This document shows positions 1 to 46,752 of a DNA stretch of 46,752 nt, piece by piece; positions within the stretch are counted from its first letter, which is position 1; every line of letters begins with the position of its first letter. The DNA is from Clostridia bacterium (GTDB lineage: Bacteria > Bacillota > Clostridia > Oscillospirales > Acutalibacteraceae). The position numbers and the translations under genes are program-made. The DNA lies in assembly GCA_017531385.1 (NCBI GenBank), contig JAFXLD010000070.1, forward strand, positions 1 to 46,752, given 5' to 3'. The notes under the pieces were generated by a model. It worked only from the letters and a program-made list of their open reading frames with translations. It searched no databases and was not told the DNA's origin.

Positions 1-1
1 T

Positions 2-1102
2 ACTAAGACTCTCGCTCTGAAGGGTCAGGCTCAGTACGAGGCATATGACATGATCGATAAGGCTCCTGAGGAGAGAGAGCGCGGTATTACAATCAACACA
101 GCTCACGTTGAGTATGAGACAGCAACTCGTCACTACGCTCACGTTGACTGCCCCGGCCATGCTGACTATATCAAGAACATGATCACAGGTGCTGCACAGA
201 TGGACGGTGCTATCCTTGTTATCGCTTCAACAGACGGCCCCATGGCTCAGACAAAGGAACATCTCCTTCTTGCTCGTCAGGTTGGCGTTCCCTACATCAT
301 CGTTTTCATGAACAAGGTTGACCAGGTTGACGACGAAGAACTTCTTGAACTCGTTGAAATGGAAATCCGTGAAACACTTGATGAGTACGAATTCCCCGGC
401 GATGATACACCCATCATCAAGGGTTCAGCTCTCAAGGCTCTTGAAGCAACTTCAGCTGATGATCCTGCTTGTGCTCCCATCTGGGAACTCATGGCAGCTG
501 TTGACAGCTACATCCCCACACCCGACAGAAAGGCTGACCAGCCCTTCCTTATGCCTGTTGAAGACGTTTTCACAATCACAGGCCGTGGTACTGTTGCAAC
601 CGGTAGAGTTGAAAGAGGCCGCATCAACGTTAACGAAGAAGTTGAAATCGTTGGTATCAAGGAAGAAAGCAGAAAGACAGTTTGTACAGGTCTTGAAATG
701 TTCAGAAAGATGCTCGACTTCGCAGAAGCTGGCGACAACGTAGGCGCTCTTCTTCGTGGTGTTCAGAGAACAGAAATCGAACGTGGTCAGGTTATCTGTA
801 AGCCCGGTTCAATCAAGCCCCACACAAAGTTCAAGGGTCAGGTTTACGTTCTTACAAAGGATGAAGGTGGCCGTCATACACCTTTCTTCAACAACTACAG
901 ACCTCAGTTCTACTTCAGAACAACTGACGTTACAGGCGTTATCAACCTTCCCGAAGGCACAGAAATGTGTATGCCCGGTGACAACGTTGTTATGTCTGTT
1001 GAACTCATCACTCCCATCGCTATCGAAGCAGGTCTCCGTTTCGCTATCCGTGAAGGCGGCAGAACAGTTGGTTCAGGCGTTGTTACAGAAATCGACGAAT
1101 AA
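2..1102 (+). CDS. tuf: Elongation factor Tu (5' truncated by window edge)
   Basis: GTPase that delivers aminoacyl-tRNA to the ribosomal A site in the cytoplasm. The reading frame is open from base 2, so the visible part is 366 residues and lacks only the N-terminal P-loop segment (GHVDHGKT), which lies outside the window. Visible family marks are the switch I region ([13 protein letters not shown]), switch [14 protein letters not shown], the guanine-specificity motifs NKVD and GSALKAL, and the complete domains 2 and 3 ending in [10 protein letters not shown]. Codon use is very biased (CTT/CTC, GTT, AAG, GAA), as expected for a highly expressed gene. An intrinsic terminator follows 25 bp after the stop. 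Identification is secure; only the true start is unseen. Confidence 0.98.
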
Positions 1103-1127
1103 TTTCGTTAATTCATAACACAATTAA

Positions 1128-1158
1128 GGGTGTCGGATTTTCCGGCACCCGTTTTTTT
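1128..1158 (+). terminator. Intrinsic terminator of tuf
   Basis: A GGGTGTCGGA / TCCGGCACCC stem (one G-U pair) with a short T loop is followed by seven T residues, 25 bp after the tuf stop codon. Confidence 0.9.
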
Positions 1159-1206
1159 GTTATTATGTGTAAAAAAACTACTGCTGACACCAAAATCACC
1201 AGTAGT

Positions 1207-1423
1207 TTATTTTAAATTTATATCATCTGTCAGCCCTAAAATATAATCGGCAGATACATTATAAAATTTGCAAAGTTTTATAAGATATTCTATAGGTAAT
1301 CCCCTTTTTTTTGTTTTCATACATGCCGTATGCTTGTTTTGATATTTTTAAAACATTCGCAATATTCTCTTGCCGCAGGTCGTGAGCTATTCTTAAATCA
1401 TAGAGTCTTTTAGAGTAATCCAT
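1207..1423 (-). pseudogene. Small XRE-family HTH regulator, frameshifted at an A8 run
   Basis: The ATG at 1423 is preceded by GAGGTG about 12 nt upstream and starts MDYSKRLYDLRIAHDLRQEN, a lambda-repressor-like helix-turn-helix. The literal frame goes out of register after YENKK and stops early. Removing one A from the run of eight (1305-1312 on the plus strand) restores RGLPIEYLIKLCKFYNVSAD and then YILGLTDD to a stop at 1207, giving 71 residues with the normal C-terminal half of short XRE repressors. The gene may be a pseudogene, may carry a homopolymer sequencing error, or may be expressed by transcriptional slippage on the A run. It is divergent from the lipoprotein gene, and an inverted repeat lies between them, so it is probably (or once was) their local repressor. 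Confidence 0.75.
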
Positions 1424-1457
1424 AAAATTCAATTTCACCTCACAACAAATAGTATAA

Positions 1458-1507
1458 ACAAATTGTTTAATCAACTACTTGACAGTAAACAATTTGTGTA
1501 CTATAAT
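1458..1507 (+). promoter_or_regulatory. Consensus sigma-A promoter with inverted-repeat operator
   Basis: TTGACA (1479-1484), a 17-bp spacer and TATAAT (1502-1507) form a perfect consensus promoter for the lipoprotein gene. An 11-bp inverted repeat, ACAAATTGTTT (1458-1468) and AAACAATTTGT (1487-1497), places one half-site inside the spacer and the other near the 5' end of the divergent XRE gene. This is the expected geometry of an operator for that XRE protein (inference). Confidence 0.75.
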
Positions 1508-1541
1508 CAAGTAAACTGGATGTTTATTTGGGGATGATTTT

Positions 1542-2504
1542 ATGGCAAAGAGAACTTTATTTGTTATATTTTTGTTAATTATGTGCATTTTGTTAATGTC
1601 TTCGTGTTCATCGCCTGCTGATGAAGCACAGGAGCAATTTGAACAAAAAGAAACAGTATTGACTGACTATTCTGAAAATGAAACAACTAAAGTAGTAACT
1701 ACTGAGGAAATAACAACAAAATTAAGTTCGATGTGTGATATAATTTTAGCTAGTGGAACATCTGAGACTGGCGATTACTATGAGTTGGTTGCTGTAGAAC
1801 AGGAAGACTATACAGGGACAAAAATAACTGTAGGTGTAATAAAAAATAATCAATGGTTAATTGAATTGACAAATGATAGCCCTGTACTTGATGAAAACGG
1901 ATTGATAGGCGGTGTGCATTCGGTCACAGATTTGGTTAAGAATAAACTTTCAATTATACCGCAGTTTAAATATATCGGTAATCACTGTTTTTATATAAAT
2001 ATTCATCAATGGAATAATTACGCATTTGCGTTAGTTTGGAATGTTGAAAATAATGTGTATTATAAATTAAATGGAGATAACTTGATTTTTAAAGATGGAT
2101 TTGTAAATAATAATGAATATTTTATTATTCAAGATCCTTATTCAAAAGATGGTTTTCTTCTTGACACAAATCAAATGACTGTTCAAAAATTGAATAATCC
2201 TGTACAGGAAATGATAGATGATGATAAATCAGGTCATGTTTCTTCTGTAAATTATACTCCTTACTCAGAAGGATTGTATGCAATAACAGATTATTATACA
2301 TGGGGTGAACATCAGAATTACGAAGGTTTCTACGACATTGATGGAAACAGAGTAATAGATTTAAGTCAATATAAATTTGCTAACAATGACTTTGCATTTA
2401 AGAATGGTGTGTGTGAAATGGTTATAATAAATGATCAGAATTCATATTATAAGATAACTATTGATAAAACCGGCAATGTAATAAATAGCGAAAAAATTAG
2501 ATAA
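1542..2504 (+). CDS. Putative lipoprotein of unknown function
   Basis: A 320-residue protein with a lysine/arginine start, a hydrophobic core (TLFVIFLLIMCILLM) and the lipobox LMSSC, so it should be lipidated by Lgt and anchored to the outer face of the membrane. After the cysteine comes an acidic, threonine-rich linker to about residue 60. The rest is rich in Tyr, Asn and Asp with repeated Gly-Asn turns, which suggests a beta-rich fold of the YncE/WG type, but I recognise no family. The gene is visibly more AT-rich than its neighbours and sits next to the XRE gene, suggesting acquisition with it. The start is supported by GGGGAT 8 nt upstream and by the consensus promoter at 1479-1507. Confidence 0.8.
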   Translation: MAKRTLFVIFLLIMCILLMSSCSSPADEAQEQFEQKETVLTDYSENETTKVVTTEEITTKLSSMCDIILASGTSETGDYYELVAVEQEDYTGTKITVGVIKNNQWLIELTNDSPVLDENGLIGGVHSVTDLVKNKLSIIPQFKYIGNHCFYINIHQWNNYAFALVWNVENNVYYKLNGDNLIFKDGFVNNNEYFIIQDPYSKDGFLLDTNQMTVQKLNNPVQEMIDDDKSGHVSSVNYTPYSEGLYAITDYYTWGEHQNYEGFYDIDGNRVIDLSQYKFANNDFAFKNGVCEMVIINDQNSYYKITIDKTGNVINSEKIR

Positions 2505-2516
2505 ATTAAATAATAA

Positions 2517-2548
2517 AAAAACGTCCGACATTTTTGCCGGACGTTTAA
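2517..2548. terminator. Bidirectional intrinsic terminator
   Basis: An AAACGTCCG / CGGACGTTT stem is flanked by A runs on the left and T residues on the right. It lies between the convergent lipoprotein and alpha/beta hydrolase genes. Confidence 0.85.
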
Positions 2549-2553
2549 TGATT

Positions 2554-3519
2554 TTAACCTAAAAACTCAAAAATTGAATCGAGATAACCTTTTAACACAT
2601 CATTTGTGGTTCCGAAGATTTCGTGCTTTGAACCGGGGACAAATACAAGCTGTGCATCGCTTAATTTGCCTGCAAATGTGTTCTGATAAGAAGAAATTAC
2701 CTTGTTGTCTCTTTCGGGCTGGAAGATAAGCACCTTGGCGGTAACATTTTTGCAGTTATTGTCATCAAGAAGATGGTCGGTGAGCTTGAGAGCTTCATTT
2801 ACCCAACCGAATGAAGGTCCTGCTGTTCTGTAAACCGCATTGCTTCTGCGTTTTGACATGAAATATTCAAAGCGCTCTTTGCATGTGTCACTGCTGTTTT
2901 CATATGTAGCATCGGGATTGAATTTGCACATGCCCGGAACTGAAATATTTTTAAGACCAAGTGAACTCACGACAGCCAGAGTTGTTTTTGCAAGGGGAAC
3001 CGGAGCACCTGTCTGAGCACAGATCATGGGAGAGGACAGGATTGCTTTTTTGAAGACATCGTTATGTACCTGAATGTATCTTGCGGCAATTCCGCCGCCC
3101 ATTGAATGAGAATATATATACATCGGGAGATTGTCAGCCTGAGGCTTAACTATTTTTTTTACGAAAACATCAAGATCCTCTACGTAATCGGAAAATTTAT
3201 TCAGTCTGACCGTTTCTGTTGACCCGTGCATTCTGTAAGAATGACCGTGACCTCTGTTGTCAAGAGCAAAAGCATTGTAACCGTTTTTTACAAAGTAATA
3301 AGCCATTTCTCTGAATTTTTCGGCAAACTCCGTAAACCCGTGAACTATGACCACATTTCCCTTTGCGTTGTCAATTGTGTGAGCTTCATAATGAATATTT
3401 TTTCCGTCATATGATGAAAAATAACCCTCTGTTCTGATTCCGGCAAGGTACGGCTCAACTTCACCCTGCATCACAGCCGCATAGTCTTTTTCGTCTACAA
3501 GTGAAATGATGTTTTTCAT
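2554..3519 (-). CDS. Alpha/beta hydrolase (lysophospholipase/monoacylglycerol lipase-like)
   Basis: A 321-residue cytoplasmic serine hydrolase of the Hydrolase_4 / PldB-like group, which typically cleaves acyl esters of glycerol or phospholipids. The N-terminal strand carries the oxyanion motif HGFTEF (60-65). The nucleophile elbow is SHSMGGG with Ser139. The likely acid is Asp271 (QPERDN) and the likely base His299 (GSKHEIFG). No signal peptide or membrane segment is present. The ATG at 3519 has AGGTGG 4 nt upstream. The gene appears to be monocistronic, with terminators on both sides. The fold and triad are clear; the natural substrate cannot be read from the sequence. Confidence 0.88.
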   Translation of the reverse strand: MKNIISLVDEKDYAAVMQGEVEPYLAGIRTEGYFSSYDGKNIHYEAHTIDNAKGNVVIVHGFTEFAEKFREMAYYFVKNGYNAFALDNRGHGHSYRMHGSTETVRLNKFSDYVEDLDVFVKKIVKPQADNLPMYIYSHSMGGGIAARYIQVHNDVFKKAILSSPMICAQTGAPVPLAKTTLAVVSSLGLKNISVPGMCKFNPDATYENSSDTCKERFEYFMSKRRSNAVYRTAGPSFGWVNEALKLTDHLLDDNNCKNVTAKVLIFQPERDNKVISSYQNTFAGKLSDAQLVFVPGSKHEIFGTTNDVLKGYLDSIFEFLG

Positions 3520-3605
3520 GCTACCACCTAAAATTTTTTTTCTTTAGTATAGCATACCTTTTTTGGAAATGCAATCAAATTGCGATATTGACAAAAATTA
3601 CACAT

Positions 3606-3634
3606 AAAAAAGGAGCTGTTTTTCAGCTCCTTTT
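3606..3634 (-). terminator. Intrinsic terminator of the 7268-to-3642 minus-strand operon
   Basis: AAAAGGAGCTG (3608-3618) pairs with CAGCTCCTTTT (3624-3634) around a short T loop. Read on the minus strand, the stem is followed by a T-rich tail, immediately after the stop of the epimerase gene. Confidence 0.85.
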
Positions 3635-3641
3635 AAGTTTA

Positions 3642-4640
3642 TTATTTGTTAGCTTCGTAATCCTTTATCCAGTCAGCCATGTCTTTGATTGACTTTTCAA
3701 CGGACATGGGATTGTAGTCAAGCTCTGCTCTTGCCTTTGCATTTGAGAAGTTGCAGTTTGAAACAAGCTTTCTGATTGAATATCTTGTGAACAGTGGTGT
3801 TGTGTCTGTCACTTTGTAGTAAACTTCCATAATGGGAGCAGCAAGGTCTGCAAGCCATTTATGAAGCTTGATTTTCGGTACTTTTTTGCCAAGAGCTTTC
3901 ACTGTGATTTCAATAAACTCTGCTACTGTGATTGCATCACCGCAGATAAGATAACATTCACCGGGTTTTCCCTTTGTTGAAGCTGAAACTGCAGCCTGAG
4001 CAACGTCACGAACGTCAACAAAATTGTATTTACCGAAAGTAAGTGTTACGGGGAAATTGCCCTTGATAATCATTCTTACCATTTCGCCGATGCTTGAAAC
4101 CTTGAAGTCGTAAGGACCGATACATGCACTGGGCTGAATTATAACAGTTTCAAGACCGTCTGTGCCGTTTGCATCAATAACAAACTGTGTTGCCTCTGCC
4201 TTTGTCTTTGCATATGTACCCTCGAGAATGTCGGGATCATAGTGTGAAAGCTCAGTCATCATTTCACCGTTGGGAAGAGGAGGATATGTGTCAACAGATG
4301 ACATATAAACCAGTTTCTTGACACCGCACTTTTTGCATGCTTCAACAACATTTTTTGTGCCGTTTACATTGACATTGTAAACAAGCTCTTCGTTGCCGGG
4401 TTTAAGCTCAATGATACCTGCGCTGTGATAAACAACATCTGCACCTTCAAATGCTTTTGCAAGAGAATCGGGATCGGTAACGTCACCGATAACTTTTTCG
4501 CATTCAAGACCGTCAAAAATGCTGATGTCTTTTCTGATGAGGATTGTGGGCTTCTGACCGTCTTTGATAAGCTCAAGCAAAAGAGCATATCCGACGTGAC
4601 CTGTTGCACCTGTCATTACGCTTTTTACTGTTTTTTCCAT
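3642..4640 (-). CDS. NAD(P)-dependent epimerase/dehydratase family protein
   Basis: A 332-residue extended short-chain dehydrogenase. The Rossmann motif TGATGHVG occupies residues 10-17, and the catalytic Tyr-x-x-x-Lys is Y143-AKT-K147, preceded by the active-site serine region VYMSS at 111-115. The architecture resembles the dihydroflavonol-4-reductase / 3-beta-HSD-like subgroup, which oxidises or reduces a sugar or hydroxyl substrate with NAD(P). It follows the glycerate kinase gene by 16 bp and ends at a strong terminator, so it is probably the last gene of a three-gene operon with that kinase and the metallophosphoesterase. The substrate is unknown; the family assignment is firm. Confidence 0.87.
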   Translation of the reverse strand: MEKTVKSVMTGATGHVGYALLLELIKDGQKPTILIRKDISIFDGLECEKVIGDVTDPDSLAKAFEGADVVYHSAGIIELKPGNEELVYNVNVNGTKNVVEACKKCGVKKLVYMSSVDTYPPLPNGEMMTELSHYDPDILEGTYAKTKAEATQFVIDANGTDGLETVIIQPSACIGPYDFKVSSIGEMVRMIIKGNFPVTLTFGKYNFVDVRDVAQAAVSASTKGKPGECYLICGDAITVAEFIEITVKALGKKVPKIKLHKWLADLAAPIMEVYYKVTDTTPLFTRYSIRKLVSNCNFSNAKARAELDYNPMSVEKSIKDMADWIKDYEANK

Positions 4641-4656
4641 TTTTTATTCACACCTT

Positions 4657-5862
4657 TTATTGAATTATAACCATCGTTATGTCGTTTACATTAGTCCCTG
4701 TGGGACCTGTAACAATAAGATCTCCGATTTCTTTCAGAGCATTATATGAATTGTTGTCTTCGAGATATTCTTCGGGAGAAATTCCTGCAGAACACATTTT
4801 TTCATAAGAATGACCGTCTGCTATTCCTCCTGCAGCATCTGTCGGACCGTCTGTACCGTCAGATCCCAATGAGAAAATCAGAATATCTTTATTATTTTTC
4901 AGCTCAATTGCGGCAGAAAGTGCAATTTCCTGATTTCTTCCGCCTTTGCCGTTTCCTTTTATGGTAACCGTTGTTTCACCGCCATAGATGAAAACGGATT
5001 TTTCATGGGGTGCTGATGCAAAATTTATCGCATCACGGGCAATTTTTCTGCCTGTTGCACTTGCTTCTCCTGTCAGAGAAGTTGTAATAATATGAGTTTT
5101 ATATCCGAGTTCCTCGGCACATTTCTTTGCACCGTTACAAAGCATTCTGAGTGACCCGATTATATGATTACGGGCATTTGTTACTTTTGTTTTATCAGTA
5201 TCAGCAGGCAATTCAATATCAAGATTATACTTTTTTATGATATTTTCTGCATCATGTAGCATTGAATTATCATCACAGCAAGGCCCCGAAGCAATCATTT
5301 CAATTCTATCACCGAGTACATCGGAAAGAATAAAGCAATCAATACTGCACGGACACAATTTTGCAAATTTACCGCCTTTGACTGAGGAAAGCTTTTTTCT
5401 GATGATGTTGATTTCGGTTATGTCTGCACCACACCTGAGAAGTCTGTCTGTAATTTCAATCAGTTTTCCGAGTGGTATGACGGGACTTTCAAAAAGTGCC
5501 GAAGCACCGCCTGAAAGCAGAAAAATTATTCTGTCTTTTTCAGTAAGTTTTTTAACTGCATCAATGATGATTTCCGTATATTTTACCGAATTTTCATCGG
5601 GCAACGGATGACCTGCTTCAAACACATCAAACACATCGGGCATCGGAATGCTGTGAAAATATTTTGTTATGACATAACCCTTTTTGATTTTGTTTCCCAA
5701 TACATCGTAAGCAGCCTCTGCCATTGTACAGGCAGCTTTTCCTGCCGCGATAAGAGTTATATTGTCAGTATATTCTCTTTGCCTGAGTGCATCTGTGACA
5801 TTTTTATGGGGTGATGATGCTTTTAATGCTGCATCAATAATTTTCAGCGCATCGTTTCTCAT
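4657..5862 (-). CDS. Glycerate 2-kinase, type 2 (GckA/TtuD family)
   Basis: A 401-residue protein matching the DUF4147 plus MOFRL glycerate kinase family, which phosphorylates D-glycerate with ATP to 2-phosphoglycerate in the cytoplasm. Visible marks are the N-terminal AAGKAACTMAEAA, the glycine-rich LLSGGASALFESP near residues 115-127, and the C-terminal MOFRL signature SLGSDGTDGPTDAAGGIADG. The length is normal for the family. Its ATG overlaps the stop of the upstream metallophosphoesterase gene (ATGA), showing translational coupling. The neighbouring epimerase/reductase could act on a related hydroxy acid or sugar, but that link is inference. Confidence 0.92.
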   Translation of the reverse strand: MRNDALKIIDAALKASSPHKNVTDALRQREYTDNITLIAAGKAACTMAEAAYDVLGNKIKKGYVITKYFHSIPMPDVFDVFEAGHPLPDENSVKYTEIIIDAVKKLTEKDRIIFLLSGGASALFESPVIPLGKLIEITDRLLRCGADITEINIIRKKLSSVKGGKFAKLCPCSIDCFILSDVLGDRIEMIASGPCCDDNSMLHDAENIIKKYNLDIELPADTDKTKVTNARNHIIGSLRMLCNGAKKCAEELGYKTHIITTSLTGEASATGRKIARDAINFASAPHEKSVFIYGGETTVTIKGNGKGGRNQEIALSAAIELKNNKDILIFSLGSDGTDGPTDAAGGIADGHSYEKMCSAGISPEEYLEDNNSYNALKEIGDLIVTGPTGTNVNDITMVIIQ

Positions 5863-7268
5863 TTTCTTTTGATAACAGCGTGCTGATTGTCGGGAAGTGA
5901 CGGATTTGTAAGCTCTTCTGCTATTTCCTGAATCTGACCGAAAATTTTCTGTATCTTTTCTTTTCTCAGAGCTTTAATGGGCAGAACTTTGCTGATTCTT
6001 ACGGGAAGTGATGCCACATCTTTAACGATGATATAAACAGGATCTGTGACCGAATATTTTTTAGCAGAGCCGTCAAACACACTAAGGTAGATGTTCATGA
6101 TATGCTCAACAAGATTGTCATTTTTGATCTGCCTGACAGCTTTTCTGTTTACACCCTTGCCGAATGTCAGGAAGTTGATTATTCTTCCTGCTTTGCCGAC
6201 TGTCATTTTCATAAGATATGTAACCAGTTTTTTAATCAGATTGTAATATTTGCCGTCAAGGTTGAAATTCTGATCAATGGAGTTGACTCTTTCAAGAAAT
6301 TCATCCTTATCGTTCATTGCAGATTTCAGAATACCAAGAAGCACATTCTTTGTATGTTCTGTTGTGTACTCTCTTGTGTACTCGGTGCCGTGATATGTGA
6401 ATTTGTCGATATGGTCAACATCAATTGTGAACTCATTTTCGTCAATTGTGAGGTTTACTATTGGTGACGGATGTCCGCAGAGAGCACCAACATTTATCTG
6501 TGTGAAAGAATTGCCGTTTTTTGAAGTATATGTGGTTGTTCTCTGCATATGAGAATGACCGACAACGATAAAATCAACACCTGCATCTGCAAGAGCTTCT
6601 GCACGTTCAATTCTTTCCTTGATTACCTGACCGCCGTTGATGAGCAGAGAAATATTAGGCACAACAAGGTGATGCTCCATCATGATAACAGCTTCACCGT
6701 TTGCCTTTGCATCTTTTACCTGTTTTAATATCCATTCGAAGTGTTCATCACAGTATCCTGCACCGCCCGTACCGCTTTTATCGTCATTAAGACCGATAAA
6801 ACGCACGCCGTCAAGCTTTACTGCATAGGATGCCGCACCGATTTCGTTTATGTATGTATCATAAGCGTCGCTTTCGCCGAAGTCTTTATAAAATTCACGA
6901 AGCTCAGGTGCTGTCATTGTGGGAACATCATGATAAACTTTATCCCCTTCATAACGTCTTGCATTGCCGTCACAGCACCAGTCATGAGTTGAGAAAACAA
7001 CAAAAGTCTTTTTCTTTTCTGCAAGCTTTATCATTTTTTCACGGACTTCTTTGTGAGAAACTCTTTCACCGTCATTTGACATATCACCCGCAACAATAAC
7101 CAGATCACAGTCGCTGTCTGCAATTTTTTCAAAAGCAGAGTCAATAATTGCACCTGATTCCATAAGACATTTCTGGTCTGATGATTCACGGAGATGATAA
7201 GCCTTTCCACCGTCTGATAATGTTTCCGAGAAATGATGGAGGTCTGCCACCATAGCTATTTTAAACAT
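5859..7268 (-). CDS. Calcineurin-like metallophosphoesterase
   Basis: A 469-residue protein whose first 260 residues carry the dimetal phosphoesterase motifs in order: D-x-H (VADLHHF, 8-14), GD (VAGDMSND), a variant G-N-H position reading STHDWCCDG, then MMEHH and GHSHMQ. The remaining 200 residues form a charged helical C-terminal extension with no recognised motif. There is no signal peptide, so it is cytoplasmic. It is the first gene of an operon with glycerate kinase (overlapping ATGA) and an epimerase. The start is supported by GAGG about 12 nt upstream and a promoter at 7302-7330. The substrate (phosphodiester, nucleotide or sugar phosphate) cannot be told. Confidence 0.87.
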   Translation of the reverse strand: MFKIAMVADLHHFSETLSDGGKAYHLRESSDQKCLMESGAIIDSAFEKIADSDCDLVIVAGDMSNDGERVSHKEVREKMIKLAEKKKTFVVFSTHDWCCDGNARRYEGDKVYHDVPTMTAPELREFYKDFGESDAYDTYINEIGAASYAVKLDGVRFIGLNDDKSGTGGAGYCDEHFEWILKQVKDAKANGEAVIMMEHHLVVPNISLLINGGQVIKERIERAEALADAGVDFIVVGHSHMQRTTTYTSKNGNSFTQINVGALCGHPSPIVNLTIDENEFTIDVDHIDKFTYHGTEYTREYTTEHTKNVLLGILKSAMNDKDEFLERVNSIDQNFNLDGKYYNLIKKLVTYLMKMTVGKAGRIINFLTFGKGVNRKAVRQIKNDNLVEHIMNIYLSVFDGSAKKYSVTDPVYIIVKDVASLPVRISKVLPIKALRKEKIQKIFGQIQEIAEELTNPSLPDNQHAVIKRK

Positions 7269-7301
7269 AAAGATAACCTCACAAGATATATAATTGATCT
7301 A

Positions 7302-7330
7302 ATTTTACCATAAAAATAATAAAAATGCAA
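7302..7330 (-). promoter_or_regulatory. Probable sigma-A promoter for the metallophosphoesterase operon
   Basis: Read on the minus strand: TTGCAT (7330-7325), a 17-bp spacer and TAAAAT (7307-7302), about 35 bp upstream of the ATG at 7268. Confidence 0.5.
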
Positions 7331-7372
7331 CGCAAACAGCAATATTTTTAATTTTAAATAAACCGAAATCAT

Positions 7373-7401
7373 TTGACAAAAATGCTTATTTATATTATAA
7401 T
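7373..7401 (+). promoter_or_regulatory. Consensus sigma-A promoter for the corC-lgt-folD operon
   Basis: TTGACA at 7373-7378, a 17-bp spacer and TATAAT at 7396-7401 give a perfect consensus. It also rules out any start codon upstream of 7439 for the first gene. Confidence 0.85.
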
Positions 7402-7438
7402 ATATGCTATCAAAATTCTGAAAGGAGAGGTATCCTTA

Positions 7439-8911
7439 ATGGATGACCCTTACCCCACTAACTTTTTAAACATGGCAGCAGCGGCTGCAACAGCTGATGG
7501 CGACACATCGGCAGTATCAATCATTTTAAAAATTGCATTACTTTTTGTGCTTATTCTTATCAATGCGTTTTTTGCAATGAGTGAAATTGCAATCATTTCG
7601 CTGAATGATACAAAAATTGATAAGCTTGCAGAAGAAGGCCATAAAAAAGCAAAGCAGATACAGAAATTGACTCAGAATTCGTCGAACTTTCTTTCAACCA
7701 TTCAGATTGGCGTAACTCTTGCCGGATTTCTGACCAGTGCATCTGCAGCAGATTCATTCGCACCGCTTTTTACAAATGCCGTAGCACCTCTTATTCCGAA
7801 AGTGCCTGTTTCCGTAATTGAAACTGTTGCTCTTGTTCTCATTACTATTGTTATTTCATATTTTTCACTTGTTTTCGGTGAGCTTGCTCCAAAGAAAATA
7901 GGAATGCAGAAATCTGAAAAAGTGGCATATAAAGTTGTCGGTTTTCTTTTATTCTTTATGAAGATAACAAAGCCCTTTGTAAAGGTGCTTGCTCTCTCAA
8001 CAAACGGAATTGTAAGACTTTTCGGCATTGACCCCACTGCAGACGAAGAAAACGTAACCGAAGAAGAAATTCTTATGATGGTTGATGTGGGTGAAGAAAA
8101 AGGTGTTATTGAAAACGCTCAGGCAGAGATGATAAATAATATTTTCGAGTTTGATGATATCAATGCAGGTGATATAATGACACACCGTGTTGATATGACT
8201 GCTGTTGAAGCAGAAGAATCCGTCAGTGAAGTCATCAAGGTTGCTATTGCAGACGGTTATTCAAGAATCCCTGTTTACGATGATGATCCCGATAATATTA
8301 TCGGTGTTGTTTATATAAAAGATCTTCTCGCATATATCGGCAAAGAGATTCCCACAGAAAAAACAATAAGAGAAATTATGCGTGAAGCATATTTTATACC
8401 CAAAACCAAAAAGTGCGGAGAACTTTTCTCTGAAATGAGTGAAAAACGTGTTCAGATGGCAATTGTTGTTGATGAATACGGCGGCACTGCAGGTCTTCTC
8501 ACACTTGAAGATATAGTTGAATCCATAGTCGGTAACATTCATGATGAATACGATACCGAAGAGGACGAAATTGCAAAGATAAACGATAACACTTTCACTG
8601 TTGAAGGTACAACAGACCTTGATGAAATCGATGAGCTTATCGGTGCTGATATTCCTGAAGGTGATTATGATACCATTGCAGGTTTTATCATAAGTGAACT
8701 CGGATACCTTCCCAAAGACGGCGATTTTGACACTGTTGAGATTGAAAATCTCAAGTTTACCGTTTTGTCTGTTGAAGATAAACGAATTGCAAAAGTCAGA
8801 ATAGAAATAACCCCCAGAGAAGAAATTGAAGACGATGAAAATGATGATAACGATAAGCGTCTGAGACTTAATCTCAAGGACAGAAAAAATAAAACCGACA
8901 AAGACGAATAA
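7439..8911 (+). CDS. CorC/HlyC family membrane protein with DUF21 and CBS domains
   Basis: A 490-residue integral membrane protein of the DUF21-CBS-CorC_HlyC architecture, linked in other bacteria to Mg2+/Co2+ efflux. After a short acidic N-terminus, about four hydrophobic segments make up DUF21 (roughly residues 25-190). These are followed by a CBS pair (IMTHRVDMTAVEAEES through AIVVDEYGGTAGLLTLEDIVE) and a C-terminal CorC/HlyC domain containing EIDELIGADIPEGDYDTIAGF. The tail is acidic and lysine-rich. The ATG at 7439 is chosen because AAAGGAGAGG lies just upstream and the longer frame begins inside the -35 box. Its stop is 14 bp before lgt, so the two are cotranscribed. Confidence 0.9.
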   Translation: MDDPYPTNFLNMAAAAATADGDTSAVSIILKIALLFVLILINAFFAMSEIAIISLNDTKIDKLAEEGHKKAKQIQKLTQNSSNFLSTIQIGVTLAGFLTSASAADSFAPLFTNAVAPLIPKVPVSVIETVALVLITIVISYFSLVFGELAPKKIGMQKSEKVAYKVVGFLLFFMKITKPFVKVLALSTNGIVRLFGIDPTADEENVTEEEILMMVDVGEEKGVIENAQAEMINNIFEFDDINAGDIMTHRVDMTAVEAEESVSEVIKVAIADGYSRIPVYDDDPDNIIGVVYIKDLLAYIGKEIPTEKTIREIMREAYFIPKTKKCGELFSEMSEKRVQMAIVVDEYGGTAGLLTLEDIVESIVGNIHDEYDTEEDEIAKINDNTFTVEGTTDLDEIDELIGADIPEGDYDTIAGFIISELGYLPKDGDFDTVEIENLKFTVLSVEDKRIAKVRIEITPREEIEDDENDDNDKRLRLNLKDRKNKTDKDE

Positions 8912-8925
8912 AAGGAGGGAGCATT

Positions 8926-9927
8926 TTGAAATTTTTTGAGGATGTGGCACAGGTAACCTTTCAGGGTATAGACCATGTGTTCAATGTGTCGTCCGTGTTT
9001 TGTGAATTCACACTCGGCGGACGTGAAATTTCCATAAAATGGTACGGTGTTATAATTGCATTCGGATTTTTACTGGCTGTACTTTTCGGCGGAAGAACTG
9101 CTTTTAAATGGAAAATGGATCTCAATAAAATGCTTGATGTTCTCATTTACGGCACTTTTGCGGCAATTATCGGTGCAAGACTTTATTATTGCATATTTAA
9201 CTGGAGCCAATACAGCAGTGACCCCGTAAGAATCCTGTATATCTGGGAAGGCGGACTTGCCATTTACGGAGGTATTATCGGCGGTATTCTGGCGGCATTT
9301 GTTGTCTGTAAGCTCGAAAAACTCAATTTCTACAATCTTCTTGATATGGCAGGAATGAGCCTTCTTATCGGTCAGGGTATCGGCAGATGGGGCAACTATG
9401 CCAATCAGGAAGCATTTGGCGGAAACACAAACGGCTCAATCGGTATGATGAGCAGTAAAGTGACCGAATATATAATCAGACATCAGTCTGAGCTTCCCGG
9501 TGTTGACCCTCATGCACCTGTTCATCCCACATTTTTCTATGAATCGGTTTGGTGTATTGTGGGCTTTGTTCTGCTGTACATCATGTGTAAAAAATTCAGA
9601 AAATTCAGCGGACAGATATTCCTCGGATACGGAATCTGGTACGGAATCGGCAGAATGATCATTGAAGGTATGAGAACAGACAGCCTTTACATCGGAGACA
9701 CAAATATAAGAGTTTCGCAGTTGCTTTCGGGTATAATCGTAATAGTATGTTCTGTAATTATGATTGCGATGATTATAAAATTTACAAAGAATCCCAAACC
9801 CATTGAAGGCGTTGACTATTTTATAGAACCTGTTCCTTTCTTTAAAAAGAACAGAAAAAAGGCAGAAGAATCTGAAACTGAAGAAACAAAAACCGAGGAG
9901 ATAAATGAAGATGTACACAAGGATTGA
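8926..9927 (+). CDS. lgt: Prolipoprotein diacylglyceryl transferase
   Basis: A 333-residue polytopic membrane enzyme that moves a diacylglyceryl group from phosphatidylglycerol to the lipobox cysteine of prolipoproteins. The signature GRWGNYANQEAFGG sits in the middle of the protein, preceded by YGGIIGG and followed by HPTFFYES and GIWYGIGRMIIEGMR, all typical of Lgt. The C-terminal 40 residues are a charged cytoplasmic tail. The start is TTG at 8926, with AAAGGAGGG a few bases upstream; no ATG is suitably placed. Its 3' end overlaps the start of folD by about 20 bp. It would serve the lipoprotein encoded at 1542, among others. Confidence 0.95.
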   Translation: MKFFEDVAQVTFQGIDHVFNVSSVFCEFTLGGREISIKWYGVIIAFGFLLAVLFGGRTAFKWKMDLNKMLDVLIYGTFAAIIGARLYYCIFNWSQYSSDPVRILYIWEGGLAIYGGIIGGILAAFVVCKLEKLNFYNLLDMAGMSLLIGQGIGRWGNYANQEAFGGNTNGSIGMMSSKVTEYIIRHQSELPGVDPHAPVHPTFFYESVWCIVGFVLLYIMCKKFRKFSGQIFLGYGIWYGIGRMIIEGMRTDSLYIGDTNIRVSQLLSGIIVIVCSVIMIAMIIKFTKNPKPIEGVDYFIEPVPFFKKNRKKAEESETEETKTEEINEDVHKD

Positions 9928-10750
9928 CGGAAAAGAAGTTTCCGCAGCAGTAAGAAATGAAATTACCGAACAGGTTGCAGAACTCAAAAAAAACGGAATA
10001 ACACCCGGCCTTGCAGTTATAATCGTAGGCAATGACCCTGCGTCAAGAGTATATGTAAATAACAAGAAAAAAGGCTGTGAGCAGACAGGCATGAACTCCT
10101 TTGAGTATGCTCTGCCCGAAGAAACAACAACCGAAGAGCTCATTTCTCTTATTGAAAAGCTCAATCAGGACGCAAAAGTTCACGGTATTCTCTGTCAGCT
10201 TCCCGTACCGAAGCATATTGACGAAGAAAAGGTGCTCAATGCAATTTCTCCCGAAAAAGACGTTGATGCTTTTCATCCCGTAAACTGCGGTAAGGTGATG
10301 ACAGGTGATTATAAATTCGCACCCTGTACACCTGCAGGAATGGTTGAAATGCTTAAATATTACAATATTCCCGTTGCAGGCAAACACTGCGTTATAATCG
10401 GCAGAAGCAACATCGTGGGTAAACCCATGGCAATGCTTATGCTCAAGAACAACGCAACCGTTACTGTTTGTCATTCAAGAACTCAGAATCTTGCCGAAAT
10501 CACAAAACAGGCAGATATTCTTGTGGCTGCTGTGGGAAGACCGAAATTCGTCACAGCCGATATGGTCAAAGACGGTGCAGTTGTTCTGGATGTCGGCATC
10601 AACAGAATGGAAGACGGCAAGCTCTGCGGTGACGTTGATTTTGATGCAGTCTGCGAAAAGACTTCATTCATCACTCCCGTTCCCGGCGGTGTCGGTCCCA
10701 TGACAATCACAATGCTTCTTAAAAACACTTTAAAAGCAGCCGAAAAATAA
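9905..10750 (+). CDS. folD: Bifunctional methylenetetrahydrofolate dehydrogenase/methenyltetrahydrofolate cyclohydrolase
   Basis: A 281-residue cytoplasmic enzyme that converts 5,10-methylene-THF to 10-formyl-THF using NADP. Family marks are YVNNKKKGCEQTG (with the catalytic lysine region), QLPVPKHIDE, KDVDAFHPVNCG, the nucleotide-binding VIIGRSNIVGKPMAMLML, and PVPGGVGPMTITMLLKNT near the C-terminus. The start may be the ATG at 9905 or the one at 9911 (MYTRIDGKEV); GAGGAG lies 4 and 10 nt upstream of them respectively, within the 3' end of lgt. The overlap implies translational coupling. A hairpin follows the stop. Confidence 0.96.
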   Translation: MKMYTRIDGKEVSAAVRNEITEQVAELKKNGITPGLAVIIVGNDPASRVYVNNKKKGCEQTGMNSFEYALPEETTTEELISLIEKLNQDAKVHGILCQLPVPKHIDEEKVLNAISPEKDVDAFHPVNCGKVMTGDYKFAPCTPAGMVEMLKYYNIPVAGKHCVIIGRSNIVGKPMAMLMLKNNATVTVCHSRTQNLAEITKQADILVAAVGRPKFVTADMVKDGAVVLDVGINRMEDGKLCGDVDFDAVCEKTSFITPVPGGVGPMTITMLLKNTLKAAEK

Positions 10751-10761
10751 AATTTTGAAAA

Positions 10762-10800
10762 AGGCAGGTACAGCGTCGTGCTATACCTGCTTGAATTTTT
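10762..10800 (+). terminator. Likely terminator after folD
   Basis: A GCAGGTA (10764-10770) / TACCTGC (10784-10790) stem, with the inner AGC/GCT also pairing, is followed by TTGAATTTTT. The T tract is interrupted, so strength on the plus strand is uncertain. Confidence 0.55.
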
Positions 10801-10804
10801 CATA

Positions 10805-10833
10805 TTGACGGATATATCTTTTGAGCATATAAT
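10805..10833 (+). promoter_or_regulatory. Sigma-A promoter for the RACE/GH43-like pair
   Basis: TTGACG (10805-10810), a 17-bp spacer and TATAAT (10828-10833). The predicted transcription start falls near 10840, which favours the downstream ATG at 10851. Confidence 0.75.
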
Positions 10834-10850
10834 TAGAAATGGTGAAAATT

Positions 10851-12266
10851 ATGCATCGGATTGAGATTATACAAAACGGAATAAACAGAATAATCCATGC
10901 CGGAAACGGAGAAAAGCTTTCATCTGTTCTGATGAAAAACGGCTTTTCTGCAGAGCATCCATGCGGCGGAAAAGGTGTGTGTAAAAAATGCACAGTCGTT
11001 GTTGACGGTGAAACACAGCTTTCATGTCAATATGTTATCAATTCAGATATAACCGTTGTGTTGCCTTGTGAAGAGGAGATTTTTTCTTTTACGGGAGCTT
11101 CGGAATCAGAAAAAATCACAGAAAATGTTTGCTTTGCTCTGGACATCGGTACAACAACTCTTGCGCTGGCTCTTGTGTCGCTTGATGAAAAAAGAATCAT
11201 CAGCATTATAACAAAAGCAAATCCGCAGAGAGCTTTCGGTGCAGATGTGATGTCACGAATTGAGTTTTGCCGAAAAAACGGTGTGAAGCTGCTGCATGAA
11301 GCGATAATTTCAGCTATTAATAAGATGCTTTCAGAACTGTTGAACGAATATGATGTGTCAGCGGAAAAGCTTTATGTATCGGGTAATACAACAATGCTCC
11401 ATCTGTTTTTCGGTGAAGATTGTGCGTCTTTGGGAGTCAGTCCCTATACCCCTGTGTTTCTTGACAGCAGGAGAGTCAAGGCATCAGAATTATCCGTAAA
11501 AAATGTCGATGAAATCATATCACTTCCGAATATTTCGGCATTTGTAGGTGCTGATATCGTTGCGGGACTGAATTATACAGGTTTGCCTGAGACGGAAAAA
11601 TATAACATTCTTGTTGACCTTGGTACAAATGCAGAAGTTGTTCTGTTTTCACGCAAAAAAATACTCTGCACTGCGGCAGCAGCAGGTCCGTGCTTTGAAG
11701 GTGCAAACATTTCCTGCGGTATGAGTGCCACACAGGGTGCAGTATACGCTTATTCATCCGATAAAACCGAAACCATCGGAAACGCACCTGCAAAGGGCAT
11801 TTGTGCAACGGGACTTGTTGACATAATTGCGGAGCTGATGAGAGATGAAACAATCGACGAAACAGGTTATATGGATTGTGAAAAATTTAAAATTTCTGAA
11901 AATGTGTTCATCAGCAGAGAAGATATAAGACAGTTTCAGCTTGCAAAATCAGCAGTATATTCAGCTCTGATTTCTCTGATGAAAACAGGAAATATAACTT
12001 TCACGGATATTGAAAAAGTTTATATTGCAGGCGGTTTTTCGGAAAAACTCAATATTCAGAATGCAATAGCTGTCGGACTTCTTCCTCTTGAACTGCAGAG
12101 TAAATATATCACACTCAACAACACAAGTCTGCTCGGAACGGTTAAGTTTTCCTGTGAGAAAAATGACCTTTCTTTTATAAATAATGCAGAATATGTTGAC
12201 CTTGCAGAAAGTCCCATGTTTTCAGAACTGTTCATTGATAATATGATGTTTTCATTTTACGAATAA
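10851..12266 (+). CDS. Corrinoid-activation (RACE/RamA-like) protein: 2Fe-2S ferredoxin plus ASKHA (DUF4445)
   Basis: A 471-residue protein. Residues 1-75 form a plant-type 2Fe-2S ferredoxin with Cys38, Cys44, Cys47 and Cys59 (CGGKGVCKKC...SC). From about residue 95 an ASKHA ATPase fold begins with ALDIGTTTLALAL and continues through VSGNTTMLHLF, FVGADIVAGL, LVDLGTNAEVVLF, AGPCFEGANISCGM and YIAGGFSEKL. Known RACE proteins use ATP and a low-potential electron to reactivate Co(II) in corrinoid methyltransferase systems. This copy is shorter than the roughly 600-residue classical form. No corrinoid protein or methyltransferase of that type is visible nearby. The start is chosen from the SD-like GGTG 8 nt upstream and the promoter position; the ATG at 10839 sits at the transcription start. 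A GH43-like gene follows 13 bp later. Confidence 0.88.
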   Translation: MHRIEIIQNGINRIIHAGNGEKLSSVLMKNGFSAEHPCGGKGVCKKCTVVVDGETQLSCQYVINSDITVVLPCEEEIFSFTGASESEKITENVCFALDIGTTTLALALVSLDEKRIISIITKANPQRAFGADVMSRIEFCRKNGVKLLHEAIISAINKMLSELLNEYDVSAEKLYVSGNTTMLHLFFGEDCASLGVSPYTPVFLDSRRVKASELSVKNVDEIISLPNISAFVGADIVAGLNYTGLPETEKYNILVDLGTNAEVVLFSRKKILCTAAAAGPCFEGANISCGMSATQGAVYAYSSDKTETIGNAPAKGICATGLVDIIAELMRDETIDETGYMDCEKFKISENVFISREDIRQFQLAKSAVYSALISLMKTGNITFTDIEKVYIAGGFSEKLNIQNAIAVGLLPLELQSKYITLNNTSLLGTVKFSCEKNDLSFINNAEYVDLAESPMFSELFIDNMMFSFYE

Positions 12267-12279
12267 AGGAGAACTGACA

Positions 12280-13203
12280 ATGCCTTATCTTTTTACACAT
12301 TTCAAAGAAAAAATAACACCCGACGGTGAACAGGTATATTTCGGCATCAGCCGTGACGGACTAAACTGGGAACAGGTGAACTCGGGAAATCCCATCCTGA
12401 CCAGTACAATGGGGCAGAATGGCTGTCGTGATATCGAAATCGTAAGACTTCATACAGGCGGTTTTGTGATTCTCACAACAGATCTTTGCATTGCTTATCA
12501 CTTTGATGAAAATTACAATGTTGACTGGAAGAAGATGAACAGCCAGGGCAGTAAATGCCTTTGTATGTGGAAAACTGATGACCTTGTGAATTTTTCCGAA
12601 CAGCAACTGATATACTTCGGCAGAGATGATTTCGGCTGCCTGTGGGCGCCTGAAGTTTTCTTTGACGAGGAAAATGAAGAGTATCTTATCCATTGGGGAT
12701 CAACTGTCAAAGAGGATAACTTTACACATATGTCAATTTATTGCTGTATAACAAAGGATTTTGAAACTTTTTCAGAGCCGAAACTCTATTTTACAAAAGA
12801 AAATGAGATTCTTGATTCACATATCGTAAAAGTTGATGATACATATCATCTGTTCTATAAAAATTCATCCAATCCTCCCATGAATATGCACGCGGTTTCA
12901 AAAAATCTTTACGGACCTTTTGAGCATGACAAAGCTTTTGAAGAATATATGGCAGAAGAAATCCCGAATCCGGGAGCTTATGAAGCACCCACAACTTACA
13001 CATTGCCCGACGGCAGATGGTGTCTTTTGCTTGATTTCTTCGGCTGTGCAAAGGAAGATATGGGATATGTGCCGTTTGTTTCTTCAAAGCCCGGTGATGC
13101 AGAACTTAAAAAATGCGACGGAATGCTTTCTTTCCCATATGGCTTCAAACACGGAAGAGTAATAGAAATCACAGATGAAGAATATGAAAGGCTTAAACAA
13201 TAA
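12280..13203 (+). CDS. GH43-like five-bladed beta-propeller glycosidase family protein
   Basis: A 307-residue protein with propeller repeats typical of glycoside hydrolase family 43 and relatives: YFGISRDGLNWEQV, CLCMWKTDDLVNF, CLWAPEVFFDEENEEYLIHW and ILDSHIVKVDDTYHLFYKN. WAPEVF and the DSHIV segment resemble the catalytic-acid and modulator regions of GH43 enzymes that trim arabinose or xylose side chains. There is no signal peptide, so it should act inside the cell on imported oligosaccharides. AAAGGAG precedes the ATG by 8 nt. It follows the RACE gene closely and probably shares its promoter; no functional link is evident. A catalytically altered propeller cannot be excluded. Confidence 0.75.
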   Translation: MPYLFTHFKEKITPDGEQVYFGISRDGLNWEQVNSGNPILTSTMGQNGCRDIEIVRLHTGGFVILTTDLCIAYHFDENYNVDWKKMNSQGSKCLCMWKTDDLVNFSEQQLIYFGRDDFGCLWAPEVFFDEENEEYLIHWGSTVKEDNFTHMSIYCCITKDFETFSEPKLYFTKENEILDSHIVKVDDTYHLFYKNSSNPPMNMHAVSKNLYGPFEHDKAFEEYMAEEIPNPGAYEAPTTYTLPDGRWCLLLDFFGCAKEDMGYVPFVSSKPGDAELKKCDGMLSFPYGFKHGRVIEITDEEYERLKQ

Positions 13204-13216
13204 TTTAGCGGAGCTG

Positions 13217-13366
13217 AATTATTGTTTCAATTCTCAATGCTCAATTCGCAATTATCGGAAGCCCTACGGGCTGAATTTTACAAATGGGTCAAAGGGCGAA
13301 GCCCTTTCCACAATTGCGAATTACGAATTGCGAATTTTTATCGGCAACGCCGATAAATTATTGTTT
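13217..13366. repeat. MITE-like intergenic repeat flanked by 11-bp direct repeats
   Basis: The stretch is bounded by two copies of AATTATTGTTT (13217-13227 and 13356-13366). Inside are CAATTCGCAATT, its near-inverse AATTGCGAATTACGAATTGCG, and three hairpins: GCCCTACGGGC, AAAGGGC/GCCCTTT and TTATCGGCAACGCCGATAA. It encodes no plausible protein. This is the shape of a small non-autonomous mobile repeat; the direct repeats may be a target duplication. Confidence 0.6.
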
Positions 13367-13386
13367 GTCGGTTCATAAAATAAAAA

Positions 13387-13561
13387 AGGATACTGTCTCC
13401 GGACAGCACCCAACATATTTATAATAACACAGATTATATGCAATTGTCAATAGTTTTTGATGTCAATGTATACAAAATCTCTGTATTATACAAATAAAAA
13501 TAGTGAACTTTGTACAAAATTCCGTCTTGAAAACCGGAAAATAGTGTGCTATTATATAGAC
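13387..13561. promoter_or_regulatory. RNA element copy 1: conserved bidirectional promoter region
   Basis: It is nearly identical to 19030-19205. From left to right it holds a CTGTC/GACAG hairpin with an A/T-rich outer flank, a minus-strand promoter (TTGACA at 13450-13445, 18-bp spacer, TATTAT at 13426-13421), three repeats TATACAAA (13469), TATACAAA (13487) and TGTACAAA (13511), and a plus-strand promoter TTGAAA (13527-13532), 17 bp, TATTAT (13550-13555). Repeat spacings of 18 and 24 bp are the same in the second copy, suggesting protein-binding sites. On the minus strand the hairpin, followed by T residues, would end a transcript of only about 30-40 nt. Confidence 0.65.
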
Positions 13562-13578
13562 ACAGAGAGGTGATACCA

Positions 13579-13590
13579 ATGTACAGGTAA
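13579..13590 (+). CDS. Three-codon ORF (Met-Tyr-Arg) at the 5' end of RNA element copy 1
   Basis: ATG TAC AGG TAA is preceded by GAGAGGTGATACCA, an SD with extended complementarity to the 16S rRNA 3' end (GAGGTGAT). It is identical in both copies. It may be a minimal translated leader rather than a functional peptide. Confidence 0.35.
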   Translation: MYR

Positions 13591-13846
13591 AAACCTGAAG
13601 GCTCAACGCAAAAGGCAAAAATAAAAAAGAAAAAAAGTAAAAACCAAAAAAAGAACAAATGAACAATCAAAAAGCCAATGCAACGAGCCCCTGAAAAGAT
13701 GCCTATGATAAAGGAAAAAATTTCAAAGCAAAAGGAATCTCGCTTACGAGAAAATGAGTAAAGTAATCGAAGAAAAAAGCGTTTAAGAAATGGAATCCGA
13801 AAAAAGAAAGGCATCAGAAAATCTGTAGAAAGAGTAGGTACACAAA

Positions 13847-13879
13847 ATGATGCTCGATACAAAGATTGAACAGAAATAA
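13847..13879 (+). CDS. Conserved 10-residue micro-ORF MMLDTKIEQK
   Basis: The ATG has GAGTAGG about 11 nt upstream, and the stop codon lies in the 5' arm of the terminator. The paralogue at 19414-19446 reads MKLDFKSEQK. Leu, Asp, Lys, Glu-Gln-Lys and the stop are kept, and codons for Leu, Asp, both Lys and others differ only at the third base, which hints at selection on the peptide. No signal sequence is present. Confidence 0.35.
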   Translation: MMLDTKIEQK

Positions 13880-13925
13880 CCCTCGACTGAAGTTCCGGGA
13901 TGGACAGTCGAGGGTTATTTCTGTT
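13869..13925. terminator. Long-stem bidirectional terminator of RNA element copy 1
   Basis: Perfect 21-bp arms, 13869-13889 and 13905-13925, contain AACCCTCGACTG and its complement. A T-rich tail follows on the plus strand, and the arm reaches the stop codon of the convergent membrane-protein gene. The inner bases differ from the second copy but remain paired. Confidence 0.9.
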
Positions 13926-15284
13926 TTATTTTATTTTATTTATTCTGACGTGCAGTGCAGACCAGACAAGTGTAACGGATACAGAAATTATACACATAAT
14001 TGTCTGAAGAGAAAACAGATCTCTGAAATTCTGTTTGTCAGGTATTCCCACAAACATATATACTATGAAAATGTAAATTGTAAATGCTGTGAAAAGTACA
14101 CCGTAAAGACTTCTTCTGCTGATGTTCTGTGCGTTCAATCCCCATTTTACATTCATAAGCACAACAACTGCAATTGCAACAAGAACGGCAATAACGGTTG
14201 CAATTATCTGATAATCGGAATCGTCAAATCGTTCGAGAACGGGACGGACAATGCTGACACCGATCATAAACACAAAACCCAGGATGAAAGTCAGAACGGT
14301 CTGTGCTTTTTCGGGAACAAAACTGAAAGTCGGTTCTATGACATTTTCCGTTTTTCTGAGTTTCAGTATGTATGCTGTGATGATTGCACCTGCGATAAAG
14401 CCCGTGAAATATTCCCAGCAACCCCAGGGATAAATGAAAGAGGAGAAAGGTGACGGATTTTCCATGTGGTATCCGCCGTTGCCGAAATAGAAAAACAGGT
14501 CTGCTACGGTAATTGCAAATGCGAATGCAACCGATACAACAGTGCCGACTTTTGCGCTGATTTTGTCTTTTACGATAAATCTCACTGCAATAAGTGAACA
14601 GGCTGCTCTGATTGCAGATGATATTGTCTGTATTGAAGAGAAATAATTTCTTCCGCCGTCAAACTTTTTAGCCCATGAAATGTTATTGAAATGCTGCATA
14701 TAAACGGAATACGCATCTCCTTCAACATTTGCAGCTGCAAGCCCTTTTTCAAACAGATCTGCAGCCTGTGGCTGAATAAGTTCAAGAATCCAATGGGAAA
14801 CAGTAGCATTGGCGATTGTGCCTGAAATGAAGAACACCGCAAGAACGATGATGAAATCTTTTACTTTCCATTGATTTTCGCTGAAACCTCTGCCGAGCAT
14901 GATTCCGAATAATGTTGCAACACCGAAACCTAAGCAGAGCATAATAATTATAGCCGAAGTAACTGAAATATAAACAGGCACCGAACCGGGGACAGAAGCA
15001 TCTGCCTTTTGAAGAACACCTGTTATCTGCGACAGAAGTGTACCCCATGCAGGAACGGTAAGCATAAAAGACAGCGCTGTCAGTGAAAGCCAGCCGATGT
15101 CCATTTTTTTGCGTTCACCTTTTACAGCAATAATGAACATCGTGAACACAAAACCTGCGTTGAGAAGTCCCCATGAAGACCCCCAGCCTGTTTCACCTCG
15201 TACTCTCCATAAAAAGCCCATGAGCAAAGCACCAACAAGAACGGCAAAAGCATTCTGCAATGTATTTTTCTTCGTATTTTCCAT
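13926..15284 (-). CDS. Polytopic membrane protein of unknown function
   Basis: A 452-residue protein with about ten to twelve hydrophobic segments spread over its whole length, so it is an integral cytoplasmic-membrane protein. Distinct stretches include FLWRVRGETGWGSSWGLLNAG after the first membrane segment, KKFDGGRNYFSSIQTISSAI in a central loop and YPWGCWEYFTGFIAGAI. The conserved-looking Arg, Glu and Trp in the early loop suggest a transporter or acyl/glycosyl transferase core, but I recognise no family. Its 3' end abuts the terminator of RNA element copy 1 with no spare bases. A spaced GAGG (about 7 nt before the ATG) supports the start. Confidence 0.75.
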   Translation of the reverse strand: MENTKKNTLQNAFAVLVGALLMGFLWRVRGETGWGSSWGLLNAGFVFTMFIIAVKGERKKMDIGWLSLTALSFMLTVPAWGTLLSQITGVLQKADASVPGSVPVYISVTSAIIIMLCLGFGVATLFGIMLGRGFSENQWKVKDFIIVLAVFFISGTIANATVSHWILELIQPQAADLFEKGLAAANVEGDAYSVYMQHFNNISWAKKFDGGRNYFSSIQTISSAIRAACSLIAVRFIVKDKISAKVGTVVSVAFAFAITVADLFFYFGNGGYHMENPSPFSSFIYPWGCWEYFTGFIAGAIITAYILKLRKTENVIEPTFSFVPEKAQTVLTFILGFVFMIGVSIVRPVLERFDDSDYQIIATVIAVLVAIAVVVLMNVKWGLNAQNISRRSLYGVLFTAFTIYIFIVYMFVGIPDKQNFRDLFSLQTIMCIISVSVTLVWSALHVRINKIK

Positions 15285-15402
15285 TATATCACCTCATTAT
15301 GGTTTTATTATAATTGTTGCGGATAAATAAATCAATAAAAATTCACTATTGTGCCATTTTTTGTTACACCGAACAGCAAAAAATGCGGTTTTTTGATTTC
15401 TG

Positions 15403-15431
15403 TTGACAATATCTTCTTTTGTTGGTAAAAT
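15403..15431 (+). promoter_or_regulatory. Sigma-A promoter for the ECF sigma/anti-sigma pair
   Basis: TTGACA (15403-15408), a 17-bp spacer and TAAAAT (15426-15431), about 60 bp upstream of the sigma-factor start. Confidence 0.7.
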
Positions 15432-15493
15432 AAATGGCGTATTCAATAACCAAAGACAGTAAGGTTTTTTGATTTTTTTGAAGGAGAATGAAA

Positions 15494-16081
15494 TTGAATA
15501 GTCAGGAGAAGAAACAGGAAAAAGGCTCTGCTGATGTTGGAAATGTGAACATCAACAGGGTTCTTGAAGAATGTGAAAAGTACCGTAGTCAACTTGTGAA
15601 GTATTGTTTGAAATTTTTTGACTGTGATTACGAGTGTGCAGAAGACTGCGTACAGAATGCCTATGTGGCATTACTTGAGAATCTTAAAAACGGAGTGGTA
15701 ATAAAAAATTACAAAGCATGGCTTTATACCGTGGTTCTCAATTACAAAAATAAAGCCATAAAAGAGATGCAGACGAGAAATGAATATGACTTTGCAGACA
15801 ACGAAGAAAAGGATGCTGTTTTAAACAACTCCGTCATTTATGAGCCTGATTTCTCTGAAAGTATCGTTTCAGATGAAATGATAGAGGAACAGGCGATAAA
15901 AATAATAGCTTCATTAAAACCCGAGGAGCAGAGACTGTATATTGAGTATTATTCGCAGAATAAAAAACTCAAAGACATTGCAGAAAGTCTCGGAGTTTCG
16001 TTTGATGCAGTGCGGAAAAGACACACTGCACTTAAGAAAAAGCTTCGCAAAAAAATCGATGATGTAAAAAACAACGGTTAA
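15494..16081 (+). CDS. ECF-type RNA polymerase sigma factor
   Basis: A 195-residue sigma-70-family protein of the extracytoplasmic-function type. Region 2 spans about residues 30-95 (LVKYCLKFFDCDYECAEDCV and KAWLYTVVLNYKNKAI). Region 4 spans about 140-190 (SLKPEEQRLYIEYYSQNKKL then DIAESLGVSFDAVRKRHTAL), a helix-turn-helix. A roughly 35-residue acidic linker joins them. TTG at 15494 is preferred because AAGGAG ends 7 nt before it; the in-frame ATG at 15488 is only 1 nt from that SD. It is cotranscribed with a single-pass membrane protein 14 bp downstream, as expected for a sigma/anti-sigma pair. The secreted protein gene at 17156 may be a target (inference). Confidence 0.88.
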   Translation: MNSQEKKQEKGSADVGNVNINRVLEECEKYRSQLVKYCLKFFDCDYECAEDCVQNAYVALLENLKNGVVIKNYKAWLYTVVLNYKNKAIKEMQTRNEYDFADNEEKDAVLNNSVIYEPDFSESIVSDEMIEEQAIKIIASLKPEEQRLYIEYYSQNKKLKDIAESLGVSFDAVRKRHTALKKKLRKKIDDVKNNG

Positions 16082-16095
16082 AAGGAGGGGTTGTA

Positions 16096-16860
16096 ATGAA
16101 CAGAAAGAAAATTCAGAGAATGATAGATTCGGGCTTCACCGAACTTTCATCAGAGAAGATAAAAAAGCTTATTGAAGCGGAAGTCAGAAAGGGTGAAAAT
16201 GCCGACACGGATTACATTGACCTTTGCTTTGAACTGCTTGAAATAAAAGAGAATCAGACCACACCCGTAAAATACAGACCAAGGTCTGTGAAAACATTAC
16301 TTATTGCGGCAATAGTTTTTGTTTTGATTGTTTCCGTAGTAACCGCATCTGTATATGCAATTTATTTTAACATTCCTGATAATGTTTCACAGCTTAAAGA
16401 TAACGATGCTTATATTGATATAAATTGGGAACATTCGGATACGACAGCAGACGGTTATCAGCTGCTTGAAAGCGATCTTGCAAAGGAGCTTGAGGCTCAC
16501 GGCATAACGCCTGTAACCTTCCCGGAGAAACTCCTGACAGACGATTGCGTTATCACAAGTATTGAATATCCCGAGACGGATAAAACATTGAATATTACTG
16601 CATTTATAGAATTTGAGTATCAAGGCATATATAGCAATATTACAATTTCGCAAAACAATCATGAAATGTCGTGGATTGGGGAAAACACTCAAATGAATGT
16701 TATTTCAGGCCAAATGATAAATGTTAATGGTATGGATATATTGTTTTTTGAAAGAGAAAAAAGTTGTTCTGTTCAATATAAAGATAACTGCACGGAATAC
16801 CAAATATATTTGGAATGCGATGCTGATACAGTTCTTGAATTTGTAAATTCCATAAAGTAG
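16096..16860 (+). CDS. Putative membrane anti-sigma factor
   Basis: A 254-residue single-pass protein: a charged cytoplasmic N-terminus of about 70 residues (MNRKKIQRMIDSGFTELSSE), one membrane segment at about 72-92 (TLLIAAIVFVLIVSVVTASVY), and an outside C-terminal domain of about 160 residues rich in beta-prone sequence, similar in layout to DUF4367-type anti-sigma proteins. AAAGGAGGGG precedes the ATG. The position directly after an ECF sigma gene and the topology suggest it holds the sigma factor inactive until an envelope signal arrives. No zinc-binding HxxxCxxC motif is visible, so it is not a classical ZAS protein. Confidence 0.72.
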   Translation: MNRKKIQRMIDSGFTELSSEKIKKLIEAEVRKGENADTDYIDLCFELLEIKENQTTPVKYRPRSVKTLLIAAIVFVLIVSVVTASVYAIYFNIPDNVSQLKDNDAYIDINWEHSDTTADGYQLLESDLAKELEAHGITPVTFPEKLLTDDCVITSIEYPETDKTLNITAFIEFEYQGIYSNITISQNNHEMSWIGENTQMNVISGQMINVNGMDILFFEREKSCSVQYKDNCTEYQIYLECDADTVLEFVNSIK

Positions 16861-16886
16861 ATAAACTGAATACAGATTTGTTTTTT

Positions 16887-16917
16887 GGTGGCGGATTTTT
16901 TTCCGCCATTTTTTTTG
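16887..16917 (+). terminator. Intrinsic terminator after the anti-sigma gene
   Basis: A TGGCGGA (16889-16895) / TCCGCCA (16902-16908) stem is followed by eight or more T residues. Confidence 0.9.
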
Positions 16918-16918
16918 T

Positions 16919-17155
16919 TCACATTTTTGAAATTTCCGACACTATAGTTATAAGGTTTTTTCTAAAAAACTGTTGTTTAGTTTTTAGAAGAAGTTTTAAG
17001 ATAAAATAATCAATAAGCGGTGATACCAATGGCATTGTGAGCACGGCGGACTTATAAAAGATATGTTTTCTGAACTTCGTCATACCGTTTTATCTGTCCG
17101 CTTGAAATTATTTCAGATAAAGAAGTTCTACTATATTTTATAAGGAGTGTTTAAT
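16919..17155 (+). promoter_or_regulatory. Structured 5' leader of the surface-protein gene
   Basis: This 237-bp gap has no protein gene. It contains a CTAAAAAACT/AGTTTTTAG hairpin (about 16962-16989), then GGTGATACCAATG (17019-17031). That 13-mer is shared with both RNA elements and again starts a three-codon ORF (Met-Ala-Leu-stop, 17029-17040). Downstream, GCGGAC (17046-17051) pairs with GTCCGC (17096-17101), while AAGCGG (17015-17020) can compete for CCGCTT (17099-17104). GAACTTC (17072-17078) can pair with GAAGTTC (17122-17128) near the SD. These mutually exclusive pairings suggest a regulatory leader; I recognise no riboswitch class. Confidence 0.4.
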
Positions 17156-18946
17156 TTGAATAAAACAAAAAAAATAATATCGGCATTTTTAGCCGTGCTT
17201 ATGATAATGTCATTTACATCTCTGTTTGCTTCGGCAGAGGGTGTTGTGTTAACAGCAGACAATGTTGTTGAATGGCCCACTGTAGAATATAAAAATACTG
17301 ATGGTTTGTATTATTATGAACAACCAATTGATGACGGACTTGTATTAAATGGTGGTGTTGTGACTTCTGATGGAACGGCAGAAGGAACGGTTATTGCAGG
17401 TAAATTCGTATTCAATTATGAAGAGGATGATTTCCCGTCATCTGGAACACGAAAGGCTAATATTAAATTTATTCCTGAAGATTTAATCACTTACTCAGGC
17501 TTTGAAGTTGACAGTTCAGCAAATGTTACTTTTGTTGTTACAAAGACTACTCCCGTTTTTGAAGATGAAATAAATAACCCTCTTATTGCAACAGAAGTAG
17601 AGGCTGGAGCAACTCTTGCAAATTCAACTCTTTCCGGAGGAAAAGTAGTTAATCCTTACAATGCTAACGCTCCTAAACTGGCAACAAAGTCATGGTCATG
17701 GTCAGACAAAAAAACTGTTGTTACTGAAAGCGGATATTATGAGGCAAAACTTACTTGTCCTTCATATAACACAATTTATGCACAGGTATATGTAAGAGTA
17801 GCCGGTGATGACGTAGTTGTTGAAATTGAAGAAATGCCTACTATTGCCGATGTTAAGTATAAAGAAGGTTTAACAGCTGGTGACCTTACAATCAGCGGCG
17901 GCAAGGCTTCAGTTGCTGGTGAATTTAAGGTGAAAGATGCTTCTCAGCCACTGATCGGCGGAAAAAACACAGTCGCTGTTGTTTTTGTTCCCGAAGATAC
18001 TACCTTGGATGAAGTTGAATTTTCAATAACTGTTACTGTTGAAAAGCTTGCAACTTATTTTATTGATGAAAACGGAAATAAAATTACTCCTGAAATAAAA
18101 ATACCTTATAATTCTACACTTGATTCCAGTACTTTAGCTTCATATGTTGAAAAACTTACAGCTAATTGTGGAAAGTTTTCTGTTAGTCGTATTACTCCAA
18201 ATACAATTGATACATCTAAAATAGCTGAATATGAATATAAATCATCGATTGCTCCTGAAAATAGTAATTATATTTCGAGTGAAGTAGTTTTTAAGCTTAT
18301 CATTGAACCAAAAGAAATCACACCTACAATTTCCGCATACGGAAACGACACCTATATGATCACAACAGGTGACTACAAAATAAGCCCTAGAGGTACATAT
18401 GATTTATATGTAAACGGTGAGCTTGTAATGGAAGATATCAAGTATCAGGAAGAATTTACATGGCGTCCCGAAAAGAGTGGTACATATAACCTTAAGGCAG
18501 TTTACAATCCTGTTGAAAACGATACTTATAAGGTTAATGATGCTGTAAGAGAAAACATGGAACTGAATCTTACATGGAAAATTAACTGCATTAACTGCGG
18601 TGCTTACGACTATAAATACGGCGAAACAGCAAAGGTTAATCACAGTCTTGGTAACCAGTTCGCTGGCTGGGTATTCTACGATGAAAACGGAAATGAATTT
18701 ACACCCGAAAATGTGGTTGCAGATGAATCCACATCAAGTGTAAAATTCACAATGCCCGACTTTTCACTTACAGTAAAGGCAAAAATCGTCGGTGAAGCTG
18801 ATGACAGCGTTGACAGCGATGATAACAGCGGCAGTGCCGGTTCAACTTCAATCTTCAGCAGATTTATAGAATTCCTTCGTAATTTGTTTGAAAAGTATAT
18901 CAACATTTTCAAAACAGTTTTCGGAATGTTTGCTCCCGCAAACTGA
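17156..18946 (+). CDS. Secreted surface protein with Ig-like and InlB-type repeats
   Basis: A 596-residue protein with a signal peptide (MNKTKKIISAFLAVLMIMSF, cleavage near SAEG). The body is made of beta-sandwich-like repeats, for example ADVKYKEGLTAGDLTISGGK followed by an AVVFVPEDTTLDEVEF unit; an equivalent VVTSDGTAEGTV...KFIPEDLITYSGFEV unit lies near the N-terminus. A C-terminal block (CGAYDYKYGETAKVNHSLGN...FAGWVFYDENGNEFTPEN) resembles divergent InlB/Listeria-Bacteroides repeats. After an acidic Ser/Asp linker the last 30 residues form an aromatic amphipathic helix (FSRFIEFLRNLFEKYINIF) and there is no LPxTG, so attachment may be non-covalent. TTG at 17156 is chosen: AAGGAG lies 9 nt upstream. 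Confidence 0.8.
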   Translation: MNKTKKIISAFLAVLMIMSFTSLFASAEGVVLTADNVVEWPTVEYKNTDGLYYYEQPIDDGLVLNGGVVTSDGTAEGTVIAGKFVFNYEEDDFPSSGTRKANIKFIPEDLITYSGFEVDSSANVTFVVTKTTPVFEDEINNPLIATEVEAGATLANSTLSGGKVVNPYNANAPKLATKSWSWSDKKTVVTESGYYEAKLTCPSYNTIYAQVYVRVAGDDVVVEIEEMPTIADVKYKEGLTAGDLTISGGKASVAGEFKVKDASQPLIGGKNTVAVVFVPEDTTLDEVEFSITVTVEKLATYFIDENGNKITPEIKIPYNSTLDSSTLASYVEKLTANCGKFSVSRITPNTIDTSKIAEYEYKSSIAPENSNYISSEVVFKLIIEPKEITPTISAYGNDTYMITTGDYKISPRGTYDLYVNGELVMEDIKYQEEFTWRPEKSGTYNLKAVYNPVENDTYKVNDAVRENMELNLTWKINCINCGAYDYKYGETAKVNHSLGNQFAGWVFYDENGNEFTPENVVADESTSSVKFTMPDFSLTVKAKIVGEADDSVDSDDNSGSAGSTSIFSRFIEFLRNLFEKYINIFKTVFGMFAPAN

Positions 18947-18987
18947 AGGAGTTTTCATATTTTCACATAAAAAAATAGAAATATTTT

Positions 18988-19022
18988 CTTCCTCTATGTG
19001 CTCCGCATAGGGGAAGTTTTTT
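18988..19022 (+). terminator. Intrinsic terminator of the surface-protein gene
   Basis: An 11-bp stem CTTCCTCTATG (18988-18998) / CATAGGGGAAG (19006-19016) with one G-U pair is followed by six T residues. Confidence 0.9.
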
Positions 19023-19029
19023 AAAATAA

Positions 19030-19205
19030 AAAAATGCTGTCCTCAGACAGCACCCAACATATTTATAATAACATAAATTATATGCAGTTGTCAATAGTTT
19101 TTGGAGTCAATATATACAAAATCTGCGAGTTATACAAATAAAAATAGTTAAATTTGTACAAATTTCCGTCTTGAAAAAGCGAAAAAGATATGCTATTATA
19201 TAGAC
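19030..19205. promoter_or_regulatory. RNA element copy 2: conserved bidirectional promoter region
   Basis: Paralogue of 13387-13561 with very high identity. It has a GCTGTC (19036-19041) / GACAGC (19046-19051) hairpin, a minus-strand promoter TTGACA (19094-19089), 18 bp, TATTAT (19070-19065), repeats TATACAAA at 19113 and 19131 and TGTACAAA at 19155, and a plus-strand promoter TTGAAA (19171-19176), 17 bp, TATTAT (19194-19199). The hairpin stem gains a base pair relative to copy 1. A minus-strand transcript would end in GCTGTC...GACAGC followed by seven T residues. Confidence 0.65.
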
Positions 19206-19222
19206 ACAGAGAGGTGATACCA

Positions 19223-19234
19223 ATGTACAGGTAA
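19223..19234 (+). CDS. Three-codon ORF (Met-Tyr-Arg) at the 5' end of RNA element copy 2
   Basis: ATG TAC AGG TAA has the same upstream 14 bases as copy 1, including the extended SD. The stop codon forms the loop of a short AGG/CCT hairpin. Confidence 0.35.
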   Translation: MYR

Positions 19235-19413
19235 CCTAAGGCTCAAATAAAAAATAAAGAGCCAAAAAGATACTTTTCAAAAAGAACAAAGGACAGAACA
19301 AAAAGTGCTTCTCACTCTACGGGAATTATATAGATGGAAAAAATGCAAGTTTCACCACCTGAGTTCGAGTAAGAAAGAGTATCAGAAAATATTAAGAAAG
19401 AGAGGACAAAAAA

Positions 19414-19446
19414 ATGAAACTTGACTTCAAAAGTGAACAGAAGTAA
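19414..19446 (+). CDS. Conserved 10-residue micro-ORF MKLDFKSEQK
   Basis: An AGAGAGG SD lies about 9 nt before the ATG, and the stop lies in the terminator stem. It pairs with the ORF at 13847-13879; most codon differences are synonymous. Confidence 0.35.
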   Translation: MKLDFKSEQK

Positions 19447-19490
19447 CCCTCAACCGGGGATCAGATGACAAACGGTTGAGGGTTATTTCT
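19439..19490. terminator. Long-stem bidirectional terminator of RNA element copy 2
   Basis: The arms are 19439-19456 and 19473-19490 (AACCCTCAACCG and complement), 18 bp with one G-U. Compared with copy 1, the inner pairs change from CGACTG/CAGTCG to CAACCG/CGGTTG, a compensatory change. It ends at the stop of the convergent antiporter gene. Confidence 0.9.
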
Positions 19491-20786
19491 TTATGCCGGA
19501 TTCTGTTTTGAAGCAATATGTTCATCACGGGCACTTTTTCTGCCTTCAGCCTGAATGTCACCGGCTTTAGTCAGTGCAATCTTTGTAAGGAACGGGCCTA
19601 CAATTTCGTAAATAAGCACTGCAAAAAGAGTGATGTTTCTGACTATAGCACCGTCGGGACCGAGTTCAATTGCTTTGATTGCCATACCCAGCGCAACACC
19701 TGCCTGAGGAAGAAGTGTGATACCGAGATATTTTGTTATATTCTTGTCGCATTTTGTCATTTTTGCGCTGATGAAAGCACCGGAGCATTTACCGATTGAA
19801 CGGGAAATTATGTAAACGATACCTGCAATAACAACGGCAATGTCTGCAAAAACGGAAAGCTCAAGCTCAGCACCGCTTATAACGAAGAAGAGAATGAGAA
19901 TGGGTGCTGTCCATCTGTCTGCTCTGTCCATAAGTTCTTCTGAAACATCACAGAAGTTGCAGAATACAGTACCGAGCATCATACATGCAAGCAGGGAAGA
20001 GAATCCCACATGAAAATGTCCCACATCGAATTTAAGGCATGAAATCGCAACGGTCATCATTACGAATGTGACTGAAACAGCCATACGCTTTGAACGGGAA
20101 TGGAAGAATTTTTCGCAGAATGTGAAAAGACCGCCCATAACAAGACCGAGAAGAATTGAAAGCACAACTTCAAGAACAGGTTCAACAATTACCGACAGAA
20201 CATCAATTGTACCTGTGCTCAGTGACTTTGCAACACCGAATGAAACAGCAAAAACCATAAGACCAACTGCGTCGTCAAGGGCTACAACAGGCAACAGGAT
20301 GTCTGTAACGGGACCCTTTGCCTTGTACTGTTTAACAACCATAAGTGTTGCTGCAGGAGCCGTTGCCGTTGCAACTGCACCGAGAACGATTGCAGCGGGA
20401 AGTGTGAGTTTGTCTGGCATTGCAAGATGAAGAAGTATCAGCACCGTATCAACGATTATTGTTGTGAATAAAGCCTGAAAAACGCCGATAATGGTTGCCT
20501 GTCTGCCGATTTTTTTCAGCTGTGCAAGACGGAATTCATTACCCATTGAAAAAGCAATGAAGCCGAGTGCAACATCGGAAATTATTCCGAAACCTTCAAT
20601 CTGCTCTGTGGTGATTCCTATTCCGGGTATGTTGAATGCACCCAACACAAAAGGACCGATAAGAACACCTGCGATAAGGTAGGCAGTAACAGCGGGAAGC
20701 TTGACGAGCTTTACAAGTCTTGATAACAGAAGTCCTGCCAGCAGAGCTATGGAAAGGCTCAGCAATATACTTGCGGTATGATTCAT
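19491..20786 (-). CDS. CPA2-type cation:proton antiporter
   Basis: A 431-residue integral membrane protein with about 12 hydrophobic segments, matching the Na+/H+ exchanger (Kef/NapA-like) fold. Marks are the first-helix region LVKLPAVTAYLIAGVLIGPF, GFIAFSMGNEF, the gate region ATAPAATLMVVKQYKAKGPV, and the ion-binding VVALDDAVGLMVF with the two adjacent aspartates typical of electrogenic CPA2 members. A late RSIGKCSGAFISAKM segment and the LLPQAGVALGMAIK segment are also typical. There is no C-terminal TrkA/RCK domain, so it is probably a plain Na+(K+)/H+ exchanger. GAGGT precedes the ATG by about 10 nt. The gene is tail-to-tail with RNA element copy 2. Confidence 0.9.
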   Translation of the reverse strand: MNHTASILLSLSIALLAGLLLSRLVKLVKLPAVTAYLIAGVLIGPFVLGAFNIPGIGITTEQIEGFGIISDVALGFIAFSMGNEFRLAQLKKIGRQATIIGVFQALFTTIIVDTVLILLHLAMPDKLTLPAAIVLGAVATATAPAATLMVVKQYKAKGPVTDILLPVVALDDAVGLMVFAVSFGVAKSLSTGTIDVLSVIVEPVLEVVLSILLGLVMGGLFTFCEKFFHSRSKRMAVSVTFVMMTVAISCLKFDVGHFHVGFSSLLACMMLGTVFCNFCDVSEELMDRADRWTAPILILFFVISGAELELSVFADIAVVIAGIVYIISRSIGKCSGAFISAKMTKCDKNITKYLGITLLPQAGVALGMAIKAIELGPDGAIVRNITLFAVLIYEIVGPFLTKIALTKAGDIQAEGRKSARDEHIASKQNPA

Positions 20787-20912
20787 AAATAAATTACCTC
20801 TTTTGATTAAATCTTTTCAAAACTAATACATTATAGTACCCAAAATAGAATTTTGTGTTGTGTGTTTGTGAATTAATTGTAAATAAAAAGGCGACGAGAA
20901 TGAAATTTCCGT

Positions 20913-21035
20913 CACCTTGCAGTTTATTTAATTACTTATACTGATAACATCCATAATGGTGCGCTTACGGAAATCACCGATAACCTTTCTTTTGAAACGG
21001 AACTTTTCAGTATGGTGCTGATTAAGGAAAAATAA
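20913..21035 (+). pseudogene. Possible 3' remnant of a protein gene
   Basis: An open frame without a start codon reads HLAVYLITYTDNIHNGALTE then ITDNLSFETELFSMVLIKEK and a stop at 21035. The ending has the look of a real protein C-terminus, but there is no SD, no ATG, and a stop four codons upstream. The rest of the 20787-21063 gap shows nothing else I can support. Confidence 0.3.
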
Positions 21036-21063
21036 TCAATCAGAAAAAAATTAAAAAAAGTAG

Positions 21064-21092
21064 TTGACTTTTGAAAATTTAGGGAGTATAAT
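21064..21092 (+). promoter_or_regulatory. Sigma-A promoter of the T-box leader
   Basis: TTGACT (21064-21069), a 17-bp spacer and TATAAT (21087-21092). Confidence 0.85.
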
Positions 21093-21097
21093 GCACT

Positions 21098-21405
21098 CAA
21101 CAACTGAATAATGTTGTACAGATAAATGCGTAGAGCAGAAACCAGTAGGTCGGAAAGAACCTGGAGAGAGTTGCCGGTTGGTGCGAGGCAAAGGGGGCAT
21201 CCTTCACGAATTCATTCTGTTAGCAGTGCACTGAATAAGAGAAATCTTTAGTAGGATGCAACGGGGGTTCCCGTTACAGAACTAAGGTATGATTGTACCT
21301 GACAAGGCTGTCACCGTGAGATGGCAGCGAACTGAGGTGGTACCACGGGATTATCGATTTTCTCGTCCTCTGTATTCTTTTCGGAATGCGGAGGGCGTTT
21401 TTGTT
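21098..21405 (+). promoter_or_regulatory. T-box riboswitch leader, probably tRNA-Phe responsive
   Basis: The T-box core AACTGAGGTGGTACCACGG is at 21330-21348. It is followed by a terminator stem (CGTCCTC at 21364-21370, GAGGGCG at 21391-21397) and a T run. Stem I features are AGTA near 21149, a GGAGAGAG bulge, the distal GGTGCGAGG loop, and CACGAATTCATT at 21206-21217. I read the specifier codon in that last segment as TTC (21211-21213), which is Phe. Uncharged tRNA would pair with the T-box and allow read-through into the ligase/ACT operon. The T-box call is secure; the specifier register is an inference from the GAA-NNN-A context. Confidence 0.93.
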
Positions 21406-21467
21406 TGCTTTTTCACACTCCGAAGGTCTTGTTCTAACCAGAAGCAAAAACAGAAAGGATGGTAAAA

Positions 21468-22775
21468 ATGGCACAGAACTATTATCAGAAAGAAATCGAA
21501 ACCATGCCGATTGAAGAAATGAAAAAACTTCAGTCAGAAAAACTCGTAAAACAGGTGAAGCACGTTTATGAAAACGTACCTTACTACAAGGGGCTCATGG
21601 ATGAAAAAGGTGTAAAGCCCGAAGACATCCGCGGAATTGAAGATCTGCATAAACTTCCTTTCCTTACAAAAGCAGATCTGCGTGATGCTTATCCTTACGG
21701 TCTTCTTGCAAAACCGCTTGATGACTGTGTACGTATTCAGTCCACATCAGGTACAACAGGTCGCCGTGTAGTAGCTTTCTACACACAGAATGACATTGAT
21801 TTATGGGAAGACTGCTGTGCCCGTGCAATCACAGCCACAGGAGCTACAAAGAAGGACGTATGTCAGGTAGCTTACGGTTACGGACTTTTCACAGGCGGTC
21901 CCGGTCTTAACGGCGGTTCACACAAGGTCGGTTGTCTTACACTTCCGATGTCTTCAGGTAACACAGAGCGTCAGATTCAGTTCATGATGGATCTGAATGC
22001 AAGTTTAATCTGTTGTACTCCCTCTTATGCCGCATATATCGGTGAAACATTAAAAGAACAGGGATATAAGCCCGAGGACATTCCTCTAAAAGCAGGTATC
22101 TTCGGAGCAGAGCCCTGGACAGAGGAAATGCGAAAAGGTATTGAAGAAGTTCTCGGCATTAAGGCTTACGATATTTACGGTCTTACCGAAACAACCGGTC
22201 CCGGTGTTGCTTTCGAATGCAGTGAACAGACAGGTATGCATGTTAACGAAGACCATTTCTACGCTGAAATTATTGATCCCGATACAGGTGAAGTTCTTCC
22301 CGAGGGAAGTAAGGGTGAGCTTGTGTTCACATCTCTCGACAAGGAAGCATTCCCTCTTCTCCGTTACCGTACACGTGATATATGTGTTCTTTCCCGAAAA
22401 AAATGTTCATGCGGCAGAACTCTCATTAAAATGGCTAAGCCTATGGGCAGAACAGACGATATGCTTATTATCCGCGGTGTGAATGTATTCCCGAGCCAGA
22501 TTGAAACCGTATTACTTAACGAAGGTTATCAGCCGAACTATCAGATTGTAGTTGACCGTGTCAAAAACACTGATACATTCGAAGTCAATGTTGAAATGAC
22601 CCCGGAACAATTCACCGATAAGGTCGGAGAAATTCTTGCTATGGAAAAATCTCTTGCAAATGCAATGAAGGCAATGCTTGGTATCAACCCTGCTGTTCAC
22701 CTTGTTGCACCTAAATCCATTGCACGAAGTGAAGGTAAGGCAGTCAGAGTCATTGACAAGAGAAAACTTATATAA
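21468..22775 (+). CDS. paaK: Phenylacetate-CoA ligase
   Basis: A 435-residue adenylate-forming enzyme that activates phenylacetate (or a related aryl acid) with ATP to an aryl-CoA. The AMP/ATP loop QSTSGTTGRR is at 91-100. Further marks are YGYGLFTGGPGLNGGSH, GAEPWTEEMR, IYGLTETTGPGVAFEC, LLRYRTRDICVL and the C-terminal MGRTDDMLIIRGVNVFPSQ. ATG at 21468 is chosen because AAAGGATGG lies 5-7 nt upstream; the ATG at 21459 is only 2 nt from that SD. The T-box leader, the probable Phe specifier and the following ACT protein tie it to aromatic amino acid metabolism; in related bacteria it often accompanies indolepyruvate:ferredoxin oxidoreductase, which is absent here. Confidence 0.93.
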   Translation: MAQNYYQKEIETMPIEEMKKLQSEKLVKQVKHVYENVPYYKGLMDEKGVKPEDIRGIEDLHKLPFLTKADLRDAYPYGLLAKPLDDCVRIQSTSGTTGRRVVAFYTQNDIDLWEDCCARAITATGATKKDVCQVAYGYGLFTGGPGLNGGSHKVGCLTLPMSSGNTERQIQFMMDLNASLICCTPSYAAYIGETLKEQGYKPEDIPLKAGIFGAEPWTEEMRKGIEEVLGIKAYDIYGLTETTGPGVAFECSEQTGMHVNEDHFYAEIIDPDTGEVLPEGSKGELVFTSLDKEAFPLLRYRTRDICVLSRKKCSCGRTLIKMAKPMGRTDDMLIIRGVNVFPSQIETVLLNEGYQPNYQIVVDRVKNTDTFEVNVEMTPEQFTDKVGEILAMEKSLANAMKAMLGINPAVHLVAPKSIARSEGKAVRVIDKRKLI

Positions 22776-22796
22776 TATCAGAAGGGAGTTACAATT

Positions 22797-23228
22797 ATGG
22801 CTATCAGACAATTAACAGTATTCGTTGAAAATAAGCAGGGTGCGCTTGTTTCAATAACCGATACACTTTCAAAGAATAACATCAATCTCAGAGCTCTTTC
22901 AATTGCGGAAACTCAGGATTTCGGCATTCTCCGTCTTATTGTTAACGATGAGACGGCAGCCGAAAAAATTCTTGCTGATGAAGGTTATTTAATCAGGATT
23001 ACCGATGTCGTAGGTGTTAAAATCGGGGATGCACCGGGTAAACTTTCAGAAGCACTGAAAGTTCTTGACGAAAATAATATCAATATGGAATATCTCTATG
23101 CTTTTATGGCACGCACCGAAAAACACGCGTATGTTGTTATCCGTGTTGAAGATAATAATGCGGCTGAAAAAGTTCTTGAAGATGCAGGTTTCCATCTTAT
23201 TACTCAGGCAGATATCTGCAAACTGTAA
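22797..23228 (+). CDS. Tandem ACT-domain protein
   Basis: A 143-residue protein consisting of two ACT modules (about 3-70 and 72-141), each with the beta-alpha-beta start seen in RQLTVFVENKQGALVSITDT and GVKIGDAPGKLSEALKVLDE. ACT domains bind amino acids, so this is probably an allosteric or sensory partner of the ligase encoded 21 bp upstream and shares its T-box. GAAGGGAG precedes the ATG. No DNA-binding or catalytic domain is present. A strong terminator follows. Confidence 0.9.
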   Translation: MAIRQLTVFVENKQGALVSITDTLSKNNINLRALSIAETQDFGILRLIVNDETAAEKILADEGYLIRITDVVGVKIGDAPGKLSEALKVLDENNINMEYLYAFMARTEKHAYVVIRVEDNNAAEKVLEDAGFHLITQADICKL

Positions 23229-23254
23229 GAAATAAATTTCATAATTAAAATAAC

Positions 23255-23292
23255 GAAAGCGAAGTCCGGATAAAACCAGACTTCGCTTTTAT
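23255..23292 (+). terminator. Intrinsic terminator of the ligase/ACT operon
   Basis: A GAAAGCGAAGTC / GACTTCGCTTTT stem with inner GG/CC pairing is followed by a short T tract, about 30 bp after the ACT stop. Confidence 0.85.
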
Positions 23293-23393
23293 CATAATTG
23301 TGACAAGAATACAATTGAAACTATTATGTGAGTGTAAGTGAGTGAAAACAGAAAGGAGAGGGAGACAATCAAATCTTTGGAAAATGTTTGCTT

Positions 23394-24722
23394 TTAGTAT
23401 TCAGTTGAATTATCAATATAAAAACTGTCAAACGATACAAGCTTCCCGTCTTTAAATTCAAGCTCAAGTACATCATCATATCCGTCTGGATAGCTTTCGT
23501 TTTCGTGTACACGAATCATAACACGGCATGAAGTGAAGCGTTCGCCGTTATCCTCAAGATAGTTTACGGAACAGGGGGTAAGTCCAAAACCGCAAAGCTC
23601 TTTCATAACATAGGATTCATCATCACCTGTTTTGAAATATTCACCTGATGAGATTCTTTCCATCTTATCCAAAGGTATATAGGGTGATATGCAATAATAT
23701 GAGGTGCTCAGATATATGCTTCTTGTCTGAGGTGTGTTGTTCTCTCCGAAATAAATACTTACCGTCATATTATCGCTTCGCCCTTTTCTGTACACATCAG
23801 ATTCGGGAAAATATTCATATTCAAATTTTTCAAGAATAGCTTTGAGTTTATCGTCTGATTTATCAAGCGGATTTGATTTTATAAAGTCGTCATTTATCTC
23901 ATATGATGCGTCTTCGGCGATTAGAGATCCAAGGAAATCATACGGAAACGCACCATTCAGATAATTTACTATGGTGCTTACACCCGATAAAATAACCGCC
24001 ACTGAAAAGAACACTGCAGTAATTATTTTAATTAGCTTCTTAGAAATCGGTTTTATGTTTATTTGCTTTTTTATGAAAATGATTGCGATAACAGAAAGAA
24101 GTATACTTAACGGAATCATTGCTGTGCCGAAAATGTTCATAATATTTTCAATTATAATTGAATCAAAAATATCGGCAAAATATTGCGGTAGTGTTGAAAA
24201 ACCTAATATTATCGGCAATACAAAAGGAACAGCATCTCCCATTGCAACAGAAAAAGCGAATGTTAAAACAATCAAAACAATATTCCAGATAATAATGAAA
24301 ACAGCAGGCTTGAGACTTTTGTTGACAAAAGTTCTGTAAAGAAGCCATGCATTGACTGCATAATACACAGCACTGAAAATGCCTTGTGCAAAATGTGCTG
24401 CACCGTATGAAAAACCAATGATTTGCAGTATTTCAGTACCGCCCAGGCCGAATACGAAAAATGCAATAAACAAAATGCCGACAATTAAAATTCGTGCAGT
24501 TGATTTTTTTATTCGCTTATTTATCAGCTTGTCAATTTGTTCTGAAACTGAAAAATCATCGTTTTTGACAGAAGTCAGAACAGGAATCGGCTCCGATATA
24601 ATTTTTTCATCAAAATAATCCATTAACACAGAGAACTTTTCTATGTCATTTTCTATTTCTGCTGCTTCTTCAGATGACAAATTTCCCTTTTTGTACTCTT
24701 CAATTTTTTCTTTGTAGGTCAT
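23394..24722 (-). CDS. Putative polytopic anti-sigma factor
   Basis: A 442-residue protein. Its first 80 residues are charged and start MTYKEKIEEYKKGNLSSEEA, a layout common in cytoplasmic anti-sigma segments (YKxGxLSxEE, with no HxxxCxxC zinc motif). About six hydrophobic segments follow between residues 75 and 255, then an external domain of about 180 residues with YEYFPESDVYRKGRSDNM and several cysteines. It overlaps the upstream ECF sigma gene (ATGA), so the two are translationally coupled. The role as anti-sigma or envelope sensor is inferred from topology and pairing, not from a recognised family. Confidence 0.7.
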   Translation of the reverse strand: MTYKEKIEEYKKGNLSSEEAAEIENDIEKFSVLMDYFDEKIISEPIPVLTSVKNDDFSVSEQIDKLINKRIKKSTARILIVGILFIAFFVFGLGGTEILQIIGFSYGAAHFAQGIFSAVYYAVNAWLLYRTFVNKSLKPAVFIIIWNIVLIVLTFAFSVAMGDAVPFVLPIILGFSTLPQYFADIFDSIIIENIMNIFGTAMIPLSILLSVIAIIFIKKQINIKPISKKLIKIITAVFFSVAVILSGVSTIVNYLNGAFPYDFLGSLIAEDASYEINDDFIKSNPLDKSDDKLKAILEKFEYEYFPESDVYRKGRSDNMTVSIYFGENNTPQTRSIYLSTSYYCISPYIPLDKMERISSGEYFKTGDDESYVMKELCGFGLTPCSVNYLEDNGERFTSCRVMIRVHENESYPDGYDDVLELEFKDGKLVSFDSFYIDNSTEY

Positions 24723-25204
24723 ATCTGCTCCTCCTTCATAAGTTTTTTCAGTTTTTCTCTTGCCCGTGTAGCGGTAACTCTGACAGTGGAATAGGGAATA
24801 CCTGTAATTGATGCTATTTCGTATTGTTTGAATCCCGAAAAATAATGCAGGGTTATTATTTTTCTCTCGTTTTCTTCCAGTAGCTGAATACAGTGATAAA
24901 GAGACTGATATTCATATCCGGAAATTATTCTGTCCGGTTCGGAAAAATCAATACTGTTTCTTTGCTCTTCATAATCTGAGTATCTTTTTTTATCTCTGAA
25001 ATAATCATATGTAAGGTTTGATGCAACCTTATAAAGCCATGGCAGAACAGAAACACAGTTTTTAGGCAATGAGATGATGGCTTTAACGAATGTTTCCTGC
25101 ATCAGGTCTTCCGCAACTTGTTCGTTGTGACAAAGAGAAAAAATATAAAGATAGATTCTTTTACTATGTTCTTTGTATATTTCTTCAATAATTTTTTCAG
25201 CCAT
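24719..25204 (-). CDS. ECF-type RNA polymerase sigma factor
   Basis: A 161-residue sigma factor with region 2 (YLYIFSLCHNEQVAEDLMQE through WLYKVASNLTYDYFRDKKR) and region 4 (LEENERKIITLHYFSGFKQY then EIASITGIPYSTVRVTATRA). The residues match the SigW/SigM-like group. ATG at 25204 is supported by GGGAGGTGGG immediately upstream; the frame extends six codons further but without a better SD. Its stop overlaps the downstream membrane gene. An ECF-like promoter upstream suggests autoregulation. Confidence 0.92.
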   Translation of the reverse strand: MAEKIIEEIYKEHSKRIYLYIFSLCHNEQVAEDLMQETFVKAIISLPKNCVSVLPWLYKVASNLTYDYFRDKKRYSDYEEQRNSIDFSEPDRIISGYEYQSLYHCIQLLEENERKIITLHYFSGFKQYEIASITGIPYSTVRVTATRAREKLKKLMKEEQI

Positions 25205-25227
25205 CTTCCCACCTCCCTGCATTAATA

Positions 25228-25255
25228 TAACGCTTTAAAATGCAGAATTGTTACA
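25228..25255 (-). promoter_or_regulatory. Candidate ECF-sigma promoter (autoregulatory)
   Basis: On the minus strand, TGTAAC (25255-25250) is followed after 17 bp by CGTTA (25232-25228), resembling ECF -35/-10 pairs (TGtAAC / CGT). No sigma-A promoter with good spacing is seen here. The rest of 25256-25435 holds nothing I can support. Confidence 0.4.
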
Positions 25256-25435
25256 AAATGAAAAAATTATTTTTTACTGAAAGATTTTTAATATTGTAAT
25301 ATTATTTTACAGCTTATAAATCTTGAATTCAATAATTAATTGTTTCATGCCCATGTAAATGATATTTGACAGCAATGTGGAAGCAGATTTTCAATCGGAA
25401 ATTGTTATATAAATATTTGCAATATCAGTAAAGAA

Positions 25436-25466
25436 AAATCAGCTCCACACCGTGTGGGGCTGATTT
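25436..25466 (-). terminator. Intrinsic terminator of the permease/C-S lyase operon
   Basis: Arms AAATCAGCTCCACAC and GTGTGGGGCTGATTT form a 15-bp stem. On the minus strand the stem is followed by TTTTTC. Confidence 0.85.
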
Positions 25467-25481
25467 GCTGTATATAGGTTT

Positions 25482-26870
25482 TCAGTTGGTTGCCAGACTT
25501 TCTTCGGCTGCCTGTTCAGCCTGTTCTTTTGCCATTTCAAGAGCTTTAAGGTCGATTTTTCCTGCCTTGATTCTATAGAAACTGAATGCAAAGAGGAATA
25601 CAACCATGCCGATGAGGAAATACTGGTCGCCTGCTTCAAGTGTTGTGAAAAGTGAAACACTGATGAGCAAATCTGCAATAATTGCAAGAATGATTGTTAT
25701 AACAAAAGCTGCTTTAGGCATATGGAAAAAGCTGTTTTTCCATGCATCCGGATACTTTTTAAGGAGCTTGAACATAAGACAGTTGTTGATGAGATTGAGA
25801 ATCATAACAGGTATCATCATAAGTGAGATAAGGTCATCAAGTCCCATATCAACGAAAACGGGCACAATTGCAACGATGTAAAGCACAAGCATCATTACCC
25901 AGGGATAGCCTTTTTTAGTTTTCTTGCCGAGAACTGATGGGAGCCAACCGTCTTCGATTGTTGCAAGCATGGGATGCTGAACACCTGCAATGGCACCGTA
26001 AAGTGAAGTTGCAATTGCAAAACAAGCACCGCCGAGAGTGAAGATAACATAAATCGCATGGGGGAATATCTTTTCTGCAACAACACCGAGGTTTTTGTCT
26101 GCAACCTGTTCAATGGGAAGAACACCTGCAGTTACAATTGCGATAAGAACATAAACAATCATAACTACGAATGAAGCAATAAGAATAGCCTTGGGAAGTG
26201 AACGCTTGGGGTCTTTTGCATCGGGGGTCATTTCAATTGGTCTTGTTGCACCCTGACAGGCAAAACTCATCATCGCAACAGCCATAATGAAACCGAAAGG
26301 CCCGTCACTGAAATAACCTTCCGACATTGGATTTGCAGTTGAAAAATCAACTTGGGGAAGTCCTGCAAATATGTAAACAAGAAGAGAAAGTATAAGCACA
26401 CCAACCATTATAAGATTGAATTTACCCATAAATTTACCGCCGAGGAAAGTTGTTGCAAAGAAAAGCGTGATAATGCCGATTGCAACAAACTTGCCGTAGG
26501 GTTCAATCTGCGGGAATATGATTGATGCATATTCAACAACAGACAGACCGTACATTGCAAATGCAAGGCCTGAGAAAATACTTGAAATTGCAGTAACACC
26601 GACAAGAAGCGGAGGCTGAAGAAGTGCCGACTGACTGTAATTACCGCCTGGGAGCACAAACATACCCGACATAAGAGTTTTGTAAGCATAAGCGAAAAGA
26701 ACAACTATACAGGCACAGACAAGTGCAAGAGTGATAGACCTGCCCGTAAAGCCGATTGCTGTACCCATTGAAACAAAAATGCCTGAGCCGATACAGTTGC
26801 CTATTCCGTAACAGGAAAGCTCGGCAACACTCAGTTTCTTTTTACCTTCTTTTTTAACGGTATCTTTCAT
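25482..26870 (-). CDS. APC-family amino acid permease
   Basis: A 462-residue integral membrane protein with about 12 hydrophobic segments. The first helix carries the APC substrate motif GIGNCIGSGIFVSMGTAIGF. Further on are FACQGATRPIEMTPDAKDPK (the helix 6 / loop 6-7 signature) and VQHPMLATIEDGWLPSVLGK, typical of the amino acid-polyamine-organocation family. TAAGGAG precedes the ATG. It follows the C-S lyase/redoxin fusion gene by 12 bp in the same operon, so a sulfur amino acid such as cystathionine, cystine or methionine is a reasonable but unproven substrate. Confidence 0.9.
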   Translation of the reverse strand: MKDTVKKEGKKKLSVAELSCYGIGNCIGSGIFVSMGTAIGFTGRSITLALVCACIVVLFAYAYKTLMSGMFVLPGGNYSQSALLQPPLLVGVTAISSIFSGLAFAMYGLSVVEYASIIFPQIEPYGKFVAIGIITLFFATTFLGGKFMGKFNLIMVGVLILSLLVYIFAGLPQVDFSTANPMSEGYFSDGPFGFIMAVAMMSFACQGATRPIEMTPDAKDPKRSLPKAILIASFVVMIVYVLIAIVTAGVLPIEQVADKNLGVVAEKIFPHAIYVIFTLGGACFAIATSLYGAIAGVQHPMLATIEDGWLPSVLGKKTKKGYPWVMMLVLYIVAIVPVFVDMGLDDLISLMMIPVMILNLINNCLMFKLLKKYPDAWKNSFFHMPKAAFVITIILAIIADLLISVSLFTTLEAGDQYFLIGMVVFLFAFSFYRIKAGKIDLKALEMAKEQAEQAAEESLATN

Positions 26871-26882
26871 TTTAACAGCTCC

Positions 26883-28652
26883 TTACTTTCTGAGAATTTT
26901 TATGATGTCTTTAACATCGGGGAAATCTGTCATTGTCTTTGCATAGTGTGAATAGGTCACATTCATATCTTTATCAACTGCAACAAAAGCGCAAAGCTGA
27001 TTTTCTCTGGGACCTTCTTTTTCTTCGGAAGCCGGTGCTATTGCTGAATTGACCGACTCAATCATATCGAGATTGAGAAGTTTATAAACATTCTTGCCGA
27101 TAACGAATTCAATCAGTTTATCCCCTGCGAGCATATTGACAATTCCGTCTGCTTCAAAGACATTGTATTTGTCATACAGTTCACATTTCGGGTCTGCCAC
27201 AAGTTCAAAGGGATATTTTTTCTGATGCTTTGCAAGTGTGTAAACATCATTCTGCAGAACGAATTTCATATCATAACCCATGGATCTGAAAACAGGATAT
27301 GCCGCTGTGAATGATGCAAGAAGCACTTTACACAGCTCACAATCATAGAATCTTGAGAAAATGATGAATGTTTTTCTGCTGCCGTCAATTGTCTTTTCTG
27401 TTCCGTCAGTTGCTGTATAAATGAAGTTTTCGAGTTTTTCACCCACAGCAAGAGTTTTGTGATAAGGTTTGCCGTTTTCTTCCCAATCTGCTCTTACTTC
27501 TTCCACAGCCTTCTTGAATCGTTCAAGAGCCTTTTCTATAGTCACCTTTGCACAGGCAAGGTTGATTCGCTGAAAACCTCTGCCGAGAGGCCCGAACATT
27601 TCGCCGTTGTCAAGATACAGTCCTGCACCTTCAAGCATTCTGCGCAGTTCAATGTGTGTCATACCGAGTTTTCTCATATCGAGCCACTGAAGATATGTGC
27701 CTTCAAGAGGATAAACCTTTATTTCCGGGAAATGCTCTGCCATAAAGTTTTCAACAAGAACAGCATTTTCGTGAACAATGGTAAGGAGTTCATCGAGCCA
27801 GTCTTCACATTCGTTGTATGCGGCTATGCAGGCAGGGTAAGCGAAAATATTAAGTCCCATCTGCATATTGAAAAGTGAACAGGCGGTTGCCTTTGCTCTG
27901 ATTTTTGCATTGGGAATGATTATATTAGAACACTGAAGTCCTGCAAGGTTGAATGTTTTGCTGGGAGCAGTGCAGACTGCAATATTGTCAAGGACAAAAT
28001 CACCCACATTTGCCATAACGGTATGCTCATAACCGGGCATTATCAGATCGTGATGAATTTCATCGTCGATGATAAATACATCGTTGCGGCAACAGATGTC
28101 GGCAACCTTTTTAAGCTCTTCTTTTGTCCATACTCTGCCTACAGGATTGTGAGGATTGCAGAAAAGAAGTGCTTTTGCTTTTTTGCATTTCTTTTCAAGG
28201 TCCGAATAGTCAATTTCATATCTGCCATTAGTATCAATCAGTTCGCTGTAAACAATCTTTCTGCTTTTTGCAAGAACAGCCATATCAAATGGGTAATAAA
28301 CAGGAGTGAGAATGATTACGCCGTCACCGGGATTTGTGCTTGCCTGAATGAGCACGGCAAGAGCATCAACAACACCGGGAGTGTTGATAATCCATTCTTT
28401 TTTCACATCGAAGTCGTGTTTACGCTTCATCCATGAAGTAACTGCATCAAAATATTCCTCAGTGGGGCTTGTATAGCCGAGAACGGAATTTTCAGCAGTC
28501 TTCTTTATTGCTTCAACAATCTGCGGTGCAGGGTAGAACTCCATATCAGCCACAGAAAGAGGCACAAATTCAGGTGAGGCATTTTTTGCACCGTTCCATT
28601 TGTTACTGCCGCAACCACGACGGTCAGGGATGCTTGTAAAATCGTATTTCAC
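26883..28652 (-). CDS. PatB/MalY-type C-S lyase fused to a CxxC redoxin domain
   Basis: A 589-residue two-domain protein. Residues 1-395 form a fold-type I PLP enzyme of the PatB/MalY group (cystathionine beta-lyase-like). It has the N-terminal VADMEFYPAP, CNPHNPVGRVW, DDEIHHDLI and the Schiff-base lysine Lys232 in APSKTFNLAGLQ. These enzymes split cystathionine, cysteine or related thioethers to a thiol or H2S, pyruvate and ammonia. From about residue 400 an AhpC/TSA-thioredoxin-like domain begins, with FSRFYDCELCKVLLASF giving a C438-x-x-C441 pair. The GTG start at 28652 has AAAAGGAGTGG upstream. Such a fusion is unusual: the redox domain could handle the sulfide or persulfide released by the lyase. 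The operon partner is an APC permease. Confidence 0.88.
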   Translation of the reverse strand: MKYDFTSIPDRRGCGSNKWNGAKNASPEFVPLSVADMEFYPAPQIVEAIKKTAENSVLGYTSPTEEYFDAVTSWMKRKHDFDVKKEWIINTPGVVDALAVLIQASTNPGDGVIILTPVYYPFDMAVLAKSRKIVYSELIDTNGRYEIDYSDLEKKCKKAKALLFCNPHNPVGRVWTKEELKKVADICCRNDVFIIDDEIHHDLIMPGYEHTVMANVGDFVLDNIAVCTAPSKTFNLAGLQCSNIIIPNAKIRAKATACSLFNMQMGLNIFAYPACIAAYNECEDWLDELLTIVHENAVLVENFMAEHFPEIKVYPLEGTYLQWLDMRKLGMTHIELRRMLEGAGLYLDNGEMFGPLGRGFQRINLACAKVTIEKALERFKKAVEEVRADWEENGKPYHKTLAVGEKLENFIYTATDGTEKTIDGSRKTFIIFSRFYDCELCKVLLASFTAAYPVFRSMGYDMKFVLQNDVYTLAKHQKKYPFELVADPKCELYDKYNVFEADGIVNMLAGDKLIEFVIGKNVYKLLNLDMIESVNSAIAPASEEKEGPRENQLCAFVAVDKDMNVTYSHYAKTMTDFPDVKDIIKILRK

Positions 28653-28685
28653 TTAAACCACTCCTTTTCTTTATTCTTTAAATTC

Positions 28686-28730
28686 ATTATATCAATGCAC
28701 ATTGACATTATCAAGTTAATCTGTTAAAAT
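28686..28730. promoter_or_regulatory. Overlapping divergent sigma-A promoters
   Basis: The plus promoter is TTGACA (28702-28707), 17 bp, TAAAAT (28725-28730). The minus promoter is TTGATA (28714-28709), 17 bp, TATAAT (28691-28686). The two -35 boxes sit 1 bp apart within each other's spacer, so polymerase binding should be mutually exclusive. They serve the C-S lyase operon and the amidotransferase-like gene. Confidence 0.75.
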
Positions 28731-28761
28731 TTTTTCAGAAAATATTTTTAAGGAGACCTCC

Positions 28762-29454
28762 ATGAGTATTGTAATTGCCATGCCTCAGATGGGCACAGAC
28801 CTTTTCAGAAAGTATATGAAAAGCAAATATGTAAAAAGCCTTGAAAGAGCAGGTGCAGAAGTTCAATGGATTGAGCTTGACGATACGGAAAAGGCGATAA
28901 CTGAAGCACTTGCCTGTGACGGTCTGCTTCTTCCCGGCGGTGCAGATATTGAGCCTGCACTTTACGGCAGACAGAGGGAAGAGAAATGCGGTAAACCCAA
29001 TGAACTGCGTGATAAAGCAGAGTTCGAGATATATAATGCTTTTGTAAAAACAAAAAAGCCGATTCTGTGTATCTGCAGAGGTTTTCAGCTTCTGAATGTT
29101 GTAAACGGCGGAACTCTGCATCAGGATATTGCAGATATAAAGAAATGCAGTCACTCAAGTTTTCTTAAAAGAGCAAAAGCAATTCATAATGTAACAATTA
29201 CGGAAAATACAAAGCTTTCTGAAATCTTCACAAGTTCTGTAGTCGGTGTCAACAGTATGCATCATCAGGCAACAGAAGATGTGGGCAAAAATCTCGTTGT
29301 TTCAGCTATCAGCGAAGACGGATTTGTTGAAGCACTTGAACTGAAAGACCACCCGTTCTGTATAGGTGTACAGTGGCATCCCGAGCATATGAGTAAAACC
29401 GATGTTTCTCAGCAAAAGCTTTTTGACGAATTTGTTGATGAATGTAAAAAATGA
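28762..29454 (+). CDS. Class I glutamine amidotransferase-like hydrolase (peptidase C26, PuuD-like)
   Basis: A 230-residue cytoplasmic enzyme of the gamma-glutamyl hydrolase family. It has LLLPGGADIEPALYG, the nucleophile elbow CICRGFQLLN with Cys105, and the catalytic His206/Glu208 in GVQWHPEHM. The closest characterised type removes glutamate from gamma-glutamyl-GABA or other gamma-glutamyl amides. AAGGAG precedes the ATG by about 7 nt. It is divergent from the sulfur-lyase operon with interleaved promoters, so a role in turnover of gamma-glutamyl peptides such as glutathione breakdown products is conceivable, but this is inference. Confidence 0.9.
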   Translation: MSIVIAMPQMGTDLFRKYMKSKYVKSLERAGAEVQWIELDDTEKAITEALACDGLLLPGGADIEPALYGRQREEKCGKPNELRDKAEFEIYNAFVKTKKPILCICRGFQLLNVVNGGTLHQDIADIKKCSHSSFLKRAKAIHNVTITENTKLSEIFTSSVVGVNSMHHQATEDVGKNLVVSAISEDGFVEALELKDHPFCIGVQWHPEHMSKTDVSQQKLFDEFVDECKK

Positions 29455-29537
29455 TGACAGCCGACTGACTGACAAAAATTCACAAAGGCGGAAGAGTAAC
29501 TCAGGTCGATAAACTTGAATTTGTCGGGACTGTTTGT

Positions 29538-29610
29538 CGTAGGGAATGCCCATTGGGCATTCCGTAAAATTTGATTAAATCCGTGACGGACGGCAATGGT
29601 CGCCCCTACG
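29538..29610. repeat. Small inverted-repeat intergenic element
   Basis: CGTAGGG (29538-29544) and CCCCTACG (29603-29610) form terminal inverted repeats. Inside is a perfect GGAATGCCC/GGGCATTCC hairpin (29543-29563) and a CCGTGACGGACGG segment. It is non-coding and looks like a REP/MITE-type element. The remainder of 29455-29732 has no other recognisable feature. Confidence 0.5.
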
Positions 29611-29732
29611 CCGTATCAATTAATCTGTTCGATAAATTCCAATTTGCAGAAGTCTGAACGATGCTTGAATAAATGAGCGATTTCTTTGATGTGAATGGTC
29701 TTATTCGCCGTTTATTATATATGGAGGTAATT

Positions 29733-30914
29733 ATGGCAACCATGCTTCTTGTTGTAATTTATATTGCATTTATAGGTCTTGGTATCCCTGATTCTCTTAT
29801 GGGCTCTGCATGGCCTGCTATTCATACAGAACTGAACATGCCCGTTGAAGCAGTGAGTGTACTCACTTTTATTATTTCAGGTTGTACTGTGTTATCAAGT
29901 ATGTTCAGCGCGGGAATTCTCAATAAATTCGGAACAGCTAAGGTTACAGCATTCAGTACAGCTATGACTGCGGCGGCTTTGTTCGGTTTCTCTGTTGTCC
30001 CGTTCTTTTGGGTTATGATACCGTTAGCCATTATTCTCGGACTCGGTGCCGGTGCGATTGATTCGGGACTTAATAATTATGTGGCACTTAACTGTAAAGC
30101 AAGCCATATGAATTTTCTGCATTGTTTTTACGGTGTTGGGGTAAGTCTGAGTCCTTATCTTATGTCACAGGCATTAACGGATACAGGTTGGCGTAACGGT
30201 TATCGCTATGCTTTTTATGTTCAGACAGTCATCACATTGTTGCTGATTGCATCTTTGCCTCTGTGGAAAAAGATACAATCAGCAGAGCAGACAGAAGAGG
30301 AAAAAGGAATAAACCTCACTCTTCTGCAGATGGCAAAAAAGTCCGAAGTCCGTCAGGTATGGATTTTTATGCTTGCGACAAATGCAATTGAATATGCCTG
30401 CGGAGTATGGGGAAGTACATATCTTGTAACAGAAAAAGGATTCAGGACAGAACACGGAGCACTTGCGCTGACTATTTATTATGTCGGAATGTCTGTGGGA
30501 CGCTTTGTTTCAGGTTTGCTTTCAGCTAAAATCAGCACATGGAAACGTATCGGTATAGGTGCAGCCATTCTTGCTCCTGCTGTTGCAATTATGCTTCTGC
30601 CCTTGCCGGGTATTGTTTCTGTAATTGCTTTGTTCTTTATAGGTTTAGGAAATGGCTCTATCTATCCGAATATGATACATCTGACACCTCACAATTTCGG
30701 CAAAGAAGTTTCACAAGCAATTATGGGTTCGCAGATAGCATTCGCTTACATCGGTGTTATGCTGGCACCTCCTATGGTCAGCCTTATAAGTGCACTTTTT
30801 GGAATAAAAGTATATCCTGTTTTTCTTGCCGTACTCTATGTGATAATGATTATCGCACTGAAATGCTTTATAAATCGGTTAAAAAAGCAGGGAAGATACA
30901 ATTCAAATGTCTGA
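29733..30914 (+). CDS. MFS transporter
   Basis: A 393-residue carrier with about 12 hydrophobic segments. It begins MATMLLVVIYIAFIGLGIPD, with the GIPDSLMGSAWPAI signature of the FucP/Bsr-like MFS branch, and has LGLGAGAIDSGLNNYVALNC in helix 5. ATG at 29733 is chosen because GGAGG lies 5 nt upstream; the open frame reaches further back but without an SD. It overlaps the GH106-like gene by 8 bp (ATGTCTGA), so import of a sugar or glycoside and its intracellular hydrolysis are probably coupled. Confidence 0.88.
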   Translation: MATMLLVVIYIAFIGLGIPDSLMGSAWPAIHTELNMPVEAVSVLTFIISGCTVLSSMFSAGILNKFGTAKVTAFSTAMTAAALFGFSVVPFFWVMIPLAIILGLGAGAIDSGLNNYVALNCKASHMNFLHCFYGVGVSLSPYLMSQALTDTGWRNGYRYAFYVQTVITLLLIASLPLWKKIQSAEQTEEEKGINLTLLQMAKKSEVRQVWIFMLATNAIEYACGVWGSTYLVTEKGFRTEHGALALTIYYVGMSVGRFVSGLLSAKISTWKRIGIGAAILAPAVAIMLLPLPGIVSVIALFFIGLGNGSIYPNMIHLTPHNFGKEVSQAIMGSQIAFAYIGVMLAPPMVSLISALFGIKVYPVFLAVLYVIMIIALKCFINRLKKQGRYNSNV

Positions 30915-33378
30915 AAAAAAGGATGTCCCGATAATGAAAAGCAATGATAAATTTGATATAAACAGTTTCATTTCTCCCGATGTTTCATATGCTCCTGTGT
31001 ATATATGGGTATGGAATGACATCTGCACTACTGATATTATAGACAATCAGCTTGACGAGATGCGGAGGCTCGGTATACGGGCATTTTATATTCTTCCCGA
31101 GCCAAAAAATTTCCGTCCTGACAGCATGCCAACAAACCTTACGCCCGATTATTTGTCAGAGGAATACTTTGAGCTTTGCGCTTATGCCGTCCAAAAGGGA
31201 AAAGAGCTTGGTATGCAGTGCTGGATTTATGATGAAGGCGGATGGCCTTCAGGCAGTGCATGCGGAAAAGTGATGAAAGACCATCCTGAATATGCCCGAC
31301 AAGTGCTGAAGTTTTCTGAACGCTCTTTTTCTCAGGGAGATGTGTATAAAAAAACAACACCCGATGTTCTTGCAGCTTTTCTGAACAACAAGGAAATGAT
31401 TGAAGATAGATACATATTTTCTGAGGATACTGTTGTAACCGAGTATATTGCAGAAAAAGAAAACTCTGATTACCCCGATTTACTCAATAAAGATTTGGCG
31501 GAATATTTTATTGAAATCACTCACGAAAAATATGCCTCTGTAATGAAAAATGCACTCGGCAAAAATGTTACAGCTGTTTTTACAGATGAGCCGAAAGCAT
31601 CTCTGTATTCATTCAATAAAGAGTTGGCAGTCAGATATGAAAATGTGTATGGCGAGTCAATATTGCCACATCTTCCGTTGATTGCACAAAAAACAGCCCC
31701 GACAGCGGAAAATGTTCACATATTGCATCGCTGGTATGATTTATGCAGTCGTATGTTCTGTGAGAATTTTCTTCTGCCTTGTAAAAAATGGGTAAATGAT
31801 CACGGCATTGCCTTTACAGGACATATGGATAAGGACCATAGTCCTCTTGGTTGTATCAAGGGTGGCGGAAACTTCAACCTGATGCGTGCTCTCAGGTGTT
31901 TGGATATTCCGGGAATTGATGTTATCTGGCGACAACTCTACCCCGAAAATAAAATTAGAGATAAGAATGACTTTAACGGTTATAACGGCTTTTTTCCGAG
32001 ATATGCTTCATCTGCCGCAGCACAGAACGGTACAAAGCTTGCAATGAGTGAAATCTTCGGTGTAGCAGGACCGGGACTTACTTATGACATAATGCGTTAT
32101 ACCGTAGGATATCAGGCTGTTCGCGGAATAAACATCTTTAATCCCTTTAATTTTCCTCTCGGGCGAAAAGGTGCATTACTCGCACAGGAATTGCCCGTTT
32201 TTACGGAAAATCAGATGTATTATCGTTATCTCGGTCAGTTCAATCGTTACACAGAACGATTGTCTTATGTATCTTCGCTCGGTGAACGTGTCTGCGAAAC
32301 AGGACTTTATTATCCTGTTCACGATTTTCAGGGTGGTATGAAAGCAGAGGTAATAGCAAAAGAATTCGATACTCTCGGCAGAACACTTGAAGATATGACG
32401 GTGGATTTTGACATTGTTGACGATGATGTTATAAAGGCTTCCCGAGGAGCAGACGACGGCTGTATATTTATCGGCAATGCTGTGTATAAACACATTATCA
32501 TCCCTGAAGGGGCTTTTATCCCTGAAGATACACAAACGGTGCTGAATCGTTTTATCAAAGGCGGCGGCAGAGTTTCTCACAGTCTTTCAAATCTTGCAAA
32601 GGTAATTGAGATTGAGGGTGAAGGCTTACGTGCAATGCACAGAAAGTCGGAAAATGCAGAACTTTACTGTCTGTTCCGTGAAAAAGGCGAAAACAGAGAA
32701 TACAGTGTTCATTTGCCTTCATCAAACGGATATCTGCTTGATTTAGTAAATGGAACATTACAGCGAATAGAAACCGAAAACGGCATTTTTAACCTCTCTC
32801 TTGCCATAGGTGAAACGGCTGTGATATTGCTGACAGACGAAACCCTGAAAGCAGAAAACAAAAAAGAATTCACAGAAAAATTCGATATTCAGGGCGGATT
32901 CCTGTTCCGGAAAGAACTTGAACTTATTTGTAATGAAAACGGTTTTGAAAACATAAAACATTCTGACAAAGCAGTTCCCATAACAGCAGGAGATTGGTCA
33001 TATCTGATTGGTAATGATTATTCAGGTAGTTGTGTTTACGAAACAACATTTATACTTCCTGATGAAAAGATAAAAAAAGAAGGCGAAATTGACCTTGGTG
33101 ATGTGCATTACACGGCTCAGGTATATTTCAATGACCAATTCTTGGGAACAGCGTTGATGCCACCGTACCGATTAAAAATACCTTGCGGTGTGCTTGATAA
33201 AGAGAATAAACTGAAAATAGTTGTAACCAACACATCTGCAAACCGGTATGTTCATACCGATTACTTTGACAAGTGGAAAACAGAAGAACTGTCTCCGTAT
33301 TTTTCCGGAGAGCTTGAGTATGCAAAAGACTTTGTGTCAGGTGGACTGTATGGCCCTGTTGTATTGCATACGGAATGA
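30907..33378 (+). CDS. GH106-like (alpha-L-rhamnosidase-related) glycoside hydrolase
   Basis: An 823-residue cytoplasmic protein with no signal peptide. The N-terminal half is a TIM-barrel-like domain: VYIWVWNDICTTDIIDNQLD, RRLGIRAFYILPEP, CWIYDEGGWPSGSACGKVM and VTAVFTDEPKASLYSF, the last giving a likely catalytic Glu. The C-terminal part, from about residue 690, is a jelly-roll carbohydrate-binding module (EIDLGDVHYTAQVYFNDQFL, GVLDKENKLKIVVTNTSANR). This architecture is that of GH106 and related enzymes acting on rhamnosides. The ATG at 30907 overlaps the MFS stop; an alternative ATG at 30934 has AGGA upstream. A perfect terminator follows. Confidence 0.83.
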   Translation: MSEKKDVPIMKSNDKFDINSFISPDVSYAPVYIWVWNDICTTDIIDNQLDEMRRLGIRAFYILPEPKNFRPDSMPTNLTPDYLSEEYFELCAYAVQKGKELGMQCWIYDEGGWPSGSACGKVMKDHPEYARQVLKFSERSFSQGDVYKKTTPDVLAAFLNNKEMIEDRYIFSEDTVVTEYIAEKENSDYPDLLNKDLAEYFIEITHEKYASVMKNALGKNVTAVFTDEPKASLYSFNKELAVRYENVYGESILPHLPLIAQKTAPTAENVHILHRWYDLCSRMFCENFLLPCKKWVNDHGIAFTGHMDKDHSPLGCIKGGGNFNLMRALRCLDIPGIDVIWRQLYPENKIRDKNDFNGYNGFFPRYASSAAAQNGTKLAMSEIFGVAGPGLTYDIMRYTVGYQAVRGINIFNPFNFPLGRKGALLAQELPVFTENQMYYRYLGQFNRYTERLSYVSSLGERVCETGLYYPVHDFQGGMKAEVIAKEFDTLGRTLEDMTVDFDIVDDDVIKASRGADDGCIFIGNAVYKHIIIPEGAFIPEDTQTVLNRFIKGGGRVSHSLSNLAKVIEIEGEGLRAMHRKSENAELYCLFREKGENREYSVHLPSSNGYLLDLVNGTLQRIETENGIFNLSLAIGETAVILLTDETLKAENKKEFTEKFDIQGGFLFRKELELICNENGFENIKHSDKAVPITAGDWSYLIGNDYSGSCVYETTFILPDEKIKKEGEIDLGDVHYTAQVYFNDQFLGTALMPPYRLKIPCGVLDKENKLKIVVTNTSANRYVHTDYFDKWKTEELSPYFSGELEYAKDFVSGGLYGPVVLHTE

Positions 33379-33426
33379 TGCTGATTGGTTTTCTGCATTT
33401 ATAAAAGAATAACAATTTGTAAAATA

Positions 33427-33456
33427 AAGGATAGCTCCGAATAAAGAGCTATCCTT
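33427..33456. terminator. Bidirectional intrinsic terminator
   Basis: AAGGATAGCTC (33427-33437) pairs with GAGCTATCCTT (33446-33456). It lies between the convergent GH106-like gene and the minus-strand modification operon. Confidence 0.85.
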
Positions 33457-33940
33457 AATTATTGCATTTATAAATAATGTCAAGCTCATCTTCGCCTGGA
33501 ATTTCAAATATTGAAGCAAACTTTGCAGCGAGATTTTCGTCAACATAATAGGCACTTGTTTCTTCTGCAAGCACAGCAATGTTTCTCTTATTCAATCGAT
33601 ATTTCCAAGTTTCATCGCTGATTTCAATATAATGAAGTTCACATTCAATATCACGGGATTTGTAAAATTCTTTTACAGACTTCCGTTCTGCTTTTGTCCA
33701 GAAGCCCCAATCAAGAACAACATTGATATCTTTATTAATAAACTCCATAGATTTATTAAACAGATATTTCTCTGTTCTTTCAACACATTCATCGTGTTTA
33801 TCACCGCAATGCTGACCGAAAAGAGCAAGTGTTATTTCATCAACTGAAAGCAATACTGCATTGTTTTGTGTGCAAAGTTTCTTTGCATATGTAGTTTTAC
33901 CACAGCAAATCTTGCCGCAGATTAAAATCACTTTTGCCAT
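33455..33940 (-). CDS. Small P-loop kinase (AAA_33 type)
   Basis: A 161-residue cytoplasmic protein with the Walker A motif GKICCGKTTYAK near the N-terminus, a DEITLALFG strand, and a lid-like basic region ERTEKYLFNKSMEF...KAERKSVKEFYKSRD. The fold is that of small nucleotide-dependent kinases such as chloramphenicol phosphotransferase or polynucleotide kinase. ATG at 33940 is chosen with AGAAGGTG about 8 nt upstream. It is the last gene of the minus-strand cluster, and its stop lies in a bidirectional terminator. The phosphoryl acceptor is unknown; in this company a small-molecule drug or metabolite is possible. Confidence 0.8.
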   Translation of the reverse strand: MAKVILICGKICCGKTTYAKKLCTQNNAVLLSVDEITLALFGQHCGDKHDECVERTEKYLFNKSMEFINKDINVVLDWGFWTKAERKSVKEFYKSRDIECELHYIEISDETWKYRLNKRNIAVLAEETSAYYVDENLAAKFASIFEIPGEDELDIIYKCNN

Positions 33941-33955
33941 AAGCAACACCTTCTT

Positions 33956-34414
33956 TTATAATTTACAATACATCTCCTGTGCTTTCGGTATAAAACCAAG
34001 CTTTTCATAAACTTTGATTGCTCTGGGATTGTTTACAAGGACATCAAGATTTATAAGATTGCAGTTTTGCTCTTTTGCCCAGTCCTTTGCTGAATTCATA
34101 AGAGCTGTACCGAAGCCTTTATTTCTGTGAGCTTCCGTTACAATCACATCCATTATATAACAAAATTTACCGGGAAGCATAAAGTCAAAATCAGGTCTTA
34201 CCTTTGCCTGAAGCAGAATAAAACCAACAACTGTACCATCGTTTTCGTAAACAAGGATATCAGAATCATCATTTGAAATCGTTTTTTCAAGAAACTCTAT
34301 ACTTTGGTCGCCCTCTTTTATAAAATCAGGTATCAGTTTTGACATTTCCCTGAATTGCTCACGATATAATTCTGATATTGTAGGTATATCATCAACTGTT
34401 GCTTTTCTTATCAT
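33956..34414 (-). CDS. GNAT-family N-acetyltransferase
   Basis: A 152-residue acetyl-CoA-dependent transferase. Motif A is VIVTEAHRNKGFGTALMNSA, with the pyrophosphate-binding RNKGFG. Motif B is VLVNNPRAIKVYEKLGF. ATG at 34414 has AAAGGATG upstream and begins 2 nt after the stop of the preceding isomerase gene. Acceptor unknown. Confidence 0.87.
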   Translation of the reverse strand: MIRKATVDDIPTISELYREQFREMSKLIPDFIKEGDQSIEFLEKTISNDDSDILVYENDGTVVGFILLQAKVRPDFDFMLPGKFCYIMDVIVTEAHRNKGFGTALMNSAKDWAKEQNCNLINLDVLVNNPRAIKVYEKLGFIPKAQEMYCKL

Positions 34415-34416
34415 TT

Positions 34417-35202
34417 TTAACATCCTTTCAGCCATTCCACAGACTGTCTTAACCCGTCAATAGTCTTGGTTTCTAAAACCACACGGCAGTTTTGTTCTTT
34501 TGCAAGGTTAATATATTTTTCAACATTCATTTCACCTGTATCGAGTGCAAGGTGATTTTTTCTGCCATCTGCATCGTGCAGATGAATATGGTGCAGGCGG
34601 TCTTTATGTTTCATAATAAATTCTTCATCTGTGCCGCCGATACCGTGATTGTGTCCAACATCAAAAGTTAAAGCGAATACATCACTTTCTAAGAGTAATT
34701 CAATAGCTTCTTTTTGAAAATCTTCGTAGCCGTCGCAATTTTCAATGCAGATTTTAATATCAGCATCACTGATGGCAGTTTCACACATATCCCTGAAATC
34801 AACAATGCTTTTCAGATATTGCTCTTTATACTCTGAGAATAGATACACCTTTCTGTCAGGCAATGTGAAATATACACCCTTTGCCATATGCATATTCATC
34901 ACTTTAATATCGAGTTTCTTTGCTATTTCAATGGTGTCAGAAACAGTTTTTCTGTAAGCCTCTGCAACAAAGGGATTGAAATCACTGACATTCAGATTTT
35001 CGTCAAGGTGAATTGTATAGTAAATACCGTATTTGTCGGCAATGCTTTTGAAATAATCCACATCAATTTTATCAAGCTGATACTGTGGCAGATTCATATT
35101 AAGTTCAATAAAATCAAGCCCTAATTCCGCACACAGCTTTGCACACTCAGGAAGTGTGTTTGTTTCAATCAATGTGGGCATACCGTAGTTTGTCAGTTTC
35201 AT
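34417..35202 (-). CDS. Sugar phosphate isomerase/epimerase (AP-endonuclease family 2 TIM barrel)
   Basis: A 261-residue TIM-barrel protein with the metal-binding residues expected of the xylose-isomerase-like family: IELNMN at strand 2, ICIENCDG (Glu), LTFDVGHNHGIGG (Asp/His), HHIHLHDADGRKNHLALDTG, and VVLETKT. These enzymes isomerise or epimerise sugars and related polyols. It is an unusual member of a cluster otherwise made of transferases and kinases; it may provide or process a carbohydrate acceptor, but that is inference. Spacing to neighbours is 2-5 bp. Confidence 0.85.
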   Translation of the reverse strand: MKLTNYGMPTLIETNTLPECAKLCAELGLDFIELNMNLPQYQLDKIDVDYFKSIADKYGIYYTIHLDENLNVSDFNPFVAEAYRKTVSDTIEIAKKLDIKVMNMHMAKGVYFTLPDRKVYLFSEYKEQYLKSIVDFRDMCETAISDADIKICIENCDGYEDFQKEAIELLLESDVFALTFDVGHNHGIGGTDEEFIMKHKDRLHHIHLHDADGRKNHLALDTGEMNVEKYINLAKEQNCRVVLETKTIDGLRQSVEWLKGC

Positions 35203-35206
35203 ATTA

Positions 35207-35692
35207 TCACCTATACCGCTTCATAAACTCATTGACTTGTCGAGTTGTTTTCAGCACAACAGTTTTATCTTTATATTTTTCTGCGATTTCGTTATAGGAC
35301 TGTCGTCTTTCTTTGTTCCTGCAACCGAACAATGTAAACTTCACAAACCACCAATTCAGGTCATTTTTGTAACCATCCTGTCTGCGTGATGAAGTTCTTT
35401 TAACTGCACGGTAAAAACAAGTCAATCGGGGAAGAAGAAGCAAAACTATTAAATCTGCTTTTTCAAGTCTCTCATCATAAAACAGATATTTATAGTAACC
35501 GTCGATTATCCAGTCTTCTTTTTCCATAAATTCTGCAACTTGCGGCAGTACAACAGAATCATCAATCGACTTCCATTCTTTATCAAACTTAATCGAATCA
35601 AGATGAAGAGCAGGAATATTCTTCGTTTCGGATATGTGATTTGTCAGATATGTTTTTCCGCTGCCTGCATATCCTAAAACAGCAATTTTCAT
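35207..35692 (-). CDS. Adenylate-kinase-like P-loop protein (FlaR/topology-modulation type)
   Basis: A 161-residue protein beginning MKIAVLGYAGSGKTYLTNHI, with the Walker A GYAGSGKT, then LHLDSIKFDKEW, EDWIIDGYYKYL and the pair-of-arginine region RAVKRTSSRRQD that resembles a lid. This group (often annotated DNA topology modulation protein FlaR) has no well-established substrate. A homologous protein is encoded at 38074-38562 in the same operon, so duplication and divergence are likely. Confidence 0.82.
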   Translation of the reverse strand: MKIAVLGYAGSGKTYLTNHISETKNIPALHLDSIKFDKEWKSIDDSVVLPQVAEFMEKEDWIIDGYYKYLFYDERLEKADLIVLLLLPRLTCFYRAVKRTSSRRQDGYKNDLNWWFVKFTLFGCRNKERRQSYNEIAEKYKDKTVVLKTTRQVNEFMKRYR

Positions 35693-35713
35693 TTCTTCAT
35701 CACCTCTGAAAAA

Positions 35714-36220
35714 TTATTTTGTTTTATACCACTTTATCAAATCGCTGTAATTACCTCCGAAATGAAAACTGTGTCCGTTTTTGTTCATTCCAATTCTGGA
35801 CAGACCTAATTTTTCGAGAATTCCTATGGATTTGTGATTTTCAATATTGGCATAAGCTTCAACAAATTTTATATCTTCTCTTATGTTCGGAATCAAAAAG
35901 CCATAAAGCTTTCTGAAAATGTTTTTGCCCTGATATTCGGGTTTGAACTGAATTTCTTCCATCATAAATGTGTCGTCATTTGTGTAATACTGAAAGAAAC
36001 CGATAATACTGTCAGCATCTTTAATGAGGATTATCTGACGTTCATCCCGTTTTAATCCGCCGATTACACCTTCATTCCAACACTTATAGTCATCTTCTCT
36101 TGAATTACCTGTTGGTGCGATAATCTCCATATTATCAGCAAGAATGTTGAAAATTACAGATGATACAGTTGAGAAATCAGCCTTATTCAGATATTCAAAT
36201 GTTATATTAAACGAAGTCAT
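35714..36220 (-). CDS. GNAT-family N-acetyltransferase
   Basis: A 168-residue GNAT. The central strand and acetyl-CoA loop read MEEIQFKPEYQGKNIFRKLY, where QGKNIF replaces the usual QxxGxG, and motif B reads AYANIENHKSIGILEKLGLS. The altered glycine loop is worth noting. Part of the minus-strand cluster, 4 bp from the next acetyltransferase. Confidence 0.8.
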   Translation of the reverse strand: MTSFNITFEYLNKADFSTVSSVIFNILADNMEIIAPTGNSREDDYKCWNEGVIGGLKRDERQIILIKDADSIIGFFQYYTNDDTFMMEEIQFKPEYQGKNIFRKLYGFLIPNIREDIKFVEAYANIENHKSIGILEKLGLSRIGMNKNGHSFHFGGNYSDLIKWYKTK

Positions 36221-36224
36221 TTCT

Positions 36225-36683
36225 TTATATCCTTTTCATCAGTTTAAAATACTCTCCGTGTTCATCTGCACCGTCAAACAGCACCTCAGTAAAGCCAAAT
36301 TTTCTGTACAAATGCAAAGCATTGACATTATCTTTATCAACACCGATTGTCATTTCAGTAAAGCCCATTTCTTTGGCTTTTTCTATAAGGAAAGTAAGGA
36401 TTGTACTACCTATACCACGGTTTCGGTATTCTTTTTTGACAATCATTCTTGATACATATACTCTTTTTTCGGGAATGGTGTAATCGGGGTCATCAGTTCT
36501 TAATACCAAAGCACCCTCACCGATAAATTCACCATTGATTTTATAAATATAAACAAGACGATTCCCGTTTTTTATCTCTTCAAGCCATTTGCCGGCAAGG
36601 GGTTGTGTCTTCATGTTCCATATATTTGAACATTTATTGTAGTCTTCGAGAGCAAGAGGCTCTATAACTGTATTTTTTTTCAT
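36225..36683 (-). CDS. GNAT-family N-acetyltransferase
   Basis: A 152-residue GNAT with a clear acetyl-CoA site: SRMIVKKEYRNRGIGSTILT (RNRGIG) and GVDKDNVNALHLYRKFGF. The order of strands is canonical and the length is normal. The acceptor cannot be inferred. Confidence 0.88.
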   Translation of the reverse strand: MKKNTVIEPLALEDYNKCSNIWNMKTQPLAGKWLEEIKNGNRLVYIYKINGEFIGEGALVLRTDDPDYTIPEKRVYVSRMIVKKEYRNRGIGSTILTFLIEKAKEMGFTEMTIGVDKDNVNALHLYRKFGFTEVLFDGADEHGEYFKLMKRI

Positions 36684-36728
36684 AAGTAACTCCTTAGTTT
36701 GTAATTTACAATACAGTTCTTGCGTTAA

Positions 36729-38069
36729 TTAAGTTTCACGCTTTAATTCCATGGAAATATTATTGAAGCCGTTACATTTTGTATTTTTTACGGCTTTAAA
36801 ACCGAGTTTTTTCCAAAACGGACAACCGCTTACATTGTTATCCTGAACAGAAAGTTTTATTGAAGTGTAACCTGAAGAAAAAGCGTTATCAATTACGGTA
36901 TTCATAATTCTTGTACCAATAGATTTTTTTTGAAATCTTTTGTCTATTAAGAAGAGTCCCACATGCAATGTTGCTGATTCAGGATAGCCCTCAAGCAAAG
37001 ACAAAAATGCTATGGGATGTTGTTCCTTTGAAAAGCCAAGACAATAACACATTCCCGAAGGATAATTTTTAGCATATTCAATGGTGTCAACACAATCTTG
37101 TTTTGTTGCAGGATGTCCATCAGTAATCATATAATAATCTTCATTTGAATAAAAAATATTTTCATATTTGTTGAGATTTTCTAATGTCACATGTTCAAGT
37201 ATAAATTCAGGAAAACTGTTATGAAGATTATTGCATAAAAAGATATGTTCGGCAAAATTCATATACTCTTTGTTAAGAGTCCTGTATTTCATATTTGCGA
37301 TTTCTTTCAGGGAATGTGTTTTCATAAGATGCTCAACAAACCGACAGCCGAGAAAATATCCCACATCCGAATGTCCGTTATATGAACACCAATCACCGAA
37401 AAAGTCCTGCACACTTATCTTTTTATCAAGACGACGGAGATATTCTCTTTTTATTTCGTTCTCATTTTTATAGCACCAATTAAGCCACCCGTCTTTATCC
37501 TGATAATAAAACTCATCATCACCGCACAGAATATGCTCACAAACCATTGCAATACCTTCACAGTAAAGCTGTGCAATGCCCTTTCGGCGTTTTGTGTATT
37601 CGGGGATATGCAGATTGCCGTTGAGCTTATGCCACAGATGACCGATTTCGTGCAGAATCAGGGCACGCATATTTGTTTCATCGCCCCAACTGAGCTCGAT
37701 AATTTTTTCTATTCCTAATAAAACTGTATTTTTACCGTCAAGCGTGGTTGCCCAGCCTGCACCGTTGCAAAGACCGAGATACAACACTATGTTGATATCA
37801 GGCTCATTGTCAAACAGCTTTGACATGTTATCATTCAGTGTATCGATAACTGTCTTAAAATTTCTGCTGACAAAATCAATTTTTTCGTTGCTCAAAGCAT
37901 TTTCAAGAACAGGCAAAATATCATTATTGAAATCATAACTTTTTGCATCATTTTCGCATTTTGAGGGAAGCTCATGTGATATTTCACGTGCATATTTCCG
38001 CCATAGTTCAATATCAAAACCGTTTGCAAAAACTGATTTGATTTTATCACAGGTATTTATGATTTTCAT
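36729..38069 (-). CDS. Fusion of an HExxH gluzincin-like domain with a GNAT domain
   Basis: A 446-residue two-domain protein. The first about 300 residues resemble a zinc peptidase: His140-Glu141-Ile-Gly-His144 in ALILHEIGHLWHK and Glu171 in YCEGIAMVCEH, 27 residues later, giving the HExxH plus Glu pattern of gluzincins. A preceding GWATTLDGKNTVLLGIEKII resembles the strand before the active helix. From about residue 310 a GNAT domain follows, with HVGLFLIDKRFQKKSIGTRI as motif A and SVQDNNVSGCPFWKKLGFKA as motif B. The combination is uncommon. The upstream gene ends 4 bp before it. Confidence 0.82.
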   Translation of the reverse strand: MKIINTCDKIKSVFANGFDIELWRKYAREISHELPSKCENDAKSYDFNNDILPVLENALSNEKIDFVSRNFKTVIDTLNDNMSKLFDNEPDINIVLYLGLCNGAGWATTLDGKNTVLLGIEKIIELSWGDETNMRALILHEIGHLWHKLNGNLHIPEYTKRRKGIAQLYCEGIAMVCEHILCGDDEFYYQDKDGWLNWCYKNENEIKREYLRRLDKKISVQDFFGDWCSYNGHSDVGYFLGCRFVEHLMKTHSLKEIANMKYRTLNKEYMNFAEHIFLCNNLHNSFPEFILEHVTLENLNKYENIFYSNEDYYMITDGHPATKQDCVDTIEYAKNYPSGMCYCLGFSKEQHPIAFLSLLEGYPESATLHVGLFLIDKRFQKKSIGTRIMNTVIDNAFSSGYTSIKLSVQDNNVSGCPFWKKLGFKAVKNTKCNGFNNISMELKRET

Positions 38070-38073
38070 TATA

Positions 38074-38562
38074 TCACCTTATATTATTTAAATATTCGTC
38101 TGCTTCTTCTCTGCTTTTGAAAATAACAATATTCTTTTCTTTGTATTTTTTAAGCAACTCCATAACCTTTGGTCGGCTTTGTGTGTTATAGCTTCTGATA
38201 AACTCCAGAAATTCTTCATCGTCTTCTGTTTCAATCCACGGCATATCGGGTCTCGGTTTGCCTTGGCGTTCTTTTATGCCCGAAAGACAGACTTCAAGTG
38301 GATAATCGAGAAAGAAAACAGTGTCACACAAAGACATTCTCAGTTCCATTGTGGATGCATAATTTCCGTCAATTATCCATTCATTTTCTGATAAAACAAG
38401 GTTTAATCTGTCATGAAAAACTTCTTTTGAAACTGTTGTTTTGTCAGCATTCCATTTCAACATATCAAGATGATATAGCGGTATACCCGTTTCTTTATGT
38501 AATGCTCTTGAAAATGTGCTTTTACCGCTTCCGGGGCAACCTATTACAATAACCTTTTTCAT
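38074..38562 (-). CDS. Adenylate-kinase-like P-loop protein (FlaR/topology-modulation type)
   Basis: A 162-residue protein beginning MKKVIVIGCPGSGKSTFSRA (Walker A GCPGSGKST), then LYHLDMLKWNADKT, NEWIIDGNYASTMELRMSLC and a lid-like KERQGKPRPDMPW. It is homologous in layout to the protein at 35207-35692 (H/L-D-x-x-K-W, WIIDGxY) but has a longer lid segment. Phosphoryl transfer to a small molecule is likely; the acceptor is unknown. Confidence 0.84.
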   Translation of the reverse strand: MKKVIVIGCPGSGKSTFSRALHKETGIPLYHLDMLKWNADKTTVSKEVFHDRLNLVLSENEWIIDGNYASTMELRMSLCDTVFFLDYPLEVCLSGIKERQGKPRPDMPWIETEDDEEFLEFIRSYNTQSRPKVMELLKKYKEKNIVIFKSREEADEYLNNIR

Positions 38563-38565
38563 GAT

Positions 38566-39075
38566 TTATAAAAACTTCTCCATTATTACACTTCCGCCGT
38601 AATCTTCTATTACTTCAAAGCCGTTTTTTACATACATTCCGTAGGATACCGGGGTATGTTTGAAACAATTCAGGACCATTTTCCCGAAGCTTTTTTCCTT
38701 TGCATCTTCCTGAAGCTTTACAAAAGCACTTTTGCCGTAGCCTTTGCCACGGTATTCTTCTTTTATAATATTCTCCGTAACAAAAGCAGCATTTTCTTCA
38801 AAGGGACTTTTCTGATATCCGATAACTCCGATTTTTTCACCGTCTTCGTTTATAATTACATACAGATAGTTGTCAGCGGAATCAGCACCGTCAGGAAAAA
38901 TATCGTTGAATTCACTTTTTGCAGCTTTTCGGGCTTTAAATCTTAATTTTTCATCACCTGATTTAATCAGATGGTCTGCATAGTTCTTTACAGACCACTT
39001 AGCGTAAATATTGAATTCGGATGCATTCATCCTGACTAACGATATCTGTTTTAATTCTTTTTTCAAAGAAAACAC
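38566..39075 (-). CDS. GNAT-family N-acetyltransferase
   Basis: A 169-residue GNAT. The acetyl-CoA loop is EEYRGKGYGKSAFVKLQEDA, and the C-terminal VSYGMYVKNGFEVIEDYGGS gives motif B. The N-terminal 60 residues are basic and helical. It lies 3-6 bp from both neighbours in the cluster. Acceptor unknown. Confidence 0.86.
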   Translation of the reverse strand: MFSLKKELKQISLVRMNASEFNIYAKWSVKNYADHLIKSGDEKLRFKARKAAKSEFNDIFPDGADSADNYLYVIINEDGEKIGVIGYQKSPFEENAAFVTENIIKEEYRGKGYGKSAFVKLQEDAKEKSFGKMVLNCFKHTPVSYGMYVKNGFEVIEDYGGSVIMEKFL

Positions 39076-39080
39076 CTCTT

Positions 39081-39821
39081 TTATTTTCTCGCCTTTACAA
39101 TTAAAAACGACGGCTTTATGAATTCATCATATAATGCAGGCCATTTTTCCATTGCCCAATCTTTTGGTTGAGGTTCACAGACTTCTTCAATTCTGAAACC
39201 TGATTTTACTAAAGCATTTATTGTGTCACTGAATGTTCTGTGATATTTTTTCACACCGTCAACATACCAATGAACATATCTTTCTCCGGGTTCATTATAA
39301 TTTGAAAATGTGTATGAAATCTTTCTTCCGTTCTCATCTTTATTATAATGTCCGTTTCCGTCAATCGTTGCAGTTATAAGAGGATGCTCCTGTGAAAACA
39401 AAAGACAACCGTTTTCATTGAGTAAAGCGTATATATCTTTGCAGAGTTTTTCAAAATCTTCAATGTAGTGAAAGGCTAAAGAACTGTAAACAAAATCAAA
39501 CTTTATGTTGAGCTTTGATATATCAGTCATACTCATATTTATGTATTCAATATTTTCATGGCGTGATTCTTGCTTTGCAACGGAAAGCATTTTTTCGGAT
39601 ATATCAACACCTATAACACTGCATGCTCCGTTTTTAACAAAATCCATGCAATTAGCACCACAACCACAACCCAGATCTAAAACGGATTTGCCTGTAAGAG
39701 TCGGTATCATTTCTTTAATTGCAGGTTGCTCCAACATGTTATTGGAGTTGATTTCTCTGCTTCTTAATTGACTATAACCCTCAAAAAATGTTTCGTTATC
39801 ATAAATGTTCTGATTGCTCAT
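39081..39821 (-). CDS. Class I SAM-dependent methyltransferase
   Basis: A 246-residue methyltransferase. Motif I is VLDLGCGCGANCMDFVKNGA, motif II is VIGVDISEKM, and the post-motif region reads FDFVYSSLAFHYIEDFEKLC. These bind S-adenosylmethionine. The SQEHPLITATIDGNG segment is typical of the small-molecule Methyltransf_11/25 group rather than an rRNA methylase. It overlaps the 3' end of the upstream interrupted acetyltransferase by 4 bp (ATGA). Confidence 0.9.
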   Translation of the reverse strand: MSNQNIYDNETFFEGYSQLRSREINSNNMLEQPAIKEMIPTLTGKSVLDLGCGCGANCMDFVKNGACSVIGVDISEKMLSVAKQESRHENIEYINMSMTDISKLNIKFDFVYSSLAFHYIEDFEKLCKDIYALLNENGCLLFSQEHPLITATIDGNGHYNKDENGRKISYTFSNYNEPGERYVHWYVDGVKKYHRTFSDTINALVKSGFRIEEVCEPQPKDWAMEKWPALYDEFIKPSFLIVKARK

Positions 39822-40636
39822 AATATCTCCTCTTTTTTGTATTCAGGCAATACATAATTTATTTCAGTATCTGCTTTATATGTAAAACCTGCAATTGTTC
39901 CTTGATAATATAATGCTTTGAAGCTGATATCCTTGTTTCTTCTTGCATTCCATGCCATATTTTTAATATCATTTCTGTGCGGTTTTCTGTTCGTCTCTTT
40001 GCAATACTCTTTCCATACACCGTAAAGCTCTTTTATCTGCGGCTTGTTATATGGATTAATACTTATTAAATCAACAGGCTTTACAAGCTGAGAAACAGCT
40101 GTATCAATTTCCGTTGTATGCTCATTCTGTAACAGATGCTTTATGTATACAAAATAATGTCCCCATCCCTGATGAAAGCCTGTATCACTGTATCCCATTG
40201 CTTTTCAGAATGGGATTCCGTATACGGGGTCAGGGAACAGCATAACTGTTCCTGTCCCATTATCGTTGAATATATTTTCTATGTGCCCGTTCAGGATTCT
40301 GCCGTAGCCTTTCCGTCTGTGCTTCGGTGAAATGTAAAAATCATTGACTGAACCATATTTATACGGAATGTCAAAGAAGTCCTTTGAGGATGTTGAAATT
40401 GATGTGAAACCGATTAATTTTTCACCTGACTGCATAACTATAAAATAATCCGAATCACTATCTGACACCCTTGAAATTAAATCGTCAAAAAGCTTAAAAA
40501 ACATTTTCCTGTTACCGGGTGCTTCACCGTGGTTGCGAAGTGTCTGTATTTTATATTTTGCAAAGATTTTTCTGAGATTTCTGAACTGATTAATGTTTTC
40601 TGCAGTAATGCTTGTGAAATTAATGTCTGTATTCAT
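39818..40636 (-). pseudogene. GNAT-family acetyltransferase interrupted by an in-frame TGA
   Basis: The first gene after the leader at 40637-40836. One continuous frame of 272 codons is broken by TGA at 40207-40205. Before it the protein ends DPVYGIPF; after it the frame continues KAMGYSDTGFHQGWGHYF. In GNAT proteins this junction normally reads F-W-K-A-x-G-Y, so TGA stands where TGG (Trp) is expected. The upstream 143 residues contain VNDFYISPKHRRKGYGRILN, the acetyl-CoA loop. The downstream 126 residues hold the end of the GNAT fold and about 100 further residues. It may be a nonsense-mutated pseudogene, a sequencing error, or a read-through gene. Neighbours use TGA as a normal stop and TGG for Trp, so the standard code applies. 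Confidence 0.8.
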
Positions 40637-40654
40637 TGATGTCCTCTTTCTTAT

Positions 40655-40690
40655 AAAAAATTAAAAGCACCTCCGAAACCGAAGATGCCT
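40655..40690 (-). terminator. Attenuator terminator upstream of the GNAT operon
   Basis: On the minus strand, GCATCTTCG / CGGAGGTGC pair with two G-U wobbles (plus coordinates 40667-40675 and 40680-40688), followed by TTTTAATTTTTT. Read on the plus strand the wobbles become mismatches, showing the minus strand is the functional one. Confidence 0.75.
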
Positions 40691-40717
40691 TGTTAATTCA
40701 GAAAGATATGTATTACA

Positions 40718-40774
40718 TCAATCACAAACGGACAAAAGGGCATTTCGATTTCGTAAGATAATTGTCATTGTCAT
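40718..40774 (-). CDS. Leader peptide of the modification operon
   Basis: ATG at 40774 is preceded by GCAGGTGG. The 18-residue product is MTMTIILRNRNALLSVCD, ending at TGA 40718-40720. It lies between a consensus promoter and a terminator, with its codons forming strands of the competing hairpins. Its likely job is to position ribosomes rather than to act as a peptide. Confidence 0.65.
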   Translation of the reverse strand: MTMTIILRNRNALLSVCD

Positions 40775-40897
40775 TTTGTCCACCTGCCTTTCAGTAATGT
40801 TGATATGAGTATAACACTCCATGCAAAAAATGTCAATCAAAAATTAAAATGCAAAAAATAAGAATAGATATCAAATTTATCAGAAATCTTTCATAAT

Positions 40898-40942
40898 TAG
40901 TGTGTCACCGAGAACCTGAATTAATTGTTCCGGGACACACTA
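40898..40942. repeat. Hairpin between divergently regulated units
   Basis: TAGTGTGTC (40898-40906) and GACACACTA (40934-40942) form a 9-bp stem extended by CCG/CGG and GAAC/GTTC, with five T residues after it on the plus strand. It lies downstream of the minus-strand beta-helix gene (stop at 41030). The T tract faces the other way, so its role as a terminator for that gene is doubtful. Nothing else is recognisable in 40837-41029. Confidence 0.4.
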
Positions 40943-41029
40943 TTTTTGCAAGTTCTTATATTAAGGCTTTTTACCGAAAGTCTCCTTAATCGAAGGGGGT
41001 CTCATCAGTTGAAATCTGCTCATTTGATA

Positions 41030-42193
41030 TTATTTTTTTAGATTCTTTTTTATGTAAACAAAATTAGCAACCGTAACAAGAACAAGCATACCGATAAAAA
41101 CACCAGACAAGATTAAAAGTTGCTCCAGGGTGATTTGGTTTTCAAGATACTTTTTATATGTATTGTCTTTTGTATCAGCCTGAATTTCAATGTTTTCAAT
41201 AATACCGTTACCGCCGTTTTCACCTACAGTAAGAACTACATTTTCGCAATCAGCACCAAAACCTGCTTTGAAATTTGTAATGGTAGCGTTGAACTGCTTG
41301 TCGGCTCTGAATGCTGTGTGCTTTTCACCCTGCGGTGAATACCAGAAGCAATAACAATCGTTATAAAAGTTTTCACCCCAATCGGTTGTGCGGAAACTGA
41401 TTGCAAACTGGTCGCTGTAACAGTAATCATACCAGTTGTTGCCTGCTTCATCAAGGAATCCGCAACTGTTCTGATAATCTGTATAATCCGAATAATAAAG
41501 CGGATGGACATTTCTCATCATATTGCCTGCTGCTTTAAGGTGAACACCTGTGAAAATGTTGCCTATTCTGACATTTGTAATAGTGTTGTCGTGCCCTTCA
41601 ATAAGAATACCGACGGAATCTGTTTTTCCCGTGCCGATGATATTCACACCGAAAATATCAGCATCGGAAGAACCGCTGTTTGCTCCGTTCATAATATGAA
41701 GACCGACAACCGTGTTTTTTATTGAAACATTCCGTATGGCGGTTTCACGTCCGCTGTTTATTGAAACACCGTTTGCAACTGAGCTTCCGTCAATAATTCC
41801 GCCTTCAAGAGAGTAGTTACTGCCGTTTGTTGCAGTTTCATTTGCAGGGTCTTTGCCTCCTAACTGAACTATGGCTTCACCTGCTTTCCAATCTTCTGTT
41901 GCTTTGAGAACGGCAAAATCCGAAAGTTCAATAGACACACTTTTTGTCGGGTCTGCAGGAGTGTATATGGGATTGCCGAGAAGATACTCACCGTCGGGGA
42001 AATAAATTGTTCTGTTGGGATTGCTGTCAATTAGTTTCTGAATTTCATCTGCAATATCATTACCGCTGTCTGCTTTGACAGTATCGGTGACAACAATATA
42101 ACCTTTGTCTTCTGCAGCGGTAACAGCTACTGAAAATGAAAACAACACAACTGTAACCATAACACAGGCAAAAAGCCTTTTTGTAATATTCAT
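41030..42193 (-). CDS. Secreted, membrane-anchored parallel beta-helix protein
   Basis: A 387-residue protein with a signal peptide (MNITKRLFACVMVTVVLFSF, cleavage near VTAAE). The pectate-lyase-superfamily start NPNRTIYFPDGEYLLGNPIY is typical of polygalacturonase/PL right-handed beta-helices. It is followed by repeated rungs such as VSINSGRETAIRNVSIKNTV and NTITNVRIGNIFTGVHLKAA. A C-terminal membrane helix (LLILSGVFIGMLVLVTVANF) with a lysine-rich tail anchors it outside the cell. It may bind or cleave a polysaccharide, but no catalytic cluster is obvious. AGGAGG precedes the ATG by about 8 nt. Confidence 0.82.
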   Translation of the reverse strand: MNITKRLFACVMVTVVLFSFSVAVTAAEDKGYIVVTDTVKADSGNDIADEIQKLIDSNPNRTIYFPDGEYLLGNPIYTPADPTKSVSIELSDFAVLKATEDWKAGEAIVQLGGKDPANETATNGSNYSLEGGIIDGSSVANGVSINSGRETAIRNVSIKNTVVGLHIMNGANSGSSDADIFGVNIIGTGKTDSVGILIEGHDNTITNVRIGNIFTGVHLKAAGNMMRNVHPLYYSDYTDYQNSCGFLDEAGNNWYDYCYSDQFAISFRTTDWGENFYNDCYCFWYSPQGEKHTAFRADKQFNATITNFKAGFGADCENVVLTVGENGGNGIIENIEIQADTKDNTYKKYLENQITLEQLLILSGVFIGMLVLVTVANFVYIKKNLKK

Positions 42194-42234
42194 TGTATAA
42201 ACCTCCTGATTTTTTTAATACTGCTCATAATTGA

Positions 42235-42263
42235 ATCTTAACATAAATTTTCAAAGTATTCAA
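42235..42263 (-). promoter_or_regulatory. Probable sigma-A promoter of the beta-helix gene
   Basis: On the minus strand: TTGAAT (42263-42258), a 17-bp spacer and TAAGAT (42240-42235), about 40 bp before the ATG at 42193. Confidence 0.45.
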
Positions 42264-42299
42264 CAGTGATTTGATATGCAGATATTTTTTATTTAATGC

Positions 42300-42328
42300 T
42301 TGACAATCGGGAATTGATGTGATATAGT
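42300..42328 (+). promoter_or_regulatory. Sigma-A promoter of the plus-strand modification operon
   Basis: TTGACA (42300-42305), a 17-bp spacer and TATAGT (42323-42328). Confidence 0.75.
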
Positions 42329-42357
42329 AACGAAAATGCAAAGAGAGGTAAATTGCT

Positions 42358-42471
42358 TTGAATACATATCTTGTCTTTAATTTTGATATGGATATGCATT
42401 GGCTTGCACAGTATGATTATCAGTCATCTACTGGCAGGCTTATACCTCTATATTCATATCGAGACAGATAG
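42358..42471 (+). CDS. Leader peptide of the plus-strand modification operon
   Basis: TTG at 42358, 9 nt after AGAGAGG, opens a 37-codon frame beginning MNTYLVFNFDMDMHWLAQYD and ending LYSYRDR at TAG 42469-42471. The strand-2 antiterminator sequence lies in its Arg-Leu-Ile-Pro-Leu codons. TTG starts are common elsewhere in this window. Confidence 0.55.
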   Translation: MNTYLVFNFDMDMHWLAQYDYQSSTGRLIPLYSYRDR

Positions 42472-42493
42472 TATTGTATTTCCATATGTTTAT

Positions 42494-42534
42494 AACGGTG
42501 TAAGTTGCTGCAGAAACTTACACCGTTTATTTTT
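42494..42534 (+). terminator. Attenuator terminator upstream of the methyltransferase gene
   Basis: AACGGTGTAAGTT (42494-42506) and AACTTACACCGTT (42515-42527) form a perfect 13-bp stem followed by TATTTTTAT, 14 bp before the SD of the first gene. Confidence 0.88.
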
Positions 42535-42554
42535 ATATCCAAAGGAGAATTTTT

Positions 42555-43388
42555 ATGAGATTATTTGATTTAATCAAAAAGAAATTTTTTAAAAAGCAAC
42601 CTGTGAAAACAGGTAATCACCTTGTCGATTTCTATAACCGTATTGATGAAGATTCACGTCTTTTATCCAAACACGGAAGAATTGAATTTCTGACAACCGT
42701 GAAATATGTCGAAAAGTATCTGAAAGACGGTATGAAAATTATGGAAATCGGTGCGGCTACGGGCAGATACTCGCATTATTTTGCTCAGAAAGGCTTTGAG
42801 GTTGATGCCGTTGAGCTTGTTGAACATAATATCGAGATTTTCAAAACAAACACAAAGCCCGGCGAAAAGGTGAATATCAGGCAGGGCAACGCACTTGATT
42901 TATCGGATTATGAGGATAACACTTACGACATCACTCTGCTTTTAGGTCCGATGTATCATCTGTATACCGAAGAAGACCAGAAAAAAGCTCTGTCGGAGGC
43001 AATCCGTATAACAAAACCGAACGGTTTTATTTTTGTTGCATACTGTATGCTTGACCCTTCGATATTCGGGTGTTTTAAAAACAACAGAATCGACAAGCTG
43101 ATTGAAGAAGGCGAGTTTGACCCTGTTACCTTGGAAGCATATTTTCCTCCGCACGGAATTTTTAAGGTGTACTTAAAAGATGAAATTTTTGATTTAACAA
43201 AGATTTTTAATGTGGAAAGATTGTATTTTCTTGCAACCGACGGTTATACCTGTCATATGAAAGAAGCTGTTGACCAAATGGATGAAGAAACCTATGAATT
43301 GTATCTGAAATATCATTTCAAGACCTGCGAAAGGCAGGATTTAGTCGGAATGTCGCACCACACGCTTGATGTGTTGAGAAAGGAGTAA
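42555..43388 (+). CDS. Class I SAM-dependent methyltransferase
   Basis: A 277-residue methyltransferase with a basic N-terminus (MRLFDLIKKKFFKKQPVKTG). Motif I is IMEIGAATGRYSHYFAQKGF, followed by VDAVELVEHNIEIF, DLSDYEDNTYDITLLLGPMY and EAIRITKPNGFIFVAYCML. These bind S-adenosylmethionine. Nothing marks it as an rRNA methylase, so a small molecule is the likelier acceptor. AAAGGAG precedes the ATG. It is the first gene behind the attenuator at 42329-42554. Confidence 0.88.
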   Translation: MRLFDLIKKKFFKKQPVKTGNHLVDFYNRIDEDSRLLSKHGRIEFLTTVKYVEKYLKDGMKIMEIGAATGRYSHYFAQKGFEVDAVELVEHNIEIFKTNTKPGEKVNIRQGNALDLSDYEDNTYDITLLLGPMYHLYTEEDQKKALSEAIRITKPNGFIFVAYCMLDPSIFGCFKNNRIDKLIEEGEFDPVTLEAYFPPHGIFKVYLKDEIFDLTKIFNVERLYFLATDGYTCHMKEAVDQMDEETYELYLKYHFKTCERQDLVGMSHHTLDVLRKE

Positions 43389-43393
43389 AAATT

Positions 43394-44518
43394 ATGATTA
43401 CATATCCGAATTATGAAAAAAGTATTCTTTCAATCGCTTCGTCTGTTTTAAATCATTTTGGAGTTAAAGACTGCCAACATACAACCTTGCCTGAATTTGA
43501 TGAACTCCTGAACAAGGATTATAAAAATGTTATCGTTATGCTCTTTGACGGTTTGGGAGTTTCGGCAATAAATGAACATCTTAGTGAAAATGATTTCTTG
43601 CGAAAACATTTTGTCTGCCCGATTTCTTCAGTGTTTCCGTCAACAACTGTTGCAGCAACAACTTCGATTGAAAGCGGATATTCTCCTGTCGAAACAGCCT
43701 GGCTTGGCTGGGATTTGTACTTTTATGAAATAGGTGAGAATATAGCCGTATTTCGTAACACCTTACAAAGAAACGGTGAACCTGCGGCAGATTATAATGT
43801 GGCTTGGAAGTATATTCCATACAAAAGAATCTTTGAACGGATTGAAGAAGTAAACGGCAAAGGCTCGGCTCATTGTGTTTCACCGTTTTCAAAATATCAT
43901 TCAAAAAGCGTACATGATATTTGCAAAGTAATAAAACGGCTGTCAAGAAAAAGACAGAAGAAATACATTTATTCCTATTGGTATCAGCCCGATAAAACAA
44001 TGCACGATTACGGAGTGAAAAGCAGGCAGGCACACGAACAGATTTTATTGATTAATAAAGAGATTGAGAGGCTTTGTAAGCAACTTAAAAACTCGCTTGT
44101 TATCATCACCGCAGACCACGGACTGTGTGACAGCATAAATGAATATCTCGAGGATTATCCCGAGCTTTCCGCAATGCTGAAAATTCCGCCGTCAATTGAG
44201 CCAAGCAGAGCTCTGAGCTTTTTTGTTAAAGACGGTATGCAGGAAGAATTCAGAAATGAGTTCAATAAGCATTTTGGCGATTCTTTCAGGCTTATGACTA
44301 AAGAAGAAGTATTCCGTGAAAATCTTTTGGGATTTGGTATACCTCACCCGAGAACCTATGATTTTGTAGGTGATTTTCTTGCCATAGCAACGGGTGAAAA
44401 ATCATTACTTATAGAACGTGAAGAGCATACATTTATCGGTGTTCATGCCGGTCTTACCGAAGAAGAAATGACAGTGCCGTTTATCGCAATAGAAACAAAG
44501 AAAAGGAGTACAAAATGA
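43394..44518 (+). CDS. Alkaline-phosphatase-superfamily phosphodiesterase/nucleotide pyrophosphatase-like protein
   Basis: A 374-residue protein with the metal-binding and nucleophile motifs of the type I phosphodiesterase family: VIVMLFDGLGV (Asp52), SSVFPSTTVAATTSIESGY with the nucleophile Thr around 84-85, YWYQPDKTMHDYGVKS, IITADHGLCD and GVHAGLTEEEM. No signal peptide is visible, so unlike many relatives it appears cytoplasmic. It may hydrolyse a phosphodiester or phosphate of a nucleotide or small molecule. It sits 5 bp after the methyltransferase and overlaps the next GNAT by 4 bp. Confidence 0.87.
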   Translation: MITYPNYEKSILSIASSVLNHFGVKDCQHTTLPEFDELLNKDYKNVIVMLFDGLGVSAINEHLSENDFLRKHFVCPISSVFPSTTVAATTSIESGYSPVETAWLGWDLYFYEIGENIAVFRNTLQRNGEPAADYNVAWKYIPYKRIFERIEEVNGKGSAHCVSPFSKYHSKSVHDICKVIKRLSRKRQKKYIYSYWYQPDKTMHDYGVKSRQAHEQILLINKEIERLCKQLKNSLVIITADHGLCDSINEYLEDYPELSAMLKIPPSIEPSRALSFFVKDGMQEEFRNEFNKHFGDSFRLMTKEEVFRENLLGFGIPHPRTYDFVGDFLAIATGEKSLLIEREEHTFIGVHAGLTEEEMTVPFIAIETKKRSTK

Positions 44519-45066
44519 ATCAAACGAATCAAGAATTGTATTATGAAAGAACTCCCGTTCTTGAAACAGAACGGCTGATTTTAAGACCGATAACCCCCGA
44601 AGATGCTGAAGCAGCATTTGTTTGGCTCAGCGATGAAAGAGTCAATAAATTCATGCCGTACAATCTTTATAAAAACATTGATGAGGTTTTGCATTGGATA
44701 AATGTAATACTTCCCGAAGACGAGAATTATCATTGGGGTTTTGTGCTTAAAGAAAGCAATCTTTTAATCGGAAGCGGAAGCATAGGCCCTCACAAAGGCA
44801 ACCCTGACGAGTGGGGATTCGGATACAATATTCGTTCTGACTATTGGAACAAAGGATTAACAACCGAAGCGACAAAAAGAATGATTGAATTTGCCCATGA
44901 CGAACATGGTATAAAAGACTTTGTTTCAGACCATGCGATTGATAATCCTGCATCGGGCAGAGTTATGGAAAAGTGTGGGTTGGTATTTGACCGGTATGGG
45001 GAATACAGCACCTTTGACGGTACGCAAACCTTTAAAGCAAAATTTTATAAAATGCATCTGGAGTGA
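44515..45066 (+). CDS. GNAT acetyltransferase of the RimJ/RimL type
   Basis: A 183-residue GNAT with the RimJ/RimL opening PVLETERLILRPITPEDAEA, a central FGYNIRSDYWNKGLTTEATK (acetyl-CoA loop WNKGLT) and DHAIDNPASGRVMEKCGLVF. Members acetylate ribosomal-protein N-termini or small amines including aminoglycosides and other drugs. Its ATG overlaps the stop of the phosphodiesterase gene (ATGA). Confidence 0.9.
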   Translation: MNQTNQELYYERTPVLETERLILRPITPEDAEAAFVWLSDERVNKFMPYNLYKNIDEVLHWINVILPEDENYHWGFVLKESNLLIGSGSIGPHKGNPDEWGFGYNIRSDYWNKGLTTEATKRMIEFAHDEHGIKDFVSDHAIDNPASGRVMEKCGLVFDRYGEYSTFDGTQTFKAKFYKMHLE

Positions 45067-45072
45067 TGATTT

Positions 45073-45837
45073 ATGATAGTGAAGAATATTGATAATGGTA
45101 ATTCTTTTGACTTTGGCAAAACCTCTTCGGAATATGCAAAATACAGAGATATTTATCCTGAAATAATGTATAAAAAACTGTATGCCCTCGGTGTGGGGAA
45201 AGAAAACAGCAATTGGCTTGATATAGGTACAGGAACGGGTGTTCTGCCATTTAACCTTTGTAGCTACGGTGCAGATATAACAGGTATTGATATTTCTGAA
45301 AGTCAGATTGAAGTTGCAAAAGCATTGGCAGTTGAAAAAGGTGTCCATAATGTAAAATTCCTTGTTTCACCTGCAGAAACAACGCCTTTTGAAGATAACA
45401 GTTTTGATTGTATTACTGCTGCACAGTGCTTCTGGTATTTTGACAGAGATAGCATAATTGATGAAATCAAGCGACTCATTAAGCCCGGGGGAGTATTTGT
45501 TAAGATTTATATGAGTTATACTCTTGATGATGAGATTGCTGAAAAATCTCACGAACTTGTAAAGAAAATGAACAAAAACTGGACTCCCGGGGCATCCGGT
45601 TCAAAAGATATGTATAATCACCCTTTTGAGAATGGCACGCTTGATATTTTTGAGTACAGAATACCATTCACAAGAGAAAGCTGGCACGGCAGAATGTTGG
45701 CTTGTCGTGGCACAATGGCTTCTATGGATGAAAAGACATTGGCAGAATGGAACATAAAGCATAATGAGTTACTTGCAGAGTTTCCCGAAACATTTGAAAT
45801 AGAACATAAAGTTTATATTGCGTTATATCGGCTGTAA
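45073..45837 (+). CDS. Class I SAM-dependent methyltransferase
   Basis: A 254-residue methyltransferase: WLDIGTGTGVLPFNLCSYGA (motif I), ITGIDISESQIEVAKALAVE, FEDNSFDCITAAQCFWYFDR and LIKPGGVFVKIYMSYT, as in the UbiE/Methyltransf_11 group. GTGATGATTT precedes the ATG with no strong SD, suggesting coupling to the GNAT gene 6 bp upstream. Last gene of the plus-strand operon, followed by a hairpin shared with the right-edge gene. Confidence 0.9.
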   Translation: MIVKNIDNGNSFDFGKTSSEYAKYRDIYPEIMYKKLYALGVGKENSNWLDIGTGTGVLPFNLCSYGADITGIDISESQIEVAKALAVEKGVHNVKFLVSPAETTPFEDNSFDCITAAQCFWYFDRDSIIDEIKRLIKPGGVFVKIYMSYTLDDEIAEKSHELVKKMNKNWTPGASGSKDMYNHPFENGTLDIFEYRIPFTRESWHGRMLACRGTMASMDEKTLAEWNIKHNELLAEFPETFEIEHKVYIALYRL

Positions 45838-45851
45838 GGATATTTGCATTG

Positions 45852-45884
45852 AAAAATCCCCACCTCTTTCGAGGCAGGGAAAAT
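45852..45884. terminator. Bidirectional intrinsic terminator
   Basis: A stem TCCC..CCTC / GAGG..GGGA with a two-base internal loop lies between A-rich and T-rich flanks (45857-45880). It lies between the convergent methyltransferase and GGGtGRT genes. Confidence 0.75.
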
Positions 45885-45908
45885 GGCTATATATAGCGAT
45901 TTTTAATC

Positions 45909-46752
45909 TTATTTAGCGCTTTCTTCAACTGCAACTGCGCAAGCAACTGTAGCACCAACCATGGGGTTGTTACCCATACCGATAAGACCCATCATCTCAA
46001 CGTGAGCGGGAACTGATGAAGAACCTGCGAACTGAGCGTCTGAGTGCATTCTGCCCATAGTATCTGTCATACCGTAGGAAGCGGGGCCTGCTGCCATGTT
46101 GTCGGGATGAAGTGTACGGCCTGTACCGCCGCCTGAAGCAACTGAGAAATACTTAACGCCGTTCTCGTTACACCATTTCTTGTATGTGCCTGCAACGGGA
46201 TGCTGGAAACGAGTGGGGTTAGTTGTTTTGCCTGTGATGGAAACGCCAACGTTCTCAAGTCTCATGATAGCAACACCTTCGGGAACATTGTCTGAACCGT
46301 AGCAACGAACCTTAGCTCTGTCACCTGTTGAGTAAGCTGTTTCTTCAACAACCTTAACTTCTTCTGCGTAAGGATCGAACTCTGTCTTGCAGTATGTGAA
46401 GCCGTTGATTCTTGAAATGATCATAGCTGCATCCTTGCCGAGACCGTTGAGGATAACGCGGAGAGGCTTTGTTCTAACCTTGTTAGCGTTAAGAGCGATT
46501 TTGATAGCGCCTTCAGCAGCAGCAAATGATTCGTGACCTGCAAGGAAGCAGAAGCACTCTGTTTCGTCTGAAAGAAGCATCTTACCAAGGTTACCGTGGC
46601 CAAGACCAACCTTTCTGTTGTCAGCAACAGAACCCTTGATGCAGAATGCCTGAAGGCCGATACCGATAGCTGCAGCTGCGTCAGCAGCCTTTGTGCAACC
46701 CATCTTGATTGCGATAGCGCAACCTACTGTGTAAGCCCATATTGCGTTTTCA
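45909..46752 (-). CDS. GGGtGRT-family protein (5' truncated by window edge)
   Basis: 281 residues are visible; the frame is still open at base 46752, so the start lies outside. The family-naming segment SGGGTGRTLHPDNMAAGPAS is followed by YGMTDTMGRMHSDAQFAGSS and GLIGMGNNPMVGATVACAVA. These residues define an uncharacterised but strongly conserved family in anaerobic Firmicutes. Codon use is as biased as in tuf, implying high expression. The function is not established. The alanine/glycine-rich N-terminal part (KAADAAAAIGIGLQAFCIKG) suggests an enzyme with a nucleotide or cofactor pocket, but this is only an impression. Confidence 0.9.
   Translation of the reverse strand, partial: ENAIWAYTVGCAIAIKMGCTKAADAAAAIGIGLQAFCIKGSVADNRKVGLGHGNLGKMLLSDETECFCFLAGHESFAAAEGAIKIALNANKVRTKPLRVILNGLGKDAAMIISRINGFTYCKTEFDPYAEEVKVVEETAYSTGDRAKVRCYGSDNVPEGVAIMRLENVGVSITGKTTNPTRFQHPVAGTYKKWCNENGVKYFSVASGGGTGRTLHPDNMAAGPASYGMTDTMGRMHSDAQFAGSSSVPAHVEMMGLIGMGNNPMVGATVACAVAVEESAK

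What the first reader, a model, noticed from the sequence alone, without database searches (positions are those of the whole stretch)
13387..13930. Two paralogous RNA elements with conserved promoters, micro-ORFs and covarying terminator
13387-13930 and 19030-19494 share about 200 nearly identical bases of promoter region, then a diverged A-rich middle, then a conserved micro-ORF and terminator. Structural parts keep their order while bases change: GGCTC/GAGCC stem, TCTCG/CGAGA versus TTCTC/GGGAA hairpin, and terminator CGACTG/CAGTCG versus CAACCG/CGGTTG. Neither has a downstream plus-strand gene, and both end tail-to-tail with a membrane-protein gene. This fits an undescribed family of structured transcripts of about 300-360 nt. 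It is not a leader of an adjacent gene.
Basis: partly seen in the sequence, partly recalled or inferred. Interest (0 to 1): 0.88.

Follow-up and report, generated by a model that had tools for sequence, protein, structure and literature searches.

The report
Clostridial RNA family with ribosome-loading mini-genes
Many uncultured gut Clostridia carry an undescribed, free-standing RNA gene that starts with a three-codon mini-gene behind an unusually strong ribosome-binding site and ends with a nine- or ten-codon gene and a terminator, which looks like a new kind of ribosome-engaging small RNA.

Summary
Copies at 13387-13930 and 19030-19494 belong to an RNA gene family found in many genomes of the window's order and sporadically elsewhere in the class. 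No Rfam family reaches threshold on it, and no neighbour gene is conserved.

Anatomy: (1) a 5' mini-ORF, usually exactly three codons ending UAA, behind an extended Shine-Dalgarno able to pair with most of the 16S 3' tail, tandemly repeated in some lineages; (2) a covarying middle, absent in one member; (3) a second strong Shine-Dalgarno and a 9-10-codon ORF, M(M)LDxKxxxK, under amino-acid constraint, whose stop lies in the base of a covarying terminator; (4) a divergent near-consensus promoter firing straight into a terminator.

Most likely this is a ribosome-engaged dual-function RNA: a ribosome cycling on the minigene caps and stabilises it, and ORF2 makes a micropeptide. Conservation, anatomy and selection are shown from sequence. 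Transcription, ribosome loading and output are inferred.

The parts
13382..13406 (-). copy 1: terminator of the divergent (minus) transcript, hairpin 13393-13406 plus A-run 13382-13387 (T-run on the minus strand)
   Evidence: in the family a terminator follows the minus promoter in 139 of 157 elements, shuffled mean 33.4
13421..13450 (-). copy 1: divergent promoter, -35 TTGACA (13450-13445), 18-nt spacer, -10 TATTAT (13426-13421)
   Evidence: 154 of 166 elements score >=9/12, 21 of 166 shuffled; elements were chosen with an HMM that covers this promoter
13476..13518 (.). copy 1: conserved operator-like block AATCTCTGTATTATACAAATA...TTTGTACAAA between the two promoters
   Evidence: conservation profile; in the genus 8 of 12 pattern hits lie in elements
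13527..13555 (+). copy 1: plus-strand promoter, -35 TTGAAA, 17-nt spacer, -10 TATTAT with TG before it
13560..13925 (+). copy 1: predicted RNA of about 365 nt (start inferred from the -10 box, end from the terminator)
   Evidence: inference
13565..13577 (+). copy 1: extended Shine-Dalgarno GAGAGGTGATACC
   Evidence: duplex with the 16S tail -17.0 kcal/mol for 22 nt ending at the A of the AUG; family statistics
13579..13590 (+). copy 1: three-codon minigene ATGTACAGGTAA (MYR stop)
   Evidence: three codons in 98 of 143 elements anchored without the CC motif
13600..13689 (+). copy 1: stem GGCTC 13600-13604 / GAGCC 13685-13689 around an A-rich loop
13698..13815 (+). copy 1: helix P1 GATGCCT 13698-13704 / AGGCATC 13809-13815 enclosing hairpin TCTCGCTTACGAGA 13738-13751
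13827..13839 (+). copy 1: Shine-Dalgarno of ORF2
13847..13879 (+). copy 1: ORF2, MMLDTKIEQK stop; the stop codon lies in the terminator base
13872..13922 (+). copy 1: terminator, bidirectional in form
   Evidence: 15 of 17 pairs with both-side changes in 37 sequences
19028..19051 (-). copy 2: terminator of the divergent transcript, hairpin 19036-19051 (A-run limit approximate)
19065..19094 (-). copy 2: divergent promoter, -35 TTGACA (19094-19089), 18-nt spacer, -10 TATTAT (19070-19065)
19120..19140 (.). copy 2: operator-like block AATCTGCGAGTTATACAAATA
19171..19199 (+). copy 2: plus-strand promoter, -35 TTGAAA and -10 TATTAT
19204..19490 (+). copy 2: predicted RNA of about 287 nt
   Evidence: inference
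19209..19234 (+). copy 2: extended Shine-Dalgarno 19209-19221 and minigene ATGTACAGGTAA 19223-19234 (MYR stop)
19240..19263 (+). copy 2: stem GGCTC 19240-19244 / GAGCC 19259-19263
19268..19383 (+). copy 2: helix P1 AGATACTTTT 19268-19277 / AGAGTATC 19376-19383 enclosing hairpin TTCTCACTCTACGGGAA 19309-19325
19395..19446 (+). copy 2: Shine-Dalgarno 19395-19406 and ORF2 19414-19446, MKLDFKSEQK stop
   Evidence: L011 orthologue
19445..19484 (+). copy 2: terminator stem AACCCTCAACCG / CGGTTGAGGGTT

Best explanation
Each element is an independent gene for an abundant, ribosome-engaged dual-function RNA. Shown by sequence: a strong promoter starts the RNA a few bases before an extended Shine-Dalgarno that can pair with most of the 16S rRNA 3' tail, followed at once by AUG, two codons and a stop, usually UAA. 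A mostly structured middle follows, then a second strong Shine-Dalgarno, a 9-10-codon ORF whose Leu and Asp are kept, and a covarying terminator. Inferred: ribosomes load on the minigene, make two peptide bonds, stop and re-initiate without leaving; they thus sit on the 5' end, protect it from 5'-to-3' decay and hold ribosomes on the transcript. Also inferred: ORF2 is translated, and its peptide together with the structured middle is the trans-acting output. The divergent promoter firing straight into a terminator is most simply an insulator against outside transcription, with a tiny RNA as a possible second product.
For: Minigene: in the 143 of 166 elements whose -10 box was recognised, and without use of the CC motif, 98 have exactly three codons, with UAA in 90 and AGG as third codon in 62 of those 98. 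Leader/16S-tail energy has median -16.0 against -9.7 kcal/mol for 723 genes of the same kind of loci; at least 5 of the 6 GGAUCA bases pair in 112 of 127 elements with a start against 20% of genes. This extension is special to the minigene: at least 4 of 6 bases pair in 128 of 131 minigene leaders but 16 of 165 ORF2 leaders. The tail was read in a same-genus genome. Tandem minigenes: one search lists 13 of 166 elements with two or more, of which I judge 11 genuine; they keep the start motif at two or three codons. L258 has three directly before ORF2 and no middle. ORF2: of 24 loci fetched by 5'-module matches only, 21 carry it, two of the others are cut by contig ends and one has a longer form. 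Leu is written with six codons and nothing else in 74 of 75 modules not chosen by pattern, although the filter allowed Ile and Val. Structure: terminator 15 of 17 pairs with both-side changes; P1 helix in 105 of 142 against 17% of cross-pairings; CUUA-type hairpin in 80 of 166 against 25 shuffled, strong in 41 against 4. Free-standing. Known precedents: STAB-SD protection of a 5' end by 30S (PMC4113751, passages); strong-SD minigenes re-initiate without dissociation, and a ribosome on a mini-ORF can protect mRNA (PMC8708949, passages).
Against: No transcript, ribosome-profiling or peptide data were available. 16 of 143 elements have no start codon there and 29 more have another ORF length; several have other small 5' hairpins instead of a minigene. 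The AGG-UAA could also be kept by pairing with the UACC before the AUG in some copies. A STAB-SD by itself needs no ORF. The start motif GGTGATACC[A/G]ATG is not special to the elements: in the genus 13 of 28 exact hits lie outside them, and 4 of the 7 that I looked at are start-like sites of other ORFs. Elements are patchy among genomes (48 of 395 in the family), so the function is not essential. 86 of 166 elements lack a recognisable CUUA-type hairpin. Asp GAT is nearly invariant at its third base (72 of 74), so RNA-level constraint on ORF2 is present too.
Confidence: 0.45

Rival explanations
1. It is simply the mRNA of a 9-10-residue peptide with a long regulatory 5' UTR. The minigene and structured middle control ORF2 translation, and the peptide (not the RNA) is the whole function.
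For: ORF2 shows amino-acid-level constraint and is present in nearly all uncut loci that were found by their 5' module. In L258 the minigenes run straight into ORF2 without a middle.
Against: Middle helices covary, the 3' bases of ORF2 double as terminator stem, and the terminator apical loop GTGTAAAGAAACA is kept in many copies, which points to RNA-level roles as well.
Confidence: 0.22
2. It is a trans-acting base-pairing or protein-binding sRNA; the ORFs only load ribosomes to stabilise it, and the peptides are irrelevant.
For: Free-standing, several copies in many carrier genomes, structured middle, no conserved neighbours.
Against: Leu and Asp of ORF2 are kept through synonymous change. 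The middle is missing in L258. No target search was run.
Confidence: 0.15
3. It is a decoy that titrates 30S subunits or depletes peptidyl-tRNA through minigene drop-off, so lowering translation when induced.
For: Extended pairing with the 16S tail, three-codon ORFs ending mostly in UAA, AGG third codons in 62 of 98, tandem copies. NGG codons early in an ORF cause drop-off (PMC12204400, passages).
Against: One to four copies per genome against thousands of ribosomes would need very high expression. Third codons other than NGG occur. PMC8708949 reports a two-codon minigene that was not toxic.
Confidence: 0.1
4. It is a CsrB-like sponge for a regulator that recognises the GGUGAUACC-AUG start motif of some mRNAs.
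For: Exact GGTGATACC[A/G]ATG hits outside elements exist in the genus (13 of 28; 1 hit for the pattern read backwards), and 4 of the 7 examined look like translation starts. The motif is tandemly repeated in some elements.
Against: Pairing with the 16S tail already explains the motif. 3 of the 7 examined hits lie inside coding frames. G005 has four hits but no element by R1. The tandem copies with AGGUACNGUCC keep the start but not GGUGAUACC.
Confidence: 0.05
5. Remnant of a mobile element or MITE.
For: Two to four copies in some genomes and tandem pairs.
Against: Two copies flank the same gene in G000 and G004. No plasmid match, 1 viral contig. Covarying stems and ORFs under selection are not expected of debris.
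Confidence: 0.03

Closest known systems
Dual-function small RNAs (RNAIII, SgrS, SR1, Spot 42; recalled, not compared by a call)
   Same: Free-standing regulatory-type transcript that carries a short ORF and ends in an intrinsic terminator.
   Different: ORFs here are 3 and 9-10 codons; the 5' one is tandemly repeated in some members; a divergent promoter-terminator is part of the gene; no Rfam family reaches its threshold on it.
STAB-SD 5' mRNA stabiliser of cry3A (PMC4113751, passages)
   Same: A strong Shine-Dalgarno close to the 5' end, able to interact with the 16S 3' end.
   Different: [quoted passage not shown] Here a three-codon ORF follows at once and is conserved, and pairing extends into GGAUCA.
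Regulatory minigenes in leaders (axe-txe mg2, LEE1 ler; PMC8708949, passages)
   Same: A very short ORF behind a Shine-Dalgarno, proposed to protect RNA or to help translation of a second ORF.
   Different: Those lie in front of protein genes. Here the only second ORF codes for 9-10 residues.
Rfam sRNAs ncr1241 and sRNA71 (weak matches on the minus strand of copy 1)
   Same: Weak similarity only (24.3 and 23.5 bits).
   Different: Far below their gathering scores of 60 and 50.

Membership tests
Any Rfam 15 family | Score at or above the family's gathering cut-off | tested here: not met
   window; only a T-box at 21122-21373; copy 1; best 33.4 bits against 56.8; 14 loci with relatives; only a tRNA in L260 reaches its cut-off
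Dual-function sRNA | Free-standing transcription unit with own promoter and terminator | tested here: met
   sequence level only:
Dual-function sRNA | A translated ORF | tested here: inconclusive
   selection on ORF2 residues supports it; no translation data
Dual-function sRNA | Base-pairing with target mRNAs | not tested
   no target search was run
STAB-SD element | Strong complementarity to the 16S 3' tail near the 5' end | tested here: met
   the 5' end itself is inferred from the promoter
STAB-SD element | Does not direct translation initiation | tested here: inconclusive
   a conserved three-codon ORF follows, which argues that it does; not measured
STAB-SD element | Protects the RNA from 5'-to-3' decay | not testable with these tools
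   needs half-life measurements
cis-acting leader, riboswitch or attenuator | A conserved downstream gene on the same strand | tested here: not met
   61 of 151 elements with a downstream ORF have it in sense, and no neighbour family occurs in more than 8 of 148 loci (ORFs of 80 aa or more, crude calls)
Type I toxin-antitoxin RNA | Hydrophobic toxin peptide and an overlapping antisense RNA | tested here: not met
   ORF2 is a 9-10-residue hydrophilic peptide; the minus transcript does not overlap the plus RNA and has no excess complementarity to it (z 0.28)
Mobile element or MITE | Fixed ends and mobility among sites | tested here: not met
   copies keep their place beside the same gene in G000 and G004; hairpin sequences at the 5' end vary freely; empty sites were not examined
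CsrB-like protein sponge | Repeated binding motif shared with target mRNAs | tested here: inconclusive
   one form of the start motif (AGG[G/T]TGATACC) occurs exactly only inside elements (7 hits), but GGTGATACC[A/G]ATG has 13 of 28 hits outside them, 4 of 7 examined being start-like

The most novel reading that the evidence does not exclude
A Clostridia-wide class of 'ribosome-parking' RNAs: one to five minigenes of about three codons with extended anti-16S-tail leaders hold cycling ribosomes on the transcript, as a controllable reservoir or brake on translation, and the divergent promoter makes a roughly 30-nt RNA that is a functional part of the switch.
Probability: 0.2. Interest if true: 0.93.

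Novelty: new variant of a known kind. Interest (0 to 1): 0.78.

Why it matters
It would add a widespread, uncatalogued RNA gene family in uncultured gut Clostridia. It may be the first RNA family built around conserved, sometimes repeated three-codon minigenes with near-complete pairing to the 16S 3' tail. It would make testable how a start-and-stop ORF behaves when it is the product of evolution rather than a laboratory construct, and whether a conserved 9-10-residue peptide can be a gene product in its own right. The conserved promoter that fires straight into a terminator is a second oddity that RNA-seq data from any carrier could check.

Tried and rejected
Rejected: known Rfam family; mobile element; leader of a neighbour gene; pairing between the minus and plus RNAs (z 0.28). 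Weakened but not excluded: a CsrB-like decoy. My first test used a form of the motif that the window's own copies do not have and seemed to exclude it; the wider pattern shows the motif outside elements too. I therefore added it as a rival at 0.05 and lowered the best explanation from 0.5 to 0.45. Operator shared with other genes: 8 of 12 genus hits lie in elements; the 4 others, each with one mismatch, were not examined. A first global alignment of the middle gave only the central hairpin; the outer helix appeared with anchored, cross-paired controls. A kissing contact between the P3 loop and the terminator loop was considered and not tested on its own.

Literature searches showed no description of this family in their listings; they cover open-licence PMC papers only, and no supplements were read. 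Passages were seen of PMC8708949, PMC8040213 (one passage), PMC4113751 and PMC12204400; other papers were seen in listings only.

Biases: loci L107-L221 were selected by a pattern that includes GATGTTAGATA, so they were left out of the codon counts. That count needed a Lys codon at its place and allowed Leu, Ile or Val and then Asp or Asn before it; four of 79 modules were dropped by score before it. R1 scores sequence as well as structure and favours ordinary ORF2s. Elements used for the promoter counts were chosen with a 5' HMM that covers the minus promoter; the terminator lies outside that HMM. Minigene leaders were picked with a GG...CC pattern; one search repeats the test without it. Background windows (112 of 1874) include elements themselves. 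The window genome's own 16S tail was not found by pattern; that of a same-genus genome was used. Elements with 3'-module scores under 41 were dropped (one search used 60). Searches of more than 40 genomes use stricter filters that lose weak matches.
Full report
Observation. The two stretches are real paralogues. Their first 212 nt are 87% identical. Only these two copies are found by BLAST in the window's genome.

Spread. With copy 1 as a DNA query, 7 of 11 genus genomes (own counted) match at E<=0.001, one of them only by short matches. So do 65 of 300 genomes drawn from the family, many only by matches of 25-60 nt. A covariance model (R1) of the 3' module was built from 37 copies. It finds 48 of 395 family genomes and 32 of 247 genomes drawn from the order, including nine other families. 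It finds 9 of 393 drawn from the class, own included, in six families outside the order. At phylum level it finds 2 of 299, own included; the other hit, L267, shows no element. In the genus, 7 of 11 genomes match R1 at E<=0.01, one marginal at 0.0084; the six clear ones have two or three copies each. The same pattern hits one viral contig.

Free-standing gene. Of 166 elements, 151 have an ORF found downstream: antisense in 90, sense in 61. Among 609 neighbour ORFs in 148 loci the most widespread clusters occur in 8, 7, 7, 6 and 6 loci, so there is no general partner gene. In G004 the two copies flank a homologue of the window's 13926-15284 gene (the cluster holds L001, L005 and L011), which argues for vertical inheritance of the pair.

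Divergent promoter. On the minus strand, 154 of 166 distinct elements carry a TTGACA/TATAAT-like promoter scoring at least 9 of 12; the same scan of shuffled sequences gives 21 of 166. The spacer is 17 or 18 in 155 of the 157 elements with any such promoter. The elements were picked with an HMM that covers this promoter, so the count describes the family rather than testing it. The terminator lies outside that HMM: it is found in 139 of 157, at a median of 26 nt after the approximate start, against a shuffled mean of 33.4; within 40 nt, 115 against 12.4. The predicted product is little more than the terminator hairpin, beginning near GUUGGGG. It shows no excess complementarity to the plus RNA. 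An insulator role is my inference. Between the two promoters lies a conserved block; in the genus 8 of 12 hits of a pattern for it lie in elements.

Minigene. Directly behind the plus promoter lies an extended Shine-Dalgarno with consensus AAAGAAAGGGTGATACC[A/G], then AUG, two codons and a stop. Using a GG...CC motif as anchor, 110 of the 134 elements that have it carry a three-codon ORF; 41 of 175 have no such motif. Using only the -10 box as anchor, 98 of 143 have three codons, with UAA in 90 and AGG as third codon in 62 of those 98; 16 of the 143 have no start codon there. The leader can pair with most of the 16S 3' tail. Median duplex energy is -16.0 kcal/mol against -9.7 for 723 genes in the pattern-fetched loci, of which 5.7% reach the minigene median. 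The amino acids vary (MYR, MNR, MYK, MKR, MFR and others), so length and stop are kept rather than a residue code. In some lineages the minigene is repeated: one search lists 13 of 166 elements with two or more. I read 11 as genuine, because the extra hits in L160 and L112 (and one of five in L102) lack the start motif; L039 and L172 include two-codon forms. L258 and L260, from outside the order, carry three and two. The motif GGTGATACC[A/G]ATG itself is not confined to elements: 13 of 28 exact genus hits lie elsewhere. Of seven of these examined, three lie inside coding frames and four are start-like, one with a two-codon ORF; window 17019-17031 is a further one.

Structured middle. The helix just before the ORF2 ribosome site reaches a score of 18 in 105 of 142 distinct elements, against 17.2% when left and right arms are taken from different elements (Mann-Whitney p about 3e-39). 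A map of 108 matched against cross-paired window pairs gives z 9.7 for the terminator, 5.0 for this helix, about 4 for 5' helices and 3.8 for the window pair that holds GGCTC/GAGCC-type stems; the lowest z is -2.2. A hairpin with a CUUA-type loop and exchanging stem sequences is found in 80 of 166 elements, 41 with a good score, against 25.3 and 4.0 after shuffling. L258 lacks the middle altogether, so it is not needed in every member.

ORF2 and terminator. ORF2 reads M(M)LDxKxxxK in most copies (193 of 201 modules fit a permissive start pattern; several of the eight failures are the antisense face of the palindromic terminator). In the modules not chosen by pattern, 74 of 75 fit. Leu is written with six codons and never replaced, Asp is GAT 72 and GAC 2, and Lys is AAG 62 and AAA 12 (Lys was required by the filter, Leu and Asp were not). 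The least biased test is the set of 24 loci fetched by their 5' module only: 21 carry ORF2, two are cut by contig ends (L012, L056), and L055 has a longer form. ORF2's own leader is also strong, median -13.9 kcal/mol, but does not use the extended part of the tail (16 of 165). Its last codons form the base of the terminator, in which 15 of 17 pairs show changes on both sides.

How it most likely works. Ribosomes bind the 5' site as soon as it emerges, translate three codons, stop, and re-initiate in place. PMC8708949 (passages) reports that a strong Shine-Dalgarno lets ribosomes re-initiate without dissociating after a minigene, that UAA favours drop-off, and that a ribosome on a mini-ORF can shield RNA. 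PMC4113751 (passages) reports that 30S bound to STAB-SD blocks RNase J1. By analogy the 5' minigene would cap and stabilise this RNA. The product is then the ORF2 peptide, the structured middle, or both; I favour both. A global effect on translation is possible but needs high expression. PMC12204400 (passages) reports drop-off at early NGG codons.

What is not shown. There is no evidence of transcription, ribosome occupancy, peptide or phenotype. The operator has no known regulator. The family is patchy even within its genus, so it is an accessory function.

Novelty. No Rfam family reaches threshold and the paper searches listed in Tried and rejected showed no description. I call it a new variant of a known kind: it would work like a dual-function RNA with a STAB-SD-like 5' end, but conserved three-codon minigenes, a 9-10-codon ORF running into the terminator and a divergent promoter-terminator set it apart.

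Noticed in passing
window 17017-17041: A further start-motif stretch, GCGGTGATACCAATGGCATTGTGA, gives a three-codon ORF (MAL stop) upstream of the gene at 17147-18946, without the other modules of the element.
   Followed up: partly
L284, L289, L292, L296: GGTGATACC[A/G]ATG at start-like sites outside elements in genus genomes; L289 (G005, which has no element by R1) has a two-codon ORF behind it.
   Followed up: partly
window 21122-21373: T-box leader (RF00230, 100.5 bits) upstream of an AMP-binding enzyme gene at 21459-22775.
   Followed up: no
window 13216-13345: Repeat-like stretch upstream of copy 1 with inverted TTGCGAATT-type and GGGCTTCGCCC-type segments; a somewhat similar stretch lies upstream of the element in L013 (by eye only).
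   Followed up: no
L253, L255, L256, L257, L260, L262, L090, L098, L102: Several members outside the window's family share a middle hairpin ACAC(G/A)GCGGUGU-like, most followed by an AUAUA-rich stretch, and some also UUCGCCUUUUGC, not seen in the window's copies (by eye).
   Followed up: no
A2 alignment, terminator loop: The apical loop GTGTAAAGAAACA of the terminator is kept in many copies from several families, more than a terminator needs.
   Followed up: no
window 15488-16081: A sigma-70-like factor gene (PF04542 and PF08281 matches) lies between the two copies; the distance between the two copies in G004 leaves no room for it.
   Followed up: no
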